Below, in pieces: positions 1-33,455 of a stretch of DNA of 33,455 nt. Below the pieces are notes generated by a model. The model was not told the DNA's origin and ran no database searches. It saw only the letters and a list, made by a program, of their open reading frames with translations. A program made the position numbers and the translations under genes. How positions within the stretch are numbered: position 1 is the first letter of the stretch; every line of letters starts with the position of its first letter. The stretch is from Nitrospirota bacterium (GTDB lineage: Bacteria; Nitrospirota; Nitrospiria; Nitrospirales; Nitrospiraceae): NCBI GenBank assembly GCA_022545705.1, contig JACZQN010000012.1, positions 1 through 33,455 of the forward strand, given 5' to 3'.

Positions 1-2
1 TC

Positions 3-878
3 TCGGGCGAGCGGGAGACGTCGTCTGGCACCGATCGTCTGCGGCAGCTTGCCGGCGAGGTCGTCCGTGAGGCGCTGACCACGTTAGATGTGAGACTGGA
101 GGTGCAGTGGGTCGAATCCCAGCTGACCCAGTTCCCGTTACGGTATGTATTCGGGACCCCACCCGAACGGATTGCGACCCATTTGGCGGCGATCAAGAGA
201 CTCCGCCCGGATGAGGTGCGCGTGGAGGAGCACTTCAATGCGGTTCTGGGAACGTGTGAGTACACCGTGGTCATGTTCGATCGTCTGACCCCCGGGATTT
301 TCTCTAAAATCGCGGGCGTCATGGCCGCAAAAGGCCTCCAAATCCTGGATGCGCAGATCATTACCCGCAACGATGGTATTGTGGCTGATACCTTTCAGGT
401 GATAGATCCCGATTTTGTGGGCGCGCCGCCTGCTGAGCGTCGGAAGAGCATCGCCCGGGCCATGGTCAGGATCCTCACGGGAGAAGAGTTGGTTGAAAAC
501 CTGGTGGCCCGAAGCAGACGATTACCGACCGGTCGCCGACTCCCGACGAACCGACAGCCGACCGAGGTGCAGATTGACAATGAGACCTCGGACAGGTTTA
601 CGATCATCGATGTGTTCGCTGATGACCGACAGGGCTTGCTCTATACGGTCACCCATGCCATGTTCCAGCTTGGGCTCTCGGTGCATGCGGCGCGTATCTC
701 GACCAGGCTGGACCAGGTGGCGGATGTGTTCTATGTTTCGGATCGTGACGGCACGAAGATTGAGGATCATGCCCGCCTGGAGACGATCCGAAAGACCGTC
801 AAAGACAACATTGACCGGTTTCTGGTGGAACAAAGTGGTGAACAGGCAAGTGTCCAATCAGGGTCATTATCATCCTAA
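3..878 (+). CDS. glnD: PII uridylyltransferase/uridylyl-removing enzyme, C-terminal part
   Basis: This is the C-terminal third of the bifunctional enzyme that uridylylates PII proteins when glutamine is low and removes UMP when it is high. The frame is open from base 3, so the gene begins outside the window; the GTG at 90 is internal. The linker reads YVFGTPPERIATHLAAI, as in GlnD. Two ACT domains follow. The first starts near TCEYTVVMFDRLTPGIFSKIAGVMAAKGLQI'-like sequence at 247-410. The second, at about 590-800, contains FTIIDVFADDRQGLLYTV. ACT domains of GlnD bind glutamine. The nucleotidyltransferase and HD domains must lie upstream. The stop is 23 bases before glnA, so the two are probably co-transcribed, which fits joint nitrogen control. 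Identification is firm; only the missing N-terminus limits it. Confidence 0.93.
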   Translation, partial: SGERETSSGTDRLRQLAGEVVREALTTLDVRLEVQWVESQLTQFPLRYVFGTPPERIATHLAAIKRLRPDEVRVEEHFNAVLGTCEYTVVMFDRLTPGIFSKIAGVMAAKGLQILDAQIITRNDGIVADTFQVIDPDFVGAPPAERRKSIARAMVRILTGEELVENLVARSRRLPTGRRLPTNRQPTEVQIDNETSDRFTIIDVFADDRQGLLYTVTHAMFQLGLSVHAARISTRLDQVADVFYVSDRDGTKIEDHARLETIRKTVKDNIDRFLVEQSGEQASVQSGSLSS

Positions 879-901
879 GGCGGTAGGAAAGGAGGCGACG
901 C

Positions 902-2317
902 ATGAAACCCCGTGAAGTGTTGGACTTGGCGAAGAAAAACAAGGTGGAGATCGTGGATCTGAAGTTTACTGATCTGCCGGGGCTCTGGCAGCATTTCTCG
1001 ATCTCCACTTCTGAATTCAACGAAGAGCTTTTCGAATCGGGGATCGGTTTTGATGGCTCCAGCATCCGGGGCTTCCAGAGCATTGATGAGAGCGACATGC
1101 TGTTGTTCCCGGATCCGGCAAGTGCGTTTTTGGACCCTTTCGCGCAGCTTCCCACATTGAGCCTGATCTGCAATGTTAAGGATCCCATTACCGGGCAGAG
1201 CTACTCGCGGGACCCTCGCTTTGTGGCCCAGAAGGCGGAAAAATATCTGAAGTCAACCGGGATCGCCGATATTAGTTACTGGGGACCTGAGTTAGAGTTT
1301 TATATTCTGGACAATGTTCGGTTCGACCAAAGTTACAATTACGGGTACTACTACATTGACTCCGAAGAAGGCTTTTGGAATTCCGGCAACGGAGACAAAC
1401 CCAATCTGGGGTACAAGCCCCGTTACAAAGAGGGTTATTTCCCAGTGCCGCCTATGGACCATCTCCAGGATATCCGCTCCGAGATGCTAAGGACAATGGA
1501 GAAGATAGGTGTGCGGATGGAGATTCACCACCATGAGGTCGGTACGGCTGGGCAGGCCGAGATGGATATGCGCTTTACAACCTTGACCCGCATGGCGGAT
1601 CAGGTGTTGATGTACAAGTATGTGACCAAGAATGTGGCCAGGAAACACGGGAAGACCGTGACCATGATGCCCAAACCCCTCTTCATGGACAACGGCTCCG
1701 GCATGCACGTGCATCAGAGCCTCTGGAAGAACGGCAAGAACGTCTTCTATGACAAAAAGGGCTATGCTCTCATTAGCGACCTGGCCAGGCACTATATTGG
1801 TGGGATATTAAAACACGCGGATGCCTTATGCGCTCTGGTGGCCCCAACAACAAATTCATACAGAAGACTCGTACCTGGCTATGAGGCTCCGATCAACCTG
1901 GTCTATTCCCAACGGAACCGAAGTGCCTGCGTGCGGATCCCCATGTATTCGAAGAGCGAGAAGGCGAAGCGGCTAGAGTTCAGAACTCCTGATCCGAGTT
2001 GCAACCCCTATTATGCGTTCGCTGGGATGTTGATGGCCGGATTGGATGGGATTGAGAAAAAAACCGAGCCGCCGCCTCCCTTAGATAAGGACCTCTATGA
2101 CCTGGAACCTGAGGAAGCGGCGAAGATCAAGTCGGTGGCCGGATCATTGGAGCAGGTGCTAGACGCCTTGGAACAGGACCATGACTTCTTGCTGAAGGGA
2201 GGTGTGTTCACCAAGGATGTGGTCGATACGTGGATCGAATATAAGCGCAAAAAGGAGCTCGACCCAGTGAGGCTGCGGCCACATCCGTATGAGTTTGTCC
2301 TTTACTTTGACATCTAG
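902..2317 (+). CDS. glnA: Glutamine synthetase, type I
   Basis: ATP-dependent ligation of ammonia to glutamate; cytosolic dodecamer in this family. The 471-residue length is normal for GSI. Visible signatures are [11 protein letters not shown] near the N-terminus, [10 protein letters not shown] in the ATP/metal site, NRSACVRIP, and the adenylylation segment [11 protein letters not shown] with the target tyrosine at residue 399 (E. coli Tyr397). That tyrosine implies control by a GlnE adenylyltransferase, signalled through GlnD/PII encoded just upstream. The ATG at 902 is preceded by a strong AAAGGAGG Shine-Dalgarno. No separate promoter is evident in the 23-base gap after glnD. No odd features; high confidence. 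Confidence 0.97.
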
Positions 2318-2510
2318 AGATTTTTAGTAAGCTCTTCCTATATTACAATGTGTGAGCGCGCGTTGACTGTCCGTATAGCCTGGTTTGCGCGGGCTGTGAG
2401 AACATAGGTACAGGAGGACGCTGCTGAAAGAGCCGAGAGGCAGTGATTGACGAGCAGAGGCTGCCGCAATCCGTGGATAGATTCATAGGTCTGACATAAG
2501 GAGGTGGACG

Positions 2511-2807
2511 ATGCCGACGTTCATAACCCTGTTTGGATGGACGGATCAAGGGATGCGAAAGGTCAAAGAGACGGCGAAGCGAGCCGAAAAGTTCAAGGCC
2601 GCGATCAAGAAGGCTGGTGGGACGTTCAAAAACATTTATTGGACCATGGGGCGCTATGACGGCGTGATTATTTTCCAGGTCCCCGATGAAGCCACGGCGA
2701 CTGCTATCATGCTGAGCGGCTGTTCACTGGGCAATATCCGTTCGGAAACCCTCCGAGCCTTTGATGAAGGTGAGATGCAGGGGATTCTGGCCAAGATAAG
2801 TTCGTAA
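2511..2807 (+). CDS. GYD domain protein
   Basis: A 98-residue protein of the GYD family (named for a Gly-Tyr-Asp motif), small alpha/beta proteins related in fold to ferredoxin-like dimeric barrels and of unknown role. The motif appears here as MGRYDGVIIFQVPD, preceded by GGTFKNIYWT and followed by ATAIMLSGCSLGNIRSETLRAF, the usual family order. The start is fixed by TAAGGAGGTGGACG directly before the ATG. It lies 193 bases after glnA in the same direction and could share its transcript or have its own promoter; I saw no convincing promoter in the gap. A gene of this kind next to glnA may have a nitrogen-linked role, but that is only positional inference. Confidence 0.85.
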   Translation: MPTFITLFGWTDQGMRKVKETAKRAEKFKAAIKKAGGTFKNIYWTMGRYDGVIIFQVPDEATATAIMLSGCSLGNIRSETLRAFDEGEMQGILAKISS

Positions 2808-2962
2808 GGCCAACCCGGCTAGCCGTTTCCGTGGGGGGTCTCATAAAGAATTCGCGGCTGCTTCCCAGGCGCCTGTGAATAGCGGCACCGAGGTTCGCGG
2901 CGGCCTCGCGGCAGTCTTCTGATCTGTGCCCAAGTCGTCGAAGGAGTCAGGAATTGCGATGT

Positions 2963-4680
<1,718 letters not shown>

Positions 4681-4722
4681 TCATGTTGGTTGTCGTAGTG
4701 GTAAGTGGCCTTTGTTGCCTGG

Positions 4723-5055
4723 TTAGGTCGTGGTAAACACTCCGAGCACGTCTTCTTCTTTGAGAATCAAACAGTCTTCGTCCTCGATTTTCAGTTTCGT
4801 GCCGGAATATTTATCAAACAGGACTTGCTGCCCAACTTTAAGAGTTTTCACGTCCTCACCGGTAGCCTGGACCGTGCCGCGCTGCGGTTTTTCCTTGGCC
4901 GTGTCTGGTACATAGATCCCACCAGCGGTGCGGTCCAATTCCTCTATGTACGTCACCATGACCCGATCGCCGAGTGGCTGGAAGCCTTTCGCCGACGTCC
5001 CGCTCCCCTTGGTTTTCTCCTTCTCCTTTTCCTTCTCCTTGGTCTCCGTCGCCAT
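4723..5055 (-). CDS. groES: Co-chaperonin GroES with Lys/Glu-rich N-terminal extension
   Basis: The 10-kDa lid of the GroEL chamber. The conserved part starts at FQPLGDRVMVTYIEE (residue 25) and contains TAGGIYVPDTAKEKPQRG (mobile loop and roof region) and LKVGQQVLFDKYSGTKLKIEDEDCLIL. The protein is 110 residues long, whereas most GroES proteins are about 95-100 and begin directly at the FxPLGDRV segment. The extra residues 2-23 are a charged low-complexity run (alternating K and E at 6-14, then T, G, S), encoded by a CTCCTT-type repeat on the plus strand at about 5018-5048. The start is supported by GGAGGGA six bases before the ATG, so the extension is probably translated. First gene of the groES-groEL pair. 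Confidence 0.94.
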   Translation of the reverse strand: MATETKEKEKEKEKTKGSGTSAKGFQPLGDRVMVTYIEELDRTAGGIYVPDTAKEKPQRGTVQATGEDVKTLKVGQQVLFDKYSGTKLKIEDEDCLILKEEDVLGVFTTT

Positions 5056-5129
5056 ACTATCTCCCTCCGTGGTGTATTAGTGATGAAATGATGTTGATGT
5101 GCTCCTGCCCACCAACCGTCCGAAATTCT

Positions 5130-5154
5130 GGAGAGGTATTTGGGTTGCCTCTCC
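5130..5154 (-). promoter_or_regulatory. Hairpin in the groES leader
   Basis: A perfect 7-base inverted repeat, GGAGAGG at 5130-5136 and CCTCTCC at 5148-5154, with an 11-base loop. It lies between the candidate promoter and the groES start. A short GCGCCAAGGCGC palindrome lies next to it at about 5155-5167. There is no T run, so it is not an obvious terminator. It could be a stabilising leader structure or a thermosensor; nothing further can be shown. Confidence 0.35.
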
Positions 5155-5195
5155 TGCGCCTTGGCGCTTCTCGCCGGCTGTTTTGTAACTGGTGT

Positions 5196-5223
5196 GAGAT
5201 AACAACGCTTTCAGGCAAGTCAA
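5196..5223 (-). promoter_or_regulatory. Candidate promoter for groES-groEL
   Basis: On the minus strand TTGACT (5223-5218), preceded by CC, is followed after 15-16 bases by TTATCT/TATCTC (5202-5196). The sequence CCTTGAC partly resembles the sigma32 -35 consensus (CTTGAAA), but the -10 side lacks the C-rich sigma32 box, so sigma use is undecided. No CIRCE element (TTAGCACTC-N9-GAGTGCTAA) was found in 5056-5314. Confidence 0.35.
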
Positions 5224-5314
5224 GGATGGGGGGCACATTTTTCTCTTCCCTTCTGAACGGAGCCATTTGAGTGACTTAAGTAATTGAATAATAAGGATAT
5301 TCTGCTCTTGAAGG

Positions 5315-6316
5315 TCAGGACCGAAGGCGGTCAAAATCCTTGACGTGGCTTTTGATGTAGTCTCGTAGGCGTTTGACGATTCTGGCCTCTAATTGGCGTG
5401 TCCGTTCCTTGGTAATCCCGTACTTCTGACCGAGGTTCTCGAGGGTGAGGGGGGTGTCGGATAGGATTCGGTTGCGAAGAATATCTTCCTCGCGTTCTGC
5501 AAGCGTTTTAGTAAACTCCGCAAGCTTGGTTCGAAAGAGCACCCGGAGTTCAGTCTCCGCGACCCGCTCATCCACCGGCGTGCCCTGAGCCGGCAGGACA
5601 TCGAGCAACGTCCCGTCCGTGTCCCCGGCGAAGGGCTGATCCAGCGAGAGCTCCCAGCTTCCCAAGCGCTGGTCCATCTCGATCACATCACGTTCGCGCA
5701 CGTTGAGGCGGTCAGCCAGGAGCTTGGTGTCGGGCAAAAAGCCTTGCCGTTCCAGCTTGGCCTTCTCCTTTCGGAGGTTGTAAAAGAGCTTCCGCTGGTC
5801 CTGCGTCGTGCCCACCTTGACCATCCGATAATTGTTCAGCAGGTACCGTAGAATGTATGCGCGGGCCCACCATGCGGCATAGGCGTGAAAGCGAACATTC
5901 CTAGTGGGGTCGAACTTTTTGATCGCTTGCATGAGTCCGACATTGCCTTCCTGGATGAGGTCCATATGGTCGGCGCCGGTGTGGAGGTATTCTGAGGAAA
6001 TGGCGAGCGAAACCCGCAGGTTTGCCAAAATCAGCTTCACGGCTGCCTGGCGACTTCCCCGGCGCCGATACTCCTCGAAGAGACGGAGTTCCTCCTCCTT
6101 CGTGAGAAAGGGATACCGCCGAACCTCGGCGAGATATTGCTGCAGGGCGGTGACCGGCGCAATGGCGGTCGTCCGCTCGGGTTCTGCCTCATCAGTCGTC
6201 TCGGGCAGGACGGAAGCATCGTGGGGGTGTTCCGCGGTGTCCGCGACAACTCGCTCGTGCGGGAGCTCGTCAGTATCCCAGGAATCCTGAAGCGAGTCTT
6301 GCTGTTGCTCAGCCAT
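5315..6316 (-). CDS. rpoH: RNA polymerase sigma-32-type heat-shock sigma factor
   Basis: A group 3 sigma70-family factor directing RNA polymerase to heat-shock promoters. Region 1.2/2 begins at ALQQYLAEVRRYPFLTKEEE, and region 2 contains DLIQEGNVGLMQAIKKFDP. The RpoH-box sequence QRKLFYNLRKEKAKL, which separates RpoH from other sigma factors, follows. Region 4 ends the protein with LENLGQKYGITKERTRQLE as the DNA-binding helix-turn-helix. An acidic N-terminal stretch of about 50 residues precedes region 1.2. I place the start at the ATG at 6316, which has AAGGGA about six bases upstream; a TTG two codons earlier is possible. It lies upstream of groES-groEL on the same strand with a 259-base gap, so chaperonin genes that are probable targets sit directly downstream. 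Has its own near-consensus promoter. Confidence 0.92.
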   Translation of the reverse strand: MAEQQQDSLQDSWDTDELPHERVVADTAEHPHDASVLPETTDEAEPERTTAIAPVTALQQYLAEVRRYPFLTKEEELRLFEEYRRRGSRQAAVKLILANLRVSLAISSEYLHTGADHMDLIQEGNVGLMQAIKKFDPTRNVRFHAYAAWWARAYILRYLLNNYRMVKVGTTQDQRKLFYNLRKEKAKLERQGFLPDTKLLADRLNVRERDVIEMDQRLGSWELSLDQPFAGDTDGTLLDVLPAQGTPVDERVAETELRVLFRTKLAEFTKTLAEREEDILRNRILSDTPLTLENLGQKYGITKERTRQLEARIVKRLRDYIKSHVKDFDRLRS

Positions 6317-6381
6317 TTGCAATCCCTTGCGCGCCGCCGCAGGCGCGATACCCTGAACATAGCCTAACAGGTGTTGAGATG

Positions 6382-6410
6382 ATTATAAACGTAACCGCTG
6401 AAGAGGACAA
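6382..6410 (-). promoter_or_regulatory. Sigma70-type promoter of rpoH
   Basis: On the minus strand TTGTCC (6410-6405), a 17-base spacer, then a perfect TATAAT (6387-6382). This lies about 66 bases before the rpoH ATG and points at it. The spacing and -10 are ideal and the -35 matches 4 of 6. It implies that the housekeeping sigma factor drives rpoH. Confidence 0.6.
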
Positions 6411-6584
6411 AGGCTACTTCTTCGATCGGGTACACCCTGCTGCCTTGCGCATGTGCGGAGGGGTGCACTATAGTACGCGCGCCCTTGCCTAGCGCAGGGA
6501 TGACTCGGTGAGAAGGCTTGCTCGAGGCCGGGTGGGATGGGGGCATCACGGTCGGCAACCCTGATTGAGCTTGGAGAAGACTGA

Positions 6585-7814
6585 ATGCTGGGAACGGCTC
6601 TCGCGGCCCTCCGGAGCGGTCACTGGCCATCACTGATCGGCGCCTCCTTGCATTTCGAAGTCAGCTTTATGGTCTGGTTGCTGATCGGAGCACTGGGTGT
6701 GCCGATCGCCGAGGAGTTCGGGCTCACCGCGACCCAGAAAGGCTTGCTGGTCGGGGTGCCGCTCTTAGGGGGCGCGGCCTTGCGGATTTTGGTGGGTGTC
6801 TGTACTGATCGGTTCGGGCCGAAACCCACGGGTCTGGCCCTCTTGGTCTGCGAGTTGGCCGCTGTCCTGTGGGGCTGGCTCGGCGCGACCACTTATGTCC
6901 AGGTGCTCGGCGTGGGGCTCTTTTTAGGCTTCGCGGGGGCGAGCTTCGCGGTTGCGGTTCCATTAGCCAGTCGCGTGTACCCACCGGATCACCAAGGGCT
7001 GGCGCTCGGCGTGGCCGCCGCCGGCAACAGCGGAACTGTGTTGGTCGCCTTTTTTGCCCCCAGGCTCGCGCAGGTGGTCGGCTGGCATGGTGTGTTCGGC
7101 TTGATGGCCATCCCGATCGTCGTCACGATCGTGCTATTCGGGCTGCTGGTCCGTGGTGACGGGGGGCGTGCCCCACAGGTCCAGGAGGAACGTTGGTGGG
7201 CCTCTACGGCGGCTGCGCTCCGCCATCGCTCCATGTATTGGCTTGGCTTCCTGTACGCCGTGACGTTCGGGGGGTTCGTAGGATTGGCGAGTTTTCTCCC
7301 GATCTTTTTTCATGACCAGCACGGGCTGGATTTGGTGGCTGCCGGGTCGTTAACGGCCCTGTGCGGATTGGCTGGGAGTGTGATCAGACCGGTCGGCGGG
7401 TATGTCGCAGATCGTTTCGGCGGCCTGCGGGTGTTAGGCATCTTGTTCCCAGTGATCATGTTGCTGATCGTTGCGGTTGGGCAGCTTCCCGCCCTGCTCT
7501 GGAGCGCGTCGCTGATGGTAGCGGCGGTCGCCGCGTTGGGGTTTGGAAACGGCGTGGTCTTCAGGGTCGTCTCTGATCGGTTTCAGAAACAGATGGGCAT
7601 CGCGACCGGTCTGGTTGGGGCGGCAGGTGGGTTCGGGGGATTCCTGCTTCCATCCTGGCTCGGCCTGCTGAAGGATATGACAGGGACGTATGGCACCGGG
7701 TTTCACCTGTTTGCTGCTCTTGCAGCAGTCGCGACGGTGAGCGTCGCGCTGACGCTGTGGCGCCGGGGACCGCTGGCTGACCAAGTCATGGACGCCAGGA
7801 GTTTTCGGCATTGA
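6585..7814 (+). CDS. Nitrate/nitrite MFS transporter, NNP family
   Basis: A 409-residue inner-membrane carrier with about 12 hydrophobic segments, of the nitrate/nitrite porter branch of the major facilitator superfamily. The first signature region reads GLFLGFAGASFAVAVPLASR, followed by PPDHQGLALGVAAAGNSGT. The glycine-rich AGNSGT motif is the family's nitrate signature. The loop between helices 2 and 3 carries RILVGVCTDRFGPKPTG, the general MFS motif. In a nitrite oxidiser or assimilator it would move nitrite or nitrate across the membrane; direction cannot be read from sequence. The ATG at 6585 follows GGAGAAG. It is divergent from rpoH, and its stop overlaps the ribBA promoter. NarK or NasA-type naming is possible. 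Confidence 0.82.
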   Translation: MLGTALAALRSGHWPSLIGASLHFEVSFMVWLLIGALGVPIAEEFGLTATQKGLLVGVPLLGGAALRILVGVCTDRFGPKPTGLALLVCELAAVLWGWLGATTYVQVLGVGLFLGFAGASFAVAVPLASRVYPPDHQGLALGVAAAGNSGTVLVAFFAPRLAQVVGWHGVFGLMAIPIVVTIVLFGLLVRGDGGRAPQVQEERWWASTAAALRHRSMYWLGFLYAVTFGGFVGLASFLPIFFHDQHGLDLVAAGSLTALCGLAGSVIRPVGGYVADRFGGLRVLGILFPVIMLLIVAVGQLPALLWSASLMVAAVAALGFGNGVVFRVVSDRFQKQMGIATGLVGAAGGFGGFLLPSWLGLLKDMTGTYGTGFHLFAALAAVATVSVALTLWRRGPLADQVMDARSFRH

Positions 7815-7840
7815 CAGTTTGCACGAAAAAGTTTTATATT
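7811..7840 (+). promoter_or_regulatory. Promoter of the ribBA/purine block
   Basis: Perfect TTGACA at 7811-7816, 18-base spacer, TATATT at 7835-7840, about 45 bases before ribBA. The TGA stop of the upstream transporter (7812-7814) lies within the -35 box. The leader is too short for an FMN riboswitch. Confidence 0.6.
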
Positions 7841-7885
7841 TTAAGTACTTATCAAAGCTAGATAACTTCAGCCCGAGTATCAACA

Positions 7886-9094
7886 ATGACACCGAGATTT
7901 GACTCCATCGAGCAGGCCATCAAGGAAATCAAGCAAGGGCGGTTCGTCGTCCTGGTGGATGACGAGGACCGCGAAAACGAGGGCGACTTGGTCATCGCTG
8001 CCGAAAAGGTCACGCCCCCGAACATCAATTTTATGGCCAAGCATGCACGCGGGCTGATTTGCCTGGCGCTGACACCAGAACGTGTGGCGGAGTTACAGCT
8101 GCCACCTCAGGCCTCAGAAAATACCGCGGCGTTCGGAACCGCCTTTACAGTCTCAATTGATGCCCGGCAGGGTGTGACGACCGGCATTTCGGCAGCCGAT
8201 CGGGCCACCACGATTCATACCGCCATCGATGCGAAATCCAAGCCGTCCGACCTGGCGCGTCCTGGGCACATCTTCCCGCTCAAGGCGCATAAGGGAGGTG
8301 TCCTCAAGAGGGCTGGACAGACCGAGGGCTCGGTGGACCTGGCGAGGCTGGCTGGTCTGTACCCGGCGTGTGTCCTGTGCGAGATCATGAACGACGACGG
8401 CACGATGGCTCGGGTTCCGGAACTAACGGAGTTTGCGACGCAGCATCACTTGAAGATGGTGACGATCAAGGCCTTGATCGAATACCGGTTGCATCGGGAA
8501 ACGCTCGTCAAACGAATCGCAAGTGCGAAACTCCCGACCGTGTTCGGAGAGTTCGAAGCAGTCGTGTTCGAGAACGAGGTGGATAACGGGACACACATCG
8601 CGTTGGTCAAGGGCCGGATTGACGGCTCCACACCCACGCCGGTACGGGTCCACTCCGGCTGCCTGACCGCCGATGTCTTCGGGTCCTTGCGGTGCGACTG
8701 CAGAGATCAGCTCCATCGCGCGATGGAGATTATCCAGAAGGAAGGTCGAGGCGTTCTGCTGTATCTCAATCAAGAGGGGCGCGGGATCGGTCTCCAGAAC
8801 AAGATTAAGGCCTATCAGTTACAGGATGAAGGGAGCGATACGGTGGAGGCCAACCTCCAACTGGGATTCAAAGCGGATCTCCGTGATTACGGGATCGGCG
8901 CCCAGATTCTTGTGAACCTCGGTCTTCGCAACATCCGGCTCATCACCAACAATCCGCGCAAGATCGTCGGGATTGAGGGCTATGGTCTCAAGGTGGTGGA
9001 GCGGGTGCCGATCGAGATCGCGCCGCGAGCATCGAACCTGAGGTATTTGCGCACGAAGAAAAAGAAGCTCGGGCATATCCTCCACAAAGTCTAG
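7886..9094 (+). CDS. ribBA: 3,4-DHBP synthase / GTP cyclohydrolase II
   Basis: Bifunctional enzyme supplying both precursors of riboflavin: it forms 3,4-dihydroxy-2-butanone 4-phosphate from ribulose 5-phosphate, and opens GTP to the pyrimidine precursor. The N-terminal RibB half (about 1-200) has [17 protein letters not shown], the acidic metal-binding segment, and [10 protein letters not shown]. The C-terminal RibA half has [18 protein letters not shown], whose three cysteines bind zinc, then [16 protein letters not shown], the GTP site. The 402-residue length is typical. The start is the ATG at 7886; the Shine-Dalgarno is weak (GAGTATC). First gene after a strong promoter and followed in the same direction by ribH, so it likely opens the operon. 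No riboflavin synthase (ribE) or ribD is seen in the window. Confidence 0.95.
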
Positions 9095-9302
9095 AGTCTT
9101 GATACTCGGCAGAATGCGAGGGATGATTCCCTTCGGAACCGGTACAGGTGGTGCCGTTCGGGGGACATCGTAGGTGCATACTGGCCTCGCCCGCATAGTT
9201 GTTCGCTTCCTGAAAAGCAGACTGTCCTGCAACGACATCATTCCTCCGAAGGGCGTGTGCGCCCAAGAGGACAATGTGTGTTATGACCTCGAGCCAGGGT
9301 GA
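9095..9302 (+). other. Gap between ribBA and ribH
   Basis: No gene seen. It contains a perfect inverted repeat, CCCTTCGGA at 9129-9137 and TCCGAAGGG at 9245-9253, and just after it a small GGGCG-TGTG-CGCCC hairpin. There is no T run. Function unknown. Confidence 0.4.
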
Positions 9303-9890
9303 GTGGCGGACATGAAGGAATTGGCAGGGAAGCAGGATGCCGCGGGTCTGCGGGTTGGCCTCGTGGTTAGCCGGTACAACGAGTTCGTCACGAGCCGGCT
9401 GCTGGCCGGAGCAGTGGAGGTGCTGACCAAGGCGGGGGCAGGCGAAGAAGGCATCGAAGTTGCGTGGGTGCCCGGTGCCTTTGAGATTCCGCTTGTGGCC
9501 CGACGCCTGGCCAGATCAGGGCGCTTCGACGCGGTCATCTGCTTAGGGGCCGTGATTCGTGGGGAAACGCCTCATTTCGAATACATCAGCCGGGAAGCCA
9601 GCCGCGGTATTGCACAGGCCTCCTTGGACTCGGATCTTCCGGTCATCTTTGGTGTCCTGACCACAGACACGGTCGAGCAGGCCATGGAGCGGGCCGGAGC
9701 ACCTGAACGGAATCGTGGCGCAGAGGCAGCCCACACGGCTATCGAGATGGCGAGCTTGCTTAGGAAGCTGCCAGAGACAAGGGGCAAGCTCACAGGTAGC
9801 AAGCGGACAAGCGACAAGGCCACAAGAGTTAAGCTGACAAGAACCAAGCGGGCAAGCAACAAGCCTACCGGTCGAGGGACCGGGTTGTAG
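9303..9890 (+). CDS. ribH: Lumazine synthase with repeat-encoded basic tail
   Basis: Condenses DHBP with the ribityl-aminouracil to give 6,7-dimethyl-8-ribityllumazine, the next-to-last riboflavin step; forms capsid-like cages in many bacteria. Signatures are RVGLVVSRYNEFVTSRLL, WVPGAFEIPLVARRLARSG, CLGAVIRGETPHFEYI and DLPVIFGVLTTDTVEQA, ending in RNRGAEAAHTAIEMASLLRKL. That end is where the family normally stops (about 155-160 residues). Here 35-40 further residues follow, rich in K, R, T and S. They are encoded by a degenerate CAAG-word repeat that continues past the stop as an inverted copy (see the repeat at 9785-9972). The tail is probably an acquired appendage. GTG at 9303 or ATG at 9312 could be the start; the Shine-Dalgarno is poor. 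Confidence 0.92.
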   Translation: MADMKELAGKQDAAGLRVGLVVSRYNEFVTSRLLAGAVEVLTKAGAGEEGIEVAWVPGAFEIPLVARRLARSGRFDAVICLGAVIRGETPHFEYISREASRGIAQASLDSDLPVIFGVLTTDTVEQAMERAGAPERNRGAEAAHTAIEMASLLRKLPETRGKLTGSKRTSDKATRVKLTRTKRASNKPTGRGTGL

Positions 9891-9972
9891 AGATGAGAGA
9901 ATACCCCCTATGTCAGCTTCTCCGCCTGTGAGCTTGTCGGGTGCTTCTGTTGAGCTAGTGAGCGTGCAAAAC
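9785..9972 (+). repeat. Stuttering inverted repeat, CAAG word
   Basis: The left arm (9785-9870) repeats CAAG-like words every 7-9 bases inside the 3' end of ribH. The right arm (9912-9960) carries the reverse complement (CAGCTT, GAGCTTG, GCTTC, GAGCT). The best pair is CAAGCTCACAGG at 9785-9796 with CCTGTGAGCTTG at 9925-9936, a perfect 12-base match. The right arm ends just before the nusB ATG. One of several such elements in the window. Confidence 0.7.
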
Positions 9973-9973
9973 A

Positions 9974-10414
9974 ATGGGTAGCCGGCGGCACTCGCGGACA
10001 TGCGCGTTGCAGATTCTCTTTCAGTGGGATATCCACCGGACGGCCGAGCACTGGCTGGATGACTTCTGGGCCCAGCGCCCGACTGAGCCCGATGTCCGCC
10101 GGTTCGCTGAGCAACTGGTGCAGGGGGTCATGGAGCATCGGGATGAACTGGATGCTCTCATCGGCCGACAGGCGACCAACTGGACGCTGAACCGGATGCC
10201 GATCGTGGATCGCAACATCCTCCGGATGGCGGTTTACGAATTGCTTTGGCTTTCTGACATACCGGCGAAGGTTACTGTGAATGAGGCGATCGAACTTGCG
10301 AAGCGGTTTGCAGACGACGAGACGAAAGGCTTCGTCAACGGAATCCTTGATCAGGTACTCAAAGGGGACCCGCGACTCGAGGCGAAACGAGCTGAGGTTT
10401 CTGTCGAGCCGTGA
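9974..10414 (+). CDS. nusB: Transcription antitermination factor NusB
   Basis: Small all-helical RNA-binding protein that, with NusE (S10), binds boxA RNA and supports antitermination of rRNA operons. The 146-residue length is normal. The N-terminal [17 protein letters not shown] is the RNA-binding arginine-rich start, and the C-terminal [14 protein letters not shown] plus [20 protein letters not shown] match the core helices. The ATG at 9974 has no clear Shine-Dalgarno and directly follows the inverted repeat. The ribH-nusB order is a common bacterial arrangement, so the repeat has been inserted into, or grown within, an otherwise standard junction. Confidence 0.94.
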
Positions 10415-10463
10415 GCCCGAGAGCCATTAGCCTCTCGCCCCTTGCCCGGACTCTGAGGATGAG

Positions 10464-11819
10464 ATGATAGACCGATACACCTTGCCCAGAATGAAGGCCG
10501 TCTGGGATCTCCGGCGGAAGTACGAGATTTGGCTTCAGGTCGAGCTGCTCGCCTGCGAGGCGCTGGAACGGGCCGGCAAAGTCCCGCGTGGCGTGGCGGC
10601 TCGTGTTCGACGGAAAGCGCGGATCAACCCTGAACGCATCGCGGCGATCGAGAAGGTGGTGAAGCATGACGTCATTGCGTTCCTGGAGTCCCTGGCAAAG
10701 CCGGTCGGAGAGGACATCCGCTTTCTGCACACGGGCTTGACCTCCTCAGATATCGTGGACACCGCGCTGGCGTTCCAGATGGTAGAGGCTTTGGACATCA
10801 TCCTGACCGACCTGGATGAGCTCCTTGCTGTGCTCAAGCAACGGGCGTTCGAGCACCGGCATACGGTCATGGTCGGGCGTTCGCACGGGATTCACGGGGA
10901 GCCGGTGTCCTTCGGATTCAAGCTGGCCATCTGGTATGAGGAGGTGCGGCGCCACCAGGTGAGGCTTCGGACGATCCGGGAGGAGATCGCGGTTGGGAAA
11001 CTCTCCGGCGCCATGGGCACGTTTGCGCATCTAGGGCCGGACGTAGAGGCCTATGTCTGCGCGCGGCTTGGCCTGAAACCAGACCCTGTGTCGAACCAAA
11101 TCATCCAGCGGGACCGGCATGCCGCCTATCTCTCCGCCCTGGCACTGCTCGCCGCCAGCGTGGAAAAGTTCGCAACGGAGATTCGCCACCTGCAGCGGAC
11201 GGAAGTCCTGGAAGCCGAGGAATACTTCTCAGCGGAACAGAAGGGCTCTTCGGCGATGCCGCACAAACGGAACCCGATCGCGTCGGAAAACCTGTGCGGG
11301 TTGGCGCGGGTGGTGCGGGCGAATAGCCTGGCGGCTTTGGAAAACGTCGCGCTCTGGCATGAACGAGACATCAGTCACTCCTCCGTCGAGCGGGTGATTC
11401 TGCCCGACAGCACGGTCCTTGTGGACTTCATGCTGGTCAGGTTGACCGAGATCATCAGGACCCTGCTGGTGTATCCGGCCCGTATGAAGCAGAACCTCGA
11501 CCTCACCGGCGGGCTGATTTACTCACAGCGGCTCCTGTTGGCCATGGTCGAGCAGGGCGCACAGCGCAAGGACGCTTACGAGGCGGTGCAAGGCAACGCA
11601 ATGGAGGCCTGGAAGGGCCGCGCTGGGTTTCAAGATCTCGTCAGCAAAGACCCGGTGGTCTCCAAATATCTTAGTGCGGCCCAAATCGCAGCCTGTTTCG
11701 ACCCGAAGTATTACCTCCGGCACCTTGACACAATTTATCAACGCGTGTTCGGAGCGTCAGCTCGGAAGAGCCATCGCGGCGGTCAGTCAGCGAAGACAAG
11801 GCCCAGGAAAGGTGTCTAG
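10464..11819 (+). CDS. purB: Adenylosuccinate lyase
   Basis: Splits SAICAR to AICAR in the main purine pathway and adenylosuccinate to AMP; homotetramer of the fumarase/aspartase superfamily. The superfamily signature GSSAMPHKRNPIASEN is present at about residues 260-275. HTGLTSSDIVDTALAFQM and VGRSHGIHGEPVSFG supply the other active-site regions. At 451 residues it is slightly longer than usual, with a basic C-terminal tail (RKSHRGGQSAKTRPRKGV). GAGGATGAG precedes the ATG at 10464. It lies four bases upstream of purC, so the two are probably translated together. Confidence 0.96.
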   Translation: MIDRYTLPRMKAVWDLRRKYEIWLQVELLACEALERAGKVPRGVAARVRRKARINPERIAAIEKVVKHDVIAFLESLAKPVGEDIRFLHTGLTSSDIVDTALAFQMVEALDIILTDLDELLAVLKQRAFEHRHTVMVGRSHGIHGEPVSFGFKLAIWYEEVRRHQVRLRTIREEIAVGKLSGAMGTFAHLGPDVEAYVCARLGLKPDPVSNQIIQRDRHAAYLSALALLAASVEKFATEIRHLQRTEVLEAEEYFSAEQKGSSAMPHKRNPIASENLCGLARVVRANSLAALENVALWHERDISHSSVERVILPDSTVLVDFMLVRLTEIIRTLLVYPARMKQNLDLTGGLIYSQRLLLAMVEQGAQRKDAYEAVQGNAMEAWKGRAGFQDLVSKDPVVSKYLSAAQIAACFDPKYYLRHLDTIYQRVFGASARKSHRGGQSAKTRPRKGV

Positions 11820-11823
11820 TCCG

Positions 11824-12543
11824 ATGACCAAAGGCGCGCTGCTGTACGAGGGGAAGGCCAAGAAACTCTACGAGACCGACCATGCTGACCGACTGATTCA
11901 CTTTTTCAAGGACGACGCCACCGCCTTCAACGCCCAAAAGCGTGGGAGCATCACCGACAAAGGCGTGGTGAACAACAAGGTCTCCGCGCACCTCTTTCAG
12001 CTGCTGGAAGGAGGCGGAGTCCCAACGCATTTCATCGAGCGGCTGGGCGACCGTGAGATGCTGACCAAACGAGTCTCGATCGTCCCGATAGAGGTCGTGG
12101 TCCGGAATCTGGTTGCCGGCAGCTTGGCGAAGCGATTAGGGCTCAAAGAAGGGGACGAGATCGAGCCCCCGCTGGTGGAGTTCTTTTACAAGAACGACGC
12201 GCTGGGCGACCCCCTGATCACCGAGGACCACATCCGTCTGTTGAATCTGGCCGAGCCGTCTGTGGTACACGAACTCAAAGAACGGGCGCTTCAGGTCAAT
12301 ACACTCCTCCTCCCCTTCTTTCGGGAACGCGGCATGGTCTTGGTGGACTTCAAGTTGGAATTCGGCCTCCACAACGGGACACTGATCCTGGCCGATGAAA
12401 TCTCGCCGGATACCTGCCGGTTCTGGGACCAGAAGACCCGTGAGTCGATGGATAAGGATCGGTTCCGGAAGGACCTGGGCGAGGTTGAGGAGGCGTATCA
12501 GGAAGTCTTGCGCAGGGTCTGCGGAGAGGGACGGCCTGGATGA
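11824..12543 (+). CDS. purC: SAICAR synthetase
   Basis: Phosphoribosylaminoimidazole-succinocarboxamide synthase: ATP-dependent joining of aspartate to CAIR. The 239-residue length is typical of the bacterial short form. LLYEGKAKKLYETD is the N-terminal ATP-loop motif, followed by SAHLFQLLEGGGVPTHFIE, VVRNLVAGSLAKRLG and LVDFKLEFGLHNG, and the signature LADEISPDTCRFWD. I place the start at the ATG at 11824, four bases after the purB stop and with AAGGTG upstream. A longer reading frame back to 11674 would only overlap purB. The TGA stop lies inside an 11-base inverted repeat that frames the next intergenic region. Confidence 0.96.
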   Translation: MTKGALLYEGKAKKLYETDHADRLIHFFKDDATAFNAQKRGSITDKGVVNNKVSAHLFQLLEGGGVPTHFIERLGDREMLTKRVSIVPIEVVVRNLVAGSLAKRLGLKEGDEIEPPLVEFFYKNDALGDPLITEDHIRLLNLAEPSVVHELKERALQVNTLLLPFFRERGMVLVDFKLEFGLHNGTLILADEISPDTCRFWDQKTRESMDKDRFRKDLGEVEEAYQEVLRRVCGEGRPG

Positions 12544-12793
12544 TCCTGTGCTCGCGCAGCGCGCATATTCATGAAGATATTCGGCGCATGGGGTCCGGGA
12601 CAGGCTGACCGGCCGCCGTGCTCGCGCAGCGCGCACGATTAGACTGTGCTCGCTGGACGCGCGCAGTAGCGGTCGGTCAGCCTGCCCCCGGCCGAAGAGG
12701 TGAACGGGAAGGGGCAAACTACAGGCGCGCAGTAGGGATCATCCAGCCCGCCCCTCCGACAGGACAGATCCCTCGCCCCAGGAGGGGAGAGGG
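12536..12793 (+). repeat. Nested palindromes between purC and purS
   Basis: The outer arms are CTGGATGATCC at 12536-12546 and GGATCATCCAG at 12736-12746 (perfect, and overlapping the purC stop). The inner arms 12597-12615 and 12670-12688 pair at 17 of 19 bases, around a perfect 11-base core (CAGGCTGACCG). An 18-base direct repeat beginning GTGCTCGCGCAGC occurs at 12548-12565 and 12618-12635, with a partial third copy at 12646-12665. A separate GC-rich hairpin (12770-12779 with 12784-12793) is followed by a long G run before purS. No gene is seen here. Confidence 0.75.
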
Positions 12794-12810
12794 GGGGGTA
12801 GGGGGGAGAG

Positions 12811-13059
12811 TTGAAAGCAAAAATTCATGTGACGTTGAAACAGGGGATCCTCGATCCTCAGGGGAAGTCCATCGAGCAGGCCCTGGCGACGTTGGGCTAT
12901 ACCGCTGTGAGCAATGTGCGGGTGGGGAAGTACCTGGAACTGGATCTGAACGAAACGGAAAAAGAAAAGGCCGAGGCGCAGCTTAAGGCGATGTGCGACA
13001 AGTTGTTGGCCAACCCCATCATCGAAGAATACCGCTACGAACTGGATGCCGAGCGTTGA
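12811..13059 (+). CDS. purS: FGAM synthase subunit PurS
   Basis: Small third subunit of the three-part formylglycinamidine ribonucleotide synthase (PurS-PurQ-PurL), which bridges glutaminase and synthetase. At 82 residues its length is typical. It begins MKAKIHVTLKQGILDPQGK and contains YTAVSNVRVGKYLELDL, as in the family. The start is TTG at 12811, preceded closely by GGGGGGAGAG; no ATG is available in frame. Its presence fits the short, 749-residue PurL encoded downstream, which needs separate PurS and PurQ. The TGA stop lies within the first word of the next repeat element. Confidence 0.93.
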   Translation: MKAKIHVTLKQGILDPQGKSIEQALATLGYTAVSNVRVGKYLELDLNETEKEKAEAQLKAMCDKLLANPIIEEYRYELDAER

Positions 13060-13127
13060 GTTGTGAGTGTTGAGTTTTAGGTTAGGAATCCAGAACTCAA
13101 AATTAACAACTCAAAACTAAGAACTGC
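13056..13127 (+). repeat. Stuttering inverted repeat, TGAGT word
   Basis: GAGT words occur every 7 bases at 13056-13075, starting inside the purS stop codon. The reverse complement (AACTCAAAA twice, then AAGAACT) follows at 13094-13125. The perfect 9-base pair TTGAGTTGT (13056-13064) and ACAACTCAA (13106-13114) supports a hairpin. It fills nearly the whole purS-purQ gap and is much more AT-rich than its flanks. Confidence 0.65.
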
Positions 13128-13130
13128 ACC

Positions 13131-13853
13131 ATGAACTTGGGTGTCATCGTCTTTCCCGGATCGAACTGTGACCATGATTGCGTGCATGTCCTCGGGGAAG
13201 TTCTCCGCCAGTCGGTGAGGCAGGTTTGGCACAAGGAGACGTCACTGGACGGACTGGATGCCGTGATCCTGCCGGGTGGATTTTCTTATGGTGACTATCT
13301 ACGCACCGGCGCCATTGCTCGCTTCTCGCCGGTCATGGGCGCCGTCAAGCAGTTCGCCAGTGTCGGTGGGATGGTGCTCGGAATCTGTAACGGCTTTCAG
13401 ATTCTCTTGGAGGCTGGGCTTCTGCCCGGAGCCATGCTGCGGAATCGGTCACTGACTTTTATCTGTACAGATGTCTATGTGGGAGTCGAAAATGCTGCGA
13501 CTCCGTTTACCGGTCGTTGTGAGCCGGGACAGGTATTGAAGCTCCCGATCGCGCATGCAGACGGCAACTACTATACCGATGATGTCTCCCTCTCCCAGAT
13601 GAAAGCCAACGCACAGGTCGTCTTTCGCTACTGCACAGCAGACGGCGCGGTCACACCGGAGGCTAATCCTAATGGATCCCTCGACAATATAGGCGGGATC
13701 ACAAACGCCGACGGCAACGTGCTGGGCATGATGCCGCACCCGGAGCGGTGTGCCGAGGAAGTCTTGGGGAACGAGGACGGGCGATTGATCTTCCTCTCGA
13801 TGATCGATGCGCTGAAGAAAGCCAAGCTACAACCCAAGACGGTGACAGCCTAG
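13131..13853 (+). CDS. purQ: FGAM synthase glutaminase subunit PurQ
   Basis: Class I glutamine amidotransferase subunit that frees ammonia from glutamine for PurL. The nucleophile is Cys86 in [17 protein letters not shown]. The rest of the triad is His203 and Glu205 in [11 protein letters not shown]. The N-terminus [15 protein letters not shown] and the [14 protein letters not shown] motif are typical. At 240 residues it is a normal length. The ATG at 13131 has only a weak upstream purine stretch because the gap is filled by a repeat element. In most genomes purQ is followed at once by purL; here a damaged purL start and about 1.6 kb of other sequence intervene. Confidence 0.95.
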
Positions 13854-13946
13854 AAACTTTAACAAGGGGACCGCGGAGCTGGTAATAACCCGAAGAATTG
13901 GACGGCTGTGACCTGTCTACTGGAAAATTGTAAATGGCACGGATGA

Positions 13947-14099
13947 CACCCAACAGACCTGGCCATCTCCAAAGACCCCATTGCGCAGCACGGACTCTGG
14001 GAAGACGAGTGCAAAAAGATCGTCCAGATCCTCGGGCGCGAATCCTATCTCACTGAGATGGGGAGGTTCTCGGTGATGTGGAGCGAGACCATTTTTTAG
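13947..14099 (+). pseudogene. purL 5' remnant
   Basis: Open frame between stops reading LAISKDPIAQHGLWEDE, then KKIVQILGRESYLTEMG and FSVMWSETIF, with no start codon at the expected place. It matches the N-terminus of the intact PurL at 15620: 26 of 36 residues agree across the segment ending in FSVMWSE. The match stops exactly where PurL continues HCSYKSS, and a TAG follows at 14097-14099. It sits just after purQ, where purL would normally begin, so it is most likely the stump of an older purL separated from, or replaced by, the present copy. Confidence 0.85.
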
Positions 14100-14139
14100 A
14101 AAAGTTCGAGTGTGTACCTTTAAGAAGGCCGCGCCCTCG

Positions 14140-14601
14140 CTATCGACTGATGTCTGGCGTGAGGATCCATTGGACAGCCCAGTGGGCTCCTTCCCTCTCC
14201 AAACAAACAACGGCACCATAACGGAAGCGGATCACTCCGGCCTGTTCGTTGTGGCACAGCATGAGAGAGGTTAATCGGTCCAGATGCGGCAGGTGTCCCA
14301 CCAGCATGAGATCCTCTTCTTGCTGACTGAGCCACTCTGCCCACGGCTGCACCGGGTCATTGGGAGAGAGACCTGAGGCGGCTTCAACTCCTTTGGATGG
14401 GTGGAGGGCCTCGGCGAAGAGCTCGGCAGTCTGCTGGGCTCGCAGCTTGCCGCTATGCAGAATCTTCACAGGGCTGACAGCAAGTTTCTGCGCGGCTGCT
14501 GCCACACGTCTCACCTCCGTGCGGCCCTTCTCCATAAGGGGGCGGGTTGGGTCCTCAGCTTCCGATCGGGCTTCTCCGTGTTGCACGAGATAGAGACGCA
14601 T
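14140..14601 (-). CDS. sixA: SixA-type phosphohistidine phosphatase
   Basis: Histidine phosphatase superfamily, SixA branch, which removes phosphate from phosphohistidine in signalling or PTS-like proteins. The 153-residue protein starts MRLYLVQHGEARSEAED, with Gln in place of the Arg of the usual RHG box; some SixA-like proteins show this, as far as I recall. It continues ILHSGKLRAQQTAELF and ends with the second catalytic histidine in LVGHLPHLDRL. It lies on the opposite strand inside the interrupted purQ-purL junction, so it is probably a passenger of whatever broke that junction. The ATG at 14601 has a weak Shine-Dalgarno. Confidence 0.85.
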   Translation of the reverse strand: MRLYLVQHGEARSEAEDPTRPLMEKGRTEVRRVAAAAQKLAVSPVKILHSGKLRAQQTAELFAEALHPSKGVEAASGLSPNDPVQPWAEWLSQQEEDLMLVGHLPHLDRLTSLMLCHNEQAGVIRFRYGAVVCLEREGAHWAVQWILTPDISR

Positions 14602-14984
14602 CTGGAGTACTTCTTCTACCGATCGGGGTGTCCTGAAAAGTTTGATGCATCCAGCAGCTGCCTACCGCGTTACCGAGTACCGCCAGCACTTTCCTCCAAA
14701 GAGAACAACAAGACATGCTCGGCCAGGTATTCGAGACCTTCTCAAAGAGCGATGCCGAAGCAATGGATCAGCTTAGCAGTATCGCTTTTTTGGCCCAAAG
14801 TAGCTAGACTATTGATTGTTACGCATTTCCAGCATTTGGTGAGGGTAATAGATGCGGAACAGCAGAAAAGGATAAGGTTGAACTCTTGCCATGATCTCTA
14901 TCGTCGGGAGCACGAAATGACACCAATGGAATTCGAAGTGATTATTTTTCGGGAGAGAAATGATTTCGTTGCCTCTAAGAGAGC
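14602..14984 (+). other. Gene-poor stretch, possibly decayed sequence
   Basis: No gene can be supported. Two short overlapping frames look somewhat protein-like: one reads TEYRQHFPPKRTTRHARPG around 14680-14740, another QVFETFSKSDAEAMDQL around 14720-14770. Both end quickly and neither has a start with a ribosome site. The sequence is more AT-rich than its surroundings. It is best read as remnants of transferred or decayed genes. Confidence 0.4.
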
Positions 14985-15248
14985 ATGCTGGCTGAGTTTC
15001 CCTTTGCCTTAACGGTTCATGCTTCCAGGGTTATCTCCGAGCGCGAGATTCCGATGGCATGGATAGCTCGTGTTCTCGCTCACCCCGAAAAAACCGAGCC
15101 TGACCGCGACGACCCCGCCCTTCGCCACGCCTTAGCTTCTATACCTGAACATGATGACAGGGTACTGCGCGTAGTGTATAACGAATCCACAAACCCGTGG
15201 GTTGTTATCACCGCTTATTTTGATCGAGCCCAGAGGGGTAGGATATGA
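14985..15248 (+). CDS. DUF4258 family protein
   Basis: An 87-residue protein matching the DUF4258 pattern: HASRVISEREIPMAWIARVL, then ALASIPEHDDRVLRVVY, NESTNPWVVITAYFDRA. The spacing of H-x(3)-R-x(3)-ER-I, the I-x-E segment and the final VVIT-x-YFDR is that of the family. DUF4258 proteins are often found beside a DUF2283 gene, as here; the pair behaves like a small toxin-antitoxin-style module in distribution, though the biochemical role is not established to my knowledge. The TGA stop overlaps the next ATG (ATGA at 15245-15248), so the two are translationally coupled. It lies within the segment separating purQ from purL, in line with a mobile or accessory origin. Confidence 0.8.
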   Translation: MLAEFPFALTVHASRVISEREIPMAWIARVLAHPEKTEPDRDDPALRHALASIPEHDDRVLRVVYNESTNPWVVITAYFDRAQRGRI

Positions 15249-15445
15249 AGGTGCATTTTGACGAAAAAGCCGACGCGATTTACTTTCGGCTGGACGATTC
15301 TCGGATTGTTGAGTCGCAGGAAGTCCAGCCCGGCATCGTGCTTGATTTCAACGAGAAGAATCAGGTGGTAGGCATTGAGATCCTACAAGTGAAGAGCCGG
15401 GTTCCGCTGGCGAACCTGAAGCAAATGCAGTTTGAGATTGTCTAA
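15245..15445 (+). CDS. DUF2283 family protein
   Basis: A 66-residue protein with the complete DUF2283 pattern: MKVHFDEKADAIYFRLDD, then PGIVLDFNEKNQVVGIEIL and a final LANLKQMQFEIV. It begins in the ATGA overlap with the DUF4258 gene. In many genomes these two genes travel together; by position it would be the partner (possibly antitoxin-like) of the upstream protein. That role is inference from context only. Confidence 0.85.
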   Translation: MKVHFDEKADAIYFRLDDSRIVESQEVQPGIVLDFNEKNQVVGIEILQVKSRVPLANLKQMQFEIV

Positions 15446-15619
15446 TCGCAGTTAGGAGTCAGGGCTCGCCGGGGGCTTCCACGTGCGGAAAGCCTATAAG
15501 CGGAAATCGGGATTCTGTGGCCTGCGTAACTCGCGTCAGATGGATTGGGGCATGTGGTTGGACGCAAAAGAGGCTGAGCAGTTGCTGGCAACGGTGTAGG
15601 ATATAAAGCGACGGCACGA

Positions 15620-17869
15620 ATGAAATCCGACGGGCAAGTGAAAACCATAGAGCTCATTATTCAGCATGGGCTGACAGAGGAAGAGTATGCGAAAATCGTG
15701 GAGATTCTCGGGCGGGAACCGAATTTGACTGAGCTGGGGATGTTCTCGGTGATGTGGAGCGAGCACTGCTCGTACAAGAGTTCGCGCATGCACCTTACAC
15801 GCCTGCCGACGACAGGTGATCGAGTGGTGCAGGGGCCTGGCGAGAACGCGGGTGCGGTGGATATCGGGGATGGCCTTGTGGCGGTCTTCAAGATGGAGTC
15901 GCACAACCATCCTTCGTTCATTGAGCCGTATCAAGGCGCGGCCACGGGGGTCGGCGGGATTCTCAGGGACATCTTTACGATGGGCGCGCGACCGGTTGCG
16001 CTGCTAGACTCACTCCGATTCGGCCTGTTGGACCGGCCGCAGAATCGTCATCTGTTTAAGGGCGTCGTAGAGGGCATTGCGGGATACGGGAATTGCGTTG
16101 GCGTGCCGACGATCGGCGGCGAAGTGGTTTTCAATGAGATCTATGGGCAGAACCCACTCGTGAATGTTTTTTGCCTAGGTATTGCAGAGAAGGACCGGCT
16201 CTTTAAGGGGCGTGCCGTGGGTGCTGGGAATCCGGTCATCTACCTTGGGTCCAAGACAGGGCGCGACGGCATCCACGGAGCCACCATGGCGTCGGATACG
16301 TTTGACGAGGCCTCCGAATCCAAGCGGCCGACCGTTCAGGTGGGAGATCCTTTTACCGAGAAGCTCCTGTTGGAGGCTTGTCTTGAGCTGATGGCCGGCG
16401 ATCTGCTGGTCGGCATCCAGGATATGGGCGCGGCGGGCTTGACGAGCTCGTCCTGCGAGATGGCCTCACGCGCCGGAACCGGCATTGAATTGGATCTGAG
16501 CAAGGTACCGCGGCGCGAGCCCAGTATGACGCCGTACGAGATCATGCTCTCGGAATCGCAGGAACGGATGCTGCTTGTTGCACAGGAAGGGCGACAAGCA
16601 GAGGTGCTGAAGATCTGCAGGAAATGGGACTTGGCCGCGGAGGTGGTGGGTCGAGTGACCGAAGATGGCCTGCTGCGCGTGCGCGACAATGGCACGCTGG
16701 TCGCCGAGATTCCGGCGAAGGCACTGGCGGATGAGGGCCCTCGTTACGAACGGCCCAGCTCGCCACCTGCTTATCAGGACTGGCTCCAGTCCCTCAATAT
16801 GGATGCAATTCCAGATGTGAAGGATCCCACTGCATGTCTGCTGTCTCTGCTCGATTCACCCACGCTCGCGAGCAAGGCCTGGGTGTACCAACAGTATGAC
16901 CACATGGTGCGCACGAACACGCTTGTCCGTCCTGGATCAGATGCCGCAGTAATCCGCATCAAGGGCACGGATAAGGCGTTGGCCATGACCACGGACGGGA
17001 ACGGACGGTACTGCGTGATGAATCCTTATCTGGGTGGCACGATCGCGGTGGCGGAAGCGGCACGGAATCTAGTCTGCTCGGGGGCTGAGCCGATTGGGCT
17101 AACGGATTGTCTCAACTTCGGCAATCCTGAGCGGCCCGACGTCATGTGGCAGTTCAGTGTCACGATTGAAGGCATCAAGGACGCCTGTGAAGCGTTGAAC
17201 ATTCCTGTTGTGAGCGGCAACGTGAGCTTCTATAACGAGACGAACGGGCTCTCGATCTACCCGACGCCCATTCTCGGCATGGTCGGGCTGATCGAGCCGG
17301 CGGCTCGCGCCATGACCCAATGGTTCAAGCAGGCCGGCGATGCGATTATCCTGCTCGGATCGACGGGAGAGGATCTAGGCGCGACGGAATATTTACGAGT
17401 CGTTCATTCGCGCGAACAGGGCACGCCTCCACAATTGAGCTTGGAGCGGGAAAAAGCGGTCCAGACCTGCGTGCTGCGGCTGATTCGAGAAAGCCTGGTG
17501 CATTCAGCACACGATTGTTCGGATGGCGGCTTGGCCGTGGCCGTGGCTGAGAGCTGCCTCTCTCATCCAATGCAACCGATGGGCGCTGTGATACAATTAC
17601 ACTCAAAGGGTCTCCGGCGGGATTCGCTGCTGTTCGGTGAAAGCCAGTCGCGCGTGGTCGTGTCGGCGAGTCCGGTTCATACGAATGCGGTGCTCGGCAT
17701 CGCCCGTGAGTTGGGAGTTGCCGCGTCGGCCATCGGGCAGGTGGGTGGTGAGCGGCTGATTCTTGATGTGGAAGCGGACCCTCGCGGAACAGGCTGCCGA
17801 ATTGATGCAGACCTGGGCAGTCTCCTTGATCGCTGGGCCACGAGTATTGAACGCTCTTTATGCGCCTGA
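15620..17869 (+). CDS. purL: FGAM synthase large subunit PurL
   Basis: ATP-dependent conversion of FGAR to FGAM using ammonia from PurQ. At 749 residues this is the short form that works with PurS and PurQ, both encoded upstream. Recognisable parts are [72 protein letters not shown], the second-half [16 protein letters not shown] and [17 protein letters not shown]. The ATG at 15620 lacks a strong Shine-Dalgarno (GCGACGG). Its last ten bases overlap the start of purF. A broken copy of the same N-terminus lies 1.6 kb upstream, so this copy may be the replacement or the displaced original. Confidence 0.97.
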
Positions 17870-19278
17870 TCACGCCTGACAAGTTTCACGATGAATGCGC
17901 GGTGTTCGGAATCTGTGGCCACCGCGAGGCGGCGAACCTTACCTACTTGGGTCTGTACGCCTTGCAGCATCGGGGGCAGGAGGGATCCGGTATTGTGTCG
18001 TCGAATGGCGAGGACTTCTTCCACGAAAAGGGCATGGGGCTCGTCGCCGACATCTACACCAAGCCGGTGCTGAAGCGGCTGCCGGGACAGATGGCGATCG
18101 GGCATAATCGCTATTCGACCGCCGGCGAAAGCAGTCTTAAGAATGTCCAGCCGCTGATCGTGAATTTTGCGTTCGGGAACCTGGCGCTGGCCCACAATGG
18201 TAATCTGATCAACGCATCCATGCTGAGGAGCGAGCTGGAAGCGTATGGCGCGATCTTCCAGTCGACTACCGACAGCGAGGTCATCATTCACCTGATCGCC
18301 CATTCCCGCGCCGAGACCTTGCTCGCGCGCGTGATCGACGCGCTGAGCCAAGTGCGCGGGGCTTTCTCAGTGGTGCTCCTGACGGACGACAGCCTGATCG
18401 CCGCCAGGGACCCTTACGGATTCCGCCCACTCTCCTTGGGACACCTCAAAGATAGTTGGATTGTGGCCTCTGAGACGTGCGCGTTCGACCTGATCGGGGC
18501 TGAATATGTCCGGGAAATCAAGCCTGGTGAACTGGTGGTCCTGAACAGTGAAGGCGTCACTTCCTATAGTCCCTTTGCCAAGACGCGGTCCGCGATGTGC
18601 GTGTTCGAGTATGTGTATTTCTCGAGACCTGATAGCAAGATATTCGGCGGAAAGGCGGTGTACCTGACGCGGAAAGAGCTGGGTCGGCAGTTGGCGAGGG
18701 AAGCGTGGGTGGACGCGGACATCGTCATCCCGGTCCCCGACTCCGGCGTGCCGGCTGCGATGGGCTATGCAGAGGGTTCCGGAATTCCCTTCGAGACCGG
18801 TCTGATCCGCAACCATTATGTCGGACGGACCTTCATCGAGCCAGAGCAGTCCATTCGGCACTTCGGTGTCAAGATCAAGCTGAACGCAATACCTGAAGTG
18901 CTGGAGGGTAAACGGGTTGTTGTGGTGGATGATTCGATCGTCCGGGGGACGACCAGCCGGAAAATCGTCAAGATGATTCGCCAAGCAGGAGCGCGTGAGA
19001 TCCACATGCGAATCAGCTCGCCATCCATCGTTTCGCCCTGCTTTTACGGTATTGATACGCCGACGAGAAAAGAGTTGATCGGATCAAGCCACACGATCCA
19101 AGAGACCCGAAAATACATCACCGCCGATAGTCTCGCCTACTTGAGCTTGGATGGCATGCTCAAAGCTGCTCCGGGCGCTCCAGACCACTACTGCACGGCC
19201 TGTTTCACGGAGGACTATCCCATTCCCTTCACGAAGGCCGAAGAGATGCAATTGGGCCTCTTCGAGCCAAGCCTTTAG
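17860..19278 (+). CDS. purF: Amidophosphoribosyltransferase
   Basis: First committed step of purine synthesis: PRPP plus glutamine gives phosphoribosylamine. The N-terminal propeptide [12 protein letters not shown] ends at Cys13, the Ntn nucleophile freed by self-cleavage, followed by AVFGICGH. The PRPP loop is [16 protein letters not shown]. Cysteines 247, 394, 445 and 448 match the four ligands of the [4Fe-4S] cluster of the B. subtilis-type enzyme, so this is the oxygen-sensitive Fe-S form rather than the E. coli form. The ATG at 17860 overlaps the end of purL by ten bases, indicating translational coupling. It ends the purine block. Confidence 0.97.
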
Positions 19279-19367
19279 GCCTGTTGCTGATGAAATTTCT
19301 CCCATGCTAGGATAACTGCCGACTGGCGGCGGTAGGAGCATGGCCGCCATGTAGGAGGGAGGTCACC

Positions 19368-19913
19368 ATGAAACGGATCCTTGTATCGTTACTGACGCCT
19401 ATTGTCTGTCTCCTCCTGGCATCTTCGGTGCCAGCCAAGAGCTTCTTTAAGATCAATGAGCCCGCTCCACTGTTCACGCTGACCTCGGTCAGCGGCGAGA
19501 CCGTTTCGATGGAAAGCTTGCGGGGCAAGGTCGTGGTGTTGGGGCTTTTTCACATCTGCGAGCCATGTCTGATCCAGGGCTCAAATTTACAAAGGGTCTA
19601 CGAGGCGACGCGCGGCCAAGATGTCGCGGTCATTGGAGTGAATGCTTCCGGTGATTCGCGTCGGGCCGTCACGGAATTCCTCGCGGGGTTCCCGGTCAAC
19701 GTCACCTATCCCTACCTGCTGGATCCAGAAAAAATCACGGACAAACTGTATGGCGGCGGGCGGTTTATCCCGAACGTCTACGTGATCGGCAGAGACGGGA
19801 TCATCCGGTGGCAGCGGGTCGGCAATATGGACCTGGCCGGGCCCAAGGCGATTCTCCAGGAAGTGGAGAGAGCGCTGGCCAGCGACCCCGCTGGGCGAAG
19901 CACCGGATTGTAG
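19368..19913 (+). CDS. Exported thioredoxin-like (TlpA/peroxiredoxin-fold) protein
   Basis: A 181-residue protein with a cleavable signal peptide (MKRILVSLLTPIVCLLLASS, cleavage near VPAKS). A redoxin domain follows: PAPLFTLTSVSGETVSMESL, RGKVVVLGLFHICEPCLIQG with the redox motif CEPC, then DVAVIGVNASGDSR and FIPNVYVIGRDGIIRW. It probably acts outside the inner membrane on disulfides, for example in cytochrome maturation, but its substrate cannot be read from sequence. The ATG has GGAGGGAGG upstream. The last 21 bases resemble those of ribH (17 of 21 identical), and a repeat element follows at once. Confidence 0.82.
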   Translation: MKRILVSLLTPIVCLLLASSVPAKSFFKINEPAPLFTLTSVSGETVSMESLRGKVVVLGLFHICEPCLIQGSNLQRVYEATRGQDVAVIGVNASGDSRRAVTEFLAGFPVNVTYPYLLDPEKITDKLYGGGRFIPNVYVIGRDGIIRWQRVGNMDLAGPKAILQEVERALASDPAGRSTGL

Positions 19914-20005
19914 CGTGGAGCTAGGCCAGAAGCGGAAGGCATAAAGCGTCAGGGGTGAGGCGTGACGCGTGAGATGTGGCCACGTCTCATGAGTCTGCAC
20001 TGAAA
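19914..20005 (+). repeat. Stuttering inverted repeat, GCGTG word
   Basis: GCGTG-like words recur about every 7 bases at 19948-19975. A hairpin follows in which CGTGAGATGTGG is answered by CCACGTCTCATG (10 of 12 pairs, almost no loop) at about 19968-19991. Shorter and weaker than the other elements of this type, but built the same way and in the same kind of place, directly after a stop codon. Confidence 0.5.
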
Positions 20006-20022
20006 AGAGGGACGATTTACCT

Positions 20023-20262
20023 ATGGATGAAATGGAGACGGGGAAGCAGCAGTTTCTGGACCTTGTGAAGGGGGTCGACTCGGCAGTTCAGGTGGTGATC
20101 CCGGTGACGCCCTCGAACAGCATGTTTCTCATCTCGCTGACGAAGGGTCCCAATCGCAAGTTCATCACAGTGTCCGAGGACGACATCATCGATCTCCCCA
20201 ATGAGGCTGACATTCAGGAAAAAGTCGCCAAAGTGGTGCGGGATGCGGTCGGCTCTCTGTAG
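20023..20262 (+). CDS. Small protein of unknown function
   Basis: A 79-residue soluble acidic protein (MDEMETGKQQFLDLVKG, then VQVVIPVTPSNSMFLISL and a helical end IQEKVAKVVRDAV). I do not recognise the family. A mixed beta-then-helix pattern with no membrane segment or signal peptide is visible. Codon usage and the compact layout with the next gene (32-base gap) suggest a real gene. The start is uncertain: ATG at 20023 is distant from AGAGGG, and ATG at 20032 is an alternative. It belongs to a run of five same-direction genes from 19368 to 22171. Confidence 0.65.
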   Translation: MDEMETGKQQFLDLVKGVDSAVQVVIPVTPSNSMFLISLTKGPNRKFITVSEDDIIDLPNEADIQEKVAKVVRDAVGSL

Positions 20263-20294
20263 TCGAGCAGAGGCATGAGGCGAAAGGGTCTGAG

Positions 20295-20891
20295 ATGAAG
20301 CAGGTGCTCCCGGGCATCTGGCAGTGGTCGTGGTACTCTCAGGAGAAGCAGCTCGACTTCAACGGGCTCTTTTTGACCGTCGGGGAGCACCGGGTGTTGG
20401 TGGATCCTCCGCCCATGACGGCCGACGAGCTGAGCCAGTCCAAAAGGGGCGGGCAAATCGATTACATCTTGATCACGAACCGCGACCATGAACGGGAGAC
20501 CGCGGCCTTGCAAGCGGAATTCAGTTGCCAAGTGATGGTGCCGGAAGCCGACGCGTCCCAGATGGAGATCAGGGCTGACAAGACCTACAAAGATGGTGAG
20601 TTGCTCCCGGGTGGGATCTGGGCCGTACACCTCCGTGATCAGAAGTCGCCTGGCGAGTCGGCGTTGTTTCTGGCGCAGGGCACGGGCATTGTGATCGTCG
20701 GCGATGCCTTGATCGGGAAGCCTCCCGGAGCATTGATGATGCTGGCCGCCGAAAAATATGCCGACCTCGCTAAAGCGCGGGAAGGGCTCCGACGCCTTTT
20801 GAAGTATCAGTTTGAGACGATCCTGGTCGGAGACGGAGCGTCCATCATGACCGATGGAAAGACCGCAGTGGAGCAAGCGCTGCATTCCTGA
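20295..20891 (+). CDS. Degenerate metallo-beta-lactamase-fold protein
   Basis: A 198-residue protein with the MBL layout: an N-terminal strand pair (LPGIWQWSWYSQ, FNGLFLTVGEHRVLVDPPP), then DYILITNRDHERETAAL where the HxHxDH zinc motif should be. Only the final DH is kept; the two leading histidines are replaced (I and N). Later IVIVGDALIGKPPGAL and ETILVGDGASIM match the D and GDG/H strands. Hydrolase activity of the usual two-zinc kind is therefore doubtful, and it may bind one metal or act as a binding protein. It ends 12 bases before the TPR gene, suggesting a functional pair. Assignment to the fold is fairly sure; function is unknown. Confidence 0.7.
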   Translation: MKQVLPGIWQWSWYSQEKQLDFNGLFLTVGEHRVLVDPPPMTADELSQSKRGGQIDYILITNRDHERETAALQAEFSCQVMVPEADASQMEIRADKTYKDGELLPGGIWAVHLRDQKSPGESALFLAQGTGIVIVGDALIGKPPGALMMLAAEKYADLAKAREGLRRLLKYQFETILVGDGASIMTDGKTAVEQALHS

Positions 20892-20903
20892 CCTTCCTCC
20901 GCC

Positions 20904-21734
20904 ATGCTGCATTCCCAATCCGAACAGCTCAATCACCGGGGCAACGAGTTGTTTTCGCGCGGTCATTATACGGAAGCTTACCGTTGCTATATCCGGGCGC
21001 TTGAGTGTGACCGGCGGAGCGGCAATCGCCGCGTGCTCGTGGCGACCCTGGGGAATCTCGGCAATATTTGCGCCGTCAGCGGGCGTCGCGAGCAGGCGCA
21101 GGCCTATTATGAAGAGGTCCTCAAGCTCCAAAAGGTGCTGGGCGATGAGCGGGGAATCGGGACGACCTTGGCCAACCTGGGCAATCTTCGCGCGGATTCC
21201 GGCGAGTGGGAGCGCGCACGGGCGTACTATCTGGAAGCGCAGGATATCATGGAACGCGCGAAGGACGACGCTGGCAGAGCTGTCCTGTACTCAGACCTGG
21301 GGCTCGTCGCGCGTGAGACCGGCAATTGTGAGGAGGCGCTGCGATATTACGAACACTCTCTGGCGCTCATGCGCCGAATCGGAAATCAGGCAGGGATGGC
21401 CGACGCTTGGCGTATGATGGCCCGCACGTTTGCGTTGCAGGATCGCTACGAGGAGGGGGTATCGTGCTGTCACACGAGTCTCGCCATCGCCGAACGGTTA
21501 GGTGACGAGTTGCGAGTCGCGGGCGCCTGGTACCTGATGGCCCACTGTTACGAACAGCAGGGACGGCTGAAAGAGGCAGCGGACTTGCTCGAGCAGGTTG
21601 TGCGTGTGGACCGGAAATACGAGTTACCGAAGCTTGAGGAAAACACGAGGCGCTTGGAAGCCATACGGACACGCCTTTCGGGTGCAAACCAACCCCAATC
21701 CTACCAGCCTGGCCGTGAGGAGATGCGTGCATGA
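20904..21734 (+). CDS. Tetratricopeptide repeat protein
   Basis: A 276-residue protein made almost wholly of about six TPR units of 40 residues, of the longer spaced kind. Examples are LNHRGNELFSRGHYTEAYRC, ATLGNLGNICAVSGRREQAQ, TTLANLGNLRADSGEWERAR, LYSDLGLVARETGNCEEALR and WYLMAHCYEQQGRLKEAADL. No signal peptide or membrane segment, so probably a cytosolic scaffold. Its stop overlaps the ATG of the next gene (ATGA at 21731), so the two products are likely made together and may interact. Partner proteins are unknown. Confidence 0.82.
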   Translation: MLHSQSEQLNHRGNELFSRGHYTEAYRCYIRALECDRRSGNRRVLVATLGNLGNICAVSGRREQAQAYYEEVLKLQKVLGDERGIGTTLANLGNLRADSGEWERARAYYLEAQDIMERAKDDAGRAVLYSDLGLVARETGNCEEALRYYEHSLALMRRIGNQAGMADAWRMMARTFALQDRYEEGVSCCHTSLAIAERLGDELRVAGAWYLMAHCYEQQGRLKEAADLLEQVVRVDRKYELPKLEENTRRLEAIRTRLSGANQPQSYQPGREEMRA

Positions 21735-22171
21735 CTGACATCCAGACCTCCATGCCGGCATGGGAGCAGACGCGCTCGCTCCTCTGCCAATATGAGCCGG
21801 AGTTCTACGAGTTGGAGCCTGGCGGATCGCTCGCGCTGCATCTTGGTGGGGAGGGCTGGCTGTTGGAGATTACGCCGGATGGCCGTCTGATCTGCCAGAT
21901 GGGCATGGATATGAGTGACATCCAGAGCCTGCTCTCGGATGGGACCCCGGAGGATTTGGGCACGGACGAGCTTGCCAAGCAGGCCAAGTACTATCTGCAA
22001 CCCGCAGTGGCCAAAGCCAGGCATGCGCTGGTCAAGGCTGGCTTCGAAGAGAATACCGAGATGACTGACCAGTACGTCGCTGTCACCTTTCAGCGGCCCG
22101 TAGATTTCCGAAACCTTGATGAAGTGAAGCAGGCGATCGGCTGGTGCCGGCAGCAGTTTATGGGAAGGTGA
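21731..22171 (+). CDS. Protein of unknown function coupled to the TPR gene
   Basis: A 146-residue acidic soluble protein: WEQTRSLLCQYEPEFYELEP, HLGGEGWLLEITPDGRLICQ, then a helical part (LAKQAKYYLQPAVAKARHAL) and YVAVTFQRPVDFRNLDEV. I do not recognise a family; the two-strand-then-helix pattern is reminiscent of small sensory or chaperone-like alpha/beta proteins, but that is a guess. The ATG lies in a 4-base overlap with the TPR gene. The TGA stop opens the repeat element that follows. Confidence 0.7.
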   Translation: MTDIQTSMPAWEQTRSLLCQYEPEFYELEPGGSLALHLGGEGWLLEITPDGRLICQMGMDMSDIQSLLSDGTPEDLGTDELAKQAKYYLQPAVAKARHALVKAGFEENTEMTDQYVAVTFQRPVDFRNLDEVKQAIGWCRQQFMGR

Positions 22172-22312
22172 GAGGCGAGGGGATCGAGGCTAGAGGCAAT
22201 CGGTGATAGGCGATAGGCAAGATGCAAGTGGCAAGGGGTAAGAAGCGACAGACTAATGGTTAGTCCTTGTTGCCCCTAGCCTCTTGCCTCAAGCCTCTTG
22301 CCGTCAAGAGGA
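22169..22312 (+). repeat. Stuttering inverted repeat, GAGGC word
   Basis: The left arm (22169-22240) repeats AGGC/GGCAAG words about every 7-9 bases from the upstream stop codon. The right arm (22261-22312) repeats the complement CCTC/GCCTC at a 7-base step. GAGGCTAGAGGCAA at 22186-22199 pairs with 22270-22283 at 13 of 14 positions. It fills the gap up to the next gene's ribosome site. One of the clearest examples of the type. Confidence 0.75.
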
Positions 22313-22317
22313 TCGAG

Positions 22318-22596
22318 ATGGCAATTGAGGGCTACGCCACGGGTGAAGGCACGCGCCGGTACCGTGAGCGCATGGGTGCAGCGGGCAAGGCCCACCCGAA
22401 CCACTTCAGTGAACGGTTGGGTGGGCTGTCGTTGTCCTCGATCGGGCTGGGAACCTACCTCGGAGGGTATGACGCGAGGACCGACTCGCTCTATTTGGAA
22501 GGGATGAAACAGGCCGCTCATGTCTGCGATAACCTCGATGTGGCGCGGCGTGCCCCTCTCGATCCCGATCAGTTTCATAAACTCGTTCACTCATGA
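22318..22596 (+). pseudogene. Aldo/keto reductase gene with large in-frame internal deletion
   Basis: A 92-residue frame with a good ribosome site (AGAGGA six bases before the ATG). Residues 1-60 match the start of a long-form aldo/keto reductase: AIEGYATGEGTRRYRERMG, then LSLSSIGLGTYLGGYDARTD. Residues from about 63 match the far C-terminus of the same family (GMKQAAHVCDNLDVARRAP, then DPDQFHKLVH). The whole barrel in between, including the catalytic Tyr and Lys, is missing, yet the frame is kept. It cannot be an active reductase. It still overlaps the methyltransferase start (ATGA), so its translation may now serve only to couple that gene. Judged from memory of family proteins. Confidence 0.75.
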
Positions 22597-23639
22597 TGGG
22601 AGGCGCGGCGATCCGAAGTTTCGACGACTTTCGTGACGCCGTCTCTGCCTACCGCCTCCCCCGCATCCTCCTGACCGCGCTGGACCTGGATCTCTTTACG
22701 GCTATCGGCTCCCGTACCTGGGCGGTTCCCACCTTAGCAAGACGCCTTCGCGTGAGTAGCCGTGGGCTCGACATTCTCTGTCGGAACCTCGCCAGCGCCG
22801 GCGTACTCGTGAAATCAGCGGATCGGTATCGGAATGGGACTGTTGCCCGAACCTTCCTGAATGCGAAGAACCCCGCACACCGGGGTGCCTATCTCGACTT
22901 ACTGCGCGGTCAATGGGAGGACTGGTCACAACTGACGAGGTCGGTCAAGCGAGGGCGTCCGGTAGACCACGACGATCCAGATGAGCCGGCGTACCGACGT
23001 GCATTTAGCTGGGCAATGCATCAGCGCTCGCTTCAGGTGGCGCCGCGCGTGGTGGCCCAGCTCGACCTGAGCGGTGTCAGGACGCTGCTTGACGTGGGCG
23101 GCGGTCCGGGCACCTATGCCCTGGCCTTCTTGGCGAAGAACCCTAAGCTCCAAGCGACCGTCTGCGACCGACCTCCAGCCTTGGAGGTGGCCAGGGAAAT
23201 CGCGGCACGGTACTCCTATGGCCGACGGCTCTCGTATTTGCCATGCGATTTCACGAAGTACCCCATCCGGGGACGGTTTGACGTCATTTGGCTTTCGAAC
23301 GTGGTGCATATCTATTCGCCTTCGGAGAACCAGCGCCTCTTCGGGAAACTGGCGGCTGCTTTGACGCCAGGCGGGCGACTGTTGATCCAAGATGCCTTTT
23401 TGCATGACCGGAACGGGTTGTATCCGGAGAAAGCGACCCTGTTTGCGGTCACGATGTTACTGTTCACCGAACGAGGCAATACCTACTCGGCAAAGGATGT
23501 GTCGTTGTGGCTGCGTAAGGTTGGCTTCGGGCGAATCAGGTCGCTCAAGCTTCGGGAGGGGACGGAGGATTGGGAGGAGGGAATCCTTGAGGCGTTGAGC
23601 CTGGCCCCACCTGCAGGAACCCGTACCCGCCCGTCATGA
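22593..23639 (+). CDS. SAM-dependent O-methyltransferase (plant-OMT/HIOMT-like)
   Basis: A 348-residue class I methyltransferase. The N-terminal helical dimerisation/winged-helix part (about 10-100; LPRILLTALDLDLFTAIG, LARRLRVSSRGLDILCRNLA) is typical of family 2 O-methyltransferases. SAM motif I is TLLDVGGGPGTYALAFL, and the downstream motifs are FDVIWLSNVVHIYSPSENQ and LTPGGRLLIQDAFL. The substrate is unknown; relatives act on hydroxyl groups of small aromatic or tetrapyrrole-like molecules. Its ATG overlaps the stop of the aldo/keto reductase remnant. Its last 95 bases overlap, convergently, the 3' end of the membrane protein gene on the other strand. Confidence 0.85.
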   Translation: MMGGAAIRSFDDFRDAVSAYRLPRILLTALDLDLFTAIGSRTWAVPTLARRLRVSSRGLDILCRNLASAGVLVKSADRYRNGTVARTFLNAKNPAHRGAYLDLLRGQWEDWSQLTRSVKRGRPVDHDDPDEPAYRRAFSWAMHQRSLQVAPRVVAQLDLSGVRTLLDVGGGPGTYALAFLAKNPKLQATVCDRPPALEVAREIAARYSYGRRLSYLPCDFTKYPIRGRFDVIWLSNVVHIYSPSENQRLFGKLAAALTPGGRLLIQDAFLHDRNGLYPEKATLFAVTMLLFTERGNTYSAKDVSLWLRKVGFGRIRSLKLREGTEDWEEGILEALSLAPPAGTRTRPS

Positions 23640-23976
23640 TGAGTAGCACATTCAGCAGGCCTGTGAGACTGCTCATGACGAGGACGGTCCGCTGGGCCTC
23701 TTCGGGACTAAAGTCTTGCACGACAGTCGCGATGTCCAGCGCGAGGCCGACCGTTCCGTACATCACGGCGGCCATGAGGACCCATCGCATTCCTGTGGCA
23801 AGCAAGGTCCCAATGACCAACGGAAGACCAAACTGAAACACGTCCCACATGAGCCGGGAGGGAGCACCTGCCGTGGCTGTGCGCGGTCCAGCACCGAGCG
23901 GAGGGCCAGAAAGGGCCGCGATGCCCATGAGAGCGATTAATAGGAGAATCACCAGGGCCTGCGCGCGCCGATTCAT
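23545..23976 (-). CDS. Small integral membrane protein of unknown function
   Basis: A 143-residue protein with an N-terminal hydrophobic segment (AQALVILLLIALMGIAAL) and about three more (FGLPLVIGTLLATG, WVLMAAVMYGTVGLALDIA, MSSLTGLLNVLLIMTGGYG), ending in a proline-rich tail. I place the start at the ATG at 23976 (MNRRAQALV...), which gives a sensible positive-inside N-terminus; an upstream ATG at 24045 would add 23 polar residues. It overlaps the methyltransferase gene tail to tail. No family recognised. The overlapped part encodes only the tail, so both genes could be real. Confidence 0.6.
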   Translation of the reverse strand: MNRRAQALVILLLIALMGIAALSGPPLGAGPRTATAGAPSRLMWDVFQFGLPLVIGTLLATGMRWVLMAAVMYGTVGLALDIATVVQDFSPEEAQRTVLVMSSLTGLLNVLLIMTGGYGFLQVGPGSTPQGFPPPNPPSPPEA

Positions 23977-24070
23977 GGTGACTGCTCTACTATAGGATGG
24001 GCTTCGCGTGAAGGCACGCGACGTCGCTGCCCATCGAGCATGCAATCTGAGAGAAGGGATCCTTGCGGGG

Positions 24071-24076
24071 TATAAT
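24071..24076 (+). promoter_or_regulatory. Candidate -10 box before the DUF393 gene
   Basis: Perfect TATAAT at 24071-24076, about 20 bases before the ATG at 24096. No good -35 at 17 bases (TGAGAG), so the leader would be very short and the promoter weak or activator-dependent. Confidence 0.3.
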
Positions 24077-24095
24077 ACCCTGACCCGGAAGATTC

Positions 24096-24491
24096 ATGGA
24101 TCCAAGACCAAGACAAGCCAACTCGGAGAGTCTCCTGATTTATGATGCGCGGTGTCGTCTGTGCGTCACGGCCAAGGAAGCGATAGAACAACGGGAGGAA
24201 GGATTGGGGGTTAGGTTCGTGCCGTATCAAAGTGAAGAAGCGGTTCGGTGCCTCGGCAACGAGTATCGGCCAGGTAGGCCGGACGTCGCCTTTCTGGTGG
24301 ATCGGAATGGGGCGATCCATCGAGGGCTCGATGCCTTTATCCCCATGCTTCCCGGTCTTCGAGGGGGGCGGTTCTTCCTCGGGTTGCTCCGTCTTCCTTT
24401 GGGCCGCCAGCTAGGCAAGCTCCTCTACCGCGTGGTCGCCCGTTACCGCTATCGTTGGTTTGGAGAAGTGCCGACCCACGATCGCGGCTAG
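24096..24491 (+). CDS. DCC-family (DUF393) thiol-disulfide protein
   Basis: A 131-residue protein with the DUF393 N-terminus LLIYDARCRLCVTAKEAIEQ, in which the CxxC-type pair is CRLC; the usual family start is YDGxCxxC. It continues VRFVPYQSEEAVRCLG, DVAFLVDRNGAIHRGLDAF and LPLGRQLGKLLYRVVARYR, all typical. The family has a thioredoxin-like fold and is predicted to act in redox chemistry, but substrates are unknown. The ATG is preceded by GGAAG. It stands alone between genes on the minus strand. Confidence 0.85.
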   Translation: MDPRPRQANSESLLIYDARCRLCVTAKEAIEQREEGLGVRFVPYQSEEAVRCLGNEYRPGRPDVAFLVDRNGAIHRGLDAFIPMLPGLRGGRFFLGLLRLPLGRQLGKLLYRVVARYRYRWFGEVPTHDRG

Positions 24492-24553
24492 CGCGCATTG
24501 ATGGGTACTCTGTCTCCCTCGGGGCTTGTCCCGTAGTTTACCTTCCTTTTGGC

Positions 24554-25966
24554 TCATGTCTTCAGTTTCAGGTTGAGGTTGTGGACCCACCGACGCTGGA
24601 AGTCATCATAAGAGATGAACAGCCGATCCTTGATGGCCGCGGCAATGGGCTGCCCAGCCGCCAGTTGGCCGACGATCTCCCTCACTTTCTGCATGCCGTA
24701 CCGGTCGATGAGATAGAGGGTCGCGGAGTTCCCTTCGAGGTACGCGACCGTCGCTGCGTTTACAGGGAGCGTCGTCCAACCGCCTTCGAGATGGGTGAGC
24801 GGAATTAAGGTGATCTCCCCTTGCACGAGCTCGTCGATATCGGGCCAGGGGTCGCCGGCCAGTTGCATTGCGAGGCCCTCGTTCAACCAGGTGGGAACTG
24901 CGCCGAGCCGGCCCCCCATTCGTTCGTGGAGCAGCGCGTGGACAAACTCGTGGCGCAGCACCCGCGTCAGCCAAGCCTGATCGGTTAATGCCCCCTGTGT
25001 TGGAATCTGGATGCGTCCTAATACCTTGTCAAAGAGCCCGTCCGCCCACGCTGGGCTCCCTGTGGCGCGCGGGAAAGTTTGTCTCGTATGCAGCACCACC
25101 GTGATCGGCTCGGGAGGGAAATAGCCGAACTTCTGGCCGATCTCGCGGTAGGCGTCTTCCAGGATGTCCAGGACGCGATCCCAGACTTGGGCATCCTCGT
25201 GGCCGTTGTATTTCACCATGAAATGGGAACTCTTCCGCGTGGAAAACCGCTGTTCAGCTTGCTCCGCTCGTTTCACCTTGGCGGTGACGAATTTCAGATA
25301 CGAGTGAAGGTCAGGATGTTGTGACGCGCGCTCTGTCGCGTGCTCGAGGTGGAGTCTTGCTCCGGTCAGGTCGTCTCTGTCGTAGAGGATGTCCGCGAGT
25401 GCCAGGTGGGGCAATGGATCTTGGGGAGCCAGCTCGATCGTCCGCTCCAAAAAGTCCCGCGTTAAGGCCGGGTCTTTCAGTTGCCAATACGCATGCGTTA
25501 AATTGAGACGCGATTGGGCATCGTCAGGGTTGAGAGACACTGCTGTTTCGAGGGCCCGCACCCCAGCGGCGGCCCCGTGCGCTTTTGCCTTGAGCGCCCC
25601 GAGATTGTTCCAAAGGACCGAGAGATAGCGCCGCATCTCTGGGTCAGTGACCGCCTCCTGTGCAACGGTCTCCAGCTTGGCCTCCGCCTCCGCTTCTTGC
25701 CCCTGCTCGATCAAGCGATAGATTTCTTGCAGGTTCCCCGCAAGGCTCGCGTCGGATGGTTCACCCAACGGTGGCTGAGGAGCTTGTCTGGCCGAGGCGT
25801 GTGGTCGCTCCACAGAGTGCTGCGTTTCCATGCCGGGTTGGAAGTTCGTGAAGGTGGAATCAGGGCTCTCTAAAGATGGCGTAGGCCCATCGGTTTGCTG
25901 GAGCCACAGCCGTGGCGCCAGGACAATCACAATGCCCAAGAGAAGGAACGCGAGGAGGGTTTTCAT
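24554..25966 (-). CDS. Membrane-anchored TPR protein with gluzincin protease domain
   Basis: About 470 residues. An N-terminal anchor (MKTLLAFLLLGIVIVLAPRL) is followed by a low-complexity linker. A TPR region at about 90-200 includes NNLGALKAKAHGAAAGVRAL and SRLNLTHAYWQLKDPALTRD. A C-terminal peptidase-MA-like domain carries HEFVH at 339-343 and the third zinc ligand Glu363 in WLNEGLAM, giving HExxH-x19-E, a complete gluzincin site. It is probably a periplasm-facing metallopeptidase; its substrate is unknown. I choose the ATG at 25966 because it puts the anchor first; the ATG at 25996 would add ten residues. It is followed in the same direction, upstream on the map, by the lyase gene. Confidence 0.8.
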   Translation of the reverse strand: MKTLLAFLLLGIVIVLAPRLWLQQTDGPTPSLESPDSTFTNFQPGMETQHSVERPHASARQAPQPPLGEPSDASLAGNLQEIYRLIEQGQEAEAEAKLETVAQEAVTDPEMRRYLSVLWNNLGALKAKAHGAAAGVRALETAVSLNPDDAQSRLNLTHAYWQLKDPALTRDFLERTIELAPQDPLPHLALADILYDRDDLTGARLHLEHATERASQHPDLHSYLKFVTAKVKRAEQAEQRFSTRKSSHFMVKYNGHEDAQVWDRVLDILEDAYREIGQKFGYFPPEPITVVLHTRQTFPRATGSPAWADGLFDKVLGRIQIPTQGALTDQAWLTRVLRHEFVHALLHERMGGRLGAVPTWLNEGLAMQLAGDPWPDIDELVQGEITLIPLTHLEGGWTTLPVNAATVAYLEGNSATLYLIDRYGMQKVREIVGQLAAGQPIAAAIKDRLFISYDDFQRRWVHNLNLKLKT

Positions 25967-26044
25967 ACCGCCACGTTCCGTGTTGAGGACGCTCATCGTG
26001 GAATCTTCAGAATGCGATTTGGTCGGTCAAATGGAGGACCCGCT

Positions 26045-26926
26045 TCAGGGTTCTTCGGGGGCACGGTATCGCGCGTCTAGCTCGTAGTACGCGTCGAGCC
26101 CGAGCATGTCGTGAAACTGATCAAAGGGAATGAGGCGGTCCAATGCGGTGCGTGACGTGCCGGCAGACGAGATGAGCTCGAACATATCCCGCATCGCTTG
26201 GGCTGAGGCATAGAGCCCGGTCAAGGGACAGACGATGAGCTGGAATCCGAGCACAGACAGTTCGGTTTTCGTGAGCAGAGGCGTCACGCCCCCCTCCAGC
26301 ATATTGGCGACCAAGGGTGCCGGAAGTTCTTTGCCAATGGTCGTGAGTTCCTCCGTAGTTCGCGGGGCCTCCACGAACAGTGCGTCAGCGCCTGCTTCCT
26401 TGTAGAGCCGACAACGATGGATGGCGTCCTCTAGCCCATGTACCTGACGGGCATCCGTCCGTGCTACGATGAAAAAATCTCGGGTCCCGCGGGCATCCAC
26501 CGCGGCCTTGATCTTCTGGATCTGTTCTTCGACCGGGATCACCCGCTTGCCTTTCATATGCCCGCAACGTTTGGGCCAGACCTGATCTTCCAAAAACATG
26601 CCCGCGGCTCCCGCCTCGATTAGCTCTCGCACGGTCCGGATTACATTCAGCGCGTTCCCATAGCCTGTGTCCGCATCAATAATGACCGGAATCTGAATCG
26701 CGCCACACACCCGCTTGGCCACCGCCACCATTTCGGTTTGGGTGAGATAGCCGAAATCTGGCAAGCCAAATTGCGTCGCCGCGACGCTGTATCCGGAAAT
26801 GAACGTTAACGGAAAGCCGGCCTTCTCGACGATCTTGGCTCCTAGCGCGTCGTACACGCCGGGGAAGATGAGGGCTCGGTGTTTTTCGAGGAGTGCGTGA
26901 ATGCGGGTTGCCGCGGGCATGTCCAA
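26045..26926 (-). CDS. Isocitrate lyase/PEP mutase family lyase
   Basis: About 291 residues, of the superfamily that includes methylisocitrate lyase, oxaloacetase and PEP mutase. The N-terminal LIFPGVYDALGAKIVEKAGF is followed by the metal-binding VIIDADTGYGNALNVIRTV and AGMFLEDQVWPKRCGHMKGK. KRCGH is the lyase-type active-site loop with the catalytic cysteine, so C-C lyase activity on a 2-methylisocitrate-like or dimethylmalate-like acid is more likely than mutase activity. The remaining core motif is DALFVEAPRTTEEL. The start is either TTG at 26926, with GGTAGG six bases upstream, or ATG at 26920. No prpC or prpD neighbours are present, so a full methylcitrate cycle is not supported here. 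Confidence 0.85.
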   Translation of the reverse strand: MDMPAATRIHALLEKHRALIFPGVYDALGAKIVEKAGFPLTFISGYSVAATQFGLPDFGYLTQTEMVAVAKRVCGAIQIPVIIDADTGYGNALNVIRTVRELIEAGAAGMFLEDQVWPKRCGHMKGKRVIPVEEQIQKIKAAVDARGTRDFFIVARTDARQVHGLEDAIHRCRLYKEAGADALFVEAPRTTEELTTIGKELPAPLVANMLEGGVTPLLTKTELSVLGFQLIVCPLTGLYASAQAMRDMFELISSAGTSRTALDRLIPFDQFHDMLGLDAYYELDARYRAPEEP

Positions 26927-27022
26927 GTCGCGCCTACCTCAGTGTCCCTGGGCAGGCTCGTGGCGATTGTAGAGGCTACCTCGACACTGGTCAACCAGGG
27001 GAGTGATTGAGCTGAACGGTGG

Positions 27023-27508
27023 TCATCCTCCCAACCGGGTTCGAGCAGTGCATGAAAACACGTTGCTGAGGAGGTGAATAGCTTGCTGGCAGATGCCAGG
27101 ACTTTTGCTTTCTCTCGGCCCCGCAACATTCAAGACGTGTACTTGGCGCGCTTCAAGCCATGACGCGATGGCCGCAGGATCAGGCGGGTTATCGAGATCG
27201 ATCAAGAGGTACGGCTTTCCCAGGCGTGCGGCGACGTCGATGGTGAATGCTGTCCCCTCCGAGGGGGTTCCCCTGGTCAGGACCAGCGTTGCGTCGGAGT
27301 CCCTGACATTCCACTCCGTCCGTTGCGCGTAGGCGTCGGATGGCGTTTCCGTGAGCGGATAGCTGAGCGCGATGGGGCCATCTTCCGCTTTCCGGTCTCT
27401 GGGACACCACCCGCCTGACGGGACTCCTTGTTCCCTGGCCACGTCCAACGCTGCACGGTCCACCCCGGTCTGCCCACCTGAGATGATTTTCTTGAGCATG
27501 CGATCCAC
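27023..27508 (-). CDS. Molybdenum-cofactor-carrier-like protein
   Basis: About 161 residues with a Rossmann-like fold: KKIISGGQTGVDRAALDVA at the start, then SGGWCPRDRKAEDGPIA, YPLTETPSDAYAQRTEWNVR, DSDATLVLTRGTPSEGTAFT and GKPYLLIDLDNPP. These are the motifs of the putative molybdenum carrier family. Relatives in Chlamydomonas bind molybdopterin cofactor; activity of the bacterial proteins is less certain. I choose GTG at 27508, with AGGAG eight bases upstream; ATG at 27499 is the alternative. A longer frame up to 27778 overlaps the next gene and does not look coding. Codirectional with the neighbours. Confidence 0.8.
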   Translation of the reverse strand: MDRMLKKIISGGQTGVDRAALDVAREQGVPSGGWCPRDRKAEDGPIALSYPLTETPSDAYAQRTEWNVRDSDATLVLTRGTPSEGTAFTIDVAARLGKPYLLIDLDNPPDPAAIASWLEARQVHVLNVAGPRESKSPGICQQAIHLLSNVFSCTARTRLGG

Positions 27509-27650
27509 TGTCCCGGCTCCTCGTGTGGAGCCGCGGCCAAGGTTGATATGTCGGCGTGCTAGGGCAGTGTAGTGACAAGGCTCGCAGGGAATCAATGGCA
27601 AGGATTCCCACCTCATGATCATCACATGGGTCAACCTGAAACAGGCGAGG

Positions 27651-29117
27651 CTATGTCTGACGGGGAACGTGAGCGGGGTTGACCCTTGGCGCACGTGGGG
27701 CGAGGAGGGAAGGCTGTCGGGGTTGATATACTTGCACGCCGATATCAAAGGCGTATTCACCACCATCGTCTCTCCCATCTTTGCCGGCGCTGTACAGTTT
27801 CCCCTCTTCCGGGTCCCAAATCATCGGGAGTCCCGTGAAGGGATCATAGTAGTTGGGGCCCGCTTTAGCGATGTGTGCCTGGTAGGGTTGCTGGCTGGAT
27901 GCGATCCGCAACACCGCCTGCAGTGCGGCGAGACGAAGGCGGGTGTCGGTTTCCATTAATCGGTCGACGAACGGTTTCCAATTTGGCTCTGGGGCCCTAT
28001 ACAGGAAATTGTCGAACGGGTTGATGAATTCGTCGAAAAAGCTTCCCGGGACGGCGTTGGCGATGTCATGCAATTTCGGCAAAGTCCTGCCGGGTGCCTC
28101 CGTGGCCTTGATCGTTGAGTCGTAATACGCTGCGAAGATATTCAGGCTGCGCTGTTTCTTGACCAGCCCTCTCACGATCGCAAGGGGTGGGACCGGATGG
28201 GCAACCTGCTCAAATTCGTGTTCCGTCATACCGGCGGTCGAAGCGATCCACTGTTGGTTGTTCTTGGCGTCCTCTTGGGCCGTGGGATCCTGTTTCACGC
28301 GTGTCCGTTCGTACCGGGCGAGTCCTTTGGCGAATTCATTCTGGATTGGCCACCGTAACGATCGCTCTTCCTGAGAAAGGGGACGCGCCAAGGTGGTCAC
28401 TCGTTGGAAAGTCCTCCGGTCCAGATCTGGCTGGCTCAAGAGCGCGGAGAGGAGGTGAGCGTCATCGTCAACGACGCTCGCGGCTAAGACCTTCACCGGG
28501 AGCGTCTTCGCGCTGGCCAGGACGGTCCGCCACGCGGAGAGGTCCTGCTCCAGCCGGTCAAGCCCTTCTCCTGCGTTGAGGGCAAATCCCTGACCAAGGT
28601 AGAGCCGATGCGCGACAAAAAGCTCAACAGCACGGGGGCTTCCGGGATGACCATACCCCATGTCGTCGAATGGCGTGCTCAACCATTGAGCATACCGGTT
28701 GATAAGGTGCGGATATCGAGCGACAGCCGCTGTGTACTCTTCTTGATGCTCCGTGAACTTCGCAATCGGATCAGGCTCTTTCCAAGCGTCGAAAGCCGGG
28801 ACTTCATTGGCCGTAAACCGGAGTTCGGCACGCTGCTCTTTGCTGTAGTCGAGGAACCAGTGACCATAACCACTCTCGGCTTCGAGCCACATATCGAATC
28901 CGGCTTTGATAGGGTCTACTGAAGGAGCGGCGGCAAAGCCGAGGAACAGGAAGTACCCCGTGCTGTTCGGGCGATCAACGGACAGAGGAGGCGCGGTGGT
29001 TACGGTTTGAAAGTTGGTGCTGGTACTGTCATCGGCCCCTGAATAGAACAGGCCGACAAGGTCCACGGCCACGATGGTGAAGAAAAGGAGAAGGACAAGC
29101 CTGGTGAATCTTTGCAT
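27651..29117 (-). CDS. Large exported protein of unknown function
   Basis: A 488-residue protein with an N-terminal signal or anchor (RLVLLLFFTIVAVDLVGLFY), then a long soluble region, mostly helical, with no family I recognise. The C-terminal part carries YYDPFTGLPMIWDPEEGKLY and YSAGKDGRDDGGEYAFD. This DP(F/W)xG...YSxGxDGxDDGG arrangement resembles the calcium-site tail seen in many secretion pseudopilins and in uncharacterised exported proteins; here it is isolated from any pilin-like N-terminus. The upstream part of the gene (minus strand side, 29118 onward) is AT-rich and may hold its promoter, but I could not settle on one. Confidence 0.75.
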   Translation of the reverse strand: MQRFTRLVLLLFFTIVAVDLVGLFYSGADDSTSTNFQTVTTAPPLSVDRPNSTGYFLFLGFAAAPSVDPIKAGFDMWLEAESGYGHWFLDYSKEQRAELRFTANEVPAFDAWKEPDPIAKFTEHQEEYTAAVARYPHLINRYAQWLSTPFDDMGYGHPGSPRAVELFVAHRLYLGQGFALNAGEGLDRLEQDLSAWRTVLASAKTLPVKVLAASVVDDDAHLLSALLSQPDLDRRTFQRVTTLARPLSQEERSLRWPIQNEFAKGLARYERTRVKQDPTAQEDAKNNQQWIASTAGMTEHEFEQVAHPVPPLAIVRGLVKKQRSLNIFAAYYDSTIKATEAPGRTLPKLHDIANAVPGSFFDEFINPFDNFLYRAPEPNWKPFVDRLMETDTRLRLAALQAVLRIASSQQPYQAHIAKAGPNYYDPFTGLPMIWDPEEGKLYSAGKDGRDDGGEYAFDIGVQVYQPRQPSLLAPRAPRVNPAHVPRQT

Positions 29118-29418
29118 GCTGAGCCCTTAACTTTTATTAATGTGGGTTGGTGACCGTCTGTGGTGGACCCAGTTCAATTTTACCAGACCACATAACTGAT
29201 TGAATGTATTGCAATAATTAACCTATCCCCTCTCAACCGTGCGCGGAAACTTGGCATCGGTGGCAGATCAGGTGAAAAGGGGGCAGCAGCCGCAGAATCA
29301 AGGGAAGCATCTTGCACGTCTGCTGGCCGGACAAAAGATCATGTAACGAACCATTCGCGGCACCGCACAAGTTTCGGCGCCACGTGCACGCTTGAACAGG
29401 CTCTGGCCAACTTTCACC
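29118..29418. other. Intergenic region before the B12 block
   Basis: No gene or RNA recognised. The first 100 bases are AT-rich and probably hold the promoter of the minus-strand exported protein. The rest shows no repeat or structure I can support. Confidence 0.4.
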
Positions 29419-29448
29419 TTGACAACCTTCTTACGCCTCTCCTAGAGT
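29419..29448 (+). promoter_or_regulatory. Promoter of the btuFCD transcript
   Basis: Perfect TTGACA at 29419-29424, 18-base spacer, TAGAGT at 29443-29448, directly before the cobalamin riboswitch. The -10 is 4 of 6; spacing and position support it. Confidence 0.5.
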
Positions 29449-29454
29449 GAGTTT

Positions 29455-29800
29455 ACGATTTATTGAATCTGCCTTGGGTCAAGGGAAGAGGGTGAGACTC
29501 CCTCGTGGTCCCGCCGCTGTGATTGGGGAAGAAACCCGCTCTAGCCACTGTCCATATGTGTGCAGCGTCCATAGCGTCTATCGCGTTCTGCGTCTGATAC
29601 ATGGACGCAATGACGCGAGCGACGCAACAGACGCTTGACGCGGCGGATGGGAAGGCGCGGGGACTAGAGAGCGATGGTGAAGAGGAGGTAGTGCCGTTGA
29701 GGAAGGGGCGGACGGGCTGACCGATTCGCCGGCTTCTAAATAGTGGCGCTGGTTAGGCCTCCCACCGCGACTCCCATCAGCCAGAAGACCTGCCCGGGCG
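29455..29800 (+). ncRNA. Cobalamin riboswitch 1 (before btuF)
   Basis: An adenosylcobalamin-type aptamer. Core elements in order: GGGAAGAGGGTGAGACTCC near 29476-29495, the B12 box CCGCCGCTGTGA at about 29510, GCCACTGT at 29545, GGGAAGG at 29650, and CAGCCAGAAGACCTGCC at about 29777. The arm between GCCACTG and GGGAAGG holds the GCGTC/GACGC stutter. A long insertion of about 110 bases lies between GGGAAGG and the final element. An intrinsic terminator follows at 29857, so ligand binding probably ends transcription before btuF. Confidence 0.9.
29543..29658 (+). repeat. Riboswitch arm, copy 1 of a 116-base near-identical repeat
   Basis: From AGCCACTG to GGAAGGCGC. Aligns without gaps to 33166-33281 with only about 5 differences, all in two small clusters. 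Inside it GCGTC words (three exact, one GCGTT) at 7-9 base steps are followed by five GACGC words at the same steps, so it can fold as a hairpin. GCGTCCAT and ATGGACGC form one perfect pair. The rest of the two riboswitches is far more diverged. Confidence 0.85.
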
Positions 29801-29856
29801 TAAAGCCGTCTTTCCCTCGAGGGCTGGGGAAAGCGTGAGGGTGAAGAAGCGGGTGC

Positions 29857-29895
29857 AATCCTCAGGGCCGCCAAGGCCTTGAGGATTTTTTATTT
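29857..29895 (+). terminator. Riboswitch terminator overlapping the btuF ribosome site
   Basis: Stem of 13 pairs with one G-U: 29857-29869 with 29875-29887, loop GCCAA, then six T. A strong intrinsic terminator. Its 3' arm contains TTGAGGA (29879-29885), which lies 8 bases before the TTG at 29894, so the hairpin would also hide the probable Shine-Dalgarno of btuF. Confidence 0.85.
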
Positions 29896-30892
29896 GGCTT
29901 CGCAGCATCCACAGACCAGATGGCGGCGAAGGGTTGGAGGGGTTTGCCTGGCTACCGCACTTCTGGTGGCAGGGGTCGGCCAGGCAGCCGCAGGGGAGCA
30001 CGCATCCATGAAGCGACGGCAGCAGGGTATCCTGACCGGAATGCCGTTCATGGCCAACCTGGCCCCGCGCACCTTTGTAGACGATCTCGGCCGAAAAATT
30101 TATCTGGCGAAGCCGCCCACCCGCATTGTCTCTCTGGCACCGAGTATCACCGAAATTCTGTTTGCGATTGGCCTCGATGAGCAGATCGTCGGCGTCACCC
30201 AGTTTTGCAATTACCCGCCTCAAGCCAAAGCCAAGCCGAAGGTGGGATATACCCGTCCGAACCTTGAAACTATTGTGGCGCTCCAGCCCCACTTGATCTT
30301 AGCTCCGAGGGAATATCTGCGCGCCGATATCCTGGACAAATTGGAACAATTGAAGATCCCAGTCTATGTCTTAGAGGCCAAGACCGTCGAGGATATTTTC
30401 TCCCACATCCGGACGATTGGGCGGATGGTCAATCGTTCCGAGGCTGCCGATTCCTTGGCCGCAGAAACGCGTCGGCGCGTCTCCGACGTCAAGTCCCGCA
30501 CCGAGAACCTCACCCGCCGCCGACTCCTCTATGTCATTAATACACACCCGTTGGTTACAGTCGGACCAGGGAGCTTCATCGATCATCTCATTGAGCTTGC
30601 TGGCGGGTCGAACGTGGCGGCGCACGCGCCGACTCCCTATCCGAGGCTCAGCATGGAAGAAGTCCTGAAAGGAGACCCTGAACTGATTCTCTTTCCGGTG
30701 GGTGGGGCCGAGGGGATTCCTGAGAGCGAGCAGGAACTCTGGCGCCGCTGGACGACAGTCTCGGCGGTCAAACATGGGGAGTTCCATCACATTAATCCAG
30801 ATCTTTTGAACCGTCCCGGTCCGCGCATCGCCGAAGGATTGGAAACCCTCGCCAGAATCATCCATCCGGAAGTGTTTAAGGACCGAAACTGA
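29894..30892 (+). CDS. btuF: Vitamin B12 ABC transporter, substrate-binding protein
   Basis: Periplasmic protein that delivers cobalamin to BtuCD. A signal peptide (RWRRRVGGVCLATALLVAG, cleavage near QAAAG) is followed by the class III binding-protein fold: RIVSLAPSITEILFAIGLDE, VGVTQFCNYPPQAKAKPKVG, LETIVALQPHLILAP, then the long hinge helix and a C-terminal lobe with VTVGPGSFIDHLIELAGGSN. This is the BtuF pattern more than a siderophore one, and the B12 riboswitch upstream supports it. No ATG or GTG precedes the signal peptide in frame; TTG at 29894 has GAGGA at the right distance and is my choice. The first gene of btuFCD; three bases separate its stop from the TTG that opens the btuC frame. 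Confidence 0.88.
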   Translation: MASQHPQTRWRRRVGGVCLATALLVAGVGQAAAGEHASMKRRQQGILTGMPFMANLAPRTFVDDLGRKIYLAKPPTRIVSLAPSITEILFAIGLDEQIVGVTQFCNYPPQAKAKPKVGYTRPNLETIVALQPHLILAPREYLRADILDKLEQLKIPVYVLEAKTVEDIFSHIRTIGRMVNRSEAADSLAAETRRRVSDVKSRTENLTRRRLLYVINTHPLVTVGPGSFIDHLIELAGGSNVAAHAPTPYPRLSMEEVLKGDPELILFPVGGAEGIPESEQELWRRWTTVSAVKHGEFHHINPDLLNRPGPRIAEGLETLARIIHPEVFKDRN

Positions 30893-30897
30893 TCTTG

Positions 30898-32058
30898 ATG
30901 AGCATCTCGGGCGCGCAAAAAAGGGGTGGTCAGAAGGAGGTCGTGAGTGAGGTAATGGCGCCTGGCGTGCAGGCATCTTGTGCCGGGCCGAAGGTCAAGC
31001 CCTGGCAAGAGAAATCAGTTCTCACAGTCAGGCGATGGGTGGCCACGTTGCTGGGCCTAGGAGCGGCGGGTCTGCTCGTCATGATCGGCTGTCTACAGTT
31101 CGGTGCGGAAGACATCGGCTTTTTCGAAGTGGCAAGCATCCTGGGCCGGGCGGTACAGAGTTCACATCCGAGCCAGGCGTCGAGCGAGACGGCGCAAGTT
31201 ATCCTCTTGCAGGTCAGACTCCCAAGGGTGTTGTTAGGGTTCATGGTTGGTGGGTGCCTAGCCGCCGTCGGAGTGGGGCTCCAGGCTTTGCTGCGAAACC
31301 CGCTGGCGGATCCCTACGTACTCGGTATCTCGAGTGGCGCCGCGCTAGGGGCTGCTCTGGCTATCCTTCTGGGGATCGGCACGACTATCTTCTCCATCTC
31401 GACACTGCCCCTGTTTGCGTTCGCGGGAGGGCTGCTCTCCCTTGTCGTGGTCTATCGGATCGCGGCCTCGTATGGGCGTCTTCCCGTGCACACTCTCCTG
31501 TTGGCCGGAATCATTTTGAACGCCATCTTCACGGCCTTGATCATGTTCATCACTTCGATAATGGGTCCGAATCGTGCGTTCGGGTTGATGTCCTGGCTCA
31601 TGGGCACGTTGACAGCACCAGACTACCCGGCTCTTGGCGTGCTCGCCATCTACCTCCTTGTGGGAGGCCTGATCCTCTTCCGGCAGGCGCGGGCGCTCAA
31701 TCTTTTGACACTCGGAGAGGAGTCTGCGCGATCCCTCGGGGTCGAGGTGGAAAGAGCGAAAAAAGTCGTGTTCTTCACGTCAGCGCTTTTGACTGGGGCG
31801 GTGGTGTCGGTCAGCGGGATGATCGGCTTTGTGGGAATGCTCATTCCCCACGCAGTCCGGATGGTTATCGGAGCTGATCATCGACTGCTCCTGCCAGCCT
31901 CAGCCGTCGTCGGGGGCACGTTTTTGATGGCCGCCGACACAGTGGCCCGGACGATCATGGCCCCGGCCGAAATCCCGGTAGGGGTCGTCACAGCACTCGT
32001 GGGGGGACCGGTGTTTGTGTACTTGCTCATGTACCGGAAAGGCGGGCTCGCGGTATGA
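30898..32058 (+). CDS. btuC: Vitamin B12 ABC transporter, permease
   Basis: FecCD-family inner-membrane permease, about 386 residues with some ten membrane helices. The hallmark stretch RLPRVLLGFMVGGCLAAVG is followed by GLQALLRNPLADPYVLGIS. The cytoplasmic coupling helix region ARSLGVEVERAKKVVFF and the late motif GFVGMLIPHAVRMVIGADHR are present. The first 45 residues are polar and unlike the family, so the real start may be further in: ATG 30898, GTG 30943 (AAGGAGG only two bases before it) and ATG 30955 are all in frame. Ends in a 4-base overlap with btuD. Together with BtuF and BtuD it forms the importer. Confidence 0.88.
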   Translation: MSISGAQKRGGQKEVVSEVMAPGVQASCAGPKVKPWQEKSVLTVRRWVATLLGLGAAGLLVMIGCLQFGAEDIGFFEVASILGRAVQSSHPSQASSETAQVILLQVRLPRVLLGFMVGGCLAAVGVGLQALLRNPLADPYVLGISSGAALGAALAILLGIGTTIFSISTLPLFAFAGGLLSLVVVYRIAASYGRLPVHTLLLAGIILNAIFTALIMFITSIMGPNRAFGLMSWLMGTLTAPDYPALGVLAIYLLVGGLILFRQARALNLLTLGEESARSLGVEVERAKKVVFFTSALLTGAVVSVSGMIGFVGMLIPHAVRMVIGADHRLLLPASAVVGGTFLMAADTVARTIMAPAEIPVGVVTALVGGPVFVYLLMYRKGGLAV

Positions 32059-32939
32059 CTCGCCAGGCCTACGCTGTCGAGCAGATCAGGTTTAGCTATC
32101 GGGATGGCCGCAACGGTGCGCCGGCCTGGGTCTTGGACGGTGTGAGCTTTGAGGTCGCTGAGGGCGAGATTCTCGGAGTGATCGGGCCCAATGGCTCTGG
32201 GAAAACGTCGCTGCTCAAGCTGATGACCAAGGTGTTCCAGCCTCAGGCAGGTGCGGTTCACCTCTTCGGGCATGAGCTTGCTGGGATGCCACAAGACGCG
32301 GTGGCTCGGGTCGCGGCTCTGGTGCCTCAGGATAGCCAGCAGATTTTCCCGTTCACAATTGCTGAGATGGTTCTCATGGGCCGATTCCCACATCGTCGTC
32401 GCGGTGGGGTGTTACTGGGCTTAGGATGGGAAAGGCCGGAAGACCTCAGGCTCGCAGAGCACGCGATGGTGGAGATGGACGTCGCGCATTTGAGCCATCG
32501 GTCCATCGCTGATGTCTCGGGCGGCGAGCGCCAGCGGGCGATCATTGCCCGTGCGCTCACGCAGGAACCGCGAGTGCTGTTGCTGGATGAGCCGACGGCC
32601 TTTCTGGACCTTAACCATCAACTGGATATCTGTCGCATTCTGGGACATCTGAATGAAGAGCGGGGGCTGACGGTTATTTTGGTGTCCCATGATCTGAACC
32701 TTGCGAGCCAATACTGTGACCAGCTCCTACTCTTGAAAGATGGTCAAATTTTTCAGATCGGCACGCCGGAGGAAGTCATCCGACCTGAAATCCTTGAGGC
32801 AGTCTATGGGTGCCAAGTACTCGTGGATTGCCATCCGGTGACGGGCCTCCCGCGCGTGACGTTACCTGGCCGGACGGTAGCCGGCGGGGCTGACAAGCGT
32901 GCACATGACCAAGCTGATATCCAGAAGCCGGCAAGCTGA
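32055..32939 (+). CDS. btuD: Vitamin B12 ABC transporter, ATPase
   Basis: ABC ATPase of the BtuD/FecE type, 294 residues. Walker A GPNGSGKT is at residues 44-51, the signature is DVSGGERQRAIIARAL, Walker B is VLLLDEPTAFLD, and the switch histidine is in LVSHDLNLASQYCDQ. It starts in an ATGA overlap with btuC. The C-terminus after LPRVTLPGRTVAGG is a hydrophilic tail (ADKRAHDQADIQKPAS) encoded by a degenerate GCTGACAAG word; the TGA stop itself is part of one such word. The normal domain probably ends about 20 residues earlier. Function is supported by position and the riboswitch. Confidence 0.9.
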   Translation: MTRQAYAVEQIRFSYRDGRNGAPAWVLDGVSFEVAEGEILGVIGPNGSGKTSLLKLMTKVFQPQAGAVHLFGHELAGMPQDAVARVAALVPQDSQQIFPFTIAEMVLMGRFPHRRRGGVLLGLGWERPEDLRLAEHAMVEMDVAHLSHRSIADVSGGERQRAIIARALTQEPRVLLLDEPTAFLDLNHQLDICRILGHLNEERGLTVILVSHDLNLASQYCDQLLLLKDGQIFQIGTPEEVIRPEILEAVYGCQVLVDCHPVTGLPRVTLPGRTVAGGADKRAHDQADIQKPAS

Positions 32940-33001
32940 CAAGGCAGAAAGCTGACAAGATCCGGATTTTCGCTTGTGAGCCTGCTCGCTTGTTTGCCGA
33001 A
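32889..33001 (+). repeat. Stuttering inverted repeat, GCTGACAAG word
   Basis: GCTGACAAG-like words (32889, 32934, 32950 and partial copies between) run from the 3' end of btuD through its stop codon. The complement GCTTGT and GCTCGCTTGTTTGCC follows at 32973-33000. The arms pair imperfectly, GGCAAGCTGACAAGGC against GCCTGCTCGCTTGTTTGCC. Same word family as the element after ribH. Confidence 0.65.
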
Positions 33002-33082
33002 GAAAGCGGGATGGATTTGGGACCCGATCCTTCCGCGTTGAGCTGGGGGTCCATGAGTCAATCAACACGAGAGGGAAGATTA

Positions 33083-33325
33083 GAGGATAGGCCGCCAGCG
33101 ACGGGGAAGATGGTGCGAAGCCATCACGGTGCCGCCACTGTAAGCGGGGAGTGATCCTGCAGGCGAGCCACTGTCCGTGTGCGTGCAGCGTCCATAGCGT
33201 CTATCGCGTTCTGCGTCTGATACATGGACGCAATGACGCGACTGACGCAACAGACGCTTGACGCGGCGGATGGGAAGGCGCAGGGGAGCGAGGATCCGCG
33301 AGTCAGGAGACCCGGCTGTCGGACG
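33083..33325 (+). ncRNA. Cobalamin riboswitch 2
   Basis: Second adenosylcobalamin aptamer with better consensus than the first: GGGGAAGATGGTGCGAAGCC at 33103, B12 box GCCGCCACTGTAAGCGG at about 33131, GAGCCACTGT at 33165, GGGAAGG at 33272, and AGTCAGGAGACCCGGC at 33301. It shares the 116-base arm with riboswitch 1. No terminator follows; instead a small hairpin covers a Shine-Dalgarno, so output is probably translational. It controls the partial gene at 33365. Confidence 0.92.
33166..33281 (+). repeat. Riboswitch arm, copy 2 of the 116-base repeat
   Basis: Gap-free counterpart of 29543-29658 with about 5 differences, including the same GCGTC/GACGC stuttered hairpin. Lies between the GCCACTG and GGGAAGG core elements of riboswitch 2. 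Confidence 0.85.
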
Positions 33326-33336
33326 ATTCCACTGAG

Positions 33337-33358
33337 CCCTTCGAGCACAAGGGAGGTG
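33337..33358 (+). promoter_or_regulatory. Shine-Dalgarno-masking hairpin of riboswitch 2
   Basis: CCCTT at 33337-33341 can pair with AAGGG at 33349-33353, loop CGAGCAC. AAGGGAGG is the ribosome site of the gene starting at 33365. This small stem is a plausible off-state that the aptamer could stabilise or release. Confidence 0.45.
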
Positions 33359-33364
33359 GGCGTC

Positions 33365-33455
33365 ATGCATGCTACTAACGCGTGGAGATATAACCAAGTT
33401 ATAGTTGCGATCTTCAGTCTCAATCTTACGTTCCAAGCTCTAACCACCCAAGCCA
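33365..33455 (+). CDS. Start of an exported protein gene, cut by the window edge (possible B12 outer-membrane receptor)
   Basis: ATG at 33365 with AAGGGAGG upstream and an open frame of 30 codons to the edge. It begins MHATNAWRYNQVIVAIFSLN, then LTFQALTTQA: a short basic start, hydrophobic core and polar end with A-x-A-like residues, i.e. a typical signal peptide. Sitting behind a cobalamin riboswitch and after btuFCD, a TonB-dependent BtuB-type receptor is the natural candidate, but no receptor sequence is visible yet; another exported B12-related protein is possible. Confidence 0.65.
   Translation, partial: MHATNAWRYNQVIVAIFSLNLTFQALTTQA

Follow-up and report, generated by a model that had tools for sequence, protein, structure and literature searches.

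The closest precedent for the structures described here is the P6b stem-loop of the tRNA-Leu(UAA) group I intron of Nostoc and Calothrix, which is composed of heptanucleotide repeats falling into Class I (TDNGATT) and Class II (NNTGAGT) (PMC4476775). Heptamers dispersed over bacterial genomes are also on record, such as TAACTGA in Beggiatoaceae and cyanobacteria (PMC4679880), GGGNATC in Xanthomonas and Nostoc (PMC4692102), and the heptanucleotide elements of Geobacter metallireducens (PMC2700814). REP elements, among them CGTC-tagged palindromes, measure 20-40 bp and end on one side in an unpaired tag, GTAG or CGTC (PMC3733652). Cobalamin riboswitches possess an optional P8-P10-P11 domain (Barrick and Breaker, PMC2258182), and it is this domain that carries a repeat-built hairpin at the locus analyzed here.

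The window, that is, the whole stretch of 33,455 nucleotides analyzed, comes from a draft assembly of 2.17 Mb (94.6% complete; G000), the only genome of its genus that was compared. Its named relatives, found via its BtuC, are Nitrospira sp. The genes btuF, btuC, and btuD of the window are flanked by two cobalamin riboswitches, RS1 and RS2, with 3.6 kb between them:

29459..29811, + strand: RS1, cobalamin riboswitch upstream of btuF (RF00174, 62.2 bits, E 2.9e-13)
29665..29776 (approximate limits), + strand: second insert found in RS1 and not in RS2, lying between arm and B12 box; not repeat-built
29779..29790, + strand: B12 box of RS1 (AGCCAGAAGACC), from the sequence and the Rfam alignment
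29857..29895, + strand: terminator-like hairpin and T-run, candidate expression platform of RS1, no commoner than in shuffled sequences
29879..30892, + strand: btuF-like periplasmic binding protein (PF01497, 115 bits)
30895..32058, + strand: btuC-like FecCD permease (PF01032, 298 bits)
32055..32939, + strand: btuD-like ABC ATPase (PF00005, 107.8 bits)
33079..33334, + strand: RS2, cobalamin riboswitch (RF00174, 80.9 bits)

The first-pass annotation had called both RNAs cobalamin riboswitches from the sequence alone, and the covariance-model scores bear this out, as both matches span the full model (positions 1-189) and lie well over the RF00174 gathering cut-off of 31.5 bits. A B12 box is present in both (AGCCAGAAGACC in RS1 and AGTCAGGAGACC in RS2), and cobalamin-related genes lie downstream, btuF-C-D after RS1 and, in relatives, a TonB receptor gene after RS2. 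With this box and the btu/TonB context, RS1 and RS2 are ordinary members of RF00174 and predicted AdoCbl riboswitches. The next gene after RS2 in G047 and in Nitrospira sp. S2bin.17 encodes a TonB-dependent receptor, and in the window genome the contig ends at 33455, 174 bases past the RS2 arm. The RS1-btuFCD-RS2 arrangement recurs in most relatives. The true start of the btuF-like gene is probably later than annotated, e.g., the ATG at 30008, and the hairpin and T-run at 29857-29895 are suggestive only as an expression platform of RS1. In RS1, GGGAAGGC and the B12 box are 130 nt apart in the window genome, 125 nt in G002, 98 nt in G007, and 29-34 nt in nearly all others.

The two riboswitches have one arm in common, which comprises the following features:

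29543..29658, + strand: shared arm as present in RS1, made up of the helix base GCCACTG...GGGAAGGC and the repeat hairpin (hairpin z -4.5)
33166..33281, + strand: RS2 copy of the shared arm, probable donor
29565..29641, + strand: GCGTC/GACGC stuttered hairpin in the RS1 arm, from repeat matches
33188..33264, + strand: GCGTC/GACGC stuttered hairpin in the RS2 arm, from repeat matches

As had been noticed from the sequence, the arm is nearly identical in the two riboswitches while the rest has diverged: the arms align without gaps and differ at 5 of 116 bases (95-96% identity), and the cores are about 61% identical, against a mean of 63% for RS1 and RS2 of different genomes. This arm identity is far beyond the spread of cross-genome comparisons between RS1 and RS2 arms (mean 0.545, sd 0.064, maximum 0.88) and lies outside the range reached by unit-shuffled versions of the window arm (mean 0.61, maximum 0.73). 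The stuttered hairpin previously described in the arm was recovered at both positions, and, except for one pair at 30469 inside btuF, GCGTC/GACGC repeats are confined to the two arms within the window. Their units contain GCGTC and are 7-9 nt long, the strongest period being 9 and the second 7 when the two window arms alone are considered. In silico, each arm forms one hairpin (z of -4.5 in RS1 and -6.5 in RS2 versus dinucleotide shuffles). Alignment to RF00174, which had been proposed as a check, places the arm between GCCACTG and GGGAAGGC at Rfam positions ~108 to 135; the arm makes up the terminal helix of this optional domain (P8-P10-P11), and the enlarged helix appears to be P11.

Near-identical sequence in two places raises the possibility that the MAG assembler put one arm into the other riboswitch, and the contig does stop just after the RS2 arm, where an assembler might be expected to break at a repeat. 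We consider such an artefact extremely improbable, as the copies differ at 5 bases, both arms pair internally and are each bordered by their own intact core, a similar arm-only pattern is seen in other genomes, and the RS2 arm is found at 86% identity in the independent genome G047. A recent duplication of the whole riboswitch was also considered and ruled out, since an RS1 core resembles the RS2 core of its own genome no more than that of another, and the layout recurs in most relatives.

We then compared ~200 riboswitch arms from ~100 genomes, extracted by motif search, a comparison of relatives that the first-pass annotation had itself recommended. The RS1 arms fall into two groups, of 6-29 nt and 63-110 nt, with nothing between 29 and 63 nt; the RS2 arms form the same two groups, with two of intermediate length, one of 51 nt and one of 49 nt that was probably mis-parsed. 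Long arms are present in 56 of 98 RS1 and 49 of 97 RS2 riboswitches. Among the 91 genomes with both riboswitches, both arms are long in 29, only that of RS1 in 23, only that of RS2 in 18, and neither in 21. Relatives either have a very small outer arm or fill it with a hairpin of the same class, one such hairpin being interchangeable with another. Arm lengths in distant phyla are 10-35 nt, apart from two of 62 and 83 nt, and the long arm is therefore ruled out as a conserved part of the aptamer; equal conservation in distant species, which would have spoken against any special event, is not what we find.

Nearly all of the long arms fold as single hairpins (median z -5.3), with a median of 72% of bases pairing left to right. 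Family-wide, they have a period of 7, the match being 0.55 at shifts of 7 and 14 and ~0.2 at other shifts, and the degenerate units are usually 7-mers such as GTGANNN, CGTTANN, and TCAGNNN. The arm dialects include CGTGAA/CGTTAA, GTGAC/T, GCTGA, and GCGTC; judged by simple, hand-chosen motifs, 27 of 109 long arms lie outside every dialect. Polarity is fixed, with the motif in the 5' strand in 48 of 48 GTGA, 19 of 19 TCAG, and 5 of 5 GCGTC arms.

The history of the shared arm can be approached through G047. Between the RS2 riboswitches of the window genome and G047, identity is 86% in the arm, 83% in the 5' core, and 86% in the 3' core; because arm and core are equally diverged, as in plain descent, the arm appears to be old in RS2. 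The btuF-linked RS1 of G047, on the same contig as its RS2, has an arm of only 16 nt. Taken together, these two observations make RS2 the probable donor and RS1 the recipient. A third G047 riboswitch, located before exbB-exbD-tonB, is RS1-like and has a different GCGTC arm. As its 3' part resembles RS1, it slightly weakens the case for a short RS1 arm in the ancestor, and it indicates that arms of one dialect also arise separately.

The first-pass annotation had offered gene conversion, insertion of the same element into both RNAs, or selection on the arm itself as origins. Gene conversion is the best supported explanation of the near-identity, with a polarity from RS2 to RS1 suggested by G047; the shared element stands one level up, as a class of dispersed stuttered hairpins that repeatedly occupy the site in relatives. 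We consider it probable that an arm built of repeats and belonging to this class was copied from RS2 into RS1 by non-reciprocal recombination, and that the same processes operate family-wide. The arm would be a dispersed stem-loop of degenerate short repeats that caps an outer, dispensable aptamer helix; being a closed, self-folding hairpin, it would probably lengthen the helix without disturbing the ligand-binding core; its structural neutrality is thus presumed from its folding. The RS2 arm would already have been present in the common ancestor of the window genome and G047, and recombination in the window lineage would have copied it into RS1, leaving the RS1 core untouched. The route may have been gene conversion or template switching between the riboswitches 3.6 kb apart, for which GCCACTG and GGGAAGGC at the arm edges, common to both riboswitches and within the 116-bp tract, could have served as homology. 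We infer this recombination mechanism from the pattern of identities. Across the family, arms would be replaced again and again, and now and then be copied from one of the two riboswitches to the other.

The turnover of arms in relatives is in line with such a process. Of 102 pairs that match one riboswitch with its counterpart at a core identity of 0.93 or more, 51 have an arm identity below 0.65, which is near the level of unrelated arms; for example, RS1 of G084 and G110 have a core identity of 0.97 and an arm identity of 0.50. On a quickly built btuFCD tree, changes between long and short arms number at least 21 for RS1 and 19 for RS2, and the dialect of long RS1 arms is hardly tied to this tree (18 changes versus a shuffled mean of 18.6). 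At one and the same site, relatives have exchanged one class of repeat for another. Arms are swapped wholesale among relatives, and the window pair is one case of this family-wide exchange. Arm-only similarity of RS1 and RS2 within one genome reaches 0.95 in the window genome, 0.87 in G078, 0.84 in G007, and 0.82 in G052, against the cross-genome mean of 0.545, and the RS1 and RS2 cores of the latter three genomes are 0.61-0.62 identical; G015 is a weaker case (arm identity 0.74, cores unrelated). In most genomes with two long arms, the similarity of RS1 and RS2 arms is not above background.

These comparisons bear on two other readings of the near-identity. Selection may have kept the same hairpin in both RNAs if an arm function (e.g., a protein or RNA partner, pausing, or RNA stability) required it; a single helix that is highly occupied, within a narrow length range of ~63-110 nt, with fixed polarity and strong hairpin folding, would suit this reading, as would the absence of repeat arrays from RNase P RNAs (0 of 25). 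However, close relatives with nearly identical cores bear unrelated arms or a 15-nt arm, and most pairs of long arms are at background similarity; sequence-specific selection on the arm is therefore unlikely, and so, in our estimate, is selection as the cause of the near-identity, while selection for a generic long helix is possible. Growth of a short P11 loop in situ by replication slippage in each riboswitch, with no element involved, would fit units that are degenerate tandem repeats varying in number between relatives. Nevertheless, it is highly unlikely, as slippage could not produce 96% identity at two loci, RS1 lacks intermediates between 29 and 63 nt, near-identical cores show complete dialect switches, and one hairpin order is partly common to TPP riboswitch arms of other genomes.

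Hairpins of the same kind are dispersed in these genomes. GTGANNN in four consecutive units is present in 101 of 118 genomes with up to 188 matches per genome, where the reversed pattern has 0; GCTGANN in three units has up to 120 matches per genome, and GCGTC arrays have 24 in the window genome and 139 in G047; for these two patterns the reversed control gave 0-1. The GCGTC arrays of the window genome occupy the two riboswitch arms and five other loci (C2 twice, C57, C109, and C125). Among 53 arrays at 40 inspected loci, 37 lie outside ORFs of at least 100 aa, even though 83% of the sequence there is taken up by ORFs of that size; both orientations occur in 36 arrays, some loci having been chosen because both orientations had already been seen. 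The sampled arrays with two orientations are mostly 52-130 nt long with several units per side, and share the arm polarity, that is, one fixed motif order. In a first set of 74 dispersed loci, many were single matches in repeat-poor genomes, i.e., chance matches in genes. The dialect of the arms tracks the abundance of dispersed arrays of the same dialect (p of 8e-7 for GTGAC/T, 4e-4 for GCGTC, and 0.011 for GCTGA, with relatedness ignored). In phylogenetically independent pairs the direction mostly agrees (for GTGA, 4.2 for versus 1.0 against), the pairs being too few for significance. The dispersed copies are the presumed source of new arms, and no replacement arm was traced to a particular dispersed locus.

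This pool also invites the reading that the same mobile hairpin element inserted independently at the same site in RS1 and RS2, with no recombination between them. Similar hairpins dispersed in the window genome, repeated occupation of the site in relatives, and the different GCGTC arm of the third G047 riboswitch would favor it. It is nonetheless improbable, as the dispersed GCGTC loci align to the window arm over 16-69 nt at 73-100% identity and none at full length, the assembly (94.6% complete) has no recent master copy, and the agreement of the two arms extends over 116 nt and takes in GCCACTG...GGGAAGGCGC, the helix base that belongs to the riboswitch itself.

Beyond cobalamin riboswitches, TPP riboswitches (RF00059) and RNase P RNAs were searched. 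Three of 29 TPP loci in repeat-rich genomes, two in G016 and one in G047, carry a repeat hairpin in P3, of 89-97 nt and of the CGTTA dialect, up to 0.73 identical to cobalamin riboswitch arms of other genomes; this similarity is slightly over unit-shuffled controls in two of the three. Together with the 0 of 25 for RNase P RNAs, these 3 of 29 rule out a general colonization of structured RNAs. Repeat hairpins settle in some dispensable riboswitch arms and not in structured RNAs at large. The three TPP riboswitches score 50.4, 45.7, and 45.1 bits, all under the Rfam cut-off of 54.3, a warning that Rfam scores fall for riboswitches with such arms.

Copying from RS2 to RS1 is the best-fitting account of the window pair, and neutral tolerance is the simplest account of the arm itself. 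Simple tolerance leaves unexplained, however, that arm occupancy is far above random insertion over intergenic DNA. That one helix should be occupied so often points to insertion with a preference for it, to arms being recirculated by gene conversion, or to selection favoring a long helix. More tentatively, as a possibility that we hold to be less likely than its negation, the outer helix of the cobalamin riboswitch may be a preferred exchange site, with hairpins circulating among riboswitches (between cobalamin riboswitches, perhaps also between these and TPP riboswitches) and a pool spread over the genome, either because insertion is targeted or because any long, rigid helix is selected for, i.e., modular cassette exchange in a natural RNA sensor. 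The comparisons describe a natural, gene-controlling RNA that swaps one of its helices as a cassette, keeps a sensor core more than 93% identical, and serves as a dock for genomic repeats; they also give a probable direction for a copying event between two riboswitches. Whether the arms are neutral passengers or tuners of folding is now testable.

Among known systems, REP elements are palindromes likewise dispersed between genes, and their transcripts can form hairpins; compared by length and architecture, the arm hairpins are multi-unit stems of ~60-110 nt, and neither the dispersed arrays (mostly 52-130 nt) nor the long arms (63-110 nt) have the size of a 20-40 bp palindrome. The published dispersed heptamers share with ours the seven-base units, the many loci, and the mostly intergenic location, but they are mainly direct arrays, whereas many of those described here are inverted hairpins of fixed polarity and occur in riboswitch arms. 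Unlike in the described RF00174 riboswitches with an optional P8-P10-P11 domain, the terminal helix is enlarged here to ~100 nt by a repeat-built hairpin, and a literature search of limited range retrieved no report of such repeat hairpins in riboswitches. The Nostoc and Calothrix P6b is similar to the arms of the family as a whole in that a peripheral helix of a structured RNA has degenerate 7-nt repeats on both sides, and in that two unrelated repeat classes repeatedly replace each other, the stem being kept while the sequence differs. Its host is a self-splicing intron in cyanobacteria, whereas the hosts here are RF00174 riboswitches and, in G016 and G047, RF00059 riboswitches; there are at least two riboswitch loci per genome (cobalamin, also TPP), at least four dialects, and copying between loci, dispersed copies are shown in the same genomes, and the window units are 7-9 nt, not strictly 7. 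In essence, the riboswitch arms are built like the Nostoc P6b type and, lying outside the P6b of a trnL intron, are not a member of it; with them, peripheral helices made of repeats are known not only from a cyanobacterial intron but also from two classes of riboswitch in a different phylum.

Within the window, the sole other repeat of the arm kind was a short array of three GTGANNN units at 19955-19972. Repeat hairpins of 89-97 nt were found in P3 of TPP riboswitches from two related genomes (L424 and L430 in G016; L426 in G047), all of which scored under the Rfam gathering cut-off and would therefore be missed by standard annotation. A third cobalamin riboswitch of G047 (L274, contig C141, reverse strand), located upstream of exbB-exbD-tonB, carried a GCGTC arm of its own.

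In the related genome G097, the arm of RS1 (the first of the two cobalamin riboswitches flanking btuF-btuC-btuD) was similar to those of RS2 in G043, G103, and G109, which could indicate another exchange of arms between riboswitches. A run of N was noticed within the repeat arm of G097 RS2 (L246).

At 29879-30010 of the window, the longest btuF reading frame begins within a terminator-like hairpin; the real btuF start is probably the ATG at 30008. In RS1 of the window, the arm is separated from the B12 box by a second insert (29665-29776), which is about 100 nt long and not built of repeats. Among the relatives examined, only G002 and G007 had such an insert, their arm-to-B12-box intervals being 125 and 98 nt, respectively, compared with the normal 29-34 nt.
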